Assembly (NCBI RefSeq): GCF_011926545.1
Contig: NZ_JAATIT010000001.1
Coordinates: 1,072,469-1,136,468, forward strand
Direction: 5' to 3'
DNA from: Sphingopyxis italica
GTDB taxonomy: Bacteria; Pseudomonadota; Alphaproteobacteria; Sphingomonadales; Sphingomonadaceae
DNA: 64,000 nucleotides
In this document: piece after piece, positions 1 to 64,000 of the stretch
How positions within the stretch are numbered: the first letter of the stretch is position 1
How the letters are laid out: each line of letters starts with the position of its first letter
Made by a program: the position numbers and the translations under genes
Notes under the pieces: model-generated
Seen by the model: only the letters and a program-made list of their open reading frames with translations
What the model was told of the DNA's origin: nothing
The model's database searches: none

Positions 1-675
1 GGCGATCAGCAGCCAGTGCAACTGCCGCCGCAACGTCGGGCGCGGTTCGTCGGTGACGGCGGCATGGGCCTCGGCACCGCCATGCCAGCGTGCCGCCGCC
101 GCGCCCGCGACGAGCAGGACGAGCAGCGCATAGCCCGCGGTCCAGCCCCAGCTTTGCGCGGCGAGCGGCATCGTCGGCTCGACGAGCGCCGGATAGCTGA
201 TGAGCCCGGCAAAGCTGCCGAGGTTCGACGCGGCGTAGAGATAATAAGGGTCGCCCGCGCGAGAATCGGCGGCGAACCAGCGTTGCATCAGCGGCGCCTG
301 CGCCGACACGACGAAAAAGACCGGACCGATCGAGGCGAGCAGCAGCAGCGGCACCCACAGCGCCTCTTGTCCCGGCCCCGGCGGCGCGATCTCGGCGATG
401 CCGATGGGGAGCCACAAGGCCGCGACGACGAACAGCGCGAGATGAATCGTCGCCTGCCGCCGCACCGTGAAGCGGCCGAGCCAATGCGCATAGGCATAAC
501 CGCCGAGCAGCAGCGCCTGATAGACGAGCATCGCGCTGTTCCACACCGCCGGCGCGCCGCCGAGCTTGGGCAGCACCATCCGCGCGACCATCGGCTGGAC
601 GAGGAAGAGGAGGAAGCTGCCGACGAGGATCGTCAGCACGAACAGCCAACGGCGCGGCGATGGAGAAGCGGTCAT
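1..675 (-). CDS. Fused MFS/spermidine synthase-like membrane protein (partial)
   Basis: The frame opens at an ATG at 675 and stays open to the left edge, so 225 N-terminal residues are visible and the C-terminus is outside the window. The visible part is a polytopic membrane domain with at least five hydrophobic segments and the stretches FLLFLVQPMVARMVLPKLGG and GAPAVWNSAMLVYQALLLGG, which I recognise from the membrane half of fused MFS/spermidine-synthase proteins. In that family a soluble aminopropyltransferase-like Rossmann domain follows. It starts 4 nt after the hemB stop and is probably cotranscribed with hemB. The substrate is unknown, and true polyamine synthesis is not established for this family. 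Confidence 0.8.
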   Translation of the reverse strand, partial: MTASPSPRRWLFVLTILVGSFLLFLVQPMVARMVLPKLGGAPAVWNSAMLVYQALLLGGYAYAHWLGRFTVRRQATIHLALFVVAALWLPIGIAEIAPPGPGQEALWVPLLLLASIGPVFFVVSAQAPLMQRWFAADSRAGDPYYLYAASNLGSFAGLISYPALVEPTMPLAAQSWGWTAGYALLVLLVAGAAAARWHGGAEAHAAVTDEPRPTLRRQLHWLLIA

Positions 676-679
676 GCTA

Positions 680-1678
<999 letters not shown>

Positions 1679-1744
1679 GCGGGGTGCATAGCCGGGTGCG
1701 GGCGCGGGGCAAATGGATAATGGAGTGCTGATCCGGGCGACCTA

Positions 1745-1880
1745 TTCCCGTTCGCATCGAGCCCTTCGACTGCCCTGGCAGGCGCTCAGGATAAACTTCG
1801 ACCTGCGGTCGAAGTCGAGATGCCCATCGGGGCCAAGAGCTATGCCGCGGAGTGTCTCGACTTCGCTCGACACAAACGGA
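1745..1880. repeat. Intergenic compound palindromic repeat, copy 1
   Basis: This non-coding stretch between hemB and the M23 peptidase holds two blocks: one containing GCGCTCAGGATAAACTTCGA, and one running from GTCGAGATGCCC to GTGTCTCGACTTCGCTCGAC. The same blocks recur at 33058-33194, but with the first block inverted and moved to the other side. The tcgac/gtcga arms can fold into hairpins. It has the look of a REP-type dispersed repeat. Confidence 0.7.
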
Positions 1881-1910
1881 ACGAGAGGTTGCGCGGCTCG
1901 GGAGTGAAGA

Positions 1911-3482
1911 TCAGATCCCGTCCCCGACCCTTTTCGACGCCACGTCGGCGAGGCTGCCGAGCTTCGGGCCTTCGACCTGCTTCGGCGCGATCGGGGTCAG
2001 GGCGGCGCCGGGGGCGACCGAGGTCAGTTCGCGGATGCGCGCGCGGAAGGCGGCGAGCGCCTTGCCCTCGAGCAACGCGCGGGTCACGAAGGTCACCGAC
2101 GACGGATTGACCGCGCGGCCGTTGCGATACAACTCGTAATGGAGATGCGGGCCGGTCGAAAGGCCGGTCGAGCCGATATAGCCGATCACCTGCCCGCGCT
2201 TGACGCGCTGGCCCGACCGCACCGCGATGCGGCTCATATGACCGTAACCGGTGCCGAGCCCCTTGCCGTGATTGAGCTTCACATAATTGCCGAAACCGCC
2301 GTGGCGCCCGGCGATCGTCACGACACCGTCGGTCACGGCATAGATCGGCGCGCCATAACCGCCGCCGAAATCCATGCCGCTGTGCATGCGCTTGTACCCG
2401 AGGATCGGGTGGCGCCGCATTCCGAAATTCGAAGTGACGCGTCCGCGCGTCGGGCGCGTCATGCCGCCGCGCTGTTCGCCGACGCCCGACGCCTCGAACC
2501 ATTGGGAGCCGCCGTCGGCATTCCATTCGAGCATCGACAGCTTGGGTTTTCCGCCACGGATCAGCCCCGCATAGAGCAGCTTGCCCGTCTCGCTCTCGCC
2601 CGTTTCGGCGCGGCGATAATCGACGATGATGTCGAACTCGTCGTTGCTACGAATATCGCGGCTGACCGAAATCTGGCGGCCGATGACGCGAAGATAGGAC
2701 TGGATCGCCTCGGGCGGCGCGCCGGCGGCGCGCGCCGAGCGATAGAGGCTGTCGCCGACCTTTCCGCGAATGCGCAGCGGGGTCGCATCGACCGCGATCG
2801 GGATGCGCCGCATGACGAGCTGGCCGCCGATCCGCTCCATTTCGATGCGCAGGTCGAAGCGCGCGCGCATCGCGAGCGCCTCGACCGGGCGCGGCATGGT
2901 ACGCGCGGCCCGGCGGCCGAGGATCAGGTCGATGCGCGTGCCCGGCGCGATGTCGGCGAGCGGAACCGCGCCCGACACGCGGGCGGCAAGCGCCTGCGCC
3001 TCGCTGCTGCCGACGCCCGAGCGTTCGAGCAGGCGCGCGAAGCTGTCGCCGCGCCCCAATGTGGCGGTGAGTTCGATCTGCGGCCGTTCGGGGGTCTGGG
3101 TGAGCGGGCGGACGGCGTCGGTCGCCGCCATGTGGCGGCCGGTGTCGCCGCCGAAGGCCAGCGGCACGATCATCTGACCGCGCGCTTCGTTGAAATCGGC
3201 GGCGTCGAGCGCGGGGGCGCCGACCGCGAGCGGCTGGACGCCCGGGAAGGTCGCGATCGCGGTGCCGCACAGCAGGGTTAATGTCGCGAGACCGCGCCAC
3301 CATTCGGCCGAGCCGATATTATTGCCAAGGTCGGGGACAAGGTCGAGCTGCGCCAGCCGGTCGCGCCAGCCGAGCCGCGGCCCGGCGGCGGAATCGCCCT
3401 GCCGCAGCGGGATCGCTTGCGACATCGTGAGGGCGGCCGCGTTGCCGGACATCCCCGCGATGGGTTCGTGACGCTGAAACAA
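1911..3482 (-). CDS. M23-family LytM-type murein endopeptidase, membrane anchored
   Basis: Envelope peptidoglycan hydrolase of the MepM/ShyA type; such enzymes cut crosslinks so the wall can grow. The 523 residues hold a cytoplasmic N-terminus, one membrane segment at about 64-80, a central region resembling the LysM/OapA-like domain of these proteins (about 130-300), and a C-terminal LytM domain (about 340-465). The zinc ligands are visible as H367 and D371 in HSGMDFGG and H448 in GPHLHYELYRNG, with H446 as the catalytic histidine. All active-site residues are present, so it should be an active peptidase and not an EnvC-like activator. It is transcribed divergently from the helicase gene and toward hemB, with a repeat in between. 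Confidence 0.9.
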   Translation of the reverse strand: MFQRHEPIAGMSGNAAALTMSQAIPLRQGDSAAGPRLGWRDRLAQLDLVPDLGNNIGSAEWWRGLATLTLLCGTAIATFPGVQPLAVGAPALDAADFNEARGQMIVPLAFGGDTGRHMAATDAVRPLTQTPERPQIELTATLGRGDSFARLLERSGVGSSEAQALAARVSGAVPLADIAPGTRIDLILGRRAARTMPRPVEALAMRARFDLRIEMERIGGQLVMRRIPIAVDATPLRIRGKVGDSLYRSARAAGAPPEAIQSYLRVIGRQISVSRDIRSNDEFDIIVDYRRAETGESETGKLLYAGLIRGGKPKLSMLEWNADGGSQWFEASGVGEQRGGMTRPTRGRVTSNFGMRRHPILGYKRMHSGMDFGGGYGAPIYAVTDGVVTIAGRHGGFGNYVKLNHGKGLGTGYGHMSRIAVRSGQRVKRGQVIGYIGSTGLSTGPHLHYELYRNGRAVNPSSVTFVTRALLEGKALAAFRARIRELTSVAPGAALTPIAPKQVEGPKLGSLADVASKRVGDGI

Positions 3483-3724
3483 ATTGCAACCCCCGCTCGG
3501 CGGACCTCCCTAACCCGGCCGCCGAATGATGTTCTCGAGGGCTGGTCTGTAAAGAAAGACCGTTAAAGTCAATTTAATGGCGGATTTGCGCGGCCGGGTT
3601 GCGGCGAGGCGTGGCGGGGTCGAGATATGATGCAACAGTGCGGGAAAAATCGGCCTCCACCCTGCGGTTCGACGATCGGCTGTTGCGCGGCGACCGCGCC
3701 CATGCCAGCTTGGCCTCCAAGAAA

Positions 3725-6484
3725 ATGACCTCTTCCCCTTCCCAGCCGGTCAAGGCTGTCCTTGGCCCCACCAACACCGGCAAAACCCATTTGGCGGTCG
3801 AACGCCTGACCGCCCATTCGAGCGGAATGATCGGCTTCCCGCTGCGCCTGCTCGCGCGCGAGGTCTACGACCGCGTCGCCCGGATCAAGGGCGCGGCGCA
3901 GGTCGGCCTGATCACCGGCGAGGAGCGGATCATGCCGCCCGAGGCGCGCTATCTGCTCGGCACGATGGAGGCGCTGCCGGTGGAACGCGACGTCGCCTTC
4001 GTCGGGATCGACGAGGCGCAGCTCGGCGCCGATCCCGAACGCGGCCATGTCTTCACCGACCGGCTGCTGCGCGCACGCGGGCGCGAGGAAACGATGATCC
4101 TGGGGTCGGCGAGCATCCGCGGGCTGGTCAAAGGGCTGGTGCCCGAGGCCGAGATCATCACGCGGCCGCGCTTTTCGACCCTGAGCTACGCCGGATCGTC
4201 GAAGCTCTCGCGCCTCCCCAAACGCTCGGCGATCGTCGCCTTTTCGGCCGAAGAAGTTTACGCGATCGCCGAAATGCTGCGCCGCTTTTCGGGCGGCGCG
4301 GCGGTGGTGATGGGCGCGCTCAGCCCCAAGACGCGCAACGCGCAGGTCGCGATGTTCGAGGCGGGCGAGGTCGATTATCTGGTCGCCACCGACGCGATCG
4401 GCATGGGGCTCAATCTCGACGTCCAGCATGTCGCCTTCGCGAGCCTCCAGAAATTCGACGGACGGCGCCTGCGCCGCCTGACGATTTCGGAAATGGCGCA
4501 GATCGCGGGGCGCGCCGGACGCCACCAGCAGGACGGCGGCTTCGGCACCGTCGGCCTGCCGCAGGGCGGTTTCACGCCCGAGGAAATCCACGCGATCGAG
4601 GGGCATCATTTCCCGCCCCTCGCCAGCCTGTTCTGGCGCAATCCGACCCCGGGTTTCGGCTCGCTCGACCAGCTTTTGTCCGACCTCGCCCAGCCGCCCG
4701 ACCAGCCGATGCTGCGCGCGGCGCCCGAGGCGGTCGATATCTCCGTGCTCAAGCATCTCGCGGGCGACATGGAAGTGCGCGCGCGCGGCGGCGATGCGGG
4801 CGCGGTCCAGCGCCTGTGGGACGTCTGCGGGCTGCCCGATTTCGAGCAGCTCGGCGCCGAGCATCACAGCCGCACGGTGCTGAAGCTGTGGCAGTGGCTC
4901 ACGAGCGGCGACGGGATGATCGACCCCGACTGGTTCGCGCGGCGCCTCGCCCGGCTGAACGACGTCGAGGGCGACATCGACCAGCTCGCGAGCCGCATCG
5001 CCGCGGTGCGCACGCTCTGCTTCATCGCGCAGCGCGGCGACTGGATCGCCGGCGCGGCGGGCTGGACCGAACAGACGCAGGCGCTCGAGTCGCGCCTGTC
5101 CGACGCGCTTCACGCGGCGCTCGCGCAGCGGTTCGTCGACCGGCGGCTGGCGCTGTTGCTGCGCGACGCCGGGCAGCGCGGCACCGCGCTGCCGGTCGCG
5201 GTCGGCGCCGACGGCACCGTCGCGGTCGATGGCGAGGCGATCGGCACGCTCAAGGGCTTTCAGTTCAGGGTCGATCCCGTCGCCAAGGCGAGCGACCACC
5301 GGATGCTGCTCGCCGCGGCCGAAAAGCATCTGCGCGCCGAACTGGCGCGCCGCGCGACCGCGCTCGCCGGGGGCGACGATACCGCGCTGTCGCTGATCGC
5401 CGACCCGGGCACCCCACCGCGCCTCGCCTGGCACGGCGATGTCGTCGCGACGATGGCGCGCGGTCCGACGCTGGTCCAGCCGTCCATCCAGATCGATCCT
5501 TCGCTTCGCCGGCTCGAGCTGCATCAGGTGCAGGCGATTTCCGAGCGGCTCCAGCACTTCGTCGCGCAGCAGCTCGCGCGCCATGCCGGGCCGCTCGCCG
5601 CGATGGGCGAGGCGGCGGGCGACCTCTTCACGCCGCCGCGGGTGCGCGCGCTGCTCGCCGCACTCACCGACAACAGCGGTACGATCGGCCGCGCCGCGGT
5701 CGAGGAACAGCTGAATGCCTTGACGGCGGAGGAGCGGCCGCAGCTACGCAAGCTCGGCTTCACGATCGGTTCGCTCGATATTTTCCACCCGCTGCTGCTG
5801 AAGCCCGAGGCGGTGCGCTGGCGCGCCGCGCTGACCGCCGCGCAGCAGGGCGCGCCCGTGCCCGCGCTGCCGCCGCACGGCGCGGTGCTGCAAAAGAACG
5901 GCCATCAGGCGGGGCTTGCCGTCGCGGGCTTCCGCCGCTGCGCGTCGGGCTGGCTGCGCATCGACATGGCCGAGAAACTCGCGCGCCAGGCGCATGCCGC
6001 GCGAATGCAGGCGGCGGCGCCGCCGACCGCACCGATCGCCGGTGGCGACGAACTTCATGACGGCCATGCGAATGACGATGCCGAGGGAGCGACCGCGGCG
6101 CCGCCGGGCTTCGTGATCGATCCCGCGCTCGCGACCTCGCTCGGCCTCGACGAGGAGACGCGCCGCGCGCTGCTCGGCAGCTTCGGCTTCCGCGCGATCG
6201 GCGAAGCGGCGCTGCAACGCTGGCGCTGGTCGGGGCTGCGCAAGGCGGCCGACAAGCGCCCGCGCCGCAAGAAGGATCGTAAGGATCGCAGCGGGAGCGA
6301 CGCCGCGCCGCGGGCCGCAACCAACGGCGCCGTCCGCCGCCCGCCCGCGGCCCAGGCGAAGGACAAGCGCGGCCAGCCGGGCAAGCCCCGCCCCGACGCC
6401 GCGCGTCCGCCGCGCCGCGGTCCGTCGCCGAACAGCCCGTTCGCGGGGCTGGCCGCTTTGCTCGCGGGCGCGCGCAAGGACTGA
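3725..6484 (+). CDS. Suv3-like DExH-type RNA helicase
   Basis: Superfamily 2 ATP-dependent helicase related to mitochondrial Suv3, a type common in alphaproteobacteria. From the preferred ATG at 3725 it has 919 residues. Walker A is GPTNTGKT (14-21), the Walker B box reads GIDEAQLG (DEAQ rather than DEAD/DEAH), and later motifs include LVATDAIGMGLNLD and QIAGRAGRHQQDGG. The last ~120 residues are basic and low in complexity (Lys/Arg/Pro/Ala), typical of an RNA-binding tail. An upstream TTG at 3599 keeps the frame open, but the protein similarity starts just after 3725, so I reject it. The S4 gene follows after 7 nt, suggesting a two-gene RNA-metabolism operon. Role in RNA decay is inferred from the family. 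Confidence 0.88.
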   Translation: MTSSPSQPVKAVLGPTNTGKTHLAVERLTAHSSGMIGFPLRLLAREVYDRVARIKGAAQVGLITGEERIMPPEARYLLGTMEALPVERDVAFVGIDEAQLGADPERGHVFTDRLLRARGREETMILGSASIRGLVKGLVPEAEIITRPRFSTLSYAGSSKLSRLPKRSAIVAFSAEEVYAIAEMLRRFSGGAAVVMGALSPKTRNAQVAMFEAGEVDYLVATDAIGMGLNLDVQHVAFASLQKFDGRRLRRLTISEMAQIAGRAGRHQQDGGFGTVGLPQGGFTPEEIHAIEGHHFPPLASLFWRNPTPGFGSLDQLLSDLAQPPDQPMLRAAPEAVDISVLKHLAGDMEVRARGGDAGAVQRLWDVCGLPDFEQLGAEHHSRTVLKLWQWLTSGDGMIDPDWFARRLARLNDVEGDIDQLASRIAAVRTLCFIAQRGDWIAGAAGWTEQTQALESRLSDALHAALAQRFVDRRLALLLRDAGQRGTALPVAVGADGTVAVDGEAIGTLKGFQFRVDPVAKASDHRMLLAAAEKHLRAELARRATALAGGDDTALSLIADPGTPPRLAWHGDVVATMARGPTLVQPSIQIDPSLRRLELHQVQAISERLQHFVAQQLARHAGPLAAMGEAAGDLFTPPRVRALLAALTDNSGTIGRAAVEEQLNALTAEERPQLRKLGFTIGSLDIFHPLLLKPEAVRWRAALTAAQQGAPVPALPPHGAVLQKNGHQAGLAVAGFRRCASGWLRIDMAEKLARQAHAARMQAAAPPTAPIAGGDELHDGHANDDAEGATAAPPGFVIDPALATSLGLDEETRRALLGSFGFRAIGEAALQRWRWSGLRKAADKRPRRKKDRKDRSGSDAAPRAATNGAVRRPPAAQAKDKRGQPGKPRPDAARPPRRGPSPNSPFAGLAALLAGARKD

Positions 6485-6491
6485 CGCGTTT

Positions 6492-6842
6492 ATGGCAAGC
6501 CCCGGCGCCGCAGGAAGCATCCGGCTCGACAAGCTGCTGTGGTTCCTGCGTTTCGCGCGCTCGCGCAGCGTCGCGCAGGCGATGGTCGAGGCGGGGCATA
6601 TAAGGCTCGACGGGCGGCGCGTGACGCGCTCGTCGTGCGCGGTGCACGCGGGGGCGACGCTGGTGCTGCCGGTCGGCGAGCGCATCGAGGTGATCCGCCT
6701 GTTGTCGCTGCCGCTCCGCCGCGGCCCGGCGGCGGAGGCGCAAGCCTGCTATCGGCGGCTCGACCCCGCCGCAGCCCCGTCGGCTATCGGCGTCGATGGA
6801 AATGCTTTGCACGCAAAGAACGGCGATCGTCCTAATCAATGA
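6492..6842 (+). CDS. S4-domain RNA-binding protein (HslR/Hsp15-like)
   Basis: Small protein of 116 residues. An S4 RNA-binding domain covers about residues 9-60: IRLDKLLWFLRFARSRS, then VEAGHIRLDGRRV, the usual S4 core. E. coli Hsp15 (HslR) has the same architecture and recycles stalled 50S subunits. It lies 7 nt after the helicase gene and is surely cotranscribed with it. The C-terminal third is poorly conserved. Whether it does the Hsp15 job here is inference. Confidence 0.85.
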   Translation: MASPGAAGSIRLDKLLWFLRFARSRSVAQAMVEAGHIRLDGRRVTRSSCAVHAGATLVLPVGERIEVIRLLSLPLRRGPAAEAQACYRRLDPAAAPSAIGVDGNALHAKNGDRPNQ

Positions 6843-6854
6843 GAGTGATTCGCA
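6840..6854. promoter_or_regulatory. Candidate iron-responsive (Fur-like) operator before fdxA
   Basis: The imperfect inverted repeat TGAGAGTGATTCGCA overlaps the stop codon of the S4 gene. Its complement carries the half-site TGCGAAT, the same half-site that starts the palindrome in front of the second TonB receptor (42871). It lies 15 nt upstream of a likely -35 box. Function is inferred from the shared half-site and the Fe-S/iron-uptake gene context. Confidence 0.3.
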
Positions 6855-6868
6855 AATGTCGCTTAGCG

Positions 6869-6896
6869 TTGACGCACCGCCTTCACGCGGCATAGA
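6869..6896 (+). promoter_or_regulatory. Probable sigma-70 promoter for fdxA
   Basis: TTGACG (6869-6874), a 16-nt spacer, and CATAGA (6891-6896) fit an alphaproteobacterial housekeeping promoter. It would give a leader of about 55 nt for fdxA. Confidence 0.5.
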
Positions 6897-6955
6897 GGCG
6901 AGCGATTGGAGTGCATGGCGGCCCGATTGCCGCCACCTGAGGGAGCCGAAAGCCC

Positions 6956-7294
6956 ATGACCTATGTCGTCACCGATGCCTGCGTCCGGTGCAAATATATG
7001 GACTGCGTCGAGGTGTGCCCCGTCGACTGTTTCTATGAGGGCGAGAATATGCTCGTCATCAACCCGAACGAGTGCATCGACTGCGGCGTCTGCGAACCCG
7101 AATGCCCGGCCGAGGCGATCCTGCCCGACACCGAGAGCGGGCTCGAAAAGTGGCTCGAGGTGAACACCAAGTTCAGCGCCGAATGGCCGAACATCACGGT
7201 CAAGAAGGAAACGCCCGCAGACGCCGACGAATATAAGGGGGTCGAGAACAAGTTCGAAACGCTCTTCTCGCCCAATCCGGGCGAAGGCGACTGA
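6956..7294 (+). CDS. fdxA: Seven-iron ferredoxin FdxA
   Basis: Low-potential electron carrier with one [3Fe-4S] and one [4Fe-4S] cluster, like Azotobacter ferredoxin I. The 112 residues begin [20 protein letters not shown] and contain the full cysteine pattern: C9, C12, C17, C21, C25 in the first half, and [12 protein letters not shown] in the second. The tail after residue 60 is the acidic extension usual for alphaproteobacterial FdxA. Length is normal and a strong terminator follows, so it is probably monocistronic, perhaps under iron control (see 6840-6854). Its electron partner cannot be read from the sequence. Confidence 0.95.
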
Positions 7295-7316
7295 CCCGAA
7301 ATCAGACGATCGGAAC

Positions 7317-7345
7317 GGGGCGGGGCTTTCCCGCCCCTTCTTTTT
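7317..7345 (+). terminator. Rho-independent terminator of fdxA
   Basis: GGGGCGGG, a 5-nt loop, then CCCGCCCC, followed by a T-rich tract (ttctttttg). It starts 22 nt after the fdxA stop. Confidence 0.9.
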
Positions 7346-7350
7346 GCCCC

Positions 7351-7380
7351 CTTGAAACCGTTCCGATTGGCGACGATGTA
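7351..7380 (+). promoter_or_regulatory. Possible heat-shock (sigma-32) promoter of clpP
   Basis: CTTGAAA at 7351-7357 is a perfect sigma-32 -35 element. About 18 nt after its CTTG core comes acgatgta, a weak -10 resembling the CCCAT-T element. A heat-shock promoter would fit clpP. The -10 is not convincing on its own. Confidence 0.4.
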
Positions 7381-7425
7381 GGGCGGTGAAGGGGCCAGCC
7401 CGCCGGTTCTCGGCAGGGCGCTTCT

Positions 7426-8097
7426 ATGATGAAGGACGAATTCCCAATGATCGACCCGCTCGCCGCGCTTGTTCCCGTCGTCGTCGAACAGACGAGCCGC
7501 GGCGAACGCAGCTTCGACATTTTCTCGCGCCTGCTGCGCGAACGGATCATCTTCGTCACCGGCGAGGTCGAGGATCATATGGCCTCGCTGATCACCGCTC
7601 AGCTGCTGTTCCTCGAATCGGAAAATCCGAAAAAGGACATCTATATGTACATCAACTCGCCGGGCGGCGTCGTCACGGCGGGCATGGCGATCCACGACAC
7701 GATGCAATATATCCGCCCGCGCGTCGGCACGGTGTGCATCGGTCAGGCGGCGTCGATGGGCAGCTTCCTGCTCGCGGCGGGCGAGCCCGGGATGCGCGTC
7801 GCGCTGTCGAACGCGCGCGTGATGGTGCACCAGCCGTCGGGCGGCGCACGCGGCATGGCGTCGGACATCGAGATCCAGGCCAAGGAAATCCTGCGCATCA
7901 AGAAGCGGATGAACGACCTGTACGTCAAATATACCGGCAAGTCGCTGAAAGAGATCGAAAAGGCGATGGACCGCGATACGTTCCTCGAGGCTGACGAAGC
8001 CAAGGAATTCGGCCTCGTCGATCAGGTGTTCGACCGCCGCCCGGGCCTGCCCGGCGACGACGCGCCGAAGGATGTCAGCGAGGGTCCGACGCCCTGA
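7426..8097 (+). CDS. clpP: ATP-dependent Clp protease proteolytic subunit
   Basis: Serine peptidase (EC 3.4.21.92) that forms the 14-mer barrel fed by ClpX and ClpA. The 223 residues carry the complete catalytic triad: S110 in [10 protein letters not shown]135 in VMVHQPSGG, and D184 in [13 protein letters not shown]. The IGF-loop docking surface and the YMYINSPGG strand are conserved. The N-terminal propeptide-like segment ([10 protein letters not shown]) leaves the exact start among ATGs at 7426, 7429 and 7447 open. clpX follows after 168 nt with its own putative control region. Confidence 0.96.
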
Positions 8098-8178
8098 TCA
8101 CGCCCCGGCAACTCCCCGGTAACCGCATTTGTTGACGTCCGTTTGGCGCTGTGATGCTACGCGGAACATTGAACCCAT

Positions 8179-8210
8179 GTCACCCAATTGCCATATTGTA
8201 ATTGGGTGAC
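8179..8210. promoter_or_regulatory. Perfect inverted repeat upstream of clpX (candidate operator)
   Basis: Two perfect 11-nt arms, GTCACCCAATT and AATTGGGTGAC, are separated by 10 nt. The repeat lies 55 nt before the clpX start and just downstream of a possible promoter (TTGACG at 8132-8137, TGCTAC at 8155-8160). No T-run follows, so it is not a normal terminator. It could be a repressor site or a 5'-UTR hairpin. Confidence 0.55.
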
Positions 8211-8265
8211 CCGGGGCTAGGATAAGGACGGCGACGCCCCTTTTGGGCTCGCCATAGGAAGATTT

Positions 8266-9537
8266 ATGACGAAATTGAGTGGCTCGGACAGCAAGAGCAC
8301 CCTCTATTGCTCCTTCTGCGGCAAGTCGCAGCACGAAGTCCGCAAGCTGATTGCCGGACCGACCGTGTTCATCTGCGACGAATGTGTCGAGCTGTGCAAC
8401 GACATCATCCGCGAAGAGATCAAGGGCGGGGTCGCCGCGCGCAAGGACGGGGCGGTGCCGACGCCGCTCGAAATCTGCCAGCATCTCGACGCCTATGTCA
8501 TCGGCCAGAACACCGCCAAGCGCGTGCTGTCGGTCGCGGTGCACAATCACTACAAGCGCCTCGCCAACTCGGGCCGCGGCGACGATGTCGAACTGGCGAA
8601 GTCGAACATCCTGCTCGTCGGCCCGACCGGCAGCGGCAAGACCCTGCTCGCGCAGACGCTCGCGCGCTTTCTCGACGTGCCCTTCACCATGGCCGACGCG
8701 ACGACGCTGACCGAGGCGGGCTATGTCGGCGAGGATGTCGAGAATATCATCCTCAAGCTGCTGCAATCGTCGGACTACAACGTCGAAAAGGCGCAGCGCG
8801 GCATCGTCTATATCGACGAAATCGATAAAATCAGCCGCAAGGCCGAAAACCCGTCGATCACCCGCGACGTGTCGGGCGAAGGCGTGCAGCAGGCTTTGCT
8901 CAAGCTGATGGAAGGCACGACCGCCAGCGTCCCGCCGCAGGGCGGGCGCAAGCATCCGCAGCAGGAATTCCTGCAGGTCGACACGACCAACATCCTGTTC
9001 ATCGCGGGCGGCGCGTTCAGCGGGCTCGAAAAGATCATCGGCGACCGCCTGCAGGGCAAGTCGATCGGCTTCGGCGCGCATGTCGCCGGCCCCGACGAAC
9101 GCCGCAGCGGCGAAGTGCTCAAGCAAATCGAACCCGAGGATCTGCTGAAGTTCGGGCTGATTCCCGAATTCGTCGGCCGCTTGCCGGTGATCGCGACGCT
9201 CGAGGACCTCGACGTCGAGGCGCTGGTCAAGATTTTGGGCGAGCCCAAGAACGCGCTGGTCAAGCAATATAAGAAATTGTTCGATCTGGAGGAGGTCGCG
9301 CTGACCTTCACCGACGATGCGCTGGTCGCGGTTGCCAAGAAGGCGATCGAACGCAAGACCGGCGCGCGCGGGCTGCGCTCGATCGTCGAGGCGATCCTGC
9401 TCGACACGATGTTCGACCTGCCCGACCTGACCGACGTCGTCGAGATCGTCGTCGACAAGGATGTCGTCGAGGGCCGCAAGGACCCGGTTCGCGTCTATGC
9501 CGACAAGGCGAAGGAAGCGGCGGGCGACGCCGCCTGA
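8266..9537 (+). CDS. clpX: Clp protease ATP-binding subunit, unfoldase
   Basis: AAA+ hexameric unfoldase that recognises tagged or regulatory proteins, unfolds them and feeds ClpP. The 423 residues contain an N-terminal zinc-binding domain (C15, C18, C37, C40), Walker A GPTGSGKT (119-126), Walker [10 protein letters not shown], the RKH pore-loop region, and the ClpP-docking loop [10 protein letters not shown] good ribosome-binding site (AGGAAG) precedes the ATG at 8266. In alphaproteobacteria ClpXP also controls cell-cycle regulators, but nothing in this window shows that directly. A strong terminator follows. Confidence 0.97.
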
Positions 9538-9543
9538 CCCTGA

Positions 9544-9570
9544 GTCGCGCGCCAAAAGGCGCGCGACTTT
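9544..9570 (+). terminator. Rho-independent terminator of clpX
   Basis: A perfect 10-bp stem, GTCGCGCGCC / GGCGCGCGAC, with an AAAA loop and a short T tract. It begins 6 nt after the clpX stop. Confidence 0.85.
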
Positions 9571-9695
9571 ATGTTGCATTGCAGCAACAGTAGCCCGGAA
9601 AAACGCCGCCGCGCCTGTGGATAAAATCGGGCGGGTCACGCAAATTCGGGCTTTTTCGGCCTCCCTTCAGGCGGCGCGCGGCTCGCCGCTTGCAC

Positions 9696-9717
9696 TGTCA
9701 CAATTGCTGTCACAATC
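9696..9717 (+). promoter_or_regulatory. Tandem TGTCACAAT repeats in the TonB-receptor promoter region
   Basis: TGTCACAATTGC at 9696 is followed directly by TGTCACAATC at 9708, a 12-bp period, and then by a related gtgccaca. They lie about 100 nt upstream of the receptor start. A binding site for a regulator is plausible; the identity of that regulator is unknown. Confidence 0.4.
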
Positions 9718-9808
9718 GTGCCACATGCGGGCTTCAGGGGCGCTCGCAGGTCTTGGCGCGCCCCGATCGCGTGCCTGCCGAACGCACCACCAAAGGGGAA
9801 ATCCTGAA

Positions 9809-12319
9809 ATGAAATTCCGTCAAACGCTCACCGCCAGCGTTGCGCTGCTTCCGGTCGCGCTGCTTTCCACGCCGGCCTTTGCCCAGTCGACCGGCTCGGT
9901 CGATTTCGACGACGAGATCGTCGTCACCGGCTCCGCATCGCGCGACATCGGCGGGGTGACCATTCCCGAAACCGCGAAAGCGAAGCAGGTGCTGGGCGAA
10001 GAAGTCATCCGCCGCCAGCGCCCCGGCCAGACGGTCAATGACATCGTCAACCTGGTCCCGGGCGTCAGCTTCCAGAACAACGATCCCTGGGGCTCGAACG
10101 GCGGCGGCTTTACCATTCGCGGCTTCGGCGCCGATCGCGTTTCGCAGACGCTCGACGGCCTGCCGCTCAACGATTCGGGCAATTACGCGCTCTACTCCAA
10201 CCAGCAGGTCGATTCCGAAGTCATCGAGCAGGTCAATGTGAACCTCGGCTCGACCGATGTCGACAGCCCGACCGCCTCGGCCACCGGCGGCACGATCAAC
10301 ATCCGCACGCGCGAGCCTTCGGACACCGCCGGTCTGATGACCACGATGACCTTCGGCGACGTGCTCGCGAAGGGCGCGGAAAACACCGTTTACATGCGCG
10401 GCTTCGGCATGATCGACACCGGCGACTTCACCGGCATCGGCACCAAGGCCTTCGCGTCGCTCAGCTACACCAATTATGGCGTGCCCTATAACCCCTATGG
10501 CGAAGTCAAAAAGACGCAGTTCAACGGCCGCATCTGGCAGGATCTGGGTTCGGACGGCGACTTCATCGCGATCTCGGGCCATTTCAACCGCAACCGCAAC
10601 AATTTCGCCGGGTCGGAATCGCTCGAGGATCTGCTCGGCTATTATGACGGCACCTTCACGAAGAAGGAGCGTTTCACCCAATATGAAGAAAGCGGTGTAT
10701 ATCCCTGCACCATCCCGGCGGGCCAGACGCTGAATGGCGGCGGCACGGCCGGCGTTTCCGAACGCTATGACGATCGCAACGGCTGCGGCGCGGCCTTCTA
10801 TCGCCGCTACAATCCGTCCGACACCGGCAACATCCGCGGCGCGTCGCGCTTCACGCTGACCGACAAGCTCGTCCTGACCGTCGATCCGAGCTATCAATAC
10901 GTCAAGGCGAACGGCGGCGGACCCGACGATCTTCGCGAATCCTTCTTCACGCCGGGCGGCGCGACCACGGGCCTGACGGGCGCCTTCAACGGCGGCTATT
11001 ATTTCGGCCGCGATCTCAACGGCGACGGCGATCTGGAAGACCGGATCGCGGGCATCGATCCCAGCCAGACGCACACCGACCGCTACGGCGTCGTCGCCAA
11101 CCTGATCTATGATATCAGCGACGATCACCGGGTCCGCGTCGCCTACACATGGGATCGCGCCCGCCATCGTCAGACGGGCCAGCTCACCGACATGCTGACC
11201 ACCGGCGAACCGAGCGACGTGTTCGCGATCGATAACGCGCTGCTCGACGTCAATGGCAACGAGGTCAACAAGCGCGATCGCCTGTCCTATGCGATCCTGC
11301 ATCAAGTGTCGGGCGAATATCGCGGCGAGTTTGGCGACCTGACCGCGATTGTCGGCCTGCGCGCACCCTTCTTCTCGCGCGAGCTGAACCAGAACTGCTA
11401 CACGACCTCGATCAGCGGCTTTGTCGACTGCCCCGCGGCGGGCCAGGACCTCAGCGAATATGAGGCGGCCAATCCCGATTACGCATCGCCGCAGTCGCGC
11501 ACTTACAAATATGACAAGCTGCTGCCGAATGTCGGTTTCACCTACGACTTCAGCCCGGCCTTCTCGACCTTCGCCAACTATGCCAAGGGCCTGTCGGTCC
11601 CCGGCACCGATCCGCTGTATGATTCGCTCTATCTGGCCGACGACGATCGCGTGCGCCCGGTTCCCGAGACGACCGACAGCTTCGACCTCGGCGTCCGCTA
11701 CTCGATCGGCCCCATCCAGGCGCAGCTCAGCGGCTGGTACACGCGCTACCAGAACCGCCTCGCCTCGGCCTTCGATCCGACGGCCAACGATGGCGAGGGC
11801 GCGTTCGTATTCCGCAACCTCGGTCGAGTCGATAAATATGGTCTCGACGGGTCGATCGCCTATCGCCCGACCCGGAACTCGCTGATCTACATCTTCGGCT
11901 CGCTCAACAAGTCGGAGATCAAGGAGAATGTGCAGAACGGCGTCGATGACGATGGCAATCCGGTCTTCCTGGGGACCGCCGGCAACATGGAATCGGGCAC
12001 GCCGAAATATTCGTTCGGCGCGCGCGGACAGATTGCGTTCGGCGATGTGGAACTGGGCGCTCAGGTCAAGCGCACCGGGTCGCGCTGGATCAACGATCTG
12101 AACGAGGACCGTGCCCCGGCCTACACGCTCGTCGATCTCGACGCGCGCTGGACGATCGGTGAATTCGCCACCGGCGGCGATGTCGCGCTTCAGCTCAACC
12201 TGACCAACTTGTTCGATCAATATTATATCGGATATTTCGGCGGGTCGCTCGACGACTTCCCCTTCGCCCAGATCGGCGCCCCGCGCGCCGCGAGCCTGTC
12301 GGTCATCATCGGCTACTAA
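9809..12319 (+). CDS. TonB-dependent outer-membrane receptor
   Basis: Outer-membrane beta-barrel that imports a ligand using TonB/ExbBD energy. The ATG at 9809 has a good ribosome-binding site (AAAGGGGAA) and gives 836 residues with signal peptide MKFRQTLTASVALLPVALLS...AFAQ. A TonB-box-like DDEIVVTGS follows the signal. The plug domain shows QTVNDIVNLVPGVSFQ, GFTIRGFGADRVSQTLDGLP and ATGGTINIRT, and the barrel ends in the aromatic residue of SVIIGY. No neighbouring transport or enzyme gene hints at the substrate. It stands alone between the clpX terminator and its own strong terminator. Confidence 0.92.
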   Translation: MKFRQTLTASVALLPVALLSTPAFAQSTGSVDFDDEIVVTGSASRDIGGVTIPETAKAKQVLGEEVIRRQRPGQTVNDIVNLVPGVSFQNNDPWGSNGGGFTIRGFGADRVSQTLDGLPLNDSGNYALYSNQQVDSEVIEQVNVNLGSTDVDSPTASATGGTINIRTREPSDTAGLMTTMTFGDVLAKGAENTVYMRGFGMIDTGDFTGIGTKAFASLSYTNYGVPYNPYGEVKKTQFNGRIWQDLGSDGDFIAISGHFNRNRNNFAGSESLEDLLGYYDGTFTKKERFTQYEESGVYPCTIPAGQTLNGGGTAGVSERYDDRNGCGAAFYRRYNPSDTGNIRGASRFTLTDKLVLTVDPSYQYVKANGGGPDDLRESFFTPGGATTGLTGAFNGGYYFGRDLNGDGDLEDRIAGIDPSQTHTDRYGVVANLIYDISDDHRVRVAYTWDRARHRQTGQLTDMLTTGEPSDVFAIDNALLDVNGNEVNKRDRLSYAILHQVSGEYRGEFGDLTAIVGLRAPFFSRELNQNCYTTSISGFVDCPAAGQDLSEYEAANPDYASPQSRTYKYDKLLPNVGFTYDFSPAFSTFANYAKGLSVPGTDPLYDSLYLADDDRVRPVPETTDSFDLGVRYSIGPIQAQLSGWYTRYQNRLASAFDPTANDGEGAFVFRNLGRVDKYGLDGSIAYRPTRNSLIYIFGSLNKSEIKENVQNGVDDDGNPVFLGTAGNMESGTPKYSFGARGQIAFGDVELGAQVKRTGSRWINDLNEDRAPAYTLVDLDARWTIGEFATGGDVALQLNLTNLFDQYYIGYFGGSLDDFPFAQIGAPRAASLSVIIGY

Positions 12320-12344
12320 GCCGAGCGTCGATCGGCGCGAGAAG

Positions 12345-12379
12345 GGGCGCGGGAGGAAACTCCCGCGCCCTTTTCTTTT
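12345..12379 (+). terminator. Rho-independent terminator of the TonB receptor
   Basis: A perfect 11-bp stem, GGGCGCGGGAG / CTCCCGCGCCC, with a GAAA tetraloop, followed by ttttctttt. Confidence 0.95.
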
Positions 12380-12420
12380 GACGGCCAACGGCCGGAAGCT
12401 GCCCTCGCCCACCTTTTACT

Positions 12421-12501
12421 TCGTCATCCCCGCGAAAGCGGGGACCCAGAGCCTGCGTAGGCTGATCCCAAACCGGGTTCCCGCTTTCGCGGGAATGACG
12501 A
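12421..12501. repeat. 81-bp REP-like palindrome, copy 1
   Basis: Starts TCGTCATCCCCGCGAAAGCG and ends with the near-complement CGCTTTCGCGGGAATGACGA. An 81-bp copy in inverted-arm form lies at 40181-40261. It is intergenic and downstream of two convergent genes, the usual REP position. Confidence 0.8.
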
Positions 12502-12569
12502 GTGTTGGGAATGACAGCTCCCCACCCCTAAGCTGACCTTATGACCGTCGCCTACAGGCCACCCTCGAA

Positions 12570-12980
12570 TCAATCCGCGGCGATGCGGCGGGCGGTGTCC
12601 TGGACGAGCGCGATCATGTTGGGGACGCCCTGCGTGCGGTTCGACGACAGCTGGCGCGTCAGGTCGAAGGGGGCGAGCGCGGCGGCGACGTCCATCGCCG
12701 CGACTTCGCTCGCCCGTTTGTCCTGCACCGCGGAGAGGACGAGCGCGACGATGCCCTTGGTGATCGCGGCATTGCTGTCGGCGAGGAAATGGAGGCGGCC
12801 GTCGTCCCGCGGCACCGGATAGACCCAGACGCTCGCCGAGCAGCCGCGCACGAGCGTCGCATCGGTCTTGAGCGCGCCCGGCATCGGCTCGAGCGTGCGG
12901 CCAAGCTCGATCAGCAGGCGATAGCGATCGTCGCCGTCGAGAAAATCATATTCTTCGAAGATGTCGGTGAGGCTGCGCAT
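12570..12980 (-). CDS. sufE: SufE family cysteine desulfurase sulfur acceptor
   Basis: SufE accepts persulfide sulfur from SufS and passes it to the SufBCD Fe-S scaffold. The 136 residues are the normal length. The catalytic loop VRGCSASVWVYP contains the acceptor cysteine C47, and the C-terminal LSSNRTQGVPNMI motif is typical. No other suf gene is in the window, so it works with a distant operon. It is flanked by REP-like palindromes on both sides and is probably monocistronic. Confidence 0.93.
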   Translation of the reverse strand: MRSLTDIFEEYDFLDGDDRYRLLIELGRTLEPMPGALKTDATLVRGCSASVWVYPVPRDDGRLHFLADSNAAITKGIVALVLSAVQDKRASEVAAMDVAAALAPFDLTRQLSSNRTQGVPNMIALVQDTARRIAAD

Positions 12981-13041
12981 GGCGGCGGCACTGGCAGATT
13001 TTGCGGAGGGTTGGAAGGGGCCTTACCCCCCGCCCCAATAC

Positions 13042-13148
13042 TCGTCATGCTGAACTTGTTTCAGCATCCATGGCCCGCGCTTTCGATATGCGCCGCGCTT
13101 GAGGAGAGGTCCGGCCATGGACCCTGAAACAAGTTCAGGGTGACGATG
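13042..13148. repeat. Intergenic palindromic repeat (GAACTTGTTTCA type)
   Basis: TCGTCATGCTGAACTTGTTT at the left is matched by the inverted CCTGAAACAAGTTCAGGGTG at the right, around a central segment with inverted ccatgg(a/c)cc arms. About 107 bp. It separates sufE from the distal end of the psp operon. Confidence 0.75.
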
Positions 13149-13164
13149 AAAAGAGGTGCAGTCT

Positions 13165-13410
13165 TTACAGATCGACCCCCGCCGCGATCGCTTCCAATTT
13201 GCGCAGCCGTTCCTTGAGGTCGGCGATCTCGATCCGCGATCCGGCGCTCGGGACGCCCTGATCCTGCGGCGCCGGGGCGTGGCCGGCGGCGAGTTCCTCG
13301 CGCTTGAGCTGGATCCAGTCGCGCCAGCCGCGCAGCGCGACGAGGCTGACGATGCTCAGCGCGGTGAGCGCGACCGCCGCGGCGGTGAAGTCGGGAGTGA
13401 TGAAAGCCAT
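13165..13410 (-). CDS. Small single-pass membrane protein at the end of the psp operon
   Basis: This 81-residue protein is not a recognised family. It has one hydrophobic segment at about residues 9-27, a basic stretch (RGWRDWIQLKREE), a flexible Ala/Pro linker, and a short C-terminal helix DLKERLRKLEAIA. That helix resembles a shortened form of the L-x-x-R-x-x-x-L-E-R-I motif of the four proteins upstream. It is the last gene of the run and begins 23 nt after the previous stop. A role in PspB/PspC-type membrane signalling is inferred from context and the motif; this is the most diverged member. Confidence 0.7.
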   Translation of the reverse strand: MAFITPDFTAAAVALTALSIVSLVALRGWRDWIQLKREELAAGHAPAPQDQGVPSAGSRIEIADLKERLRKLEAIAAGVDL

Positions 13411-13433
13411 GAGCGTTGCTCCTTTGCCGGCAT

Positions 13434-13694
13434 TCAGATTTTGCTGCTGTCGCGCAGCTTCTCGATTTCCTGGTCGAGCGTGACGGCGCGGTTGTTGTCG
13501 GTCGCGATGCGTTCGAGCACCTGGATGCGGTCCTTGAGCGCGCGAATCTCGGCCTGCAGCGCCTTGGTCTCGGCATCGTTTCCGGCGACATAATCATGGC
13601 CGTGGCGGTCGCGGCGAATGCCGTGCTTGGCGCGGACGATGCTGCCGATCGTCACGATGAGGACGATGCCGATGACCATTTCAAACGGGCCCAT
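13434..13694 (-). CDS. PspB-like small membrane/coiled-coil protein
   Basis: 86 residues. A membrane helix covers about 5-20 (MVIGIVLIVTIGSIV), followed by VRAKHGI, which matches the RAKHGYP box of the 99-residue paralogue at 14340. The C-terminal half is a coiled coil with the shared motif RIQVLERIATD and then QEIEKLRD. E. coli PspB has the same plan: one membrane helix, a coiled coil and ALE-I-D. It sits in the operon between two paralogues with gaps of 26 and 23 nt. No enzymatic motif is present. Likely role is protein-protein contact at the inner membrane (inference). Confidence 0.78.
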   Translation of the reverse strand: MGPFEMVIGIVLIVTIGSIVRAKHGIRRDRHGHDYVAGNDAETKALQAEIRALKDRIQVLERIATDNNRAVTLDQEIEKLRDSSKI

Positions 13695-13720
13695 GGGGAA
13701 GATCCTTTCCTGTTTCTGTT

Positions 13721-13993
13721 TTAGTTGAGCGGCGCGTCGCGCAGCTTTTCGATCTCTTCGGCGACTTCGACGCCGCGGTCGGTCACGATGCGCTCAAGAA
13801 CGCGGACGCGGGCCTCGAGCCGTTCGGTGTGCGCCGCATATTGCGCGGCCTTTTCGGCGGTTTCGTTCGACAGGAGGGTCAGCTGCTTTTCCTTGAACTT
13901 CAGGTGCCGCTTGTACATGTCGCCGCCAATGCCGAGGATCACGGGGATGCCCACGACGATGAAGAAGAAACCGAGGACGAAACTACCGTTCAT
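13721..13993 (-). CDS. PspB-like small membrane/coiled-coil protein
   Basis: 90 residues from the ATG at 13993. A membrane helix (about 4-23, SFVLGFFFIVVGIPVILGIG) is followed by GGDMYKRHLKFKEKQL and then a coiled coil with RVRVLERIVTDRG and EEIEKLRD, the motif shared with its operon neighbours. The frame is open further upstream, but that extension would run through the neighbouring paralogue and lacks membrane-protein character. It starts 11 nt after the previous stop. Assignment to the PspB-like group rests on the motif and position. Confidence 0.8.
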   Translation of the reverse strand: MNGSFVLGFFFIVVGIPVILGIGGDMYKRHLKFKEKQLTLLSNETAEKAAQYAAHTERLEARVRVLERIVTDRGVEVAEEIEKLRDAPLN

Positions 13994-14004
13994 GGCCTGA
14001 CTCC

Positions 14005-14325
14005 TCAGTTCGCCGGGCGCCGCAGCGCCTCGATCTCGTGGCTCAACCGGCCGGCTTCGTCGGTGACGATGCGTTCGATCACCGCGAGGCGATCCTTCAC
14101 CGAACCGAGTTCGGCGCGCAGCTGGGCGTTTTCCTGGCTGATCAGCTTGACGCGTTCCATCGCCTCGTCGCTGGTCTTGGGATAGACGGCCTGGCCCCAG
14201 GCGCCGTCGAGCGGATAACCGTTCTTGACGCGCAGCCAGGTGGTGAAAACCCACCCGCCGATCGCGATGATCGCTATGATGACCGCGGCGGGCGAGAGCG
14301 AGCTGATGATGTCGGTAGCGTTCAT
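14005..14325 (-). CDS. PspB-like small membrane/coiled-coil protein
   Basis: 106 residues. A membrane helix spans about 12-30, leading into GGWVFTTWLRVKNGYPLDGA; the adjacent 99-residue protein has GGWMFTTWIRAKHGYPVENE at the same place, so the two are recent paralogues. The C-terminal coiled coil carries RLAVIERIVTD and HEIEALR. Gaps to neighbours are 14 and 11 nt, so translation is probably coupled. I know no experimental function for it; a partner role in the Psp membrane complex is inferred. Confidence 0.8.
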   Translation of the reverse strand: MNATDIISSLSPAAVIIAIIAIGGWVFTTWLRVKNGYPLDGAWGQAVYPKTSDEAMERVKLISQENAQLRAELGSVKDRLAVIERIVTDEAGRLSHEIEALRRPAN

Positions 14326-14339
14326 TGTCTTCTATCCTC

Positions 14340-14639
14340 TCAGCGCAGGCGGTCGATCTGGTCGGCGAGCTGCGCCGCCTTCCCGCCCTCTTCGGTCGCG
14401 ATGCGTTCGAGCACCGAAATCCGCTCTTCCAGTCGGCTGACCTGCCCCGCCAGCTTGGCGTTGTCATCGGTCAGCAGGGCGATTTTTCGATCAGCGTCGG
14501 GGTCGGTTCGATGAACCGTGCCGCCCCATTCATTCTCGACGGGGTAGCCGTGCTTGGCGCGGATCCAGGTGGTGAACATCCAGCCGCCAATCGACAGGGC
14601 GATGATGGCGAGGACGAAAGTGGTACCGCCGAAATTCAT
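14340..14639 (-). CDS. PspB-like small membrane/coiled-coil protein
   Basis: 99 residues, first of the five extra genes after pspC (42 nt from its stop). A membrane helix (about 7-24) ends in GGWMFTTWIRAKHGYP, followed by a polar linker and a coiled coil with RLEERISVLERIATEEGG and DQIDRLR. The heptad pattern and the L-E-R-I-x-T motif align with PspB (RLENRLHTVERII) and with the end of PspC (RRLADIEQYYTS). Function inferred only from this shared architecture and operon membership. Confidence 0.8.
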   Translation of the reverse strand: MNFGGTTFVLAIIALSIGGWMFTTWIRAKHGYPVENEWGGTVHRTDPDADRKIALLTDDNAKLAGQVSRLEERISVLERIATEEGGKAAQLADQIDRLR

Positions 14640-14681
14640 AATGTGTCTCCCTGTTTGCCCCAGTTCGATCCGCGTCCCGAC

Positions 14682-15062
14682 CTACCGGAGAGCGTCGATC
14701 TCGTCGGCAAGGCGGCGGTTGTGACTGGTGTAATATTGCTCGATGTCGGCAAGCCGGCGGTCGATGTCGCGGAAGCGCGAGCGGATGTCGCGGGTCGAAG
14801 CACTGGGGTTCGAGCGCACGCCCTGCCAGAATTTCGCTTCCTCGTTCGAGCCATAAAGCGCGAAGGGTTTCGCCGTGCCCATCCAGGCGACCATCCAGTA
14901 TGCGATCAGCGTCCAGGGGAAGCCGCCCATCAGGGTGAGCAGCACCGCGCCGACGCGGACCCAGAGCACGTCGATCCCGCTATAATCCGCGATCCCCGCG
15001 CACACGCCGCTCCATTTGGCGTTCTGCTTGTCGAGGTAGAATTTGGTGCGGCTGGCAGACAT
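14682..15062 (-). CDS. pspC: Phage shock protein C, inner-membrane envelope stress sensor
   Basis: 126 residues from the ATG at 15062, which has a good site (GGAGGAA). The PspC domain is clear: TKFYLDKQNAKWSGVCAGIA, then YSGIDVLWVRVGAVLLTL and a hydrophobic segment through IAYWMVAWMG. The C-terminus is a coiled coil, RDIDRRLADIEQYYTS then ADEIDALR, which resembles the PspB-like proteins next to it. In enterobacteria PspC with PspB senses inner-membrane damage and draws PspA away from PspF. Only 1 nt separates it from the pspB stop. The longer open frame upstream runs antisense-like through pspB and is rejected as a start. Confidence 0.93.
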   Translation of the reverse strand: MSASRTKFYLDKQNAKWSGVCAGIADYSGIDVLWVRVGAVLLTLMGGFPWTLIAYWMVAWMGTAKPFALYGSNEEAKFWQGVRSNPSASTRDIRSRFRDIDRRLADIEQYYTSHNRRLADEIDALR

Positions 15063-15063
15063 C

Positions 15064-15339
15064 TCAGTTCCTCCGGCTATTGTTTTCGAGTTGCGCCAGG
15101 TCTTCATCGCTGCGTACCGCGGGGCGGAAGTCGGGATGGTCGGCGCTGATGATGCGTTCAACAGTATGGAGACGATTCTCGAGCCGACGAGCCGTATCGT
15201 AAAGTTCGTCGAGCAGCTGTTCGTCTTCTCCGGTCAGCGTCTTGGCCTGTTTCCACTTCGTGATGTAGTGGAGGATCAGCCAAGGCAGACCGAGGAAGAG
15301 GGTTCCGATAACGATCGGGACGATGATGATCTCTTCCAT
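15064..15339 (-). CDS. pspB: Phage shock protein B
   Basis: 91 residues with one membrane segment near the start (IIIVPIVIGTLFLGLPWLIL), then HYITKWKQAK and a coiled coil with RRLENRLHTVERIISADHPD. The HPDF/HPNW-type ending after the D is characteristic of PspB. It partners PspC in sensing envelope stress. It begins 12 nt after the pspA stop and is followed almost directly by pspC, the classical order. It extends about 17 residues beyond the E. coli protein at the C-terminus. Confidence 0.92.
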   Translation of the reverse strand: MEEIIIVPIVIGTLFLGLPWLILHYITKWKQAKTLTGEDEQLLDELYDTARRLENRLHTVERIISADHPDFRPAVRSDEDLAQLENNSRRN

Positions 15340-15351
15340 CGGTCCGGCTCC

Positions 15352-16017
15352 TTACTGCTTGCTGGCTTGCGCGGCTTTCAGCGCGGCGAGTTCGTCGGCA
15401 ACCTTGTCGGCGGCCTGCAACTCGGCGATTTCCTCGTCGAGCGACTTCTTGTAGCCGAGGCCCAGCGCATCGGCGCGGCCTTCGGCTTCGTCGACGCGGC
15501 GTTCGAGGACCTCGAAGCGCGAGAAGGCGTCTTCGACCCGGTCGCCGTTGGTCATCTCGCGCAGCTTGTAGCGGTTCTCGGCGCTTTCGAGGCGACCCGC
15601 GACGCTCGACTGGCGCGCGCGCGCTTCGCTCAGCTTCTTCTGCAGCTTGGCGATATCGCCTTCATAACCGGTCAGCGCGTCGTCGAGGACGGCGATCTCG
15701 GCCTTGAGGCGCTCGGCCATGTCGCCCGCCTTCTGCTTTTCGACGAGCGCGGCGGTGGCGAGGTCCTCGCGGTCCTTCGACAGCGCGAGTTCGGCCTTTT
15801 CCTTCCAGCTGTCCTGCAGGCTTTCGAGCTTGGCGATGTGGCGGCGCATCTCCTTCTGGTCCGCGATCGTGCGGGCGGCGGAGGCGCGGACTTCGACGAG
15901 CGTTTCGTTCATCTCGAAGATGATCTGGCGGATCATCTTTTCCGGATCCTCGGCCCGGTCGAGCAGGTCGGTGACGTTGGCGGCGATGATGTCGCGGGTT
16001 CGTGAGAAAATACCCAT
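15352..16017 (-). CDS. pspA: Phage shock protein A (PspA/IM30/Vipp1 family)
   Basis: 221 residues, the usual length. The N-terminal amphipathic helix (MGIFSRTRDIIAANVTDLLD) binds stressed membranes; the remainder is almost entirely heptad coiled coil of the ESCRT-III-like fold. PspA has two jobs: binding PspF to keep the operon off, and assembling on damaged inner membrane to limit proton leakage. The ribosome-binding site (CAGGAG) is good. An intrinsic-terminator-like hairpin separates it from the first gene of the operon, so its expression may depend on read-through. Confidence 0.95.
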   Translation of the reverse strand: MGIFSRTRDIIAANVTDLLDRAEDPEKMIRQIIFEMNETLVEVRASAARTIADQKEMRRHIAKLESLQDSWKEKAELALSKDREDLATAALVEKQKAGDMAERLKAEIAVLDDALTGYEGDIAKLQKKLSEARARQSSVAGRLESAENRYKLREMTNGDRVEDAFSRFEVLERRVDEAEGRADALGLGYKKSLDEEIAELQAADKVADELAALKAAQASKQ

Positions 16018-16076
16018 TTTGAAACTCCTGTCGAAAACTTGAGACCCAATGTGTTTTTGGGGGTGTCTGTTTTTTT

Positions 16077-16127
16077 AAAAAGGCTGGTGCCGGGGCGGGG
16101 CAAGGGGGGAGAGTGCCCCGGCACCAG
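16077..16127 (-). terminator. Intrinsic terminator or attenuator inside the psp operon
   Basis: Read on the minus strand, a perfect 13-bp stem CTGGTGCCGGGGC / GCCCCGGCACCAG closes an 18-nt loop and is followed by CCTTTTT. It begins 7 nt after the stop of the 56-residue gene and ends about 60 nt before pspA. Partial termination would give much more of the first transcript than of pspABC. Confidence 0.8.
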
Positions 16128-16133
16128 TGCCGG

Positions 16134-16304
16134 TCAGGCCAAGGGACTGACCGCCGGGGTCGAAGCAGCACCGACCAGGCCGACGGCGGGCATGCCGGCG
16201 GCGTTGGCGGCGGTGGCAGGATAGTTGACCGCGCCAACGAAAATGGCCAGCGCACCCACCGCGCTGAACGCGAAAGTAGCGGCTTGGGCAATCTTCGTTT
16301 TCAT
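16134..16304 (-). CDS. Small exported or membrane peptide, first gene of the psp operon
   Basis: 56 residues starting MKTKIAQAATFAFSAVGALA. It has a positively charged start, a hydrophobic core (about 8-27) and NYPATAANAAG, where a signal peptidase site could lie, leaving a short Gly/Ala/Val-rich mature peptide (PAVGLVGAASTPAVSPLA). The ribosome-binding site AGGAAGG is strong. It lies directly downstream of the sigma-54 promoter and is followed by a terminator. I do not recognise a family. Being first under PspF control suggests an envelope-stress role, but that is inference. The frame is open further upstream through the promoter, which is rejected. Confidence 0.72.
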   Translation of the reverse strand: MKTKIAQAATFAFSAVGALAIFVGAVNYPATAANAAGMPAVGLVGAASTPAVSPLA

Positions 16305-16363
16305 CGTTTCAACCTTCCTGTTTCGCTGCACCGGAGCGCTGTGCGCCGGTTCGTTGAAATCTC

Positions 16364-16379
16364 TGCAGGAGCCGTGCCA
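16364..16379 (-). promoter_or_regulatory. Sigma-54 promoter of the psp operon
   Basis: On the minus strand the sequence is TGGCACGGCTCCTGCA. The -24 GG and -12 GC dinucleotides are spaced exactly as required, and all of TGGCACG matches the consensus. Predicted transcription start is near 16353, giving a leader of about 50 nt before the small exported gene. Confidence 0.9.
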
Positions 16380-16443
16380 ATTGCGTGAAGGCGCGGAAAA
16401 CCGCCGAACTTCACGCATAAATCCAGCCCCCAATCGATTTGAC

Positions 16444-16477
16444 TTGCCAATCAGCGGGAAAATTTGCCAATGATTGG
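16444..16477. promoter_or_regulatory. Putative PspF upstream activating sites
   Basis: Direct repeats TTGCCAATCA (16444) and TTGCCAATGA (16464) are spaced 20 bp, two helical turns. The second extends into the inverted repeat CCAATGATTGG. They sit about 65-100 bp upstream of the -24 element, the distance used by PspF in enterobacteria, and abut the pspF start codon, so they could also mediate pspF autoregulation. Confidence 0.6.
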
Positions 16478-16479
16478 GA

Positions 16480-17508
16480 ATGGAGCGCGAAACGCAGTTC
16501 ATCGGCCAGTCGGCGGCCTTTCAGGACGCGGTCGAGCGCGCGAGCCTCGCCGCGTCGCTCGACCGCCCGGTGCTCGTCATCGGCGAGCGCGGCACCGGCA
16601 AGGAATTGATCGCCGAGCGCCTCCACCGCCTGTCGACGCGCTGGGATCGTCCCTATGTGATCATGAACTGCGCCGCGATGCCCGAGACGCTGATCGAAAG
16701 CGAACTCTTCGGGCACGAGGCGGGGGCCTTCACCGGCGCGACGCGCACGCGCGCGGGGCGTTTCGAGGAGGCCGACGGCGGCACGCTCTTTCTCGACGAA
16801 CTCGCGACGATGTCGATGGGCGCGCAGGAGCGCCTGCTCCGCGCGGTCGAATATGGCGAGGTCACGCGCGTCGGCTCGTCGCGCCCGATCCGCGTCGATG
16901 TCCGCATCGTCGCGGCGACCAACGAACACCTGCCCGCGCTGGTCGACGACAATCGGTTCCGCGCCGACCTGCTCGACCGGCTGTCGTTCGAGGTCATCAC
17001 CCTGCCTCCGCTCCGCGCGCGCGAAGGCGATATCGAAGTGCTCGCCGAATATTTCGGGACGCGCATGGCGGCGGTGCTCGGCTGGGAGGAATGGCCCGGC
17101 TTCGGCCCGCGCGCGCTCGCGGCGATGGAAGGGCACGACTGGCCGGGCAATGTCCGCGAACTGAGGAACGTGATCGAGCGCGCGATCTATCGCTGGGCCG
17201 ACCCCGAAAAGCCGGTCGATGCGTTGAGCTTCGATCCCTTCGCGAGCCCGTGGCAGCCGGTATCGCGCAAGGCGCCCGCAAGACCCGAGGCGCACGCCCC
17301 GGCGCCGGCGAACGACGCTGCGCAGCCCCCCGCTCCGCCCTCGGGCCCGGTCAGCGATTTACGCGCGGCGGTCGATGCTTATGAAAGGCAGATCTTGTCC
17401 GACACGATGGCGCGCTGCCGCTTTAACCAGAAGGTCGCGGCCGAAGCACTGGGGCTGAGTTACGACCAGATCCGCCACGCGCTGAAGAAACATGGGTTGA
17501 ATCAATAG
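16480..17508 (+). CDS. pspF: PspF, sigma-54-dependent activator of the psp operon
   Basis: AAA+ enhancer-binding protein. From the ATG at 16480 it has 342 residues; a TTG two codons earlier is possible. There is no N-terminal receiver or sensor domain, as expected for PspF, which is controlled by PspA binding. Walker A is GERGTGKE (35-42), the sigma-54 contact loop GAFTGA is at 82-87, Walker B is GGTLFLDELA, and the C-terminal Fis-type helix-turn-helix reads KVAAEALGLSYDQIRHALKK. A Pro/Ala-rich linker (about 260-295) joins the two domains. It diverges from the psp operon. Confidence 0.95.
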   Translation: MERETQFIGQSAAFQDAVERASLAASLDRPVLVIGERGTGKELIAERLHRLSTRWDRPYVIMNCAAMPETLIESELFGHEAGAFTGATRTRAGRFEEADGGTLFLDELATMSMGAQERLLRAVEYGEVTRVGSSRPIRVDVRIVAATNEHLPALVDDNRFRADLLDRLSFEVITLPPLRAREGDIEVLAEYFGTRMAAVLGWEEWPGFGPRALAAMEGHDWPGNVRELRNVIERAIYRWADPEKPVDALSFDPFASPWQPVSRKAPARPEAHAPAPANDAAQPPAPPSGPVSDLRAAVDAYERQILSDTMARCRFNQKVAAEALGLSYDQIRHALKKHGLNQ

Positions 17509-17518
17509 CATCGAATTG

Positions 17519-17652
17519 ATCCTCCCTGTCGCGAAGCGATGGGGAGGGGGACCGCTCGCGTAGCGAGTGGTGGAGGGGCGGCAACGTCGCGCCATTGCCC
17601 CTCCGTCAGTGCTGCGCACTGCCACCTCCCCATGGCTTCGCCACGGGAGGAT
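17519..17652. repeat. ~135-bp compound palindromic repeat, copy 1 (inverted centre)
   Basis: Begins ATCCTCCCTGTCGCGAAGCG and ends CGCCACGGGAGGAT. The interior runs in the opposite orientation to the copies at 42682-42816 and 59493-59627. Several nested hairpins are visible (CCTCCC/GGGAGG arms at both ends, CGCTCGCGTAGCGAG-type arms inside). It lies between the convergent pspF and lipoprotein genes and reaches to within 2 nt of the lipoprotein stop. Confidence 0.88.
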
Positions 17653-17653
17653 A

Positions 17654-18163
17654 TTACCCCCCCGGCAACCCTGCGCTCAGCGCCTCGATCACCGCATCCT
17701 GCGTCGAAACGAGGTCGGCGAGCCGGTCGCGCAGCGCATAGATGTCGGGCAGGCCGTCGATCTGCTCGTCGACGCTGCGGTCGAGGTAGAGGCGGTCGAT
17801 ATCGGCGAGCGCCGCGGTGAGCGGCGCGCGCGCGGCGATGAGGCGCGAGATCGCCTGTTGCGCGACGACCCAGCGTTCGCCCGCGACCGGCGCGCCCGCC
17901 GCGGCGGCGACGAGCGACGCGGCGGCGGTGCGCTGGGCGGCGAACGCCTGTTGCCCGGCGGCCCCGTCCGCCTCCCAGCGTTCGAGCCGTCCGGCAAGGT
18001 CGGTGGGTAGCGGCCCCGGCGGCGCGACGACCACCGCGGGCGGCGCGACGTCGAATCGCCCCTCGACCGCGCGCTTCGCCAGCGAGGGGCCGTCGCTGGA
18101 CTGCGTCGCGGCGCAGGCGTTCAGCGGCAGGAGCAACGGGACGAAAAGAAGGACGCGGATCAT
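17654..18163 (-). CDS. Hypothetical lipoprotein
   Basis: 169 residues from the ATG at 18163. The start MIRVLLFVPLLLPLNACAAT is a lipoprotein signal with the lipobox LNAC, so the protein should be anchored in the periplasm or outer membrane. The remainder is Ala-rich and helical, with no recognised domain (SLVAAAAGAPVAGERWVVAQ, LADIDRLYLDRSVDEQIDGL). It is divergent from rplU and convergent with pspF. Longer frames upstream overlap the rplU leader on the opposite strand and are not credible. Confidence 0.75.
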   Translation of the reverse strand: MIRVLLFVPLLLPLNACAATQSSDGPSLAKRAVEGRFDVAPPAVVVAPPGPLPTDLAGRLERWEADGAAGQQAFAAQRTAAASLVAAAAGAPVAGERWVVAQQAISRLIAARAPLTAALADIDRLYLDRSVDEQIDGLPDIYALRDRLADLVSTQDAVIEALSAGLPGG

Positions 18164-18274
18164 CGTCGCCCCTGATATGGTGGCGCCGGTGGTGCAGCAA
18201 GTGCCGAATCGGGCGCGTGCGCAATAATCGGCACCGCCCCGACGCTTTTGGACAAAAAGCGCGGGAATATGCGG

Positions 18275-18303
18275 TTGACAGCTCGGGCTTGGCTCGCTAG
18301 TGG
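18275..18303 (+). promoter_or_regulatory. Promoter of rplU-rpmA
   Basis: TTGACA (18275-18280), a 17-nt spacer, then TAGTGG (18298-18303). The perfect -35 and spacing fit a strong housekeeping promoter; the leader would be about 83 nt, long enough for ribosomal-protein feedback. Confidence 0.65.
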
Positions 18304-18392
18304 CGCTGACTTTCCCGCATGCCGGAAAAATCGCCCGCCTTGGTGGGTGACTGGTGCGCGGGTGATTTAGTTTTTTGATTGGATGGAAGACC

Positions 18393-18893
18393 ATGTTCGC
18401 AATCGTGCGCACGGGCGGCAAGCAGTATCGCGTCGCCGCCGGAGACAAGATCGCCGTTGAAAAGATCGACGGCGAAGCCGGCGACACCGTGTCGCTGGGC
18501 GACATCCTGCTGGCCGGTGACGGCGGCGAAACGAAGAGCGCCGAAGGCCTCGTCGTTTCGGCCGAGATCATCGCCCAGACGCGCGGTGAAAAGGTCATCG
18601 TCTTCAAGAAGCGCCGTCGGCACAATTATCGCCGCCGCAACGGCCACCGCCAGTCGCTGACGCTGCTGCGCATCCTTGCGGTCGGCGATGCCAAGAAGGC
18701 CGCGCCGAAGAAGGAAGCCGCTCCGAAGGCCGAAGCCGCTCCGGCCGCCGAAGCCAAGGCCGCTCCCGCCAAGGAAGCCGCGCCCAAAAAGGCCGCTGCT
18801 CCGAAGAAGGAAGCTGCGCCCAAGGCCGAAGCCAAGGCTGAAACCGCAAAGAAGCCCGCTGCCAAGAAGGCAGCCCCCAAGAAGGAAGCCTGA
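18393..18893 (+). CDS. rplU: 50S ribosomal protein L21 with Ala/Lys/Pro-rich tail
   Basis: Core 23S-binding ribosomal protein. Residues 1 to about 101 are standard L21 ([34 protein letters not shown]). After that comes a tail of about 65 residues built from [13 protein letters not shown]-like repeats, making the protein 166 residues instead of the usual ~103. The tail resembles histone-H1-like sequence and the N-terminal extension of AtpD in this window. Start is the ATG at 18393; an in-frame ATG 18 nt earlier would add six residues absent from L21. rpmA follows after 49 nt. Confidence 0.95.
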
Positions 18894-18942
18894 GCGCGCA
18901 CGTCGCGGCTCGGCCTCTCGAACGAATTAAGGAGCATCAGTC

Positions 18943-19212
18943 ATGGCACATAAAAAAGCAGGCGGTTCATCGCGCAACGGTCGCGACTCAGCCGGCCGCC
19001 GCCTTGGTGTGAAGAAGTTCGGCGGTCAGGAAGTGATCGGCGGCAACATTATCGTGCGTCAGCGCGGCACCAAGGTTTACCCGGGTGTCAACGTTGGCAT
19101 GGGCAAGGACCACACGCTGTTCGCAACCGCCGAGGGCCAGGTCCGATTCCACGATGGCAAGCTTGGCCGCAAATATGTGTCGGTCGACGCCATGGCGGAA
19201 GCCGCCGAATAA
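18943..19212 (+). CDS. rpmA: 50S ribosomal protein L27
   Basis: 89 residues, beginning [20 protein letters not shown], the conserved N-terminus that reaches the peptidyl-transferase centre, followed by [20 protein letters not shown] and the typical beta barrel. It needs no N-terminal cleavage, unlike Firmicutes L27. Cotranscribed with rplU, the usual pair. Confidence 0.97.
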
Positions 19213-19294
19213 GGACGATCTTCCAGGGTCGTCCACCAAGGGATGACCCGGAGCTGTCCTTTCCGCCAACAAGCGGAAACAAAGTTCGAAAAGA

Positions 19295-19326
19295 GGGAGA
19301 CGGGTCACCCCCGTACTCCCTTTTTT
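19295..19326 (+). terminator. Terminator of rplU-rpmA
   Basis: GGGAGACGGG, a short loop, then CCCGTACTCCC (one bulged base) and TTTTTT. It lies 83 nt after the rpmA stop. Confidence 0.85.
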
Positions 19327-19452
19327 CTTGCCTGAAATCCGCGCCCTAGCGGTCAGGCGCGAAAATCGGGCCATCCATCTCCCTCCATATCGAATGTCGT
19401 CAAAGCGTCACCATCTGGCGCCAGGGCGACAGGCAATTGGGAGTTAGAAAAG

Positions 19453-20049
19453 ATGTTCGCGCGTACCGAAAGACTGTTGCTGCGGCCCGGCTGGCAAGAA
19501 GACGCCCCCGCGCTCGCCCGGGCGATCGGTGAGGAAGCGGTGGTCCGCAATCTTGCCCGAGCTCCTTGGCCCTATGGCGAAGAGCAGGCACAGGCATTTT
19601 TGAGCCAGCCGATCGATCCCGATCAACCGCGTTTCCTGATCTTCGCCCGCACCGGCGGCGCGCCGCGCCTCGTCGGCGGCTGCGGCATTTCGCCGAGTCC
19701 TGAGGGCGATCTCGAAATGGGTTACTGGATCGCGCGCCCCTATTGGGGTCTCGGCTTCGCGACCGAGGCGGGGCGCCAGCTGCTCCATATCGCACGCGCG
19801 ATGAACCTGCCCAGGCTGTCGGCGGGCCATTTCGTCGACAATCCGGCGTCGGGCGCGGTGCTCCGCAAGCTCGGCTTTCGTCCGACCGGCAAGGTCGCGC
19901 AACGTTACAGCCTCGCGCGCGGCGGCGAAGCGGCGTGCGCGCTGTTCGAGGAAGGCGACGGTGACGCCGACGCTATCGTCACCCCGATGCGAAGCCGCAT
20001 CGGGGTGGATGAGGATTTCCGCGAGGAAATCAGGCTGATGGCGGCGTGA
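19453..20049 (+). CDS. GNAT family N-acetyltransferase (RimJ/RimL-like)
   Basis: 198 residues. The GNAT fold is visible: an N-terminal strand RTERLLLRPGWQEDAPALAR, the core strand LEMGYWIARPYWGLGFATEA with the acetyl-CoA loop (Y-W-G-x-G-F-A-T), and NPASGAVLRKLGFRPTGKV, the usual motif B. These proteins acetylate N-terminal amines or small molecules; the substrate cannot be told. About 20 extra residues follow the GNAT core at the C-terminus. It follows the rpmA terminator and has its own transcription unit, ending at a perfect GC hairpin shared with the convergent DUF937 gene. Confidence 0.85.
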   Translation: MFARTERLLLRPGWQEDAPALARAIGEEAVVRNLARAPWPYGEEQAQAFLSQPIDPDQPRFLIFARTGGAPRLVGGCGISPSPEGDLEMGYWIARPYWGLGFATEAGRQLLHIARAMNLPRLSAGHFVDNPASGAVLRKLGFRPTGKVAQRYSLARGGEAACALFEEGDGDADAIVTPMRSRIGVDEDFREEIRLMAA

Positions 20050-20056
20050 TGATTCT

Positions 20057-20078
20057 CCCCTCCCGCTTGCGGGAGGGG
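20057..20078. repeat. 22-nt GC hairpin (CCCCTCCCGC unit), copy 1
   Basis: CCCCTCCCGC-TT-GCGGGAGGGG, a perfect palindrome between two convergent genes. The same unit flanks the atpD-atpC gap (59015-59036, 59095-59116). It may act as a bidirectional terminator, although no T-run follows. Confidence 0.7.
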
Positions 20079-20086
20079 ATCGACGA

Positions 20087-20677
20087 TCATCCCCGCATCT
20101 TGTTCACCATGCCCATGATATCGTCGAGCGGATTGCCGTCGCCGTCCATGTCGAGCATTTTTCCCAAACCGCCCAGCCCGCCAGCCGACGGCGCGGCGCC
20201 GCCGCCCATCGCACCGCCGAGGACATTACCGAGCATGCCGCCCAGACCGCCCGAAAGCCCGCCACTCGCGCCGTCTTGCCCGCCCTGCTTCGCCATATAG
20301 CCCGCGACCATCATCGCGAGCATCGGCAGCATCCGCTTGAGCAGCCCCGAATCGATTCCGGTCTGCGCCGCCGCCTGTCCCGCGACCGTGCGACTGACGT
20401 CCTTCGACCCGAAAATCTGCCCGAGCACGTCATTGCCCTGGCTCACCGGAGTCGGCTGCGATCCGAGCACCGAGTCGAGAAGGCCGCCGCCGCCGAGCTG
20501 CCCAAGCAGCCCGCCAAGCCCCTCGACTCTACCCGATTGCGCCTGTTTCTTGAACCCGCCGAGGATCGCGGGAAGCAGCGCGTCGGCGCCCTGCTTCGCC
20601 GTTGCGGCCGGAATGCCCAATTCTTTCGCCATCGATTCGATGCCGCCGGCCTGCGCCAGAATGTCGGTGAGATTCAT
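20087..20677 (-). CDS. DUF937 domain-containing protein
   Basis: 196 residues. The N-terminal half shows the DUF937 pattern: MNLTDILAQAGGIESMAKEL, KQGADALLPAILGGFKKQAQ, and SVLGSQPTPVSQGNDVLGQI. The C-terminal half is Gly-rich with hydrophobic blocks and ends in a DMDGDGNPLDD motif that resembles an EF-hand-type calcium loop. No enzyme activity is known for the family. It is divergent from the DUF3597 gene. Confidence 0.75.
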   Translation of the reverse strand: MNLTDILAQAGGIESMAKELGIPAATAKQGADALLPAILGGFKKQAQSGRVEGLGGLLGQLGGGGLLDSVLGSQPTPVSQGNDVLGQIFGSKDVSRTVAGQAAAQTGIDSGLLKRMLPMLAMMVAGYMAKQGGQDGASGGLSGGLGGMLGNVLGGAMGGGAAPSAGGLGGLGKMLDMDGDGNPLDDIMGMVNKMRG

Positions 20678-20853
20678 TTCTTTTCTCCCTCTCGATCGCG
20701 GATCGAACCGCGACGATCGGCGTTTGTTATAGCAGCCGCCGGGAGGAGGAGGAGTCGTTCATTTGGCTGTCATTCCCAAGTGCATAGTCCTAGCCTGTGG
20801 CTATCCGACTCGCCCTTTCCGGGTTGGCCGCATCTCTAGTGGGAGCTTGAACA

Positions 20854-21252
20854 ATGAGCATTTTCGGCAAGATCAAAGACGCGATTTTCGGCAAGAAGGC
20901 CGTCGCCGCACAGCCCGCCGCGCCGGCCGCGCCCAGCCCCGTCGGCACCGCGCTCGACGCCGCGACGCAGGCGATGGCCTCGGCCGCCGCGGCGCCGGTC
21001 GACGTCGACGCGATCCTCACCGCCGAGGCGGCGAACGCCGGGCAGGATCTCAACTGGCGCACGTCGATCGTCGACCTGATGAAGCTGCTCGGCATCGATT
21101 CGAGCCTCGCCAACCGCAAGGAGCTGGCGCAGGAGCTCGGCTATACCGGCGCGCTCGACGGCAGCGCCGAGATGAACATCTGGCTGCACAAGGCGGTGAT
21201 GCGCGAACTCGCGGCCAACGGCGGCAAAGTGCCCGCCGACCTTACCGACTGA
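20854..21252 (+). CDS. DUF3597 domain-containing protein
   Basis: 132 residues. It begins MSIFGKIKDAIFGKKAVAAQ, has an Ala/Pro linker, and then the conserved domain VDVDAILTAEAANAGQDLNW followed by SIVDLMKLLGIDSSLANRKE and a short helical end. The family is widespread in alphaproteobacteria with no assigned function; some relatives carry a LysM or peptidoglycan-binding-like fold. It has its own terminator. Confidence 0.8.
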   Translation: MSIFGKIKDAIFGKKAVAAQPAAPAAPSPVGTALDAATQAMASAAAAPVDVDAILTAEAANAGQDLNWRTSIVDLMKLLGIDSSLANRKELAQELGYTGALDGSAEMNIWLHKAVMRELAANGGKVPADLTD

Positions 21253-21275
21253 TAGACGGCCGATAATTTTCGACC

Positions 21276-21311
21276 GGGGGCGGGCAAGCATCGGCTTTCC
21301 CGCCCCCTTTT
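21276..21311 (+). terminator. Terminator after the DUF3597 gene
   Basis: A perfect 9-bp stem, GGGGGCGGG / CCCGCCCCC, with a 14-nt loop and a T-rich tail (ttttc). Confidence 0.85.
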
Positions 21312-21377
21312 CATTGACCGCGCCGCGCCGCACTCCCTAGACAGGTTTCACAAGAAACAAGTCGCAGGGAGCCCGTA

Positions 21378-23222
21378 GTGCAACATCCGCTTTCCACCCC
21401 CGTCAGCCGCCGCCGCACGCTTGCCACGCTGGGCGCGGGCACTGCGGGCCTCGCGATCGCGGGTCCCGCCGCGGCGCTGCAGGACCCGCCCAAGAGCGAC
21501 GCGCAGCAGCTTCTCACATCGGTCGCCGACAATCTGCTCGCCCAGTCGCCCGAGGGCGCGACCTCGCTCGGCATCGACACCGGCGCGCGCGCGGCGATGC
21601 GCGGGCGGCTCGGCGATCGCTCGGCGGCGGGGGTGACGGCGCTCGCCGACACGCTGAAGGCCGACATCGCGCGCGTCCGCGCCTTCGACAAGGCGGGGCT
21701 CGACCATGCCACGCGCACCAGCCTCGCTGTCGTCGAAAGCGCCTATGACGTCGCGCTCGCGGGCTTCGCCCTGCCCTATGGCGACGTCGCGGTCGGCGGC
21801 TGGCGCAACACGCCTTACGTGGTGATTCAGAATGTCGGCGCTTATCTCGACATTCCGAAATTCCTCGACAGCGACCATCCGGTGAAGAGCTCGGCCGACG
21901 CCGAAGCCTATTTGTCGCGCCTCAATGCCTTTCCCGGCGTGCTCGACGGCGAGACCGGGCGGCTGAAGGCGGCGGGCGGGCAGGGTCTGATCGCCCCCGC
22001 CTTTCTGATCGACAAGGCGGTGACGGCGATGGAAGCGACGATCGCCGATGCGAAGGCGGGCGGCTCGATGGTCGAAAGCCTCGTCCGACGCACCGGCGAA
22101 GCGAAGATCGCCGGCGACTGGTCGGCGCGTTCGGCGAAGATCGTGCAGGGGCCCGTCGCGGCGGCGCTCGAACGCCAGCTCGCCGAGTTGAAGGCGCAGC
22201 GGCCGAAAGCGACGATGGACGCCGGCATGTGGGCGCGTCCGGGCGGCGACGAATGGTATGCGTGGGGGCTGCGCGCCTCGACCACCACGCGCATGACCCC
22301 CGACGAGATTCACGCGATGGGCCGCGAGGAGCTGGCCGAGCTGCACGGGCGGATGGACCCGATCCTGAAGAAGCTCGGTTATACGCAGGGTTCGGTCGGC
22401 GACCGGATGAACGCGCTCGCCAAGGACCCCAAATATAAATTCCCCGACAATGATAAGGGCCGCGCCGAGATCGTCGCCTATATCCAGACGTGGCTCGGCA
22501 AGATCCGCGCCGAGCTGCCGCGCGCCTTCCGGACTTTGGTAAAGGGCAATGTCGAGGTCAAGCGGCTGCCGCTGGCCGAGGAGCCCGGCGCGCCCGCGGC
22601 CTATGGCGGCGCGGGGTCGATCGACGGCAGCATTCCGGGGCGCTTCTGGATCAACCTTCGCACGACCGAGCTGCACAGCAAATATTCGCTGCCCGACCTT
22701 GCGATGCACGAAGCGATTCCGGGCCATGCCTGGCAGGGCGAATATGCCCATGCGATGCCGCTGATCCGTACGATGCTGGCGTTCAACGCCTATTCCGAAG
22801 GCTGGGCATTATACGCCGAGCAGCTTGCCGACGAGCTCGGCCTCTATGATGATTTCGAGGTCGGGCGGCTGGGTTATCTCCAGTCGCTCGCCTTCCGCGC
22901 CTGCCGCCTCGTCGTCGACACCGGCCTCCACGCCAAACGCTGGACGCGCGAGCAGGGCGTCGAATTCTTCGTGCGCGAGAATGGCTCGAACCCGCTCGAG
23001 GTCGCGAGCGAGGTCGATCGCTATTGCAGCTGGGCGGGACAGGCGTGCGGATACAAGGTCGGGCACAGCGAGATCGTGCGCCAGCGCGGGCTGGCGCAAA
23101 AGGCGCTCGGCGCGAAATATGACCTCCGCGATTTCAACGACATCGTCGTCAAGGGCGGTAACGTCCCGCTCGATGTGCTCGCGAAGAATGTCGAGGAATA
23201 TGTCCGCGAGGCGAAGGCGTGA
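21378..23222 (+). CDS. DUF885 family metallopeptidase-like protein, Tat-exported
   Basis: 614 residues from a GTG at 21378 preceded by AGGGAG. The N-terminus SRRRTLATLGAGTAGLAIAG is a twin-arginine-type signal, so the protein should be exported folded. The zinc-site motif is HEAIPGH (H444-H450), followed by EGWALYAEQLADELGLYDD, the glutamate ligand region of DUF885 proteins. Members are related to gluzincin-type carboxypeptidases and are often annotated as putative dipeptidases. The stop overlaps the start of the next gene by 4 nt (GTGA), so the two are translationally coupled. Confidence 0.88.
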   Translation: MQHPLSTPVSRRRTLATLGAGTAGLAIAGPAAALQDPPKSDAQQLLTSVADNLLAQSPEGATSLGIDTGARAAMRGRLGDRSAAGVTALADTLKADIARVRAFDKAGLDHATRTSLAVVESAYDVALAGFALPYGDVAVGGWRNTPYVVIQNVGAYLDIPKFLDSDHPVKSSADAEAYLSRLNAFPGVLDGETGRLKAAGGQGLIAPAFLIDKAVTAMEATIADAKAGGSMVESLVRRTGEAKIAGDWSARSAKIVQGPVAAALERQLAELKAQRPKATMDAGMWARPGGDEWYAWGLRASTTTRMTPDEIHAMGREELAELHGRMDPILKKLGYTQGSVGDRMNALAKDPKYKFPDNDKGRAEIVAYIQTWLGKIRAELPRAFRTLVKGNVEVKRLPLAEEPGAPAAYGGAGSIDGSIPGRFWINLRTTELHSKYSLPDLAMHEAIPGHAWQGEYAHAMPLIRTMLAFNAYSEGWALYAEQLADELGLYDDFEVGRLGYLQSLAFRACRLVVDTGLHAKRWTREQGVEFFVRENGSNPLEVASEVDRYCSWAGQACGYKVGHSEIVRQRGLAQKALGAKYDLRDFNDIVVKGGNVPLDVLAKNVEEYVREAKA

Positions 23223-24175
23223 CGGCCCGCAACATGATGCGGAGCCTGTTCGGCATCGCGCTGCTCGCCGCGACCCCGGCTCATGCCCACGAAGGTCACA
23301 CCGATGAAGCGGCCGAGCCGCACGGCGGGGCGCGCGTCACCATCGTGACGAGCGACGTCGATCGTTTTTACGCGCTCTATGACGACCCCGCGCTCGCCGC
23401 GCAGCCCGAGCTGGTGGCGGCGCGCTACCTCGCCGCCCCGACGCCGGGGCTCGCGGAATTCATGGTGATGCGCCGCATCACCCCCGAAAAACTCGCCGCT
23501 GCGCTGCACAAAAAACCGCAGGTCTTTGCAGACGCGCGCGGTTGCGCGGCAAATCTTCCCGAGGTCCGTATGCGCCTCGTCGCCGCGACCGACCGCCTCG
23601 CGCGGCTTTATCCCGCCGCGAAATTCCCGCCGATCACCATCGCGATCGGCCGCGCCACGACGGCGGGAACCGCCAATGCGAAAGGGCTTTACATCGGTCT
23701 CGAAGCCCTGTGCGCCGCCAAATTCATCGAAGCCGACGACGAGGACCGCTTCGTCCATGTCATCGCGCATGAATATGTCCATGTGCAGCAGCCGCTGGCC
23801 CAGGTCGAGGACCGCGAAGAATCGGTGCTGCGCGCGGCGCTGGTCGAGGGCGCGGCCGAATTCGTCGCCGAGCGGATGACGGGATCGGTCGCCTATCCGC
23901 TGCTGCACCAATGGGCGAAAGGACGCGAGAAGGAGCTGGAGACGATCTTCCTCGCCGAAAAGGACCAAAAGGCGATCGGTTCGCGCTGGCTCTACAACCA
24001 GAAGGGCGCCGGCGGCTGGCCGGGCGACCTTGGCTATTGGATCGGCTACCGCGTCGCCAAAAGCTATTACGACCGCGCGCCCGACAAGACAGCGGCGATC
24101 AAGGCGATCATCGAAATGCGCGATCCTGCCGCCTTCCTCGCGGCGAGCGGCTGGGTGGATACCGCGAGCCCCTGA
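23219..24175 (+). CDS. Exported HExxH metalloprotease-like protein
   Basis: 318 residues from a GTG at 23219 (ATGs follow at 23234 and 23237). A signal peptide (MMRSLFGIALLAATPAHAHE) is followed by a His/Glu-rich patch. The zinc motif is HEYVH (184-188) in HVIAHEYVHVQQ, with EGAAEFVAERMTG about 35 residues on, the arrangement of gluzincin and DUF2268-like peptidases. It overlaps the stop of the Tat-exported DUF885 peptidase by 4 nt. A shared role in periplasmic peptide processing is plausible but not shown. Confidence 0.8.
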   Translation: MTARNMMRSLFGIALLAATPAHAHEGHTDEAAEPHGGARVTIVTSDVDRFYALYDDPALAAQPELVAARYLAAPTPGLAEFMVMRRITPEKLAAALHKKPQVFADARGCAANLPEVRMRLVAATDRLARLYPAAKFPPITIAIGRATTAGTANAKGLYIGLEALCAAKFIEADDEDRFVHVIAHEYVHVQQPLAQVEDREESVLRAALVEGAAEFVAERMTGSVAYPLLHQWAKGREKELETIFLAEKDQKAIGSRWLYNQKGAGGWPGDLGYWIGYRVAKSYYDRAPDKTAAIKAIIEMRDPAAFLAASGWVDTASP

Positions 24176-24296
24176 CGCGGACGGTTCCGCGCAGCGGTTG
24201 CCGAACATTTGCCGGCGAAGCCCGACAGACCGGCGCGGCGGCGGGATCGCCGCGGCGTAGGCGGCGGCGCCGGAACGGCAAGCAAGAGCAGCGCGA

Positions 24297-25115
24297 TCAG
24301 CTTGCGATGCGGAAATTGCCGAAAAGGACATTCGCGCCGTTCCGCATCTGGATCGGGGCGCTGATGAAAAAATACCGGGCGGGGTCGCCATCGAACAGCC
24401 GCGAATCGGCGATTTTCTTGCCGTCGAGATAGGTCCGCATCATGTCGCCATCGACCGCGATCGCCACAGACATCACCCGGTTGGCATAGGGCCGATAGTC
24501 GAAATCGAAGGAATGATAATAGCCGGTGGCGCTGCTCGATGCGGTCGAGCTTCCGCCATAGTTGAGGTCTATCACCGCGATCCCGGCATTATTATGGGCA
24601 TCCTGAACATAGGATCGCACGCTGTTGTCGGCGGTGAAGCCGAATGGCATCGCGCTCAGATCCTTCGTCGAATCGGCGGCGACGACAATGTCGAATTCGA
24701 TCGTGAAACGGTCCGGAAGCCGGGGCGGCTGCTTGAGCTTGTAGGTCGCGAAACTCTGCAGCGACAGCCAGCGCCCGGCGAGGCCGTCGACGCTGACGGC
24801 CGATCCCGACCCATTGGTTTTCCAGCCTTGCGGCATCGACCCGATCGCTGCGGACGCAAAATCGTCGGCGACCAGCGTGCTGCGCCCCGGCGTGAAGCTG
24901 GAACCCTGGTTTACTCTTAGTCTGCCGCCACTTTCCCCGGCGTGGGTCGTCGATCGGGCTTCCTGCGGGGCGTCCCCTCCGCCGACAAGCTCGCGCTCGA
25001 CTTCGCGTTTCACCTGGCCGATCAGATCACCCAGTTGCGCGGCGGCGGGCGACGCGGCGACAAGGAAAGGGAGCGCCACGAATACCGCAATTGAACGGGA
25101 GAGAAGAGGAGGCAT
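24297..25115 (-). CDS. Secreted hypothetical protein with LamG/ConA-like domain
   Basis: 272 residues. A signal peptide (MPPLLSRSIAVFVALPFLVA...AAAQ) is followed by a short helix (LIGQVKREVERELVGG) and a linker. The main domain (about 85-272) begins LVADDFASAAIGSMPQGWKT and runs as beta strands (RFTIEFDIVVAAD, RVMSVAIAVDGDMMRTYLDG, KKIADSRLFD), which resembles a concanavalin-A-like lectin/LamG sandwich. No catalytic residues are evident. Probably periplasmic. The fold call is pattern-based. Confidence 0.65.
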   Translation of the reverse strand: MPPLLSRSIAVFVALPFLVAASPAAAQLGDLIGQVKREVERELVGGGDAPQEARSTTHAGESGGRLRVNQGSSFTPGRSTLVADDFASAAIGSMPQGWKTNGSGSAVSVDGLAGRWLSLQSFATYKLKQPPRLPDRFTIEFDIVVAADSTKDLSAMPFGFTADNSVRSYVQDAHNNAGIAVIDLNYGGSSTASSSATGYYHSFDFDYRPYANRVMSVAIAVDGDMMRTYLDGKKIADSRLFDGDPARYFFISAPIQMRNGANVLFGNFRIAS

Positions 25116-25223
25116 AATTTCTCCTAAGCCATTGGCAAAGGCCGCAGATTGGCGGCGGTTTTCATCGCGCTCCTGCTTAGGCGAATCCGCCGACCGATTT
25201 CAACCCGCTATGCGAGCGGCGTA

Positions 25224-25700
25224 TTACGGGCGCTCATCCGCCGGGGATGGCGCGTCCGGCAGTGGCGCGAGGTCGGGTTCGACGAAGCCGCGGCGCGCGG
25301 GCACCGAAAACAGCCGCTCGCGGCTGTAGAAGCGCAGCGGCCAGTCGCGGCGGCCGATGTCCGAGAGCAGCAGCGCGTTGACCCGATTCGCCAGTCCCGT
25401 CTCCGCCGTCTGCGACAGAAACAGCCGCACGCCCGCGACATAGGCGCGGGTGATGCTGTCGTGATAACCCTGCATGTCGTCGTTCACCCCGCCGACGCTT
25501 TCGTTGAAACGGCGGATGATCGCGGCGATCTCGGCATCGACGTCGATGTCGGGGCGTTCGCTGAGCAGCCAGAGGCAGGCCGCCAGATGCGCCTCGTGCG
25601 TCCACGCCTCGCGCGGCAAGGCGCAGGCGAGCAGCCCCTCACCGAGCGCGCGAATGTCGGAATCGCGCGCGAACAGGCGCGGCGAATATTCGGTGGTCAT
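25224..25700 (-). CDS. Conserved hypothetical protein
   Basis: 158 residues, soluble, without a signal peptide. Recognisable conserved patches are WTHEAHLAACLWLLSERPDI and GGVNDDMQGYHDSITRAYVA, then RDWPLRFYSRERLFSVPARR. I have seen this pattern in uncharacterised proteobacterial proteins but know no function. The invariant His, Asp and Glu residues could suggest a ligand or metal site (inference). It lies between the LamG-like gene and pckA on the same strand, 49 nt after the pckA stop. Confidence 0.65.
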   Translation of the reverse strand: MTTEYSPRLFARDSDIRALGEGLLACALPREAWTHEAHLAACLWLLSERPDIDVDAEIAAIIRRFNESVGGVNDDMQGYHDSITRAYVAGVRLFLSQTAETGLANRVNALLLSDIGRRDWPLRFYSRERLFSVPARRGFVEPDLAPLPDAPSPADERP

Positions 25701-25749
25701 TGGTCCGGTCCTTCCGGGTGATTGAGCACCCGGAAGCGAGCCGGGTCAA

Positions 25750-27351
25750 TCAGGCCGCGACGGCGGTCCGCGGCGCCGCTTGGCGGACACCTTCGTCGAC
25801 ATGTTCCGCAAATTGCGCGAAATTGTCGATGAATTGCTGCACCAGGGTTTGCGCGGTGCGGTCATAGGCGGCCTTGTCGGCCCAGGCGTTCCTGGGATCG
25901 AGGATCGCGCTGTCGACGCCCGGAACCGCGACCGGAAATTCGAAGCCGAAATTCGGATCCTTGCGGAATTCGGCGTCGTTGAGGCTGCCGTCGAGCGCGG
26001 CGTTCAAAAGCGCGCGGGTCGCCTTGATCGGCATGCGCTTGATGCCGTCCACCGTCGCCATGCCGCCGGTCCAGCCGGTGTTGACGAGCCAGCACTGGAC
26101 GCCGCCCTCGGCGATGCGCTCCTTCAAAAGATTGCCATAGACCGACGGATGGCGCGGCATGAAGGGGGCACCGAAACAGGTCGAGAAGGTCGCCTCGGGC
26201 TCGGTCACGCCGATCTCGGTCCCCGCGACGCGCGCGGTATAGCCCGAGAGGAAGTGATACATCGCCTGATCGGGGGTCAGCTTCGCGATCGGGGGCAGCA
26301 CACCATAGGCGTCGGCGGTGAGCATGATCACCGTCCGCGGCACCGGCCCCATATTCCGTTCCGACGTGTTCGGAATGAAGTCGATCGGGTACGAACCGCG
26401 GCTGTTCTCGGCGAGGCTCGCGTCGTCGAAATCCAGTTCGCGCGTTTCGGGGTCCATCACGACATTTTCGAGGATCGTGCCGAAGCGTTTGGTGGTCGCG
26501 AAAATCTCGGGCTCGGCTTCGGGCGAGAGGCGGATCATCTTGGCGTAGCAGCCGCCCTCGAAATTGAAGACCGCGGTGTCCGACCAGCCATGCTCGTCGT
26601 CGCCAATCAGCGTGCGCGAGGCGTCGGCCGACAGCGTCGTCTTGCCGGTGCCCGAAAGGCCGAAGAAGACCGCGGTGTCGCCATCGGCGCCGATGTTCGC
26701 CGAACAGTGCATCGGCATCACGCCCTTCACCGGGAGCAGATAGTTGAGGATGCCGAACACCGACTTTTTCATCTCGCCGGCATATTGCGTGCCGCCGATC
26801 AGGATCAGTTTCTCGGTGAAGTTGACCGCGATCACCGTTTCGCTGCGCGTGCCGTGCTTCGCGGGGTCGGCGCGGAAGCTCGGCAGGTCGATGATCGTAT
26901 ATTCGGCCGCGAACGCCGCGAGCTCGGCCGCGGTGGGGCGGCAGAGAAGCGTGCGGATGAACTGGCTGTGCCAGGCAAATTCGGTGACGACCTGCACCGC
27001 GACGCGATGTTCCGCCTGCGAACCGCCGAACAGCTGCTGGCGATAGAGTCGCGGGCGTTCGGCGAGGTGCGCGAGGAAATCGGCCTTGAGCGCCGCGAAA
27101 TGATCGGGGGTCATCGCCACGTTGGTCTTGCCCCACCAGATGGTGTCGCGCGTTTCATCGTCCTGGACGATGAACTTGTCCTTGGCGCTGCGCCCCGTGT
27201 GCCTGCCCGTCGCGACGACGAGCGGGCCGTCCTTGGCGAGCCGGCCTTCATCGTGGCGCACCGCATCCTCGATCAGCGCCGACGTGCCCCGGTTTTCGGC
27301 CACCTCCGCCCGCGTCTCGACGGTGTCGCTGCCGATCATAACCTTGGTCAT
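25750..27351 (-). CDS. pckA: Phosphoenolpyruvate carboxykinase (ATP)
   Basis: Gluconeogenic enzyme (EC 4.1.1.49) converting oxaloacetate and ATP to PEP. 533 residues from the ATG at 27351. The phosphate-binding loop GLSGTGKT is at 231-238, kinase-2 motif LIGDDEHGW at 248-256, and the metal/substrate lysines lie in [23 protein letters not shown] near the N-terminus binds oxaloacetate. In alphaproteobacteria pckA typically lies next to chvI-chvG, as here, and ChvI is reported to affect its expression. Two palindromes lie 34-63 nt upstream of the start. Confidence 0.96.
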
Positions 27352-27384
27352 TCGCTTCGCCTTTCCTTGTCCGGCCCCGCCGTC

Positions 27385-27414
27385 TGCATACCTATGCAAT
27401 GCTTAGCGCGCTAA
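27385..27414. promoter_or_regulatory. Two palindromes upstream of pckA
   Basis: TGCATA-CC-TATGCA (27385-27398) and TTAGCGCGCTAA (27403-27414) sit side by side in the pckA leader or promoter region. They are candidate operators. The rest of the divergent pckA-chvI gap (27415-27632) shows nothing definite. Confidence 0.35.
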
Positions 27415-27632
27415 TGGGCTGGCCCGCATCTGCATGGGTGCCGACGTGTCCGCCGATTCCGAAATCCCGGCCGCGTTAGCGAGGGCGGAGGCCGAGGTCA
27501 AAAGATTAACGTGGCGCAGTGCAGCATGTGCGACGAGCGCATGACGGGAGGAACCGGTGCCATGCGCGCGCGGTTGTCGCTGAACGCCGGATAGGCTAAT
27601 CGCTCACTCGGAGCCCGCCCAATGGAAAGAGC

Positions 27633-28340
27633 ATGACGGCAACCATCGCGCTGGTCGACGACGACCGCAATATATTGCAATCGCTGTCGATCGCGCTGCA
27701 GGCCGAAGGATTCGTCACGCGCGTCTATTCGGACGGCGAGGCGGCGCTGAAGCCGCTGATCGACAATCCGCCCGACCTGGCCGTGTTCGACATCAAGATG
27801 CCGCGGATGGACGGGCTCGAACTGCTGCGCCGGCTGCGCGAAAAGAGCCAGCTGCCCGTCATCTTCCTGACCAGCAAGGACGACGAGATCGACGAGGCGC
27901 TCGGTCTCGCGATGGGCGCCGACGATTATATCGCCAAACCTTTCTCGCAGCGGCTGGTGATCGCGCGCATCCGCGCCATCCTGCGCCGCGTCGAACTCAA
28001 CCGCGCCGCGCCGAGCGAGGACGAGCCCGTCGCCGAGCCGATCACGCGCGGGCGGCTGAGCATGGACCCCGCGCGGCACAAGGTCGCGTGGGACGGCAAG
28101 GATGTGACGCTGACCGTCACCGAATTCCTGATCCTCGAAACGCTCGCGAACCGCCCCGGCGTCGTGCGCAGCCGCAACCAGCTGATGGACGCCGCCTATC
28201 AGGATGACGTCTATATCGACGACCGCACGATCGACAGCCACATCAAGCGCCTGCGCCGCAAGTTCCGCGAGGTCGACCCCGAATTCGACGCGATCGCGAC
28301 TCTCTATGGCGCGGGCTACCGTTTTGCCGATGAAAGCTGA
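27633..28340 (+). CDS. chvI: Two-component response regulator ChvI
   Basis: OmpR-type regulator, 235 residues. The receiver domain has the acidic pair D9/D10 and the phosphoacceptor D53 in [12 protein letters not shown], and the conserved threonine and lysine in FLTSKDDE and IAKPFS. The C-terminal winged helix ends [20 protein letters not shown] then LYGAGYRF. ChvG-ChvI controls envelope, acid and carbon responses in rhizobia and Caulobacter. It overlaps chvG by 11 nt. Confidence 0.94.
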
Positions 28341-29952
28341 GGCCCAAAAACACGACCGGCTGAAAGCCGACGCGAGCATCGCCGAGCAGGAGGAATCGCC
28401 GCTCGTCTGGTCGGCGCGCTGGTCGCTGACGACGCGCATCCTGGCGGTCAACATCCTCGCCGTCGCGCTGCTCGCGGGCGGCTTCTATTATCTCGACACC
28501 TATCGCAGCCGACTGGTCGACACACGCATCGAGGTGATGAAGGACCAGCTCGCGATGCTCGACAGCGCGCTCGAAGCCGCGCGGCCCGACCAGCGCGCCA
28601 CCCTGATCCGCGAATTCACCGCGGCGACCGAATCGCGGCTGCGCTTCTATGGCGCCGACGGCAGGCGCGTCTCCGACAGCTTCGCGAGCGGGCCGGCGAC
28701 CTACACGCTGCGCGATCCCGAGCTGCAGCCGTGGAAACGCGATGCCGCGCGCGCGATGGATCGCGGCATCGACTGGATTGTCGGCGCGCCGAGCTATCCC
28801 GACTTCGAGGAGCCGCGCATCGACCGGGCGGAATCGTGGCCCGAAGTCGTCGAAGCGCAGGCGAGCGGCCTCGCGGCGAGCCGCTTCCGCTATGCGCCCG
28901 AACGCACCCCGCTGCTCAGCGCCGCGCGCGTCGTCGATCTCGAAACGCCGCAGACGGTGCTGATGACGCTCAACGCGCGCGACATCACGCGCACGGTGCG
29001 CGCCGAACGCTTTCGGCTCGCGGTGGTCATCCTCGTTGTGCTGATGGCGTCGGTGCTGCTCTCGCTCTTTCTCGCGCGCACGATCGTCCGCCCGCTGCGC
29101 CGCCTCGCGCGCGCCGCCGTCCGCGTCCGCCTCGGCCGCGCGCGCGAAGTCGTCGTGCCGCGCCTGCCGAGCCGCCGCGACGAGATCGGCACGCTCGCGC
29201 GCGCGCTCAGCGACATGACGCAAGCCCTTCGTGAACGCATCGACGCGGGCGAGCATTTCGCCGCCGACGTGACGCACGAGCTCAAGAATCCGATCGCCTC
29301 GGTCCGCTCGGCGATCGAGGGTCTCGGCCGCGTCACCAGCGACGAGCAGCGCGCGCAATTGCTCCGCATCGCCGACGAGGATGTCCGCCGTCTCGACCGG
29401 CTGGTGAGCGACATCAGCGAGGCGAGCCGCGTCGACGCGCAATTGTCGCGCACCCTGTTCGAGCCCGTCGACGTCGGCATTATGATCGAATCGATGCTCG
29501 CCGCGCGCGCCGCGCGGGTCGAGGCGGGCACGCCGCACCCGCGCGTCGCCTTCGCGCGCCCGCGCAAGGGGACGACCGTGGTGATGGGCGACGGCCACCG
29601 GCTCGAGCGGGCGATCGACAATGTCATCGACAATGCGATCAGCTTCTCGCCCGCGGACGGTCTCGTCTGCGTCTCGGCGACCCGGCTCGGCGACGAGGTG
29701 CATGTGAAGGTCGACGACGACGGCCCCGGCATCGAACCGGCGCAGCGCGACGCGATTTTCCGCCGCTTTCACAGCGAGCGCCCGCCGGGCGAGGCGTTCG
29801 GCCGGCACAGCGGCCTCGGCCTCGCGATCGCGCGGACGATCGTCGAGGGGCACAGCGGGACGATCAGCGCCAAGGATCGTGACGACGCCAAACCCGGCGC
29901 CAGCCTGCTGATCACGCTGCCGGCGCGCGACGGCGGGCACGAGGCGGCGTAA
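28330..29952 (+). CDS. chvG: Sensor histidine kinase ChvG
   Basis: 540 residues from the ATG at 28330. Membrane helices at about 38-60 and 232-258 bracket a periplasmic sensor domain. A HAMP segment follows, then HisKA with the phosphoacceptor H316 in [13 protein letters not shown], and an ATPase domain with N-box [12 protein letters not shown]1 DDGPGIE and G2 [14 protein letters not shown]. Cognate kinase of the overlapping chvI. In relatives it is held inactive by a periplasmic inhibitor (ExoR) that is not seen here. Confidence 0.93.
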
Positions 29953-29996
29953 GCGTAATCGTCGCCCTTGCGAGGGCCGGGGCCGCTGGAGCGTGA

Positions 29997-30010
29997 TCAA
30001 TCGTGATTGA
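29997..30010. promoter_or_regulatory. Perfect palindrome upstream of hprK
   Basis: TCAATC-GT-GATTGA lies 82 nt before the hprK start in the 139-nt chvG-hprK gap. It could be an operator. No further evidence is available. Confidence 0.25.
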
Positions 30011-30091
30011 ATCGTCATCCCGGCGAAGGGTGGAGGCGACGTTCATCCTATCGCCTTGCGGCACCGCTTCGGCGCCGGTAAGCCTTGCGCC

Positions 30092-30538
30092 ATGCTTCCG
30101 AGCCGGACCAGAACCGAAATCGTCAATATCCATGCGAGCTGCGTCGCGGCGGGCAATGGCGGCGTGCTGATTCTCGGCAATTCGGGGCAGGGCAAATCGG
30201 ACCTCGCGCTGCGGCTGATCGATCGCGGCGCCAGGCTGGTCGCCGACGATCGCTGCGACATCTGGTTCGAGCGCGATCGCCTGTGGTGCCGCCCGCCCGA
30301 AAATCTGGCGGGCAAGCTCGAGGTGCGCGGGATCGGGATCATCGAACGGCCATGGACGGCACCGGTGCCGCTCGCGCTCGCGGTCCGGCTGTCGGACCGT
30401 TACGACCGCATGCCCGCGGTGGGTCAGGTCGAGACGGTCGCGGGCCACCCGCTCCCCGCGCTGCTGCTATCGGCGTTCGAGGCGTCGGCGCCGATCAAGA
30501 TCCTGCTCGCGCTCGAACAGCTGGCGCCCGCGGCATGA
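30092..30538 (+). CDS. hprK: HPr kinase/phosphorylase, short alphaproteobacterial form
   Basis: 148 residues from the ATG at 30092. Only the C-terminal catalytic domain of HprK is present, as is normal in alphaproteobacteria; the N-terminal domain of the Firmicutes enzyme is missing. The P-loop is GNSGQGKS (29-36) and ADDRCDIW is the following conserved acidic motif. It phosphorylates HPr on a serine, and HPr is encoded downstream. Its TGA overlaps the rapZ ATG. Confidence 0.92.
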   Translation: MLPSRTRTEIVNIHASCVAAGNGGVLILGNSGQGKSDLALRLIDRGARLVADDRCDIWFERDRLWCRPPENLAGKLEVRGIGIIERPWTAPVPLALAVRLSDRYDRMPAVGQVETVAGHPLPALLLSAFEASAPIKILLALEQLAPAA

Positions 30539-31473
30539 GCCAGGATGCCGAATCGCGGCTGCTGCTCGTCACCGGCCTGTCGGGCGCGGGCAAATCGACC
30601 GTGCTCAAGGTGCTAGAGGATCTGGGCTGGGAGGTCGTCGACAACCTGCCCCTCGCGCTGCTCGAAACGCTGATCGACGCCCCCGTCAAGCCCGGCGAGG
30701 CGGGGCGCCCGCTCGCGATCGGCATCGACAGCCGCAGCCGCGGCTTCCGCCCCGCCTTGCTCGTCCGGCGGATCAAGGAATTGCGCGAGAGCGGCCGCCG
30801 CGACATCCAGACTTTGTTCCTCGATTGCGCGGGCGCCGAGCTCGAGCGCCGCTTTTCCGAGACGCGGCGTCGCCACCCGATGGCCGAAGACCGCCCGGCC
30901 GCCGACGGCATCGCGCGCGAACGCGAGATGATGGAGCCGCTCCGCCGCTGGGCCGAGCATGTCGTCGACACGACCAATTACAGCAGCAACGATTTGCAAC
31001 AGGAAATCCGCCAACGCTTCGGCGATGCCGGCGAGGGCGAGCCGGTGCTCAACATATTGAGTTTCGGCTTCGCACGCGGCCTGCCGCGCAACGCCGACCT
31101 CGTGTTCGACATGCGCTATCTGCGCAACCCGCACTGGGATCCGAAGCTCAAGCCCGGCACCGGGCTCGACCCCGATGTCGCCGCTTATGTCATCGCCGAC
31201 CCCGCCTATGAGGACAGCGTGTCGCAGATCGAGCGACTGATCCTGACGCTGTTGCCGCGCTACCGCGCCGAGGGCAAATCCTATGTCACCATCGCTTTCG
31301 GCTGTACGGGGGGGCGGCATCGCTCGGTCCATGTCGCGGCGCGTGTGACCCAAATGCTACGCGAGTCCGGTTATGAGCCAGTGCTGACCCACCGCAATCT
31401 TGACTCCGCGCCGCAAGATGGGCTTGAGGGCAGGCCCCCGCCCGCGTCTCCCGCATCCGGCGGCAACATATAA
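30535..31473 (+). CDS. rapZ: RNase adapter protein RapZ (YvcJ family)
   Basis: 312 residues starting at the ATG at 30535, which overlaps the hprK stop by 4 nt. Walker A is GLSGAGKS near the N-terminus, and the C-terminal domain ends AFGCTGGRHRSVHVAARVTQ, the hallmark of the family. In enterobacteria RapZ binds glucosamine-6-phosphate and a small RNA and directs RNase E. The role in sphingomonads is less clear, but the pts neighbourhood is conserved. The chain hprK-rapZ-EIIA-HPr forms one operon. Confidence 0.94.
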   Translation: MSQDAESRLLLVTGLSGAGKSTVLKVLEDLGWEVVDNLPLALLETLIDAPVKPGEAGRPLAIGIDSRSRGFRPALLVRRIKELRESGRRDIQTLFLDCAGAELERRFSETRRRHPMAEDRPAADGIAREREMMEPLRRWAEHVVDTTNYSSNDLQQEIRQRFGDAGEGEPVLNILSFGFARGLPRNADLVFDMRYLRNPHWDPKLKPGTGLDPDVAAYVIADPAYEDSVSQIERLILTLLPRYRAEGKSYVTIAFGCTGGRHRSVHVAARVTQMLRESGYEPVLTHRNLDSAPQDGLEGRPPPASPASGGNI

Positions 31474-31488
31474 GGGTCGACGACTGCA

Positions 31489-31917
31489 ATGCCGAACGAT
31501 AAGGCTCTGCCGCTTTTGGGAATGGTGCTCGTCACCCACGGCCGCCTTGCTGAGGAAATGGTGCGCGCGATGGAGCATGTCGTCGGTCCCCAAAGGGCGA
31601 TCGCGACCGTGTGCATCGGCCCCAACGACAATATGGAAATGCGCCGCAAGGAAATCGCCGACGCGATTCGCAAGGTCGACGAAGGCCGCGGCGTCGTCAT
31701 GCTGACCGACCTGTTCGGCGGCACGCCCTCGAACCTCGCGATCAGCCTGCTCGAAGCGGGGCGCACCGAAGTGATCGCCGGCGTCAACCTGCCGATGCTG
31801 ATCCGCCTCGAAAGCGCGCGCAAGACGATGGAGTTGCGCGCCGCGGTGATCGCGGCGAAGGAAGCCGGCCAGAAATATATCTCGGTCGCGTCGGAAATGC
31901 TGGGAGTAGGCCCTTGA
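31489..31917 (+). CDS. PTS EIIA component, mannose family (regulatory)
   Basis: 142 residues. The EIIA-Man fold carries the phosphorylatable H17 in VLVTHGRLAEEMV, and LTDLFGGTPSNLAISLL is the second family signature. There is no IIB/IIC transporter nearby, so this is a regulatory EIIA of the alphaproteobacterial type (often called ManX or EIIA-Man) that takes phosphate from HPr. The TGA overlaps the TTG start of HPr. Confidence 0.92.
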   Translation: MPNDKALPLLGMVLVTHGRLAEEMVRAMEHVVGPQRAIATVCIGPNDNMEMRRKEIADAIRKVDEGRGVVMLTDLFGGTPSNLAISLLEAGRTEVIAGVNLPMLIRLESARKTMELRAAVIAAKEAGQKYISVASEMLGVGP

Positions 31918-32192
31918 ACGAAAATTCCGAGACGGTCGAAATCACCAACCAGCGCGGCCTCCACGCGCGCGCCAGCGCCAAATTCGTGACCTTCGTCAGC
32001 CGCCTGCCCGAAAGCGTGTCGGTCGAGGTCGAAAAGGGCGGATCGCGCGTCAACGGCACGTCGATCATGGGATTGATGATGCTCGGCGCCGCCAAGGGCG
32101 ATTCGATCACCATCCATACGAAGGGCGACGGCGCCGACGCGGCGCTGCTGAAACTCGTCGGGCTGGTCAAGGACAGCTTCGGCGAGGATTGA
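31914..32192 (+). CDS. ptsH: Phosphocarrier protein HPr
   Basis: 92 residues. The only sensible start is a TTG at 31914 that overlaps the EIIA stop (TTGA). H17 in QRGLHARAS is the PEP-dependent phosphorylation site and S50 in NGTSIMGLM is the HprK target. Both sites intact means the protein can be regulated by the upstream kinase. EI is not in the window. Translational coupling to EIIA is expected from the overlap. Confidence 0.93.
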   Translation: MNENSETVEITNQRGLHARASAKFVTFVSRLPESVSVEVEKGGSRVNGTSIMGLMMLGAAKGDSITIHTKGDGADAALLKLVGLVKDSFGED

Positions 32193-32196
32193 CGGC

Positions 32197-33003
32197 ATGC
32201 GCCGTTCCACCATCGAAAGCCTGTCGAATCCGCTGGTGAAGCGGATGCGGCTGCTGCGCGAGAAGCGCCATCGCCGCGCCGAGGGGCTGTTCCTCGCCGA
32301 AGGGCTGCGCATCGCGACCGAAGCGCGCGAGGCGGGCGTTTTGCCGCAATGGCTGTTCCTCGGCCCCGAGGGCGCGGCGCATCCGCTCGCGAAGGCACTG
32401 GCCGACGCGACGATGGCGGCGGGGGGCGAAGTGATCGACACGACGCCCGCGATCCTCTCCAAATTGTCGGGCAAGGACAATCCGCAGACGATCGTCGGCA
32501 TCTATGCCGAACCCGAAACGACGCTCGCCGATCTCGACCGCGACGCGGCGCCGATCTGGCTCGTCGCCGAGCGCCTGCGCGATCCGGGCAATCTCGGCAC
32601 GATGCTGCGCACCGGCGACGCGGTCGGCGCCGGCGGGCTGATCCTCTTGGACGACAGCACCGACCCCTATGCGGTCGAGGCGGTGCGCGCGAGCATGGGG
32701 GCGATCTTCACGCAAAAGCTCGTGGTCGCACGCTGGGAGGAATTCCTGCCCTGGCTGCGCCAAGGGCCCGGCCAACTCGTCGCGACGTGGCTCGGCGGCG
32801 ATACCGAGGATTATCAGGCGGTGCGCTATGCCGCGCCGACCTTCATCCTCACCGGCAATGAATCGCAGGGCCTGCCGCCCGCCTATGCCGCCGCCGCCGA
32901 CGTGCGGGTGAAGATGCCGATGCTGGGCAAGGCCGACAGCCTCAACGCCGCGATCGCGACCGCGGTGATGGCCTATGAGGTGCTGAACCAGCGGCGGAAT
33001 TGA
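32197..33003 (+). CDS. SpoU/TrmH-family RNA 2'-O-methyltransferase
   Basis: 268 residues, 4 nt after ptsH. An N-terminal substrate-binding domain (IESLSNPLVKRMRLLREKRH; FLAEGLRIATEA) precedes a SPOUT knot domain with the three family motifs: LRDPGNLGTMLRT, FILTGNESQGLP, and KADSLNAAIATAVMAYE. It uses S-adenosylmethionine to methylate rRNA or tRNA ribose; the precise target is not clear. It may ride on the pts operon. Confidence 0.9.
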   Translation: MRRSTIESLSNPLVKRMRLLREKRHRRAEGLFLAEGLRIATEAREAGVLPQWLFLGPEGAAHPLAKALADATMAAGGEVIDTTPAILSKLSGKDNPQTIVGIYAEPETTLADLDRDAAPIWLVAERLRDPGNLGTMLRTGDAVGAGGLILLDDSTDPYAVEAVRASMGAIFTQKLVVARWEEFLPWLRQGPGQLVATWLGGDTEDYQAVRYAAPTFILTGNESQGLPPAYAAAADVRVKMPMLGKADSLNAAIATAVMAYEVLNQRRN

Positions 33004-33057
33004 GCGGCGCGCAATTCCGTTCAGGCGGCGGCCATCCCTATGCTATACTGTCGTGAT

Positions 33058-33194
33058 TCCAACCCGCTCGCATCGAGCGAAGTCGAGATGCCCCTCGACC
33101 ATGCGCCGTACCGACGGGTGTCTCGACTTCCAGCCAAGCTGGAAGTTTATCCTGAGCGCCTGTAAGGCAGTCGAAGGGCTCGACACGAACGGGC
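33058..33194. repeat. Intergenic compound palindromic repeat, copy 2
   Basis: Shares GTCGAGATGCCC, GTGTCTCGACTTC and the inverted block AAGTTTATCCTGAGCGCCTG with the copy at 1745-1880, with block order changed. It lies just upstream of the META lipoprotein gene and could influence its transcription. Confidence 0.7.
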
Positions 33195-33209
33195 TGTTGG
33201 AGTGCGCGC

Positions 33210-33917
33210 ATGTCAAAATATCTTTCCGTCTGTACGCTTGGCTTGATGCTCGCCGCCTGCGCGCCTGTCGCCGAAGGCCCGCAAGGCCCCGGCGAACCGC
33301 CCGCCGCCTATATGGCGCTCGGCACCGAGCCCGGCTGGACGCTCGAGATCACGCCGTCGCGGCTCAACTATGACGGCGATTATGGCGAGACCAAGATCAT
33401 GGTGCCGAACCCCGGCGCGCGCGCCGTCGCGAACGGCGAACATTATGTCACCGATCGCCTGAAGGTCGAGGTCGCGCGCGGCGAATGCAGCGACGGGATG
33501 AGCGACCGCCGCTATCGCGACACGGTGACGGTGACCGCCGACGGCAAGACGGTGAAGGGCTGCGGCGGCGGGATCTTGCCGCCGACCGAGCTTGCGGGAA
33601 CCAACTGGACCTTCGTGTCGATCGGCGGGGTGCCCGTCGCGGCCGATCGCCCGACCACGCTCGCCTTCGAAGCCGACCGGCTGAGCGGCAGCGCGGGCTG
33701 CAACCGGTTTTCGGGCGGCTATGCGGTTGCGGATCGCACGCTGACCGCCGACCCGTTGATGGCAACCAAGATGGCATGCCCCGGCGCGGGCATGACGCAG
33801 GAAAGCGCCTTCTTCGCGCTTATGCGCGGCCCGGTTAGCCTGACCTTTCCGACCGACGGCACCTTGATCCTGACGGGAAGCGGCGGGCAGACCGCGGTGC
33901 TGAAGCGGGTGATTTAA
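33210..33917 (+). CDS. META-domain (HslJ-like) lipoprotein
   Basis: 235 residues. The start MSKYLSVCTLGLMLAACAPV has the lipobox LAAC. The N-terminal half (LGTEPGWTLEITPSRLNYDG) resembles the COG3650-type domain found with META domains. The C-terminal META domain is plain: LAGTNWTFVSIGGVPV, LSGSAGCNRFSGGYAV, PLMATKMACPG, and a final LTGSGGQTAVLKRV. HslJ in E. coli is a heat-inducible outer-membrane protein linked to novobiocin resistance. Function here is unknown. Confidence 0.85.
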   Translation: MSKYLSVCTLGLMLAACAPVAEGPQGPGEPPAAYMALGTEPGWTLEITPSRLNYDGDYGETKIMVPNPGARAVANGEHYVTDRLKVEVARGECSDGMSDRRYRDTVTVTADGKTVKGCGGGILPPTELAGTNWTFVSIGGVPVAADRPTTLAFEADRLSGSAGCNRFSGGYAVADRTLTADPLMATKMACPGAGMTQESAFFALMRGPVSLTFPTDGTLILTGSGGQTAVLKRVI

Positions 33918-33923
33918 ATAGAA

Positions 33924-33950
33924 AGAGGCAGGCGAAATTCGCCTGCCTCT
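33924..33950 (+). terminator. Perfect hairpin after the META lipoprotein gene
   Basis: AGAGGCAGGCGAA and TTCGCCTGCCTCT form a perfect 13-nt inverted repeat around one base, starting 7 nt after the stop. The T-run is missing on the plus strand, so termination strength is uncertain. Confidence 0.6.
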
Positions 33951-33976
33951 CCTCGACCAGCAATCTCGCGCTTCAG

Positions 33977-34141
33977 CTAAGGCTTCAGCAACTTAAGAAA
34001 GCTCTTCAATGCTTGCATTGCTTCCGAAAAATTCGGAAACTTGCATGCAGATACCGCAATCCATCGGCCTTCTGGAGTGGTAATAAACCACTGCCAAGCG
34101 TTCGGCTCAACTTCAGCGCAATATTTGTGCAGCATCGACAT
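33977..34141 (-). CDS. Small hypothetical protein, 54 residues
   Basis: An ATG at 34141 preceded by AGAGGAGAA opens a frame of 54 codons ending with TAG. The protein starts MSMLHKYCAEVEPNAWQWFI and continues TTPEGRWIAVSACKFPNFSE and AMQALKSFLKLLKP. It is compact, has a plausible beta-then-helix pattern and a good Shine-Dalgarno sequence. The pattern recalls single-repeat DUF1508/YegP-like proteins, but I cannot confirm that. The codons are AT-richer than the neighbours, and the whole pocket 33950-34370 looks compositionally different, suggesting acquired DNA. The 229 nt between it and rmuC hold nothing else I trust. Confidence 0.55.
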   Translation of the reverse strand: MSMLHKYCAEVEPNAWQWFITTPEGRWIAVSACKFPNFSEAMQALKSFLKLLKP

Positions 34142-34370
34142 AGCTGTTCTCCTCTATGGAGGGCCACATCAGACGAACCGCGATTATTGTTCAGCAAGAA
34201 TATAAATAGGACTTCCGAAAACCCCGTCGCTGCAATGAAATACAATCTCTCGGGAGGATAGTCAGATCTTCTAAGGGAATCTTAGCATCACCGTCACGGC
34301 ACGTTCCGCTCATTTCAATCTTTATGGGCCCATATTACATTCCTCCCATTAATGGGGTCAGCTGGTCAAG

Positions 34371-35729
34371 CTAGGCATCGACGCCGTTCTCCGTTGGAGG
34401 CTCGGTCGTCGGTATTCGAGTAATGAGACGAGCATTCTGCTCCGCCGCGGGCGGAGTCGCAAGTGACTTGTCTCCAGTTTCTATGTCCAAACTCTCGAAA
34501 CGTCGCGCTTGCGTCAGCACCTGCGACTCGAAGCTGCCAACAAAGGCATTGTACGCACCCGTTGCCTGATCAAGATTGCGACCAACCCGCGCGATATGGG
34601 AGCCCATCACTGACATGCGCGCATAGAGCTCTTTGCCAAGAGCCGCGATCTCTCGCGCCTGTCCTGCAACCTTCTCCTGCCGCCACACCGCCGCGACGGT
34701 GCGCGCGATGGCGATGAGGTTGGTCGGGGTGGCAAGCAGCACCTTGCGTTCGAAGGCATAATCCCAAAGCTCATGGTCCTGATCGAGCGCGGCGGCGAGG
34801 AAATGTTCGCCGGGGACGAACATCACGACGAAATCGGGCGTGTCGTCGAACTGGTTCCAATAGCTTTTGGCGCCGAGCGTGTTGACGTGCGCCTTCATCG
34901 CCGCGGCATGCGCGGCGAGGTGCGTCACCTTCTCGCGCTCGTCGACCGCGCCGAAGGCATCCTGATAGGCGTTGAGCGACACTTTGGCGTCGATGACGAG
35001 GCTCTGCCCGCCCGGCACTTTCACGACGACGTCGGGGCGCAGCCGCCCGCCGTCGCCGTCCGCGACGCTGACCTCGGTCTGGAAATCAGCGTATTCGGAA
35101 AGCCCGCAGCTTTCGAGCACATTGCGGAGTTGCTGTTCGCCCCAGCGCCCGCGCGCCTTGGGCGCGTTCCTGAGCGCGTTGACCAGCTTTGCCGCTTCGC
35201 TCGAAACGCGCTCGTTCTGTGCCCGCATCGATTCGATCTGCCCTTGCAGAATTCCGAAGGCACTCTGCCGATCAGCTTCGACCTTGCCGACAGCCTCCTC
35301 ATATTTGGCGAGTCGCTGGTGAACCGGCTGCAGCAGTGCCTCTAAACTCTTCCCCGCGGTCGTCTCGCTTTCCTTGAAACGCGCCTCGGCGCGCTCGAGG
35401 AACGCCTTTTGTGCTTCGCCCAGCATCGCCTGTCCAACCTCGCGAAACTGCGCGGTGAGCGCGGCCTGCGCGTCCTTCAATTGCGCGATCTGCGCATCGT
35501 GCGCCGCGTCGCGCGCCTTTTGTTCGCTGAGCAGCGCCGCGAGCCGGATATCCGCCGCCTTGCGCGCCTCGGCCTCGGCCGCGAGGTCGGTCACGGCACT
35601 CCTGAACCGCTCCGCGAGACCGTCGCGCTCGGCCTGGAGTCCTCCCGACTGCCGTCCGGCAAACAGCCAGCCGATCAGCGCGCCGATGGCGAGGGCGACA
35701 AGGGCGACGATGAGCGAGCTTCCATCCAT
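34371..35729 (-). CDS. rmuC: DNA recombination protein RmuC
   Basis: 452 residues. An N-terminal membrane anchor (SLIVALVALAIGALIGWLFA) is followed by a long coiled coil (about 30-190) and the RmuC domain with the PD-(D/E)xK-like nuclease core: RGRWGEQQLRNVLESCGL, RPDVVVKVPGGQSLVIDAKV, and later PDFVVMFVPGEHFLAAAL. RmuC limits inversion-type rearrangements between short inverted repeats in E. coli. The C-terminal ~80 codons lie in slightly AT-richer DNA. Confidence 0.93.
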   Translation of the reverse strand: MDGSSLIVALVALAIGALIGWLFAGRQSGGLQAERDGLAERFRSAVTDLAAEAEARKAADIRLAALLSEQKARDAAHDAQIAQLKDAQAALTAQFREVGQAMLGEAQKAFLERAEARFKESETTAGKSLEALLQPVHQRLAKYEEAVGKVEADRQSAFGILQGQIESMRAQNERVSSEAAKLVNALRNAPKARGRWGEQQLRNVLESCGLSEYADFQTEVSVADGDGGRLRPDVVVKVPGGQSLVIDAKVSLNAYQDAFGAVDEREKVTHLAAHAAAMKAHVNTLGAKSYWNQFDDTPDFVVMFVPGEHFLAAALDQDHELWDYAFERKVLLATPTNLIAIARTVAAVWRQEKVAGQAREIAALGKELYARMSVMGSHIARVGRNLDQATGAYNAFVGSFESQVLTQARRFESLDIETGDKSLATPPAAEQNARLITRIPTTEPPTENGVDA

Positions 35730-35787
35730 GGCGGGAACATAGGACGAACGCCGCCCGTCTGGCTAGCCGCTATTTATCGCCGGGCCG

Positions 35788-36264
35788 TCACGCCGCGCTC
35801 CACGACGAGGGCAGTATGGCGCGATAGGCCTCCACCCCCGGCGCGCCGCCCACCACCATGCCCTGCGTCAGCAGCCAGTAATGCCGCACGATCTCGGCCT
35901 GTTGCTCAAGCCCGTAGCGCGCGAGCGGCCAGCCGGGTTTGAGGCTGTAGCTGTAGGTCGCAAACGGATGGCGCATCAGCACCAGATACCAGCGCCCGCG
36001 CGTTTGCGCCTGCCACACATGCGTCATTTCATGGATGAACAGCCCCTGGAGCCGCTGCGACGCCGCGCTGAAATCGTCGCAATAAAGATCGCCATGCGGG
36101 TTGAAGTGGATGCTGCCCATCGGCGCCATCACGATATGGCGCGGCTGGAAGAATATCCATTTATGGTGGCAGATGCGTACCCGGTCATAGGCGATCGCGT
36201 CGCCGAACACCGTCCGCGCGAGCGCGATCTCGCCAGCCGTCAGCGGTCGTGACGAGCGCGGCAC
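35788..36264 (-). CDS. HExxH zinc-site protein of unknown function
   Basis: 158 residues from a GTG at 36264. The motif IHEMTHVWQAQTRGRW provides a zinc-metallopeptidase-like HExxH. The first half (SRPLTAGEIALARTVFGDAI; HIVMAPMGSIHFNPHGDLYC) is the pattern of short proteins often labelled Vgr-related or DUF4157-like in sphingomonads. There is no signal peptide, so it is presumably cytoplasmic or exported by another route. It starts 7 nt before (upstream in coordinates of) the copper-chaperone stop and follows it in transcription, so both are likely one unit. Substrate unknown. Confidence 0.7.
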   Translation of the reverse strand: MPRSSRPLTAGEIALARTVFGDAIAYDRVRICHHKWIFFQPRHIVMAPMGSIHFNPHGDLYCDDFSAASQRLQGLFIHEMTHVWQAQTRGRWYLVLMRHPFATYSYSLKPGWPLARYGLEQQAEIVRHYWLLTQGMVVGGAPGVEAYRAILPSSWSAA

Positions 36265-36270
36265 CGATGC

Positions 36271-36819
36271 TTACTTCTTCGCGGCGTCCGGCGCCGCCCC
36301 TTCGGCGCCTTTCTCCATCGAACCATGGTCCATCGCGCCATGACCGGCCGCTTCGGCGCCGCCTTCGGCCGGCTTGATCACCAGGTCGAAGAGGATGCGT
36401 TCATTATTATTGTTGGTGAAGACGAACGCCATCGGCAGTTTGCCCGCGCGCACCGCGGCGCCGTTGATGCCCCAGATCATCAGATGCTTGCCGCCCTGCT
36501 TGAACACGAGTTCGCCCTTGGCGGGGACCGCGGCGCGGAGCAGCGGCTTCATCGTCGTCACATTGTTCTCGCGCACGCTTTCGTGCATCTCGACGCGCTG
36601 CGCGAGGTCGCTGGTCACCGCGACCAGCTCGACGTCGCGCGGGCCGCCTTCGACGCGGAAATAGCCGACCGACGGGCGATCGGGCGTCGCCCCCATCACG
36701 ATATGGCCGCTGACCACGTTGAGCGGCTGCCCGGCGCCGAGATTTTCGCCGCAGCCGGTCAGGCTGAGCGCGGCGACGGCAAGGGCGGCGCCAAAGAGAC
36801 TCGAGGCGAAGGGTTTCAT
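36271..36819 (-). CDS. PCuAC-type copper chaperone lipoprotein
   Basis: 182 residues from the ATG at 36819. The start MKPFASSLFGAALAVAALSL...TGCG is a lipoprotein signal. The domain shows the copper-ligand pattern of PCuAC/DUF461: VEMHESVRENNVTTMKPL and later GKHLMIWGI. Such periplasmic proteins deliver Cu(I) to the CuA site of cytochrome oxidase. The tail is Gly/Ala/His/Met-rich (GHGAMDHGSMEKG), which could bind extra copper. It is divergent from dnaK. Confidence 0.88.
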   Translation of the reverse strand: MKPFASSLFGAALAVAALSLTGCGENLGAGQPLNVVSGHIVMGATPDRPSVGYFRVEGGPRDVELVAVTSDLAQRVEMHESVRENNVTTMKPLLRAAVPAKGELVFKQGGKHLMIWGINGAAVRAGKLPMAFVFTNNNNERILFDLVIKPAEGGAEAAGHGAMDHGSMEKGAEGAAPDAAKK

Positions 36820-36877
36820 TTTGGGAGGACTCCGTAAAAGCGCGACAAATTCGCACCCTCGATAAGCCGTGAAAGCC

Positions 36878-36905
36878 CTTGTGCCAAGGATTAGCGCACC
36901 TATAT
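36878..36905 (+). promoter_or_regulatory. Sigma-32 (RpoH) promoter of dnaK
   Basis: CTTG (36878-36881), an 18-nt spacer and CTATAT (36900-36905) match the alphaproteobacterial RpoH consensus. It lies 83 nt upstream of the dnaK start. No CIRCE element was found, so heat induction should be through RpoH. Confidence 0.75.
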
Positions 36906-36987
36906 CGCGCCCATGTAACCCCCATGGGATCAACAGGACGGCGTGCCTTTTCAGGGCGCCGGAAGAAGCAACAAGGACGTATTATCA

Positions 36988-38910
<1,923 letters not shown>

Positions 38911-38921
38911 GATGGACACGC

Positions 38922-38970
38922 GCCGCCGCGTCATAAATAGGGACTGTCCCTATTTATTGAGCGCGGCGGC
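38922..38970. repeat. GC stem enclosing an AT-rich palindrome after dnaK
   Basis: GCCGCCGCG (38922-38930) and CGCGGCGGC (38962-38970) can pair around the first AT-rich palindrome. This looks like a dnaK terminator stem whose loop has received the palindrome. No T-run follows. Confidence 0.5.
38933..38957. repeat. AAATAGGGAC palindrome, copy 1 (dnaK-dnaJ gap)
   Basis: Two perfect 12-nt arms, ATAAATAGGGAC and GTCCCTATTTAT, around a single T. A second copy with a central A lies 36 nt downstream. The AT-rich ends contrast with the surrounding DNA. This type of motif is known to me from REP-like elements mobilised by Y1-type (RAYT) transposases; no transposase is in the window. Confidence 0.85.
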
Positions 38971-38993
38971 CCCGTCGCCTTCAGGAACAGGGA

Positions 38994-39018
38994 ATAAATA
39001 GGGACAGTCCCTATTTAT
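38994..39018. repeat. AAATAGGGAC palindrome, copy 2 (dnaJ leader)
   Basis: Same arms as copy 1 around a central A. It ends only 12 nt before the dnaJ ATG, so the hairpin would sit where the ribosome-binding site belongs, and the remaining spacer (ggattgaacgcc) has a poor Shine-Dalgarno sequence. Confidence 0.85.
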
Positions 39019-39030
39019 GGATTGAACGCC

Positions 39031-40152
39031 ATGTCACTCGACATCGATTATTACGAACTGCTCGAAGTCGAGCGCAGCGCCGACGATGCGGCGCTGAAGG
39101 CGAGCTATCGCAAGCTCGCGATGAAATATCACCCCGACAAGAATCCGGGATGCGGCGACAGCGAAGCGCGCTTCAAGGCGATCAGCGAAGCCTATGACTG
39201 CCTGAAGGACCCGCAGAAGCGCGCGATGTACGACCGCTTCGGCAAGGACGGCGTACGCGGCGCGAACGGCGGCGGCAATGGCGCCGATTTCGGCGACATC
39301 GGCGACATTTTCGAATCGATCTTCGGATCAGCGTTCGGCGGCGCGCGCCAGCAGCGCGGCCCCGCACGCGGCGCGGACCTGCGCTACGACATGGAAATCC
39401 GGCTCGAGGACGCTTTCGCCGGCTGCACGCGCGAGATCGAGGTCGACGTCGCCGCGCGCTGCGAGACGTGCGACGGATCGGGCGCCAAGCCCGGCACCCG
39501 GACCAACCGCTGCCAGACCTGCGCCGGCCACGGCAAGGTGCGCGCGCAGCAGGGTTTCTTCATGGTCGAGCGCACCTGCCCGACCTGTCAGGGCGCGGGC
39601 GAGGTTATCGCCGACCCGTGCAATTCATGCCATGGCGAAGGCCGCGTCGACCGGCGCAAGACGCTGACCGTCAACATCCCCGCCGGGGTCGACGAGGGCA
39701 CGCGCATCCGCCTGTCGGGCGAGGGCGAGAGCGGCGCGCGCGGCGCCGCGCCGGGCGACCTCTACATCTTCCTCCACATGGCGCGGCACAAGCTGTTCGA
39801 ACGCGAAGGCACGACGCTCTTCACCCGCGCGCCGATCAGCTTTACGACCGCGGCGCTCGGCGGCGAGATCGCCATTCCGGGCCTCGACGGCAAGAAGCAC
39901 GACATCTCGATCCCCGCGGGCATCCAGTCGGGCAAGCAGCTCCGCCAGCGCGGCGCCGGCATGCCGGTGCTGAACGGCCGCGGCCACGGCGACCTCGTCG
40001 TCCAGATCGATGTCGAGACGCCGACGAAACTCACCGCGCGGCAGAAGGAATTGCTCTGCGAATTCCGCGAGACCGAGACCGGCGAGGAATGCCCTGCATC
40101 GCAAGGTTTCTTCGGCCGCATCAAGGAAATGTGGGACGATCTGACGGATTGA
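39031..40152 (+). CDS. dnaJ: Chaperone protein DnaJ (Hsp40)
   Basis: 373 residues from the ATG at 39031. The J domain has YYELLEVERSADDAALKASY and the catalytic HPD in KYHPDKNPG; a Gly/Phe-type region follows; the four zinc motifs are CETCDGSGAK, CQTCAGHGKV, CPTCQGAGEV and CNSCHGEGRV; C-terminal substrate domains complete it. It stimulates DnaK ATPase. An in-frame TTG at 39022 would add three residues. The dnaK-dnaJ gap is 120 nt and is filled by the twin palindromes, so dnaJ expression may differ from the normal coupled pattern. Confidence 0.97.
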   Translation: MSLDIDYYELLEVERSADDAALKASYRKLAMKYHPDKNPGCGDSEARFKAISEAYDCLKDPQKRAMYDRFGKDGVRGANGGGNGADFGDIGDIFESIFGSAFGGARQQRGPARGADLRYDMEIRLEDAFAGCTREIEVDVAARCETCDGSGAKPGTRTNRCQTCAGHGKVRAQQGFFMVERTCPTCQGAGEVIADPCNSCHGEGRVDRRKTLTVNIPAGVDEGTRIRLSGEGESGARGAAPGDLYIFLHMARHKLFEREGTTLFTRAPISFTTAALGGEIAIPGLDGKKHDISIPAGIQSGKQLRQRGAGMPVLNGRGHGDLVVQIDVETPTKLTARQKELLCEFRETETGEECPASQGFFGRIKEMWDDLTD

Positions 40153-40180
40153 TCGGTCTCGCTGCCAACCTCTCCAACAT

Positions 40181-40261
40181 TGTCATTCCCGCGAAAGCGG
40201 GAACCCAGGTGCGAAGTAAGCCGAAGCACACTCTGGGTCCCCGCTTTCGCGGGGATGACGA
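40181..40261. repeat. 81-bp REP-like palindrome, copy 2
   Basis: Begins TGTCATTCCCGCGAAAGCGG and ends CCGCTTTCGCGGGGATGACGA, the mirror of the 12421-12501 copy. It lies between the convergent dnaJ and patatin genes. Confidence 0.8.
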
Positions 40262-40267
40262 GGATGG

Positions 40268-42574
40268 CTAGCCTATCTCCCCCCTCAACTCCGCGATCAA
40301 CGCCTTCACCTTCGGCAACCGCCCCTCCTCCTCGTCGAGGATCGCGTGGAACGCACGCCGCTTGAGCGCCTTCAGTTCCTCCGCCGGCACCGCGCCGTCG
40401 CCGTTCACGCTGCTCGCGACGATGTCGCACAATCGGTCGGCGCCGTGGAGCCGCCCCCAGAGATAGTCATTCTCGCGGTAGGCGCGGCTGAAAAAGGCGC
40501 CGAAGCTGTTGAATTCGACCCCCTTCAGCATCGCCGCCGCGCCGCCGGTGCGGATCGCGGTCGCGTCCGACGGCGAGATGCGGTCGATCTTGATCGGGTC
40601 GAACTCGTCGAACCCCTCGCCCTGCAGCAGCGGCAGCGTCGCGATGTCGTAAAAGGGGTAGCCGAGATAGGCGAAAAGCATCGTGCGCCGGTCGTCCTTG
40701 GGCAGTTTTTCGAGCGCTGCGGCGATGACGATATCGGTTTCGGCATCAAGCGCGACAAGGTCGCGGCGCGCGGCGATCGCGTCGATCCATTGCCCGGGCT
40801 CGGTATCGGCGGGCACGTCGAGGTCGGCGAGCCAGGCATCGCCCTCGCGCTCGAGATATTGGCCGAGCGCGGCGAAAATCGTCTCGCGCATCTCCTCGCA
40901 CACCGGGTCGCGTTTCTCGCGCGTCGCCTCGACCGACGTGTCGAGTTCGCGCGCGAGGAAGCGCAGGCGGCGGATGCGAAAGCCGAGGTCGTGGGTGCGG
41001 AAAAACTCGATCGCCTCGCTGCTCGCGCCCGCGCCTTTCTTGCCCGAAATCCGGTCGAGCCCGCGCGCGCGCGCCTCGGTCCACATCGCGATGCGGCGGT
41101 TGACGACATGCACCGGCCCCTCGGGCGGGACGAGCCGGTCGACGATGTTTCCGAGCTCGTCGATCACCGCCGACAGCTTCAGATGACCATAGGGCGCGAA
41201 GGCGAAACCCGCGCGCGCCGCCGCCTGATCCTGCGCCTTGGCGCGCCATTTCGCGAGCCGCGCCGGGGTCGGCGTGTCGAGGAAGAAGGTCGTGCCGAAC
41301 AGCGCCGCGACCTGTTCCTCGACCTCGACCTTCATCGCGTCGATGATGTGCTGCATACGGCGGATGCGGCGCGACATGCCCTCGATCATCTCGATATTCT
41401 CGCGGATCGGCTGTTCGCGCGGGATCGCCGACAGCGAGCCGAGGATCGTCGGCAGGAAGCCCGGAAGCTGCCCCTCTTCGTCGGGTTCGCCCGGCTTGCC
41501 GATGCTGATCGCCTTATAATCGGGCTTGGGATCGATATAGATGAAACGGCGGTCGATCTCGCGACGTGCCGGGCGCTGCTTCAGCGCCGCGATCGCCGGA
41601 CGGAAGGGCGCGTTCGCGAGCACCGCGCCGTCGATCAGCACGCGGTCGGCGGGGTCGCTATCGGCATCGCGCGGCAGCTGCGCACGGATGAAGGCGTCGC
41701 GCCCCGGCCAGCCCGCGCCGCGCTTTTCGAGCGCACTGTCGAGCTCGCGCAGCGTGAAGGGCGGAAAGGCGCCCGGAAAGCTCGCGGTCGCGCGCGCCGC
41801 GGCGACGAGCGCCGGCACATCGTCGAGCCGCTTGCCCGCGCGGCCGTTGTGCCGGAATTGCATGACCAGCCGATGTTCCTGCTCGGTCACGCGCGGCGGG
41901 CTGTTGAGCGTCAGTTGCTCCTTGTGCCCGGCAAAATCGGTCACCGAGACGATCAGATCGACCGGCTGCGCGGCGGGCATCAGCGGCGGGCCCTGCGCCC
42001 CCGCATCCATCGCGTCGAACGCGTCCAGAAGCAGGTTGGTGAAGGTCTCGCCGCCGAAGGGCGGTTCGAACCAGCGCGCGCGCACGAAGCGCGACAGCTT
42101 GGCGCGCACCTCGTCCTGCGCCGTTTCGCCGACGGTGCGGTCGATCGCGTTGCCGCGCCGCTTCATCGCCCAGCCGGCGATCGGAACCGCCCAGAATTTC
42201 GTCATCGCCGACAGCGGCCGCGCATCGGGATCGAGCAGGCTGTCGACGTCGGCGTCCTGCAACCATAGCTCGGTCAGCGGATCGAGCGATTTGCCCGTCG
42301 CGAGCCCGCGCGCGAGGAAGATACCGTTGATCCCGCCCGCGCTCGCCCCCGCGATGATGTCGGGAAGCACGCGCAGCTTGATATTGCCGCGATCCGCGAT
42401 CGCGGCGAGCAGGTCGCGATAGACGCCCCCCGACCCCGCGATCGCCTCGCCATCGTGAAAGGCGCGCGATGCGGCGGCGAGCCGCCATATCTCCTTGGTG
42501 ATACCGTGCATATAGACGGCAAGGCTGATGCCGCCGTAGCAAATCAGGGCGAAGCGCAATTCCTTTTCCCGCAT
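40268..42574 (-). CDS. Patatin-like phospholipase with long C-terminal region
   Basis: 768 residues from the ATG at 42574 (a TTG two codons earlier is possible). The patatin domain has the oxyanion segment CYGGISLAVYMHG near the start, the nucleophile S78 in GASAGGING, and the catalytic D315 in LIDGAVLAN (DGA in place of the common DGG). The dyad is therefore complete. The region after about 340 contains DUF3376-like sequence found in actinobacterial and alphaproteobacterial patatin proteins. It should hydrolyse acyl esters of membrane lipids; regulation and location are unknown. No signal peptide. Confidence 0.88.
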   Translation of the reverse strand: MREKELRFALICYGGISLAVYMHGITKEIWRLAAASRAFHDGEAIAGSGGVYRDLLAAIADRGNIKLRVLPDIIAGASAGGINGIFLARGLATGKSLDPLTELWLQDADVDSLLDPDARPLSAMTKFWAVPIAGWAMKRRGNAIDRTVGETAQDEVRAKLSRFVRARWFEPPFGGETFTNLLLDAFDAMDAGAQGPPLMPAAQPVDLIVSVTDFAGHKEQLTLNSPPRVTEQEHRLVMQFRHNGRAGKRLDDVPALVAAARATASFPGAFPPFTLRELDSALEKRGAGWPGRDAFIRAQLPRDADSDPADRVLIDGAVLANAPFRPAIAALKQRPARREIDRRFIYIDPKPDYKAISIGKPGEPDEEGQLPGFLPTILGSLSAIPREQPIRENIEMIEGMSRRIRRMQHIIDAMKVEVEEQVAALFGTTFFLDTPTPARLAKWRAKAQDQAAARAGFAFAPYGHLKLSAVIDELGNIVDRLVPPEGPVHVVNRRIAMWTEARARGLDRISGKKGAGASSEAIEFFRTHDLGFRIRRLRFLARELDTSVEATREKRDPVCEEMRETIFAALGQYLEREGDAWLADLDVPADTEPGQWIDAIAARRDLVALDAETDIVIAAALEKLPKDDRRTMLFAYLGYPFYDIATLPLLQGEGFDEFDPIKIDRISPSDATAIRTGGAAAMLKGVEFNSFGAFFSRAYRENDYLWGRLHGADRLCDIVASSVNGDGAVPAEELKALKRRAFHAILDEEEGRLPKVKALIAELRGEIG

Positions 42575-42681
42575 GGTCAAGCTGATAGCGGGGTTTGATG
42601 CGCCGCGTCACCCCTTGCAGGGCGATCATGTGGGGCGGGGTGGTTTCCCGACCTTCCCTATCTGTCATCCCGGAAAGAAAC

Positions 42682-42816
42682 ATCCTCCCTGTGCCGCAGG
42701 CATGGGGAGGTGGCAGCCCGAAGGGCTGACGGAGGGGCTATAACGCACCGTCGCAGCCCCTCCACCACCGCCTGCGGCGGCGGTCCCCCTCCCCACGGCT
42801 TCGCCGCAGGGAGGAT
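42682..42816. repeat. ~135-bp compound palindromic repeat, copy 2
   Basis: Starts ATCCTCCCTGTGCCGCAGGC and ends CTTCGCCGCAGGGAGGAT. It has the same orientation and length as the copy at 59493-59627, including the blocks GGGCTGACGGAGGGGCTAT and CACCGCCTGCGGCGGCGG. Differences in the arms are compensatory in places (TGTGCCGCAGG versus TGTCGCGTAGC), as expected if the folded form matters. Confidence 0.9.
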
Positions 42817-42870
42817 TAAAAGGCAGGTCCCACCCCTCATCCGCCACCCTCACGCAAAACCTCTTGCTTT

Positions 42871-42885
42871 TGCGAATGTGTCGCA
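42871..42885. promoter_or_regulatory. Candidate iron-responsive operator of the TonB receptor-PepSY operon
   Basis: TGCGA-ATGTG-TCGCA is a perfect 5-nt inverted repeat 31 nt before the receptor ATG. The half-site TGCGAAT recurs at 6840-6854 before fdxA. Iron control fits the receptor/PepSY pair. This is inferred, not shown. Confidence 0.4.
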
Positions 42886-42916
42886 CTAGCGCGCGCTCCG
42901 AAACAGGAGTCTATAG

Positions 42917-45088
42917 ATGAATCGCAAATTCGCCCTCGCCGCGCTTGCCTGCACGGCGCTTTCCTCGCCCGCCGTCGCGCAGGATGTCGCGCCCGCCGCT
43001 ACGGCGGAGGGCGAAGACGCGATCGTCGTCACCGCCGCGCGCACCATATTGCCGCCGAGCGCGCTGCCGCTGACGATCGACATCATCGACAAGGACGCGC
43101 TCGACCAGCAGCTCGCGATTTCGGGCTCGGTGACCGACGCGGTGTCGACGCTCACCCCCAGTTTCTCGCCGACACGGCAGAAATTGTCGGGGTCGGGCGA
43201 GACGCTGCGCGGGCGCGCGCCGCTCTATGCGATCAACGGCATCCCCCAATCGACCCCGCTGCGCGACGGCAGCCGCGACGGCTTCACCATCGACGGCTTC
43301 TTCGTCGACCGGGTCGAGGTCATCTTCGGATCGAATGCGCTGCAAGGGATCGGCGGCACCGGCGGGATCATCAACCAGGTCACCGTCGGCGCCCCGGCCG
43401 AAGAAGGCGTGTCGGGCCGCACGCTGCTCCAGGCGACCGCCGACAATGATTTCTCGCGCGCCGGAATGGGCGGCAAGGCGGCGGGCCTCGTCCAGTACAA
43501 GGCCGGCCGTTTCGACGCCTCGGTCGGCGCCGCCTACGAGCTGCGCGGGCTTTTCAGCGACGGCGAGGGCCGCCCGGTCGGCATCAACCTGACGCAGGGC
43601 GAGACGATGGATTCGAAGGCGCTCTCGCTCTTCGGCCGCTTCGGCTATGCGGTCACCGACACGATGCGGCTCGACCTGATCGCGAGCCGTTTCGAGCTTG
43701 AGGGCGACGGCGACTATGCCCCGGTCGCGGGCGACAAGCTCGGCGGATTGCCGACGAGCGCCGAGCCCGGCTTGCCGCCGGGCGTGCCCGCCACCAACCG
43801 CACCGAAAGCGTCGCGCTGTCGCTCACCGACACCGACCTTGGCGGCGGCAATTTCGTCAGCCAGATCTTCTGGAACCGCAGCCGCGACACCTTCGGCGGC
43901 GAGCCCAATCCGATCGCGAGCTTTCAGGACCCGACGATCGCGCCGGCCGGCACATTGTTCGACCAGTCGCAGAACCGCAGCCGCAAGATCGGCGGCAAGC
44001 TGAGCTATGAGCGCGCGGTTCCCGGTTTCGAGGCGCTGACGCTGATCGCCGGCTTCGACGCGCTGTGGGACGAGACCGAGCAAAGGCTGATCGCGACCGG
44101 CCGCGCGTGGGTGCCGCCGACCGAGTTCCGCAGCTTCGCCCCCTTCGGACAGGCCAATTTAAAGCTGCTGGACGGCGCGCTGCGCCTGGCGGGCGGCGCG
44201 CGCTATGAAAATGTGAAGATCAAGATCGCCGATTATCACACGCTGGCGGCGACGACCTATGACGGCAGCGACCCGGCGACCTATGGCGGGGTCGATGTCG
44301 CGGGCGGCAGCCCCGGCTTCGAGGATGTGCTGATCAACGGCGGGATCATCGTCGAGCCGCTGACGGGCATCCGCGCTTATGCGAGCTATGCCGAGGGCTA
44401 TACCGCACCCGACGTCGGCCGCATCACCCGCGCGGTGGAAGAAACCGGGGTCGACATCGACAATTTCCTCGACATCTCGCCGATCGTTTCGAACAACCGC
44501 GAGATTGGCATCGAGGCGAAGCGCGGCCCGCTCGACGCCAGTGCGACCTATTTCTGGTCGACGAGCAAGAACGGCCAGCGGCTGCGCGCCGGCGGCGACG
44601 GCATCTTTACCGTCCAGCGCGAGCGCGTCGAGATTGAGGGGCTGGAGATCAACCTGTCCGTCCGCATGCCGATCGACGGGCTGACGCTGTCGACGGGCTA
44701 TGCCCATATTACGGGGCAGTCCGACACCGACGACGACGGCGTCGTCGAAACCGACCTCGACGGCGCGAACATCTCACCCGACCGCCTGAATCTCGCCGCC
44801 GCTTATGCGAAGGGCCCGCTGTCGGCGCGGGTGCAGACGCAATTCTACCTGTCGCGCAGCTTCGACGGGCCGGACCGCGACCCGCGCAACGATTTCGAAG
44901 GCTATATGCTGACCGACGCCTTCCTGCGCTATCAGACCAGCCTCGGCGGCGTCAGCCTCGCGGTGCAGAATCTGTTCGACAAACAATATATCAGCTACGC
45001 GAGCGACACCCAGCGGCCGACCGATAATTTCTTCAACTTCGCCGGGCGCGGGCGGACCTTCACGCTCGGCTGGGATTACCGCTTCTGA
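42917..45088 (+). CDS. TonB-dependent siderophore-type receptor
   Basis: 723 residues with signal peptide MNRKFALAALACTALSSPAVAQ. A TonB-box-like EDAIVVTAAR follows, then a plug domain (TLRGRAPLYAINGIPQSTPL; VEVIFGSNALQGIGGTGGII) and a barrel ending GWDYRF. It is followed at once by a PepSY membrane protein, a pairing typical of siderophore uptake in which the partner may reduce or process the ligand. The stop overlaps the next ATG. The nature of the siderophore is not determinable here. Confidence 0.92.
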   Translation: MNRKFALAALACTALSSPAVAQDVAPAATAEGEDAIVVTAARTILPPSALPLTIDIIDKDALDQQLAISGSVTDAVSTLTPSFSPTRQKLSGSGETLRGRAPLYAINGIPQSTPLRDGSRDGFTIDGFFVDRVEVIFGSNALQGIGGTGGIINQVTVGAPAEEGVSGRTLLQATADNDFSRAGMGGKAAGLVQYKAGRFDASVGAAYELRGLFSDGEGRPVGINLTQGETMDSKALSLFGRFGYAVTDTMRLDLIASRFELEGDGDYAPVAGDKLGGLPTSAEPGLPPGVPATNRTESVALSLTDTDLGGGNFVSQIFWNRSRDTFGGEPNPIASFQDPTIAPAGTLFDQSQNRSRKIGGKLSYERAVPGFEALTLIAGFDALWDETEQRLIATGRAWVPPTEFRSFAPFGQANLKLLDGALRLAGGARYENVKIKIADYHTLAATTYDGSDPATYGGVDVAGGSPGFEDVLINGGIIVEPLTGIRAYASYAEGYTAPDVGRITRAVEETGVDIDNFLDISPIVSNNREIGIEAKRGPLDASATYFWSTSKNGQRLRAGGDGIFTVQRERVEIEGLEINLSVRMPIDGLTLSTGYAHITGQSDTDDDGVVETDLDGANISPDRLNLAAAYAKGPLSARVQTQFYLSRSFDGPDRDPRNDFEGYMLTDAFLRYQTSLGGVSLAVQNLFDKQYISYASDTQRPTDNFFNFAGRGRTFTLGWDYRF

Positions 45089-46176
45089 TGATGAAGCTGC
45101 TCGACACGCTGCATCGCTGGACGGGGGGCCTGATCGGCCTCGTGCTGGCGCTCATGGGCCTGTCGGGCACGATCCTGCTCTACGAGCATCTGTGGATCGG
45201 GTTTCCGGGCACCGGCGACCCACTTCGCGGCGACCTCACGACGGTCGCCGCGACCACCGAAAAGCTGATGGCGACGCCGGGCGCGCAGGGCATCATCTAT
45301 GCCGACGCGCGGTTCGGGCTGCACCAATTGCGCTTCGCGGAAGGCGAGGGCGCCTATGCCAGCCAGTCGGGCGAGATCGTCACGCGCTGGGCGAGCCAGT
45401 GGGAGCGGCCCGAACTGTGGATCTTCGACTTCCATCATCATCTGTTCGCAGGCGACAATGGCGAGTGGGTGATCGGAATCGCCGGGCTGTGCGGGCTGTT
45501 CTTCGTGATTTCAGGCGTCATCCTGTGGTGGCGGACGCGTAAGACCTTCCAGTTCCGCCTCTGGCCGAAGCGAATGAGCCGCCCCGCGATCGTGATGCAC
45601 CACCGCGACCTCGGCGTCGTCGTCGCGCCGCTGCTGCTAATCTCGATCGTCACCGGCACGATGATGATCTTCCGCCCCTTCGCCCTGGGGGTGGTCGCGC
45701 CCTTCGGTCCGGTCGCCGAAACCGCAAAGGCGCTCGACCCGCCGAAATATAGCGGCGGCCCGCTCGCCGAAAAGCCCGATTACACCGCGATGCTGACCGA
45801 AGCGCGGCGCCGCTTCCCCGATGCCGAGTTCCGCATCCTCAGCCTGCCGCGCAAGGATGGCGACCCGATCGGCCTGCGCATGAAGCAGCCCGCCGAATGG
45901 CTGCCCAACGGCCGCACGACGCTCGCCTTCGACGCCGCGACGGGCGAAGTGCTCGGCGCGCGCGACGCGCTCGCGCTGCCCAGCGGCGCGCAGGCATTCA
46001 ACATGGCCTTCCCGATCCACGCGGGCAAGGTCGGCGGCTGGGCGTGGCGCATCATACTGACGATCTCGGGCCTGTCGCTGACGATGCTCGGCAGCTTTGC
46101 GGTCTGGTCCTTCTGGTTCAAGCGGCCGAAGCCGGCGAAGCGGGCGGTGAAGAAGGCGGCGCTCGCCTCCACCTGA
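45088..46176 (+). CDS. PepSY-associated transmembrane protein (putative siderophore-linked reductase)
   Basis: 362 residues starting at 45088, overlapping the receptor stop (ATGA); a second ATG lies one codon on. Four hydrophobic segments are visible: LIGLVLALMGLSGTILLYEH, WVIGIAGLCGLFFVISGVIL, VVVAPLLLISIVTGTMMIF and IILTISGLSLTMLGSFAVWS. Conserved histidines (H9, the FHHHLFAG and MHHRDLG clusters) are candidate haem ligands, as in FoxB/FegB-type inner-membrane proteins that reduce ferric siderophores. It ends in a basic tail. The role is inferred from family and operon. Confidence 0.88.
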   Translation: MMKLLDTLHRWTGGLIGLVLALMGLSGTILLYEHLWIGFPGTGDPLRGDLTTVAATTEKLMATPGAQGIIYADARFGLHQLRFAEGEGAYASQSGEIVTRWASQWERPELWIFDFHHHLFAGDNGEWVIGIAGLCGLFFVISGVILWWRTRKTFQFRLWPKRMSRPAIVMHHRDLGVVVAPLLLISIVTGTMMIFRPFALGVVAPFGPVAETAKALDPPKYSGGPLAEKPDYTAMLTEARRRFPDAEFRILSLPRKDGDPIGLRMKQPAEWLPNGRTTLAFDAATGEVLGARDALALPSGAQAFNMAFPIHAGKVGGWAWRIILTISGLSLTMLGSFAVWSFWFKRPKPAKRAVKKAALAST

Positions 46177-46181
46177 CCATC

Positions 46182-46257
46182 ATCGTCACCCCGGACTTGA
46201 TCCGGGGTCCATGCCGCGGGCGCGGGAATGGATGCCGGATCAAGTCCGGCATGACGA
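46182..46257. repeat. Intergenic REP-like palindrome (CCGGACTTGATCCGG type)
   Basis: CGTCACCCCGGACTTGATCC at the left is mirrored by GGATCAAGTCCGGCATGACG at the right around a short centre. It lies in the gap before priA. Similar cgtca/tgacg ends are found on the repeats at 12421, 13042 and 40181. Confidence 0.75.
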
Positions 46258-46322
46258 AAGAATGGGAAGTCCCCCAGCACCGCTTTCCTATTTTCCCCGC
46301 GCGCCTATATCCTGCCCGACCC

Positions 46323-48491
46323 ATGACCCGCGCCCGCGTCCTTCTTTTGACCGCCGCCCTCGGCCCGCTCGACTATCGCGTGCCCTATGGTAGCGAAGCC
46401 CCGCTCGGCAGCGTCGTCGTCGTGCCGCTTGGACCGCGGCGGATGGGCGGCGTGGTGTGGGAGGATGCGAGCTTTGGCGCGCCCGAGCCCGTCGGCGACA
46501 ATCGCCTGCGCAACCTGTTCGAGGTCGTGCCCGTCCCGCCGGTGCCCGCGCCGCTGCGCAAGCTCGTCGAATGGACGAGCGACTATTATCTCGCCCCGCC
46601 GGGATCGGTGCTGCGCATGGTGCTTCCCGGCGCTGCTTTCGCCGACGCGCGGCGCCCGATCGTCGAATATCGCGCCACGGGGGAACTGCCCGCGCGGATG
46701 ACGCCGCAGCGGACCGTCGCGCTCGAAAAGATCGGGACGCGGCAAGGGCTGGTGCGCGAACTCGCCGCGCTCGCCGAGGTCAGCGAGGCGGTGATCCGCG
46801 GGCTGGTGAAAGCGGGCGCGCTCGAAGCCGTCGCGGTGTCGGCCGACCAGCCCTATCCCGAACCCGATCCCGGCTTCGCCCCGCCCGACCTGTCGGACGA
46901 GCAGACCGCCGCCGCGGGGCAGCTTCGCGACGCGGTCGCCGCGGCGAAGTTCGAAACGCTGCTGCTCGACGGGGTCACCGGATCGGGCAAGACCGAAGTC
47001 TATATGGAGGCGATCGCCGCCGCGATCGACGCGGGGAAACAATCGCTTGTCCTGCTCCCCGAAATCGCGCTCACCGAGCCGATGCTGACGCGTTTCGCCG
47101 CGCGCTTCGGCTGCGAGCCCGTCGCGTGGCACAGCGGTCTGCGTTCCACCGAGCGCCGCCGCGCGTGGCACAGCATCGCGGCGGGCGAAGCGAAGATCGT
47201 CGTCGGCGCGCGCTCGGCCTTGTTCCTGCCCTATGCCAAGCTCGGCGTGATCGTCGTCGACGAAGCGCATGAGATGAGCTTCAAGCAGGAGGACGGCGTC
47301 CATTATCACGCGCGCGACGTCGCGGTGATGCGCGGACATTTCGAGGGGCTGCCCGTCATCCTCGCGAGCGCGACCCCCGCGCTCGAAAGCCTCGCGATGG
47401 TCGAGGCGGGGCGCTACCGCCATATCGTCCTTCCCGCGCGCTTCGGCGGCGCGACCTTGCCCGATCTTGCCGCGATCGACATGCGGCAGGACCCGCCCGA
47501 CCGCGGCCGCTGGCTCGCGCCGCCGCTCGTCGACGCGCTCGCCGACCGGCTCCACAAGGGCGAGCAGAGCCTGCTCTTCCTGAACCGCCGCGGCTTTGCG
47601 CCGCTGACTTTGTGCCGCACCTGCGGACACCGCATCCAGTGCCCGAACTGCACCGCGTGGATGGTCGAGCACCGCCTCGTCCACCGCCTCGCCTGCCACC
47701 ATTGCGGCCATGTCATGCCGCCGCCGCGGCTCTGCCCCGAATGTGAGGATGAGGACAGCCTCGTCGCCTGCGGCCCCGGGGTCGAGCGCGTCGCCGACGA
47801 GGTGAGCTCACGCTTTCCCGAAGCGCGCGTCGCGATCGTAACCAGCGACACCCTCTGGTCGCCCGCCAAGGCGGCCGAGTTCGTCGACAATGTCGAGGGC
47901 GGGCTTGTCGACATCATCATCGGCACCCAGCTCGTCACCAAAGGCTATCATTTCCCGAACCTCACGCTCGTCGGGGTGGTCGACGCCGACCTCGGGCTCG
48001 ACGGCGGCGATCTTCGCGCATCCGAGCGCACCTTTCAGCAGATCGCGCAGGTCGCGGGACGCGCGGGGCGCGGCGTGAAGCCCGGCGAGGTGCTGATCCA
48101 GACGCGCGTTCCCGAGGCGCCGGTGATGGCGGCGCTCGTCGCGAACGACCGTGATGGATTTTATTCGGCCGAGGCCGCGGCGCGCAAATTCGCCGGCGCC
48201 CCGCCCTATGGCCGCTTCGCCGCGCTCGTCATCTCGTCGGAGGATATCGAGGTCGCGCGCGGACAGGCGCAGCGGCTGGGGGCGAAGGCGCCCGTCGCCG
48301 ACGGCCTCGCCGTCTATGGCCCCGCCCCCGCCCCGCTCGCGATGCTGCGCGGCCGCCACCGCTTCCGCCTCCTCCTCCACGCGCCGCGCAGCTTCGACCT
48401 GCAAGGGACGATCCGCGACTGGGTGAACAGCGTCGAATGGTCGTCGAAGGCCCGCCTCGCGATCGACATCGATCCTTATAGCTTCGTTTAA
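46323..48491 (+). CDS. priA: Primosomal protein N' (replication restart helicase PriA)
   Basis: 722 residues from the ATG at 46323, the family length. The N-terminal 3'-DNA-binding domain starts RARVLLLTAALGPLDYRVPY. Helicase motifs are GVTGSGKT (217-224) and VDEAHEMSFKQEDG. The zinc region has eight cysteines: CRTCGHRIQCPNC, then CHHCGHVMPPPRLCPECED. Motifs V-VI follow in GTQLVTKGYHFPNLTLVGVV and QVAGRAGRG. It reloads the replisome at stalled forks. Its stop overlaps, tail to tail, the stop of the next gene. Confidence 0.96.
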   Translation: MTRARVLLLTAALGPLDYRVPYGSEAPLGSVVVVPLGPRRMGGVVWEDASFGAPEPVGDNRLRNLFEVVPVPPVPAPLRKLVEWTSDYYLAPPGSVLRMVLPGAAFADARRPIVEYRATGELPARMTPQRTVALEKIGTRQGLVRELAALAEVSEAVIRGLVKAGALEAVAVSADQPYPEPDPGFAPPDLSDEQTAAAGQLRDAVAAAKFETLLLDGVTGSGKTEVYMEAIAAAIDAGKQSLVLLPEIALTEPMLTRFAARFGCEPVAWHSGLRSTERRRAWHSIAAGEAKIVVGARSALFLPYAKLGVIVVDEAHEMSFKQEDGVHYHARDVAVMRGHFEGLPVILASATPALESLAMVEAGRYRHIVLPARFGGATLPDLAAIDMRQDPPDRGRWLAPPLVDALADRLHKGEQSLLFLNRRGFAPLTLCRTCGHRIQCPNCTAWMVEHRLVHRLACHHCGHVMPPPRLCPECEDEDSLVACGPGVERVADEVSSRFPEARVAIVTSDTLWSPAKAAEFVDNVEGGLVDIIIGTQLVTKGYHFPNLTLVGVVDADLGLDGGDLRASERTFQQIAQVAGRAGRGVKPGEVLIQTRVPEAPVMAALVANDRDGFYSAEAAARKFAGAPPYGRFAALVISSEDIEVARGQAQRLGAKAPVADGLAVYGPAPAPLAMLRGRHRFRLLLHAPRSFDLQGTIRDWVNSVEWSSKARLAIDIDPYSFV

Positions 48492-49246
48492 TAATCGGGT
48501 TCGGCGCCGCCCATCACCTGTCCGGCCTGCGCCGCGAGCCAAGCCATCGCGGCCGCCCAGGGCTGGTGCCCGTGGCTGATTCGCGCGACGCCCAATGCCG
48601 CGAGTTCCTTGTGCGTCGGCCCGCCCTTGCCGCGCAGGATGTTCACCGGCAGCGGCGACGCGTCGCAGATCGCGCCGATGCACCCGGGATCGAGCAGGAA
48701 GGGCACGAACAGCGAGCCCGCCCCCGCATCGGCATAGGCGCGCGCGCGTTCGAGCGTCGCCGCGACCAGCGCGTCGCCATCCTTTGCGACATCCTGCCCG
48801 CGGAAGGCGTCGCAGCGCGCATTGACGAAGAGGCCGGTGTCCGCTGCCGCGCGGTAACGCGCCGCCGCTTCGGGAATCGCGAGTAGTTCGTTCGCGCCGG
48901 GCAGCCGGTCCTCCATATTGATCCCCGCGGCGCCCGCACCCTTCGCGCGACCGACCGAGACGCCGACCGCAGCCGGATCGGCGCCATAGCCCGATTCCAT
49001 GTCGATCGTGACGGGCAGGTCGGTGACCGCAAGGATGCGGCCGAGATTCTCGAACACATCCTCGATCGGAAAATCCTCGCCGTCGTCGCGCCCTTGTGCG
49101 CCCGCGACGCCGAAGCTGCCGGTCGCGATCGCCTTCGCGCCCGCGCCCGCCACCGCCTTCGCGCTTCCCGCGTCCCAGATGTTGACGAGGATCAGCGGGT
49201 CGCCCGGGACGTGCAGCGCGCGGAATTCGGCAATCTTGTCATTCAT
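48488..49246 (-). CDS. Isocitrate lyase/PEP mutase superfamily protein
   Basis: 252 residues. The barrel shows the superfamily signatures LVNIWDAGSAKAVAGAGAKA, IATGSFGVAGAQG, PVTIDMESGYGADPA and GINMEDRLPG, followed by FVNARCDAF. The magnesium-binding acidic residues (D and E in DMESGYG and NMEDR) are present. Members cleave or mutate carboxylated phosphonates or 2-methylisocitrate-like acids; this subgroup is uncharacterised. It converges on priA with a 4-nt overlap of stop codons. Confidence 0.85.
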   Translation of the reverse strand: MNDKIAEFRALHVPGDPLILVNIWDAGSAKAVAGAGAKAIATGSFGVAGAQGRDDGEDFPIEDVFENLGRILAVTDLPVTIDMESGYGADPAAVGVSVGRAKGAGAAGINMEDRLPGANELLAIPEAAARYRAAADTGLFVNARCDAFRGQDVAKDGDALVAATLERARAYADAGAGSLFVPFLLDPGCIGAICDASPLPVNILRGKGGPTHKELAALGVARISHGHQPWAAAMAWLAAQAGQVMGGAEPDY

Positions 49247-49287
49247 GGTCTAACTCCATCGTTGTCGGTAACGGCATAGGACGTGGA

Positions 49288-49719
49288 TCAGACGATCGCC
49301 GTCGCGGGCGCCGACCCGAAGACCTGATCGTAGCCGCTCTTCGTGTCCATATATTCTCGAATACGCCGGACGCGCCTCCCCCGCATTTCGAAGATGAAGA
49401 CATAGTCCAGCGCATAGTCGCGTCCGTTGGCGAGCGTCGCGCTCTGGCGCTGCTCGAAGACGACGCGGTCGCCGTCGGCGGTCAGTGAGATCGGATCGAT
49501 TCGCATCCCGTTGCAAAACAGCCGTGGATAGTCCGCGACAATGAAACGCACGATCGCATCGGCGCCGACCATATGGTCGGTCACGCCGAGCGCGACAGCG
49601 GTCGCGTTCCGCGCCGGGGCGCGCCATTCGGCGTCGTCGGTGAGGACGGCGCGGATCCGGTCGGGGTCGCGCGTCGCGAACGCGCGCCAGACGGCGAGCG
49701 CGGCTTCCTTGCTCTCCAT
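49288..49719 (-). CDS. SnoaL-like/NTF2-fold protein
   Basis: 143 residues with the SnoaL pattern: an N-terminal helix (EAALAVWRAFATRDPDRIRA), VLTDDAEWRAPARN, the strand GDRVVFEQRQSATLANGRDY, and YVFIFEMRGRRVRRIREYMD. NTF2-fold proteins of this sort bind or isomerise small hydrophobic molecules, and many have no known activity. It lies 12 nt after the ada stop on the same strand, so it may belong to that unit. Confidence 0.78.
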   Translation of the reverse strand: MESKEAALAVWRAFATRDPDRIRAVLTDDAEWRAPARNATAVALGVTDHMVGADAIVRFIVADYPRLFCNGMRIDPISLTADGDRVVFEQRQSATLANGRDYALDYVFIFEMRGRRVRRIREYMDTKSGYDQVFGSAPATAIV

Positions 49720-49731
49720 GGTCGCCTCCCC

Positions 49732-50793
49732 TCAGAATTCGTCGAGGCGCCGCTGCCCCTGCGCGCCTTCGCGCCGCAGCAACTCGTCCTTGATCGGCAG
49801 GCCATAGGCATAGCCGCCCAATGACCCGTCGCTGCGCACGACGCGGTGGCACGGGATCAGCACCGCCACATTATTGGCGCCATTGGCGCTGCCCGCCGCG
49901 CGCACCGCGGCGGGCTTGCCGACCGCGGCAGCGATGTCCGAATAGCTGCGCGTCTCGCCCGCCGGGATCTTCCGCAGCTCGCGCCACACCGCTTCCTGAA
50001 AGGCGGTGCCCTTCACGTCGATCGGGATATGGTCGAAGCCGTTCACCGGCGCCTCGACCGCGTCGACGACCTGCCCCAGCAGTGCGGCGAAATCATCGCC
50101 GCCCTCGACCAGATCGGCCGCGGGAAAGCGCTCCTCCAATGCCTCGCGTCCCTCGGCGAAGCTCAAACGGCATACGCCCTTGTCGGTCGCGGCGACGAGC
50201 ATATCGCCGAGGCTGGTCGGCACCACCGCCCAGTGGATCGTCGCGCCCTTGCCGCCGTTCACCCACGCCGAAGCCGTCATACCCATGCGTCCCTCCATAT
50301 TCTCGTAAAAGCGCGACGGCCCCGAAAAGCCCGCGTCGTAAATCGCGTCGGTCACTCGATTGCCCTCGCTCAGCGCGGCGCGCGCGCGTTCCTCGCGCAG
50401 CGCTCGGGCATAGGCGGCGGGCGACAGACCGGTGTGGCGGGTGAAGACGCGCTGGAAATGCGTCGGCGAATAGCCGGTGCGCGCGGCGAGATCGGCGAGC
50501 GCGAGCGGTTCCTCGCTTTGCTTGATCGCCGCGATGGCCTTGATCACCGCACTTTCGTCGCGCGCGACATCGTCGGGCAGGCAGCGCTTGCACGGGCGTA
50601 GCCCCGTCGCGCGCGCCGCGGCGCCGTCGGCGAAGAAACGCACATTCGCGCGCAGCGGGTGCCGCGCGGCGCAGCTCGGCCGGCAATAGATGCCGGTGGT
50701 GAGCACCCCGGTGACGAAGCGTCCGTCGAACGCCTTGTCGCGCGCCTGCACCGCCTGCCAGCGGTCGTCGTCCGTCATCAGGTCGCGGCTCAT
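49732..50793 (-). CDS. ada: Bifunctional adaptive-response regulator/O6-methylguanine-DNA methyltransferase Ada
   Basis: 353 residues. The N-terminal zinc domain has C37, C41, C68 and C71 (GIYCRPSCAARHP; LRPCKRC); C37 accepts methyl groups from phosphotriesters and turns the protein into an activator. A central AraC-type helix-turn-helix (AARTGYSPTHFQRVFTRHTG) follows, then the methyltransferase domain with C315 in LIPCHRVVRSDG. It is the first step of repair of alkylated DNA and self-induces. The ATG overlaps the stop of the DUF1203 gene upstream (ATGA). Confidence 0.95.
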   Translation of the reverse strand: MSRDLMTDDDRWQAVQARDKAFDGRFVTGVLTTGIYCRPSCAARHPLRANVRFFADGAAARATGLRPCKRCLPDDVARDESAVIKAIAAIKQSEEPLALADLAARTGYSPTHFQRVFTRHTGLSPAAYARALREERARAALSEGNRVTDAIYDAGFSGPSRFYENMEGRMGMTASAWVNGGKGATIHWAVVPTSLGDMLVAATDKGVCRLSFAEGREALEERFPAADLVEGGDDFAALLGQVVDAVEAPVNGFDHIPIDVKGTAFQEAVWRELRKIPAGETRSYSDIAAAVGKPAAVRAAGSANGANNVAVLIPCHRVVRSDGSLGGYAYGLPIKDELLRREGAQGQRRLDEF

Positions 50794-51260
50794 GACTCGT
50801 CCCTTTCGATCCGCGCGGCGAAACAGCCGTATGCGGCATTATGGGCATCGATATAGGAAATGCCCTCGTCGGCGAACAGGTCGCGGATCGCGCCATCGGC
50901 CTCGCCCGGCGCTGCGATCCGCGCGGTTTGCAGCATGCCCTCCGCATCGAACGCGCGCAGCGCGAGCGAGCGGCCTTCGAACACCGGCGGGGTTTCGTCG
51001 CGATAGCGCGCCGCCACGACGCCCGGCCGGACATAGATGGCATAGGCGCTGCGATACGGCGTTTCGACATCATGGCTGGTGTGGTGGAGGAGGATCAGCT
51101 CCTCGCCCGCCTTCGCATCCTCGAGGCTGATGCGGCACGGAAAACCGCGGTCCGCGGTTGCGGTGACGCGCCGCGCATTGATCGCGGCGAGACCCGCGTC
51201 GTCGAGCGCAAACAGGGGCGCAAAGCGATCGGGGCAAAGCCCCTCGATCAGATAGGTCAT
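50790..51260 (-). CDS. DUF1203 domain-containing protein
   Basis: 156 residues from the ATG at 51260; another ATG three codons earlier sits on top of the Shine-Dalgarno sequence and is less likely. The domain reads ATADRGFPCRISLEDAKAGE, ELILLHHTSHDVETPYRSAY, AIYVRPGVVAARYRDETPPV, and ends DAHNAAYGCFAARIERDES. Function unknown. Coupled to ada by a 4-nt overlap, so it could be part of the alkylation response (inference). Confidence 0.82.
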   Translation of the reverse strand: MTYLIEGLCPDRFAPLFALDDAGLAAINARRVTATADRGFPCRISLEDAKAGEELILLHHTSHDVETPYRSAYAIYVRPGVVAARYRDETPPVFEGRSLALRAFDAEGMLQTARIAAPGEADGAIRDLFADEGISYIDAHNAAYGCFAARIERDES

Positions 51261-51362
51261 CGAAAACATCCTTTCTCGGCTGTTGGAGAAGGAATGCCAC
51301 GGCGCGATTCGCGCCGCGTCCCGATGCTTGCGTTCAAAGTTCGGGGGGTTAGTGTGCGCGCC

Positions 51363-52898
51363 ATGACCCGCCTGCTCACCCTGCTGCTCGCCCTCTTCGC
51401 TCTCGCCCTTCCGGCCCGCGCCGCCGACGATATCAGCGCCGCGTCGCGCAGCGTCGTGCGCGTCGTCACCGTTGCGATGATGGACGGCGAGGTCGTCGGT
51501 TTCGGCCATGGCAGCGGTATCGCCATCTCGCCGACGCGCATCGTCACCAATGCGCATGTCGTCGAATCGGCGGCGCGATACCCCGGCAATGTCGCGCTCG
51601 GCGTCGTCCCGTCGGAGGGGCAGAAAAGCTACGCCGGCAAGCTGATCGCGATCGACACCGCGCGCGACCTCGCGCTGGTCGAGATCAGCGAGGGGCGGCT
51701 GCCCGTCGCCGCCATCTACACCGGTCCGCTCGAATCGGGCGCCGACGTCGTGGCGCTCGGCTATCCCGGCAATGTCGACCTCGCGACCGCGCGCAGCGCC
51801 AACGACTATATCACCCCGCGCACCCCGACGCGCAGCGAGGGCAATATGTCGAACCTGCAGACGGTCGACGGCGTCGCGATGTTGATCCACACCGCCAAGA
51901 TCTCGCGCGGCAATTCGGGCGGTCCCTTGGTCGACCAATGCGGCCGCATCGTCGGCATCAACACCGCGATCACCCGCGCCGACGACGGCGATTCGCCCTT
52001 CGCCTTCGCCATTTCCGGGCGCGAGCTGATGCGCTTCCTCGCCGATGCGGACCAGCAATATACGAGCGTCGGCACCCCCTGCCTGTCGATGGCCGAGGCC
52101 GACGCGCGCAGCCGCGCCGCGATCGACGCCGACGCGCGCGCGAGCGCGGAGGCCAATGCCGCGAAGAACGCCGCCGCGAAGCTCGACCGCGAACTCAAGG
52201 AGGCGCGCGCCGAGGAGGAGGCGCTCGCCGCGCGCGAGAATCGCATCGCGCTCGCGGGCGTCCTGTTCGTGATCGGTGCGCTCGCGGCGGGTGCCGGGCT
52301 GATGTTCTATGGCCAGAAGAATATGCGCAAGGCGAAGATCGCGGGCGGCGTCGGCGCGGCGCTGATTCTGGCCGCGGCGGTGCTGTTCGCGACGCGCCCC
52401 GACGCGCACGCCGAGATCGCCGAGGAAGCGGCGAAGACGCCCGCCACCGAAGCGCCCGAACTCGCGCAGGGCAGCCTGCTCTGCACGATCCGCCCCGACC
52501 GCAGCCGCATCACCGTGTCGGCGACGACCGACGTGCCGATCACCATCGGCAAGGACGGCTGCGTCAACGGCCGCACCCAATATACGCGCGGCGCCGACGA
52601 CCGCTGGCAGCGCATCCTCGTGCCCAATGAGGAAGCGACCGTCACCGTCGCGTCGATCGACGCTGCGGGGCGCGACTATCGCGTCGAACGCTATCTGCTC
52701 GACGCCGAAACGATGGCGAAGGCGCGCGAGACCCGCGCGACGATCACGCTCAAGAGCTGCACGACCGACCCCGACGCGCTCGCGGGCCTCGCCGCGCAGC
52801 AGGACGCGATCCGCAGCGCGCTTCCGCCGACGCCCCACGAACGGCTGGTCTATCGCTGTCATCCGGCAGGTGGAGCGGCGGCGGCTGGCGCGCGTTGA
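51363..52898 (+). CDS. Trypsin-like serine protease with two membrane segments
   Basis: 511 residues. A signal peptide (about 1-20) is followed by a Deg-type protease domain with the triad H65 (TNAHVVES), D102 (ARDLALVEI) and S185 (SRGNSGGPLV). Next comes a coiled-coil stretch rich in Ala/Arg/Glu (about 240-285), then two hydrophobic helices (about 292-318 and 326-345) and a C-terminal beta domain with four cysteines. No PDZ domain is seen. The protease part should be periplasmic. The order protease - coiled coil - two helices - beta domain is unusual; I do not know a characterised example. Confidence 0.82.
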   Translation: MTRLLTLLLALFALALPARAADDISAASRSVVRVVTVAMMDGEVVGFGHGSGIAISPTRIVTNAHVVESAARYPGNVALGVVPSEGQKSYAGKLIAIDTARDLALVEISEGRLPVAAIYTGPLESGADVVALGYPGNVDLATARSANDYITPRTPTRSEGNMSNLQTVDGVAMLIHTAKISRGNSGGPLVDQCGRIVGINTAITRADDGDSPFAFAISGRELMRFLADADQQYTSVGTPCLSMAEADARSRAAIDADARASAEANAAKNAAAKLDRELKEARAEEEALAARENRIALAGVLFVIGALAAGAGLMFYGQKNMRKAKIAGGVGAALILAAAVLFATRPDAHAEIAEEAAKTPATEAPELAQGSLLCTIRPDRSRITVSATTDVPITIGKDGCVNGRTQYTRGADDRWQRILVPNEEATVTVASIDAAGRDYRVERYLLDAETMAKARETRATITLKSCTTDPDALAGLAAQQDAIRSALPPTPHERLVYRCHPAGGAAAAGAR

Positions 52899-52923
52899 CA
52901 TGACCAGTTAAAAGACCTATTAA
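52895..52923 (+). promoter_or_regulatory. Consensus promoter of the toxin-antitoxin pair
   Basis: TTGACA (52895-52900), 17-nt spacer, TATTAA (52918-52923), almost perfect sigma-70. The -35 box overlaps the stop codon of the protease gene and the -10 abuts the first antitoxin ATG, so transcription should start near 52930, on the second ATG. Confidence 0.8.
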
Positions 52924-52932
52924 ATGGTCATG
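52899..52932. promoter_or_regulatory. Antitoxin autoregulatory operator
   Basis: Inverted arms CATGACCA (52899-52906) and TGGTCATG (52925-52932) bracket the promoter spacer and the -10 box. Binding there by the antitoxin or toxin-antitoxin complex would repress the operon, the usual arrangement for type II pairs. Confidence 0.6.
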
Positions 52933-53178
52933 GGAAAACCGCTTCTCGCCGACTTCGGCATCAGCATTTCGGAACTCAAGAAAAATCCCTCGGCCGCCAT
53001 CCGCGCCGCCGATGGCGCGCCCGTCGCGATTCTCAACCGTAACACGCCCGAGGCCTATCTGGTCCCTGCCGAGGCGTGGGAGAAAATCATGGACGCGCTT
53101 GACGACATGGTGCTGGCCGACATCGTGCGATCGCGCGCCGGCGAGAAAGGCATCAAGGTCAACATTGACGATCTATGA
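52930..53178 (+). CDS. Type II antitoxin (Phd/YefM-like start, RelB-like end)
   Basis: 82 residues from the second ATG (52930); the ATG at 52924 would lie inside the promoter, upstream of the predicted transcript. The N-terminal part (LLADFGISISELKKNPSAAI, then PVAILNRNTPEAYLVPAEAW) is of the Phd/YefM/StbD DNA-binding type. The end, MVLADIVRSRAGEKGIKVNI then DDL, resembles the toxin-binding tail of E. coli RelB. It overlaps the toxin gene by 14 nt. Confidence 0.87.
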   Translation: MGKPLLADFGISISELKKNPSAAIRAADGAPVAILNRNTPEAYLVPAEAWEKIMDALDDMVLADIVRSRAGEKGIKVNIDDL

Positions 53179-53452
53179 CCTCGAATTCCTTCCGAGCGCA
53201 CGGAAGGAATGGGACAAGCTTGGAACGGCGGCCCAAAGACAATTCGCGAAGAAATTGCGGGAACGCCTGCATAATCCGCGCGTCCCATCTGCGCGACTTC
53301 GGGACATGGCCGATTGTTACAAGATCAAGCTCCGCAAAAGCGGATATCGGCTGGTCTATCGCGTGCTCGACGAGCGGATTATCGTGCAGGTCATCGCGAT
53401 CGGCAAGCGTGAGCACGAAGAAGCATATCGTGCGGCGGCCAAGCGCCTTTAG
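53165..53452 (+). CDS. relE: RelE-type mRNA interferase toxin
   Basis: 95 residues from a TTG at 53165 that overlaps the antitoxin end. MTIYDLEFLPSARKEWDKLG, then the core DCYKIKLRKSGYRLVYRV and GKREHEEAYRAAAKRL, matches E. coli RelE closely, including the catalytic lysines/arginines of KIKLR and SGYRLVY and the C-terminal Tyr. It should cut mRNA in the ribosomal A site when free of antitoxin. TTG is the only start that keeps the conserved N-terminus. Confidence 0.92.
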   Translation: MTIYDLEFLPSARKEWDKLGTAAQRQFAKKLRERLHNPRVPSARLRDMADCYKIKLRKSGYRLVYRVLDERIIVQVIAIGKREHEEAYRAAAKRL

Positions 53453-54132
53453 CCTCCGCACGTCCTGAACAGCATCAGCGTGCGTTCGCGCGCCAGGTCG
53501 GCGCTCGGCTCGTGATAATCCTTGCGCCGGTCGCTGTTGAAACCATGCCCGGCCTCATAGACGAAGATTTGCGCGGTCGGATGATCCTTCGCGATCAGCG
53601 CCTCGACGCCTTCCATCGGGATGCCGTCGTCATAGCGACCGAAATGAGCGATCGCGGCGCACTGCGGCGCCTCGTCCTTGAACTGCGTCGGGACGAGGCT
53701 GCCATAATAAGCCGATGCGGCCGCGAGGTCGGGGCTGATCTGCGCCATTCGCCACGCGACCGAGCCGCCGTAGCAATAGCCGGTGATGAAGACCGGACCC
53801 TTTCCTTTCAGCGCATCGATGCACGTCTGCGCATCCTTCAGGCTCTGCTCGAACGGATGCAGTTCGCGCGCCAGCGCAACCGCGCGTTCGAACCCGGGGC
53901 CCGAATAGTCGCTCTCGAACCCCGGATGCTCGCGGTCGAACAGCGCTGGCGACAGCACCTCATAGCCGTCGGCGGCATAGTCGTCGCAAAGCTCGCGAAT
54001 ATGGTCGGTGACCCCGAAAATCTCCTGCACCAGCACCAGCCCGCCGCGCCGCTCGCCCTCCGCCCGCGCATGATAGACGGCGATCCCGGCGCCATCGTCC
54101 ATTGTCATCCGGATCATCTCGCCCACGCGCAT
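53449..54132 (-). CDS. Dienelactone hydrolase family protein
   Basis: 227 residues from the ATG at 54132 (an ATG five codons on is an alternative). Alpha/beta hydrolase with the DLH triad C120 (GYCYGGSVAW), D169 (RYDDGIPME) and H196 (EAGHGFN). The N-terminal GGLVLVQEIFGVTDHIRELC is typical. Nucleophile is cysteine, as in DLH proper. No aromatic-degradation genes are nearby, so the substrate is open. It converges on relE with a 4-nt overlap. Confidence 0.9.
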   Translation of the reverse strand: MRVGEMIRMTMDDGAGIAVYHARAEGERRGGLVLVQEIFGVTDHIRELCDDYAADGYEVLSPALFDREHPGFESDYSGPGFERAVALARELHPFEQSLKDAQTCIDALKGKGPVFITGYCYGGSVAWRMAQISPDLAAASAYYGSLVPTQFKDEAPQCAAIAHFGRYDDGIPMEGVEALIAKDHPTAQIFVYEAGHGFNSDRRKDYHEPSADLARERTLMLFRTCGG

Positions 54133-54140
54133 ATCCCTCT

Positions 54141-54231
54141 TCCGTTCGGACTGAGCTTGTCGAAGTCCCGTCCTTCTTTCCGACAACCTTTGAAGAAAGA
54201 ACGGCCCTTCGACAAGCTCAGGGCGAGCGGG
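54141..54231. repeat. Intergenic palindrome (GAGCTTGTCGAAG type)
   Basis: GACTGAGCTTGTCGAAGTCC at the left is mirrored by CCCTTCGACAAGCTCAGGGC at the right, with inner arms tccttctttc/gaaagaacgg. It lies in the divergent gap between the dienelactone hydrolase and atpH genes and is a common intergenic repeat type in sphingomonads. Confidence 0.75.
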
Positions 54232-54386
54232 TTTGGGAAGGGGGCCGGAAGACTCCCAACCCCCGCCTTGCATTGCAGCAAAATCGTTGCTACGCGCGCC
54301 CCGACTTTGCAGCGGGGGCATTTTCGGATGCCGGGCACATCCGCGCATCCATCCCCCTCGGGATCGTAGGAAAAGGACTTTCGCGC

Positions 54387-54953
54387 GTGGAGAATTCCGG
54401 CGGCATTCAGGGCAACATCACGGCGGGCCTCGCGGGCCGCTATGCGGTCGCGCTGTTCGATCTGGCCCGCGAATCGAACGCGATCGACGCGGTCGCCAAG
54501 AGCCTTGCGACGCTCAAGACCGGCCTCGCCGATTCGGCCGACCTGTCGGCGCTGATCGCCAGCCCGGTCGTCAGCCGCACCGACGCCGCGAACGCCATCG
54601 CCGCGGTCGCCAAGGCGCTGAAGCTCGATTCGCTGACCGCGAAGTTCCTCGGCGTGCTCGCCGAGAACCGCCGTCTCGCCGACCTGCCCAAGATGATCGA
54701 CGCATTCGATTCGATCGTCGCCGACCACCGCGGCGAAGTGACCGCGAAGGTCACCAGCGCGCACCCGCTCACCGCCGCGCAGCTCAAGGAGCTGACCGCC
54801 AACCTCAAATCCCGTGTCGGGCGCGACGTCACCGTCGCGACGACCGTCGATCCCGCCATTCTCGGCGGCCTCGTCGTCCAGCTGGGCAGCCAGCTGATCG
54901 ACGGCAGCATCCGTACCCGTCTCAATAGCTTCGCTTCTGCGATGAAAGGCTGA
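54387..54953 (+). CDS. atpH: ATP synthase F1 delta subunit
   Basis: 188 residues from a GTG at 54387 preceded by AAAGGA; the sequence is VENSGGIQGNITAGLAGRYA with Met first. The N-terminal helical bundle (YAVALFDLARESNAIDAVAK) and C-terminal HPLTAAQLKELTANLKSRVG and DPAILGGLVVQLGSQLIDGS are typical. Delta links the F1 hexamer to the peripheral stalk. First gene of the F1 operon atpHAGDC; F0 genes are elsewhere, as is usual for alphaproteobacteria. Confidence 0.95.
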   Translation: MENSGGIQGNITAGLAGRYAVALFDLARESNAIDAVAKSLATLKTGLADSADLSALIASPVVSRTDAANAIAAVAKALKLDSLTAKFLGVLAENRRLADLPKMIDAFDSIVADHRGEVTAKVTSAHPLTAAQLKELTANLKSRVGRDVTVATTVDPAILGGLVVQLGSQLIDGSIRTRLNSFASAMKG

Positions 54954-56486
<1,533 letters not shown>

Positions 56487-56500
56487 AGGTTTCCGTTCTT

Positions 56501-56514
56501 CCGGCTTCGGCCGG
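56501..56514 (+). promoter_or_regulatory. UUCG-loop hairpin in the atpA-atpG gap
   Basis: CCGGC-TTCG-GCCGG, a very stable tetraloop hairpin, followed by gatgacga, the tail found on REP-type repeats. It lies 24 nt before atpG and may protect or separate mRNA segments. Confidence 0.5.
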
Positions 56515-56537
56515 GATGACGAAATATAGGGGCCTTC

Positions 56538-57413
56538 ATGGCAAACCTGAAAGAACTCAAAGGGCGGATCAACTCGGTCAAATCGACCCAGAAGATCACC
56601 AAGGCCAAGAAAATGGTCGCGGCGGCCAAGCTGCGCAAGGCGCAGGCGGCCGCCGAAGCCGCGCGTCCCTATGCCGAGCGCCTCGAAGGCGTCGTCGCCA
56701 GCCTCGCGTCGAAGGTCGGCGGGTCGGACAGCGCGCCGAAGCTGCTCTCGGGCACGGGCAAGAGCGACACGCACCTGCTCGTCGTGCTCAACAGCGACCG
56801 CGGCCTCGCCGGCGCGTTCAACTCGAACATCGTCAAGGCGGCGCGCGACAAGGCGCTCGAACTGCAGGCAGAGGGCAAGAAGGTTCTCTTCTACCTGATC
56901 GGCCGCAAGGGCCGTCCGGTCATCGGACGCCTGTTCGCGGGCCAGATCACCGAGCTGTACGAAACGACCGGCATCCGCGACATCGGCTTCGACCAGGCGC
57001 ACGAGATTTCGGCCAAGGTCATGGAGCTTTACGAAGCCGGTGCGTTCGACGTCGCGCATCTCTTTTATTCGAAGTTCCGCTCGGCGCTCCTCCAGGAAGC
57101 GACCGGCCAGCAGCTGATCCCCGTTCCCGCCCCGGTCGACGTTCCGGCATCGAGCGGTGCCGCGGTCGAATATGAGCCCGACGAGGAAGCGATCCTCGCC
57201 GACCTCCTGCCGCGCAACATCACGATCCAGATCTTCAAGGGCATCCTTGAAAACGCCGCGTCCGAACAGGGCGCGTCGATGACCGCGATGGACAATGCGA
57301 CGCGCAACGCGGGCGACCTGATCAACAAGCTGACCATCATTTACAACCGCACGCGTCAGGCGGCGATCACGACCGAACTGATTGAAATCATCGCTGGCGC
57401 GGAAGCGCTGTAG
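56538..57413 (+). CDS. atpG: ATP synthase F1 gamma subunit
   Basis: 291 residues. The rotor helices are clear: [20 protein letters not shown] at the start and [20 protein letters not shown] plus [15 protein letters not shown] at the end. The central domain has [20 protein letters not shown]. Gamma transmits rotation between c-ring and catalytic sites. Downstream of the stop there is a near-copy of the last ~20 bases. Confidence 0.97.
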
Positions 57414-57447
57414 CACCACCAAGAACGCGGGCGCCGAAGCGCTCTAA

Positions 57448-59007
<1,560 letters not shown>

Positions 59008-59014
59008 TACTGTT

Positions 59015-59116
59015 CCCCTCCCGCTTGCGGGAGGGGCTAGGGGAGGGCCTGTCGGGGGACCGGCGCCTCTCTTTTGAAACAGTCCCTCCCCCGACCCCTC
59101 CCGCAAGCGGGAGGGG
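59015..59116. repeat. Paired CCCCTCCCGC hairpins in the atpD-atpC gap
   Basis: Two 22-nt palindromes, CCCCTCCCGC-TT-GCGGGAGGGG (59015-59036) and CCCCTCCCGC-AA-GCGGGAGGGG (59095-59116), face each other around a 58-nt centre with further inverted arms (GGGGGAC.. / ..cccccgac). The gap between atpD and atpC is normally short. The right arm supplies the G-rich Shine-Dalgarno sequence of atpC. Confidence 0.88.
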
Positions 59117-59127
59117 GGAGATTGAAG

Positions 59128-59385
59128 ATGGCTCTGAAGTTCGAACTCGTCACCCCCGCCCGCCTCGAGCGGACCGCCGACGTCCATATGGTCACCGTGC
59201 CGGGGACCGAGGGCGATTTCTCGGTGCTCGAAGGCCATGCGCCCTTCATGGCGACGCTGCGCAACGGCCCGCTGACCATCTATGCCACCGCGGGCGCCGC
59301 GCCCGAAGTGATCGAGGTCGAAGGCGGCTTTGCCGAGGTCAACGAAGCGGGCCTCACGGTGCTCGCCGAGCATATCGCCGGCTGA
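59128..59385 (+). CDS. atpC: ATP synthase F1 epsilon subunit, short form
   Basis: 85 residues from the ATG at 59128. Only the N-terminal beta-barrel domain is present ([60 protein letters not shown]). The C-terminal two-helix domain that lets epsilon inhibit hydrolysis in E. coli is missing. In alphaproteobacteria the zeta subunit can take over this role; it is not in the window. A longer frame from 59074 would begin inside the repeat and is rejected. Confidence 0.95.
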
Positions 59386-59403
59386 ACGCACGCCACCGCA
59401 CAC

Positions 59404-59438
59404 AAAAAGCCCGCTTCCGAAGGGAGGCGGGCTTTTTT
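59404..59438 (+). terminator. Terminator of the atp operon
   Basis: AAAAAGCCCGC and GCGGGCTTTTTT form an uninterrupted stem with a 13-nt loop and a T6 tract, 18 nt after atpC. Confidence 0.95.
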
Positions 59439-59492
59439 GTTTGGGGATCATGTCGTGCCGGATGGCGGGTTTCGGCCGATTACGGACATATG

Positions 59493-59627
59493 ATCCTCCC
59501 TGTCGCGTAGCGATGGGGAGGTGGCAGCGCGAAGCGCTGACGGAGGGGCTATGCCGCACCGTCGCGGCCCCTCCACCACCGCCTGCGGCGGCGGTCCCCC
59601 TCCCCATGGCTTCGCCACAGGGAGGAT
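59493..59627. repeat. ~135-bp compound palindromic repeat, copy 3
   Basis: Starts ATCCTCCCTGTCGCGTAGCG and ends CTTCGCCACAGGGAGGAT. Inner hairpins include CAGCGCGAAGCGCTG and CACCGCCTGCGGCGGCGG, plus GGAGGGGCT / ggcCCCTCC. It matches copy 2 (42682-42816) along its whole length. Confidence 0.92.
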
Positions 59628-59789
59628 TAGCTATGTCCGCCCCCCACCCCGTCCTCTCCACGCGCCGCATCTCTCACCCGCCGCATTAGGACAATGTCAA
59701 AGTTTCCGCTTTATTCACCGTGTCGGATTGGGGGTTCCGCCCAACATATCGGCGGCATTCCCGCATCAGATACGAAGCAGGATAAAAAG
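59628..59789. other. cpaF upstream region
   Basis: Together with the terminator and repeat above, this completes a 404-nt gene-free stretch (59386-59789). Nothing definite is seen here. An in-frame ATG at 59694 would add 32 residues to CpaF, but these do not look like CpaF and lack a ribosome-binding site, so the region is probably leader/promoter. Confidence 0.5.
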
Positions 59790-61286
59790 ATGAGTGCATT
59801 CGGACGCCGACCCGGAACCGCTGGCCGCCCCGCCTTTGGCGTGGCGAAGCCGATGCAGACTGGCCCCGGCGTGCCCGGCGGCGCGCAATTCCCCGCGCTC
59901 GACCCCGCGCCCGCCGAAGCCCCGCCGCCGATTCCGTCGAACCTGACGCCCGAAGAAGAGGCGATGGAGCGGCTCAATCAGCGGTCGACCGCCGAGATGG
60001 CCGAGCCCGAAAAGGCGCAGGGTTTCGAAGCCAGCGTCCACAAGATCAAGGAACAGGTACTGCCGCGCCTGCTCGAACGCGTCGATCCCGAGGCCGCGGC
60101 GACGCTCAGCAAGGACGAGCTGACCGAGGAATTCCGGCCGATCATCCTCGAGGTGCTCGCCGAACTGCGCATCACGCTCAATCGCCGCGAACAGTTCGCG
60201 CTCGAAAAGGTCCTCGTCGACGAACTGCTCGGCTTCGGCCCGCTCGAGGAATTGCTCGCCGACCCCGACATCAGCGACATCATGGTCAACGGCCCGTACC
60301 AGACCTATATCGAACGCAAGGGCCAGCTGGTCATCGCGCCGATCCAGTTCCGCGACGAACAGCATCTGTTCCAGATCGCGCAGCGCATCTGCAACCTCGT
60401 CGGCCGCCGCGTCGACCAGACCACCCCGCTCGCCGACGCGCGCCTCAAGGACGGCAGCCGCGTCAACGTCATCGTGCCGCCGCTGTCGCTTCGCGGCACC
60501 GCGATCTCGATTCGTAAATTCTCGGCGAAGCCGATCACGCTCGACATGCTCTGCCAATGGGGCGCGATGAGCCAGAAGATGTGCACCGCGCTCAAGATCG
60601 CGGGCGCCAGCCGCTTCAATATCGTCATCTCGGGCGGCACCGGCTCGGGCAAGACGACGATGCTCAACGCACTGTCGAAGATGATCGACCCCGGCGAACG
60701 CGTGCTGACGATCGAGGACGCCGCCGAACTCCGCCTGCAGCAGCCGCACTGGCTCCCGCTCGAAACGCGCCCCGCGAACCTCGAGGGCAATGGCGCGATC
60801 CACATGGGCGACCTCGTCAAGAACGCGCTGCGTATGCGCCCCGACCGCATCATCATGGGCGAAGTCCGTGGCGCGGAGTGTTTCGACCTTCTCGCCGCGA
60901 TGAACACGGGTCACGACGGATCGATGTGTACGCTCCACAGCAACAGCCCGCGCGAATGCCTCGGCCGTATGGAAAACATGGTGCTGATGGGCGACATCAA
61001 GATCCCGAAGGAAGCGATCTCGAAGCAGATCGCCGACTCGGTCGACCTGATCGTCCAGATCAAGCGCCTGCGCGACGGGTCGCGCCGCGTCACCAACGTG
61101 ACCGAGGTGATCGGCATGGAAGGCGACGTCATCGTCACCCAGGAACTCTTCAAGTTCGAATATCTCGACGAGGACAAGGACGGCAAGATCGTCGGCGAAT
61201 ATCGCGCGATGGGCCTGCGTCCCTATACGCTCGAAAAGGCGCGCCAGTACGGCTTCGATCAGCCGTATCTGGAGGCGTGTCTGTAA
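59790..61286 (+). CDS. cpaF: CpaF-family type II/IV secretion ATPase
   Basis: 498 residues from the ATG at 59790 (AGGAT upstream). After a Pro/Gly-rich start comes the N-terminal helical domain (VLVDELLGFGPLEELLADPD; ISDIMVNGPYQTYIERKG) and the motor: Walker A GGTGSGKT (282-289), Asp box TIEDAAELRL, Walker B MGEVRGAECFD and His box GHDGSMCTLHSNSPRE. CpaF drives assembly of tight-adherence (Flp/Tad) pili. No other cpa/tad gene is in the next 2.7 kb on the right or on the left, so this copy is isolated. Confidence 0.93.
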   Translation: MSAFGRRPGTAGRPAFGVAKPMQTGPGVPGGAQFPALDPAPAEAPPPIPSNLTPEEEAMERLNQRSTAEMAEPEKAQGFEASVHKIKEQVLPRLLERVDPEAAATLSKDELTEEFRPIILEVLAELRITLNRREQFALEKVLVDELLGFGPLEELLADPDISDIMVNGPYQTYIERKGQLVIAPIQFRDEQHLFQIAQRICNLVGRRVDQTTPLADARLKDGSRVNVIVPPLSLRGTAISIRKFSAKPITLDMLCQWGAMSQKMCTALKIAGASRFNIVISGGTGSGKTTMLNALSKMIDPGERVLTIEDAAELRLQQPHWLPLETRPANLEGNGAIHMGDLVKNALRMRPDRIIMGEVRGAECFDLLAAMNTGHDGSMCTLHSNSPRECLGRMENMVLMGDIKIPKEAISKQIADSVDLIVQIKRLRDGSRRVTNVTEVIGMEGDVIVTQELFKFEYLDEDKDGKIVGEYRAMGLRPYTLEKARQYGFDQPYLEACL

Positions 61287-61289
61287 ACC

Positions 61290-61478
61290 CTAGCGACCGC
61301 CAAGCCAGAACGCCGCCGCGAACAGCGCCACCGCCGCCGACGCGAGCGCGATCCCGCGCCACGGCATAAATCCGACATTGTCGACGTCGCGGCGGTTGTT
61401 GCGGCGCCAGTTGGCGAGCTCGGCGACGCCGAACAGCGTCGCGGCCGCAATCGCCACCGACAGCATCGACACTTGCAT
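61290..61478 (-). CDS. Small two-helix membrane protein
   Basis: 62 residues from an ATG at 61478 with AAGGG eight bases upstream; the frame is open to 61544. Two hydrophobic helices (MLSVAIAAATLFGVAELANW and GIALASAAVALFAAAFWLGG) are separated by a basic loop, RRNNRRDVDNVGFMPWR. Unknown function. It converges on cpaF with a 3-nt gap and diverges from the methyltransferase gene. Confidence 0.6.
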   Translation of the reverse strand: MQVSMLSVAIAAATLFGVAELANWRRNNRRDVDNVGFMPWRGIALASAAVALFAAAFWLGGR

Positions 61479-61560
61479 TGCCGCGCATCCCTTCGCAAAC
61501 AGGGGCATTCCCCCCAGTCTCCGCAAGGAGACGAAATCCCCCAAGGAGAGAGGTGCCCAT

Positions 61561-62391
61561 ATGCGTGTCCTGTCATTGCTTGCAAGTGCCGCCGCCCTGA
61601 TCGCCGTTCCCGCTGCCGCGATGCAGCACGATGGCCACGCCGGTCATGCCGCCGCCAAGAGCGGCGATGCGATCGCCGCCGCGGTTGCCGCCCCCACCCG
61701 CACCCCCGCGAATGTCGCGCGCGACACCTATCGCCATCCCGCCGAAACGCTCGCCTTTTTCGGCGTTAAGCCCGGCGACACGGTCGTCGAGCTGTGGCCC
61801 GGCGGCGGCTGGTATACCGAAATCCTCGCCCCGCTGACCAAGACCGGCGGCGGCACGCTCTATGCCGTGGCACCGTGGGAACGCGGGCTCAACCGGATCA
61901 AGGAATGGCAGGGCGCCAAACCCGACGTCTATGGCGCGGTGAAACTCGCCGAATTTCCGAACGCGGGGGCCAATCCCAAGGTCCCCGACGGCAGCGCCGA
62001 CGTCGTGCTGACCTTTCGCAACGTCCACAACTGGCGGTCGGGCGGCGCCGAAAACACCGCGAACGCCTTCCGGCAAATCTTCGCGATGCTGAAACCCGGC
62101 GGCACGCTCGGCGTCGCCGAGCATCGGCTGAACGAAAGCGACGATAGCGCGAAGGAAGAGAAATCGGGCTATCTCAAGGAAAGCACGGTCATCGCGCTCG
62201 CCGAGGCGGCGGGGTTCAAGCTCGCCGGCCGCAGCGAGATCAACGCCAATCCGAAAGACACCAAGGATTATCCCAAGGGTGTCTGGACGCTGCCGCCGAG
62301 CCTGACCGAGGGCGAAACCGACCGCGCCAAATATGTCGCGATCGGCGAATCGGACCGCATGACGCTGAAATTCGTGAAGCCCGCGAGCTGA
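61561..62391 (+). CDS. Exported class I SAM-methyltransferase-like protein
   Basis: 276 residues from the ATG at 61561 (AAGGAGAGAGG upstream). The start MRVLSLLASAAALIAVPAAA is a signal peptide, followed by a His-rich patch (MQHDGHAGHAAAK). The Rossmann domain has motif I as VKPGDTVVELWPGGGWYTEI and later SADVVLTFRNVHNWRSGG and FAMLKPGGTLGVAEHR, as in COG4798 predicted methyltransferases. An exported methyltransferase has no obvious SAM supply in the periplasm, so the biochemical role is uncertain. Its TGA overlaps the apparent start of aat. Confidence 0.85.
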   Translation: MRVLSLLASAAALIAVPAAAMQHDGHAGHAAAKSGDAIAAAVAAPTRTPANVARDTYRHPAETLAFFGVKPGDTVVELWPGGGWYTEILAPLTKTGGGTLYAVAPWERGLNRIKEWQGAKPDVYGAVKLAEFPNAGANPKVPDGSADVVLTFRNVHNWRSGGAENTANAFRQIFAMLKPGGTLGVAEHRLNESDDSAKEEKSGYLKESTVIALAEAAGFKLAGRSEINANPKDTKDYPKGVWTLPPSLTEGETDRAKYVAIGESDRMTLKFVKPAS

Positions 62392-63191
62392 AACACTTCG
62401 AATCCATCGACCCGGCGCTGCTGCTCAGCGCCTATGCGCAGGGTATTTTCCCGATGGCCGACGGGGCGGACGACCCGTCGGTCCATTGGGTCGAACCGCG
62501 ACTGCGCGCGATCCTGCCGCTCGATGGCTTCCACCTGTCGAACAGCCTGAAGAAGGTCATCGTCTCCGACCGTTTCCGCGTGACGACCGACGCCGCCTTC
62601 GCCGACATGGTCGCGCTCTGCGCCGAACCCGCCGACGACCGGCCGACGACGTGGATCAATCCGGTCATCCGGGCGAGTTACGACCGATTGTTCCAGATCG
62701 GCCATGCGCATAGCGTCGAATGCTGGCAGGATGGCGAGCTGGTGGGTGGGCTTTACGGCGTCACGCTCGGGCGCGCCTTTTTCGGCGAATCGATGGTCAG
62801 CCGCGCGCGCGACGCGTCGAAGGTCGCGCTCGCGCACCTCGTCGCGCGGCTCCGCGCGGGCGGCTGGAAATTGCTCGACTGCCAGTTCATCACCCCGCAC
62901 CTCGCCAGCCTCGGCGCGATCGAAATCCGCCAGGCCGACTATCTCGCGCGGCTCTATTCGGTGTTGGCGGGGGGCGAGGGCGGCGCGACCTTGGGCGGCG
63001 CGACCGGAGCCGGCGCCGCGGGCGCGGCGGGCGCAGGCCCCGCCGGTGTCGCGGTGCCCTCGCCGCCGTTCGTCGCGGGCGATTGGGGTGCGCTCGATGC
63101 CTTGGGCGCCGCCGCCGATTTGAGCGCCGACCGTTCGACGGGCTCGCCGCCCGGATATGTCATCGCGCAGCTTTTGACGAAGACGTCATAG
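62388..63191 (+). CDS. aat: Leucyl/phenylalanyl-tRNA-protein transferase
   Basis: N-end-rule enzyme (EC 2.3.2.6) that adds Leu or Phe to proteins starting with Arg or Lys. The conserved N-terminus FESIDPALLLSAYAQGIFPM lies upstream of the first ATG (62454), and in frame the only way to include it is a CTG at 62388 overlapping the previous stop (CTGA). That gives 267 residues. Other signatures are HWVEPRLRAILPLD, WINPVIRASYDRL, ECWQDGELVGGLYG, RAFFGESMVSRARDASKVAL and LLDCQFITPHLASLGA. The C-terminal ~65 residues are Gly/Ala-rich and overlap the DUF2155 gene on the other strand. Confidence 0.9.
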   Translation: MKHFESIDPALLLSAYAQGIFPMADGADDPSVHWVEPRLRAILPLDGFHLSNSLKKVIVSDRFRVTTDAAFADMVALCAEPADDRPTTWINPVIRASYDRLFQIGHAHSVECWQDGELVGGLYGVTLGRAFFGESMVSRARDASKVALAHLVARLRAGGWKLLDCQFITPHLASLGAIEIRQADYLARLYSVLAGGEGGATLGGATGAGAAGAAGAGPAGVAVPSPPFVAGDWGALDALGAAADLSADRSTGSPPGYVIAQLLTKTS

Positions 63192-63637
63192 ATCGGGTGT
63201 TCGATCACGTTGCGGTCGGGCCGCTCGCGGAAAATCCAGCCCGAAAAGACGCGGCGCCATTTGTCGTCGCGCTGGTCCTGAACGGTCAGCTGGACGAAGG
63301 CGCCGGTTTCGGGCGGGTCTTCCCACGGCGCGGTCATCTCGCACGCGCGCATCCGCACGATCGCGCGGCCTACGCGCATCGATGTGCCGGGCTTCATCTC
63401 AAGTTCGCGAACCAGTCCGTTGCGCTTATTGAGCAGGCCGACGACCGCGACGCGCTCGGCCATCGGGGTCGCGCCTTCGATGCCGCCGACTTCCTGCGGC
63501 ACGCGTTCGGATTTCGCGGCGGTCGATACGGTGGCGCTGCCCGCCTTCGACGGCGTCCGGTCGCATGCCGTCAGCGCGGTCGCGGCCAGCAGCGCGATCA
63601 GCGCGGTCGAAATCGGATGCGACACGCGGGGCGTCAC
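62954..63637 (-). CDS. DUF2155 domain-containing lipoprotein
   Basis: 227 residues from a GTG at 63637 that overlaps the NDUFA12 stop (GTGA). The start ISTALIALLAATALTACDRT has a lipobox (LTAC). The DUF2155 core includes VVGLLNKRNGLVRELEMKPG, VRMRACEMTAPWEDPPETGA, FVQLTVQDQRDDKWRRVFSG and HPIYDVFVKSC. The C-terminal ~60 residues are Ala/Pro-rich and run antisense to aat. In alphaproteobacteria this gene regularly follows NDUFA12. Function unknown; periplasmic location is expected. Confidence 0.87.
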   Translation of the reverse strand: MTPRVSHPISTALIALLAATALTACDRTPSKAGSATVSTAAKSERVPQEVGGIEGATPMAERVAVVGLLNKRNGLVRELEMKPGTSMRVGRAIVRMRACEMTAPWEDPPETGAFVQLTVQDQRDDKWRRVFSGWIFRERPDRNVIEHPIYDVFVKSCAMTYPGGEPVERSALKSAAAPKASSAPQSPATNGGEGTATPAGPAPAAPAAPAPVAPPKVAPPSPPANTE

Positions 63638-64000
63638 TCGGCGCCGGGCCGCCAGGCCTCATAGTCACCGGTCGCGGCGGCGCGGCGGCCGCCACGTTCG
63701 AGCGCGCCGGCGGGGCGATAGGCGCCCGCGCTGCCGGTCAGGTTCGCGCTCGGCTCCTTCTCCCACGCGCGCGGCGCGGGCAGGACGTCGGTCGGCAGTT
63801 CGTCGAATGTGCCGTGCAGCCAGCCGTGCCATTCGGGCGGCACGCGGCTCGCATCGTTCGATCCGTTATAGATCACCCAGCGGCGGCCGCCCTTTTTGGC
63901 GCGGAAATAGCGGTTGCCGAGGCTGTCCTCGCCGACCTTCTCGCCCGTGCTCCAGCTGTTCAGCAGCGTGCCGACGGTCGCGCCGTCCCACCAGGTGAAA
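63634..64000 (-). CDS. NADH:ubiquinone oxidoreductase subunit NDUFA12 family (partial)
   Basis: The 5' end is beyond the right edge; 121 residues are visible. They read FTWWDGATVGTLLNSWSTGE, GNRYFRAKKGGRRWVIYNGS, then SRVPPEWHGWLHGTFDELPT, the B17.2/NDUFA12 signature. This accessory subunit of complex I is shared by mitochondria and alphaproteobacteria. The tail (YRPAGALERGGRRAAATGDY) is typical. The frame must not be started at the internal GTG at 63876, which would cut the domain. Confidence 0.93.
   Translation of the reverse strand, partial: FTWWDGATVGTLLNSWSTGEKVGEDSLGNRYFRAKKGGRRWVIYNGSNDASRVPPEWHGWLHGTFDELPTDVLPAPRAWEKEPSANLTGSAGAYRPAGALERGGRRAAATGDYEAWRPGAE

Follow-up and report, generated by a model that had tools for sequence, protein, structure and literature searches.

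The phage-shock (psp) operon of Sphingopyxis italica contains, immediately after pspA, pspB and pspC, an array of five further small genes (orf1 to orf5), and the evidence supports the view that they are genuine genes under selection that belong with the psp operon and have a likeness to PspB and PspC. Classical Psp work concerns mainly enterobacteria, with one PspB and one PspC; sphingomonad psp operons usually encode four to six extra small membrane proteins. With a probability of about 60%, the five products are dedicated Psp partners, that is, membrane-anchored adaptors that would offer PspC/PspB-type tails to PspA, PspB or PspC. The locus, which is complete, lies in a 64,000 nucleotide stretch of DNA, the window, and comprises the following features.

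pspF, 16474..17508, plus strand: divergent sigma-54 enhancer-binding activator (TIGR02974, 472 bits; cut-off 443.6)
sigma-54-type promoter TGGCACGGCTCCTGCA, 16364..16379, minus strand: called from the sequence
small leader ORF, 16134..16304, minus strand: 56 aa with one hydrophobic stretch, in the promoter–pspA interval, called from the sequence
pspA, 15352..16017, minus strand: TIGR02977, 271 bits (cut-off 243)
pspB, 15064..15339, minus strand: TIGR02976, 91 bits (cut-off 51.7)
pspC, 14682..15062, minus strand: TIGR02978, 118 bits (cut-off 104); tail match, its C-terminal helix being common to orf1–4
orf1, 14340..14639, minus strand: 99 aa, array class 1, with GGW-FTTW-R-K-GYP; class profile matches the PspC tail at 92.6% and PspB at 20.3%
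orf2, 14005..14325, minus strand: 106 aa, array class 2; PspC tail 95.4%, PspB 85.9%
orf3, 13721..13993, minus strand: 90 aa, array class 3; PspC tail 86.8%, PspB 73.7%
orf4, 13434..13694, minus strand: 86 aa, array class 4; PspC tail 86.6%, PspB 8.9%
orf5, 13165..13410, minus strand: 81 aa, array class 5, normally the final gene (last in 88 of 92 chains)

The coordinates confirm the original observation of five genes of 81–106 aa spaced 11–42 nt apart behind pspABC; the gaps from pspC through orf1, orf2, orf3 and orf4 to orf5 are 42, 14, 11, 26 and 23 nt. A Shine-Dalgarno-like stretch precedes each of the five, and their third-position GC is 0.80–0.88. PspA, PspB, PspC and PspF of the window all score above the cut-offs of their NCBIfam models, and small hydrophobic ORFs resembling the leader ORF are found in many relatives. 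The gene following orf5 is one that we take to be sufE-like; an annotated public record from Sphingomonas parapaucimobilis has a SufE family protein at the matching place and lists the array genes as ‘hypothetical protein’.

The array shares its position behind a PspF/sigma-54 promoter with pspA, and this linkage is conserved. A sigma-54 pattern lies 5’ of pspA in 81 of 101 loci, the exact pattern not being found in the other 20, and inside or after the operon in none of the 101. Array junctions overlap in 106 of 349 cases, terminators inside the array are no more frequent than in shuffled sequences (4 found, mean 4.2), and no sigma-70 promoters were found inside it, with one promoter-like site directly before pspA. 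We infer that orf1–5 are co-transcribed with pspA from the PspF/sigma-54 promoter, so that their products would be made together with PspA.

As originally proposed, Orf1–5 each have a single N-terminal membrane helix, followed by a predicted cytoplasmic helical tail. One strong hydrophobic helix is present in 449 of 456 array proteins, with a second one in none of the 449. Lysine and arginine are more numerous on the C-terminal side of the helix in 448 of these 449 proteins, and the tail should therefore be cytoplasmic. AlphaFold models of Orf2 (helices 3–34 and 53–102, mean pLDDT 75.4) and Orf4 (helices 3–25 and 40–84, mean pLDDT 69.0) are monomers of modest confidence, in each of which a membrane helix is followed by another, long helix. 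The motif R-x-x-V/I-L/I-E-R-I-x-T-D/E followed by E/Q-I-x-x-L-R occurs in orf1–4 and LKERLRKLEAI in orf5, GGW-FTTW-R-K-GYP is common to orf1 and orf2, and the motifs quoted for PspB (RLENRLHTVERI) and PspC (RRLADIEQYYTS and EIDALR) are present in those proteins, all as first noticed. Across 95 loci, one of which (L159) is outside the family, the pattern R..[hydrophobic]E.[ILV] is found in 437 of 456 proteins, and 323 of 456 have one of the ER[ILV]-x-T-[DE] type; these frequencies speak against a chance resemblance.

Profile comparisons with hhalign show that orf1–4 lie nearer the C-terminal tail of PspC than PspB. Their class profiles match the last ~36 residues of PspC (columns about 91–133 of 134) at 87–95% with scores of 37–52, whereas decoys (FtsB-like, PspA and reversed alignments) reach 15.1% or less. 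Control scores are at most 20.7 for FtsB-like, 24.6 for reversed PspB/PspC/FtsB and 23.2 for PspA profiles, and 40 column shuffles of PspC score at most 20.0 against the 37–52 of the true tail. Like PspC, and unlike PspB, the array proteins have tails ending in T-D-x(n)-E-I-x-x-L-R, and the PspB match is not uniform across the four classes, the best of them, that of orf2, extending over 62 columns. The proposed likeness to PspC holds for orf1–4, and that to PspB more weakly; orf5 matches neither PspB (0.3%) nor the PspC tail (0.2%) and is linked only to Orf3 and Orf4, at an uncalibrated 91%. None of orf1–5 scores above the cut-off of any Pfam or NCBIfam model. Below cut-off, TIGR02976 (PspB) is matched by orf4 (E 4.5e-5), orf3 (5.1e-4) and orf1 (0.037), and the NCBIfam PspC model by orf2 (0.005) and orf3 (5e-4); the Pfam and NCBIfam scans gave no PspB match for orf2 or orf5, and for orf5 no psp-related NCBIfam match. 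Comparison with solved structures yielded weak coiled-coil-type matches only (best E 0.006).

The array proteins can be set beside both known components. Like PspB (TIGR02976/PF06667), they are small, have one N-terminal helix and a predicted cytoplasmic helical C-terminus, and belong to the psp operon, and an array gene of one other genome (G100) has E 2.4e-7 with TIGR02976, under the curated cut-off. Unlike PspB, the window’s array proteins are all under that cut-off, and PspB has a gene to itself and clusters separately. The C-terminal domain of PspC (TIGR02978) is, in its last ~36 residues, the best profile match of orf1–4; the window’s array proteins do not have the PspC domain PF04024, which among ten scanned proteins was found in PspC only.

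The array is family-wide and not a local oddity. PspB was searched in 60 relatives (55 matches) and in 249 family genomes (233 matches at 1e-8), and 100 loci were hand-picked from the PspB lists. Of these, 34 come from the same genus, seven from other families of the order and 59 from the family’s remaining genera, usually with one or two loci per genus and a preference for high PspB scores. Array genes are present in every one of the 93 family loci and in the window (94/94), in one to nine copies. Within the genus, 32 of 34 loci have five array genes, one has four and one has two. Counting the window, 60 family loci lie outside the genus sample; they have one to nine, most commonly five (20/60), and class 4 (orf4) and class 5 (orf5) each occur in 58 of them. 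Locus L159, one of the seven from other families, has a single array-like gene. Another 80 named loci were found by orf5, a sample conditioned on that gene, and include Sphingopyxis, Sphingomonas, Blastomonas, Sphingorhabdus, Sphingobium, Qipengyuania and Croceibacterium; the nearest is Sphingopyxis sp. JAI108 (98% in orf5). In this sample 79 of 80 show pspABC, and all 79 have two to eight array genes (five in 45) in a largely kept class order, with exceptions such as L275 and L306.

Beyond these loci, 109 of the 196 genomes searched from the order have orf5, every one of them a member of Sphingomonadaceae; among the genomes listed, four family genomes are without it, and 67 further matchless genomes are, by list order, seemingly outside the family. 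Across the class, the orf1–4 profile matches 8 of 289 genomes, of which four belong to the family, in a search that scored at most 18 candidates per genome and may miss weak cases; PspB matches 30 of 289. Two class-level matches (G491 and G310) were set aside as chance, being long ORFs with no psp genes in the fetched stretch. Outside the family, 3 of 26 PspB-positive loci (L344, L345 and L353, from other Alphaproteobacteria) have an extra PspB-like gene after a short PspC that scores with both PspB and orf3 profiles; unlike the array, it is seen as one copy within 1.5 kb. Such a single gene may resemble the starting state.

The array proteins form paralogue classes, and the serial duplication originally suggested is not recent. 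The best match is of the same class for 285 of 289 array proteins and within the own locus for 3 of 289; the classes are therefore old, and recent tandem duplication as the rule is ruled out. Copy-number differences would stem from gene loss and, now and then, from copies made later, chiefly of class 3. In a FastTree phylogeny of 89 sequences and 95 columns, in which classes 1, 3 and 4 are not fully pure, orf5 stands apart with support of 1.0, orf2 with 0.998 and an orf4-type group, with two other sequences inside, with 0.929; PspB forms one clade (0.958) together with the outside genes of L344 and L353. Paralogue tails of one locus are barely more alike than tails across loci (z -2.0 to 2.5), which gives no strong indication of a common partner that all of them follow; in this comparison orf5 tails are mostly unaligned and PspC pairs rest on at most 32 loci. 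Locus-specific concerted evolution of the tails was accordingly set aside, since certain class pairs show a weak excess (z up to 2.5) and others none or a negative value.

The array genes are under purifying selection. Median dN/dS within the genus is 0.18 for orf1, 0.24 for orf2, 0.32 for orf3, 0.26 for orf4 and 0.18 for orf5, about 2–5 times the values of pspA (0.085), pspB (0.066) and pspC (0.072). The higher values also fit looser, accessory roles.

Gene content across genomes and natural variants ties the array to psp. Seventeen family genomes are without a PspB match (16 from the 249-genome set and one from the 60 relatives, some of them incomplete drafts), and in 14 of these neither pspA nor the array nor orf5 reaches the search thresholds. 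Two PspB-negative genomes (G123 and G140) have arrays interrupted by contig ends, and a third, G099, has at its locus L203 pspA, a tail-less 88-aa PspC, orf3 and orf4, with no pspB. In genera g98 and g74 the psp operon occurs twice. Of the first operons, the three examined (L140, L219 and L220) contain pspA-pspB-pspC and classes 2–4 without orf5, L220 having an additional class-1 type gene. The second operon is pspA2-pspC2-orf5, without PspB, in seven of eight loci; in the eighth (L215) only pspC2-orf5 was detected. Since the second operons pair orf5 with pspC2 apart from classes 2–4, orf5 and orf1–4 are separable, and both array groups stay with a PspC and, except in L215, with a pspA. Looser arrangements are a single diverged orf5-like gene standing alone in G662 (L214) and two array-like genes ~80 kb from pspB in G484. 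In the S. italica genome, the orf1–4 profile finds the four array genes and, as the sole other match at E≤0.001, PspC; it reveals no orphan array genes, and orf5 is single.

How the array proteins act can be approached from work on PspC. Two papers report that the C-terminal domain of Yersinia PspC binds PspA in the ‘on’ state (PMC5596341), and that zipper mutants of E. coli PspC lose PspA and keep PspB binding (PMC3068692); the latter locates the E. coli zipper region in the periplasm and considers that its topology may switch. For Orf1–4, the predicted cytoplasmic PspC-type tails and the promoter shared with PspA lead us to infer extra docking adaptors. Each Orf would be anchored by its one N-terminal helix with the C-terminus in the cytoplasm, and Orf1–4 would end in a PspC-type, more weakly PspB-type, helical tail. 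By analogy with Yersinia PspC, the array would multiply membrane-anchored docking tails. The paralogues may associate with PspB/PspC and with each other into mixed coiled-coil bundles that draw PspA to the damaged inner membrane or keep it there, and their differing helix and linker parts could tune the place or time of PspA docking. Both the PspC of L203, which has no tail, and the pspA2-pspC2-orf5 operons, which have no PspB, are consistent with a docking part that is exchanged as a module. Counting against the adaptor model, the shared tail is short (~36 residues), the PspB match is weak for orf1 (20%) and orf4 (9%), and orf5 matches neither PspB nor PspC. The low similarity of tails within loci, the modest monomer models, the periplasmic location reported for the E. 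coli zipper, the higher dN/dS and the 20 loci lacking the exact sigma-54 pattern weigh on the same side.

The main rival to adaptors is a brake or tuner, in which the tails of the array proteins would compete with that of PspC for PspB or PspA and so damp or reset the response after induction. The tail is the same as that of PspC, and a position with pspA behind a PspF-type promoter suits negative feedback; several conserved classes and a pspA2-pspC2-orf5 operon, however, exceed the needs of a simple brake, and we regard this role as possible but doubtful. Weaker constraint than on the core psp genes, and the lack of a direct PspB/PspC link for orf5, would also be expected if the proteins were separate inner-membrane stress effectors, comparable to PspD or PspG, that travel with the operon and bind none of PspA, PspB and PspC through their tails. 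The PspC-tail homology of orf1–4 exceeds all decoys, and in L203 the tail is carried by array genes only, which makes such effectors improbable.

The proteins might finally be generic single-helix coiled-coil proteins of the FtsB/DivIC kind that resemble PspB by composition only. In one scan orf4 does score better with Pfam DivIC (E 0.0077, below cut-off) than with Pfam PspB (E 0.051), but an FtsB/DivIC profile, built from 28 proteins of 30 hit loci of the same family of which at least one (L312) looks mis-picked, matches the five classes at just 0.1–4.7%. This comparison largely refutes an FtsB/DivIC-like origin; with the close psp linkage as well, it is very improbable.

A bolder form of the adaptor model is also conceivable, and we offer it tentatively. 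In Sphingomonadaceae the two-protein PspB/PspC sensor may have become a combinatorial set of membrane receptors, in which up to nine paralogues, alike in their docking tail and different in helices and linkers, combine in varying mixtures. Each mixture would direct the ESCRT-III-like polymer of PspA, or a second PspA, to its own membrane state or site, and Orf5 would make up a separate module with PspC that does not depend on PspB.

The original observation knew of no description of the array, and none was found in the open-licence literature searched, where only one source (Ravi et al. 2024, PMC11237479) speaks of PspB duplicates. That paper mentions duplicates in pspFABC operons in one line (example AOL22920.1), so that the kind is not wholly unknown, and refers to a ‘divergent C-terminal PspB’ of PspC; unlike the present account, the parts examined contain no array of up to nine genes, no classes, no terminal orf5 and no pspA-pspC-orf5 operon. 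A bigger survey (PMC9239133) mentions paralogues of PspA and PspC.

A bacterial family with about five further putative partners, annotated as ‘hypothetical protein’ in the one record, implies that the description of the membrane-sensing half of Psp is still incomplete. The L203-type and pspA2-pspC2-orf5 variants offer a direct test of which part of PspB/PspC docks PspA. Should the paralogues specify site or lipid, this would go some way to explaining how a single PspA copes with many stresses.

The interval between the sigma-54-type promoter and pspA contains one further reading frame in the window:

16134-16304, minus strand, small hydrophobic ORF

Comparable small one-helix ORFs occupy this position in many Sphingomonadaceae loci, and many of them end in ...VELA or ...LA. 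Some ORF lies between the sigma-54 site and pspA in 75 of the 81 loci bearing such a site, several of these ORFs being plainly spurious or non-membrane; the one at this position in the Sphingomonas parapaucimobilis record is annotated as 'hypothetical'.

A second psp operon without PspB, pspA2-pspC2-orf5, is present in two genera (L210-L213, L216-L218). A diverged orf5-like gene stands alone at L214 (G662:C2:3012455-3012547), with no psp genes detected in the surrounding 7 kb. Genome G484 carries two array-like genes (L202) ~80 kb from its pspB, with no pspA found within the 6 kb examined. Outside the family, two loci from another alphaproteobacterial family (L344, L345) have the order pspA-pspB-pspC-short PspC-second PspB-like gene, a possible intermediate.
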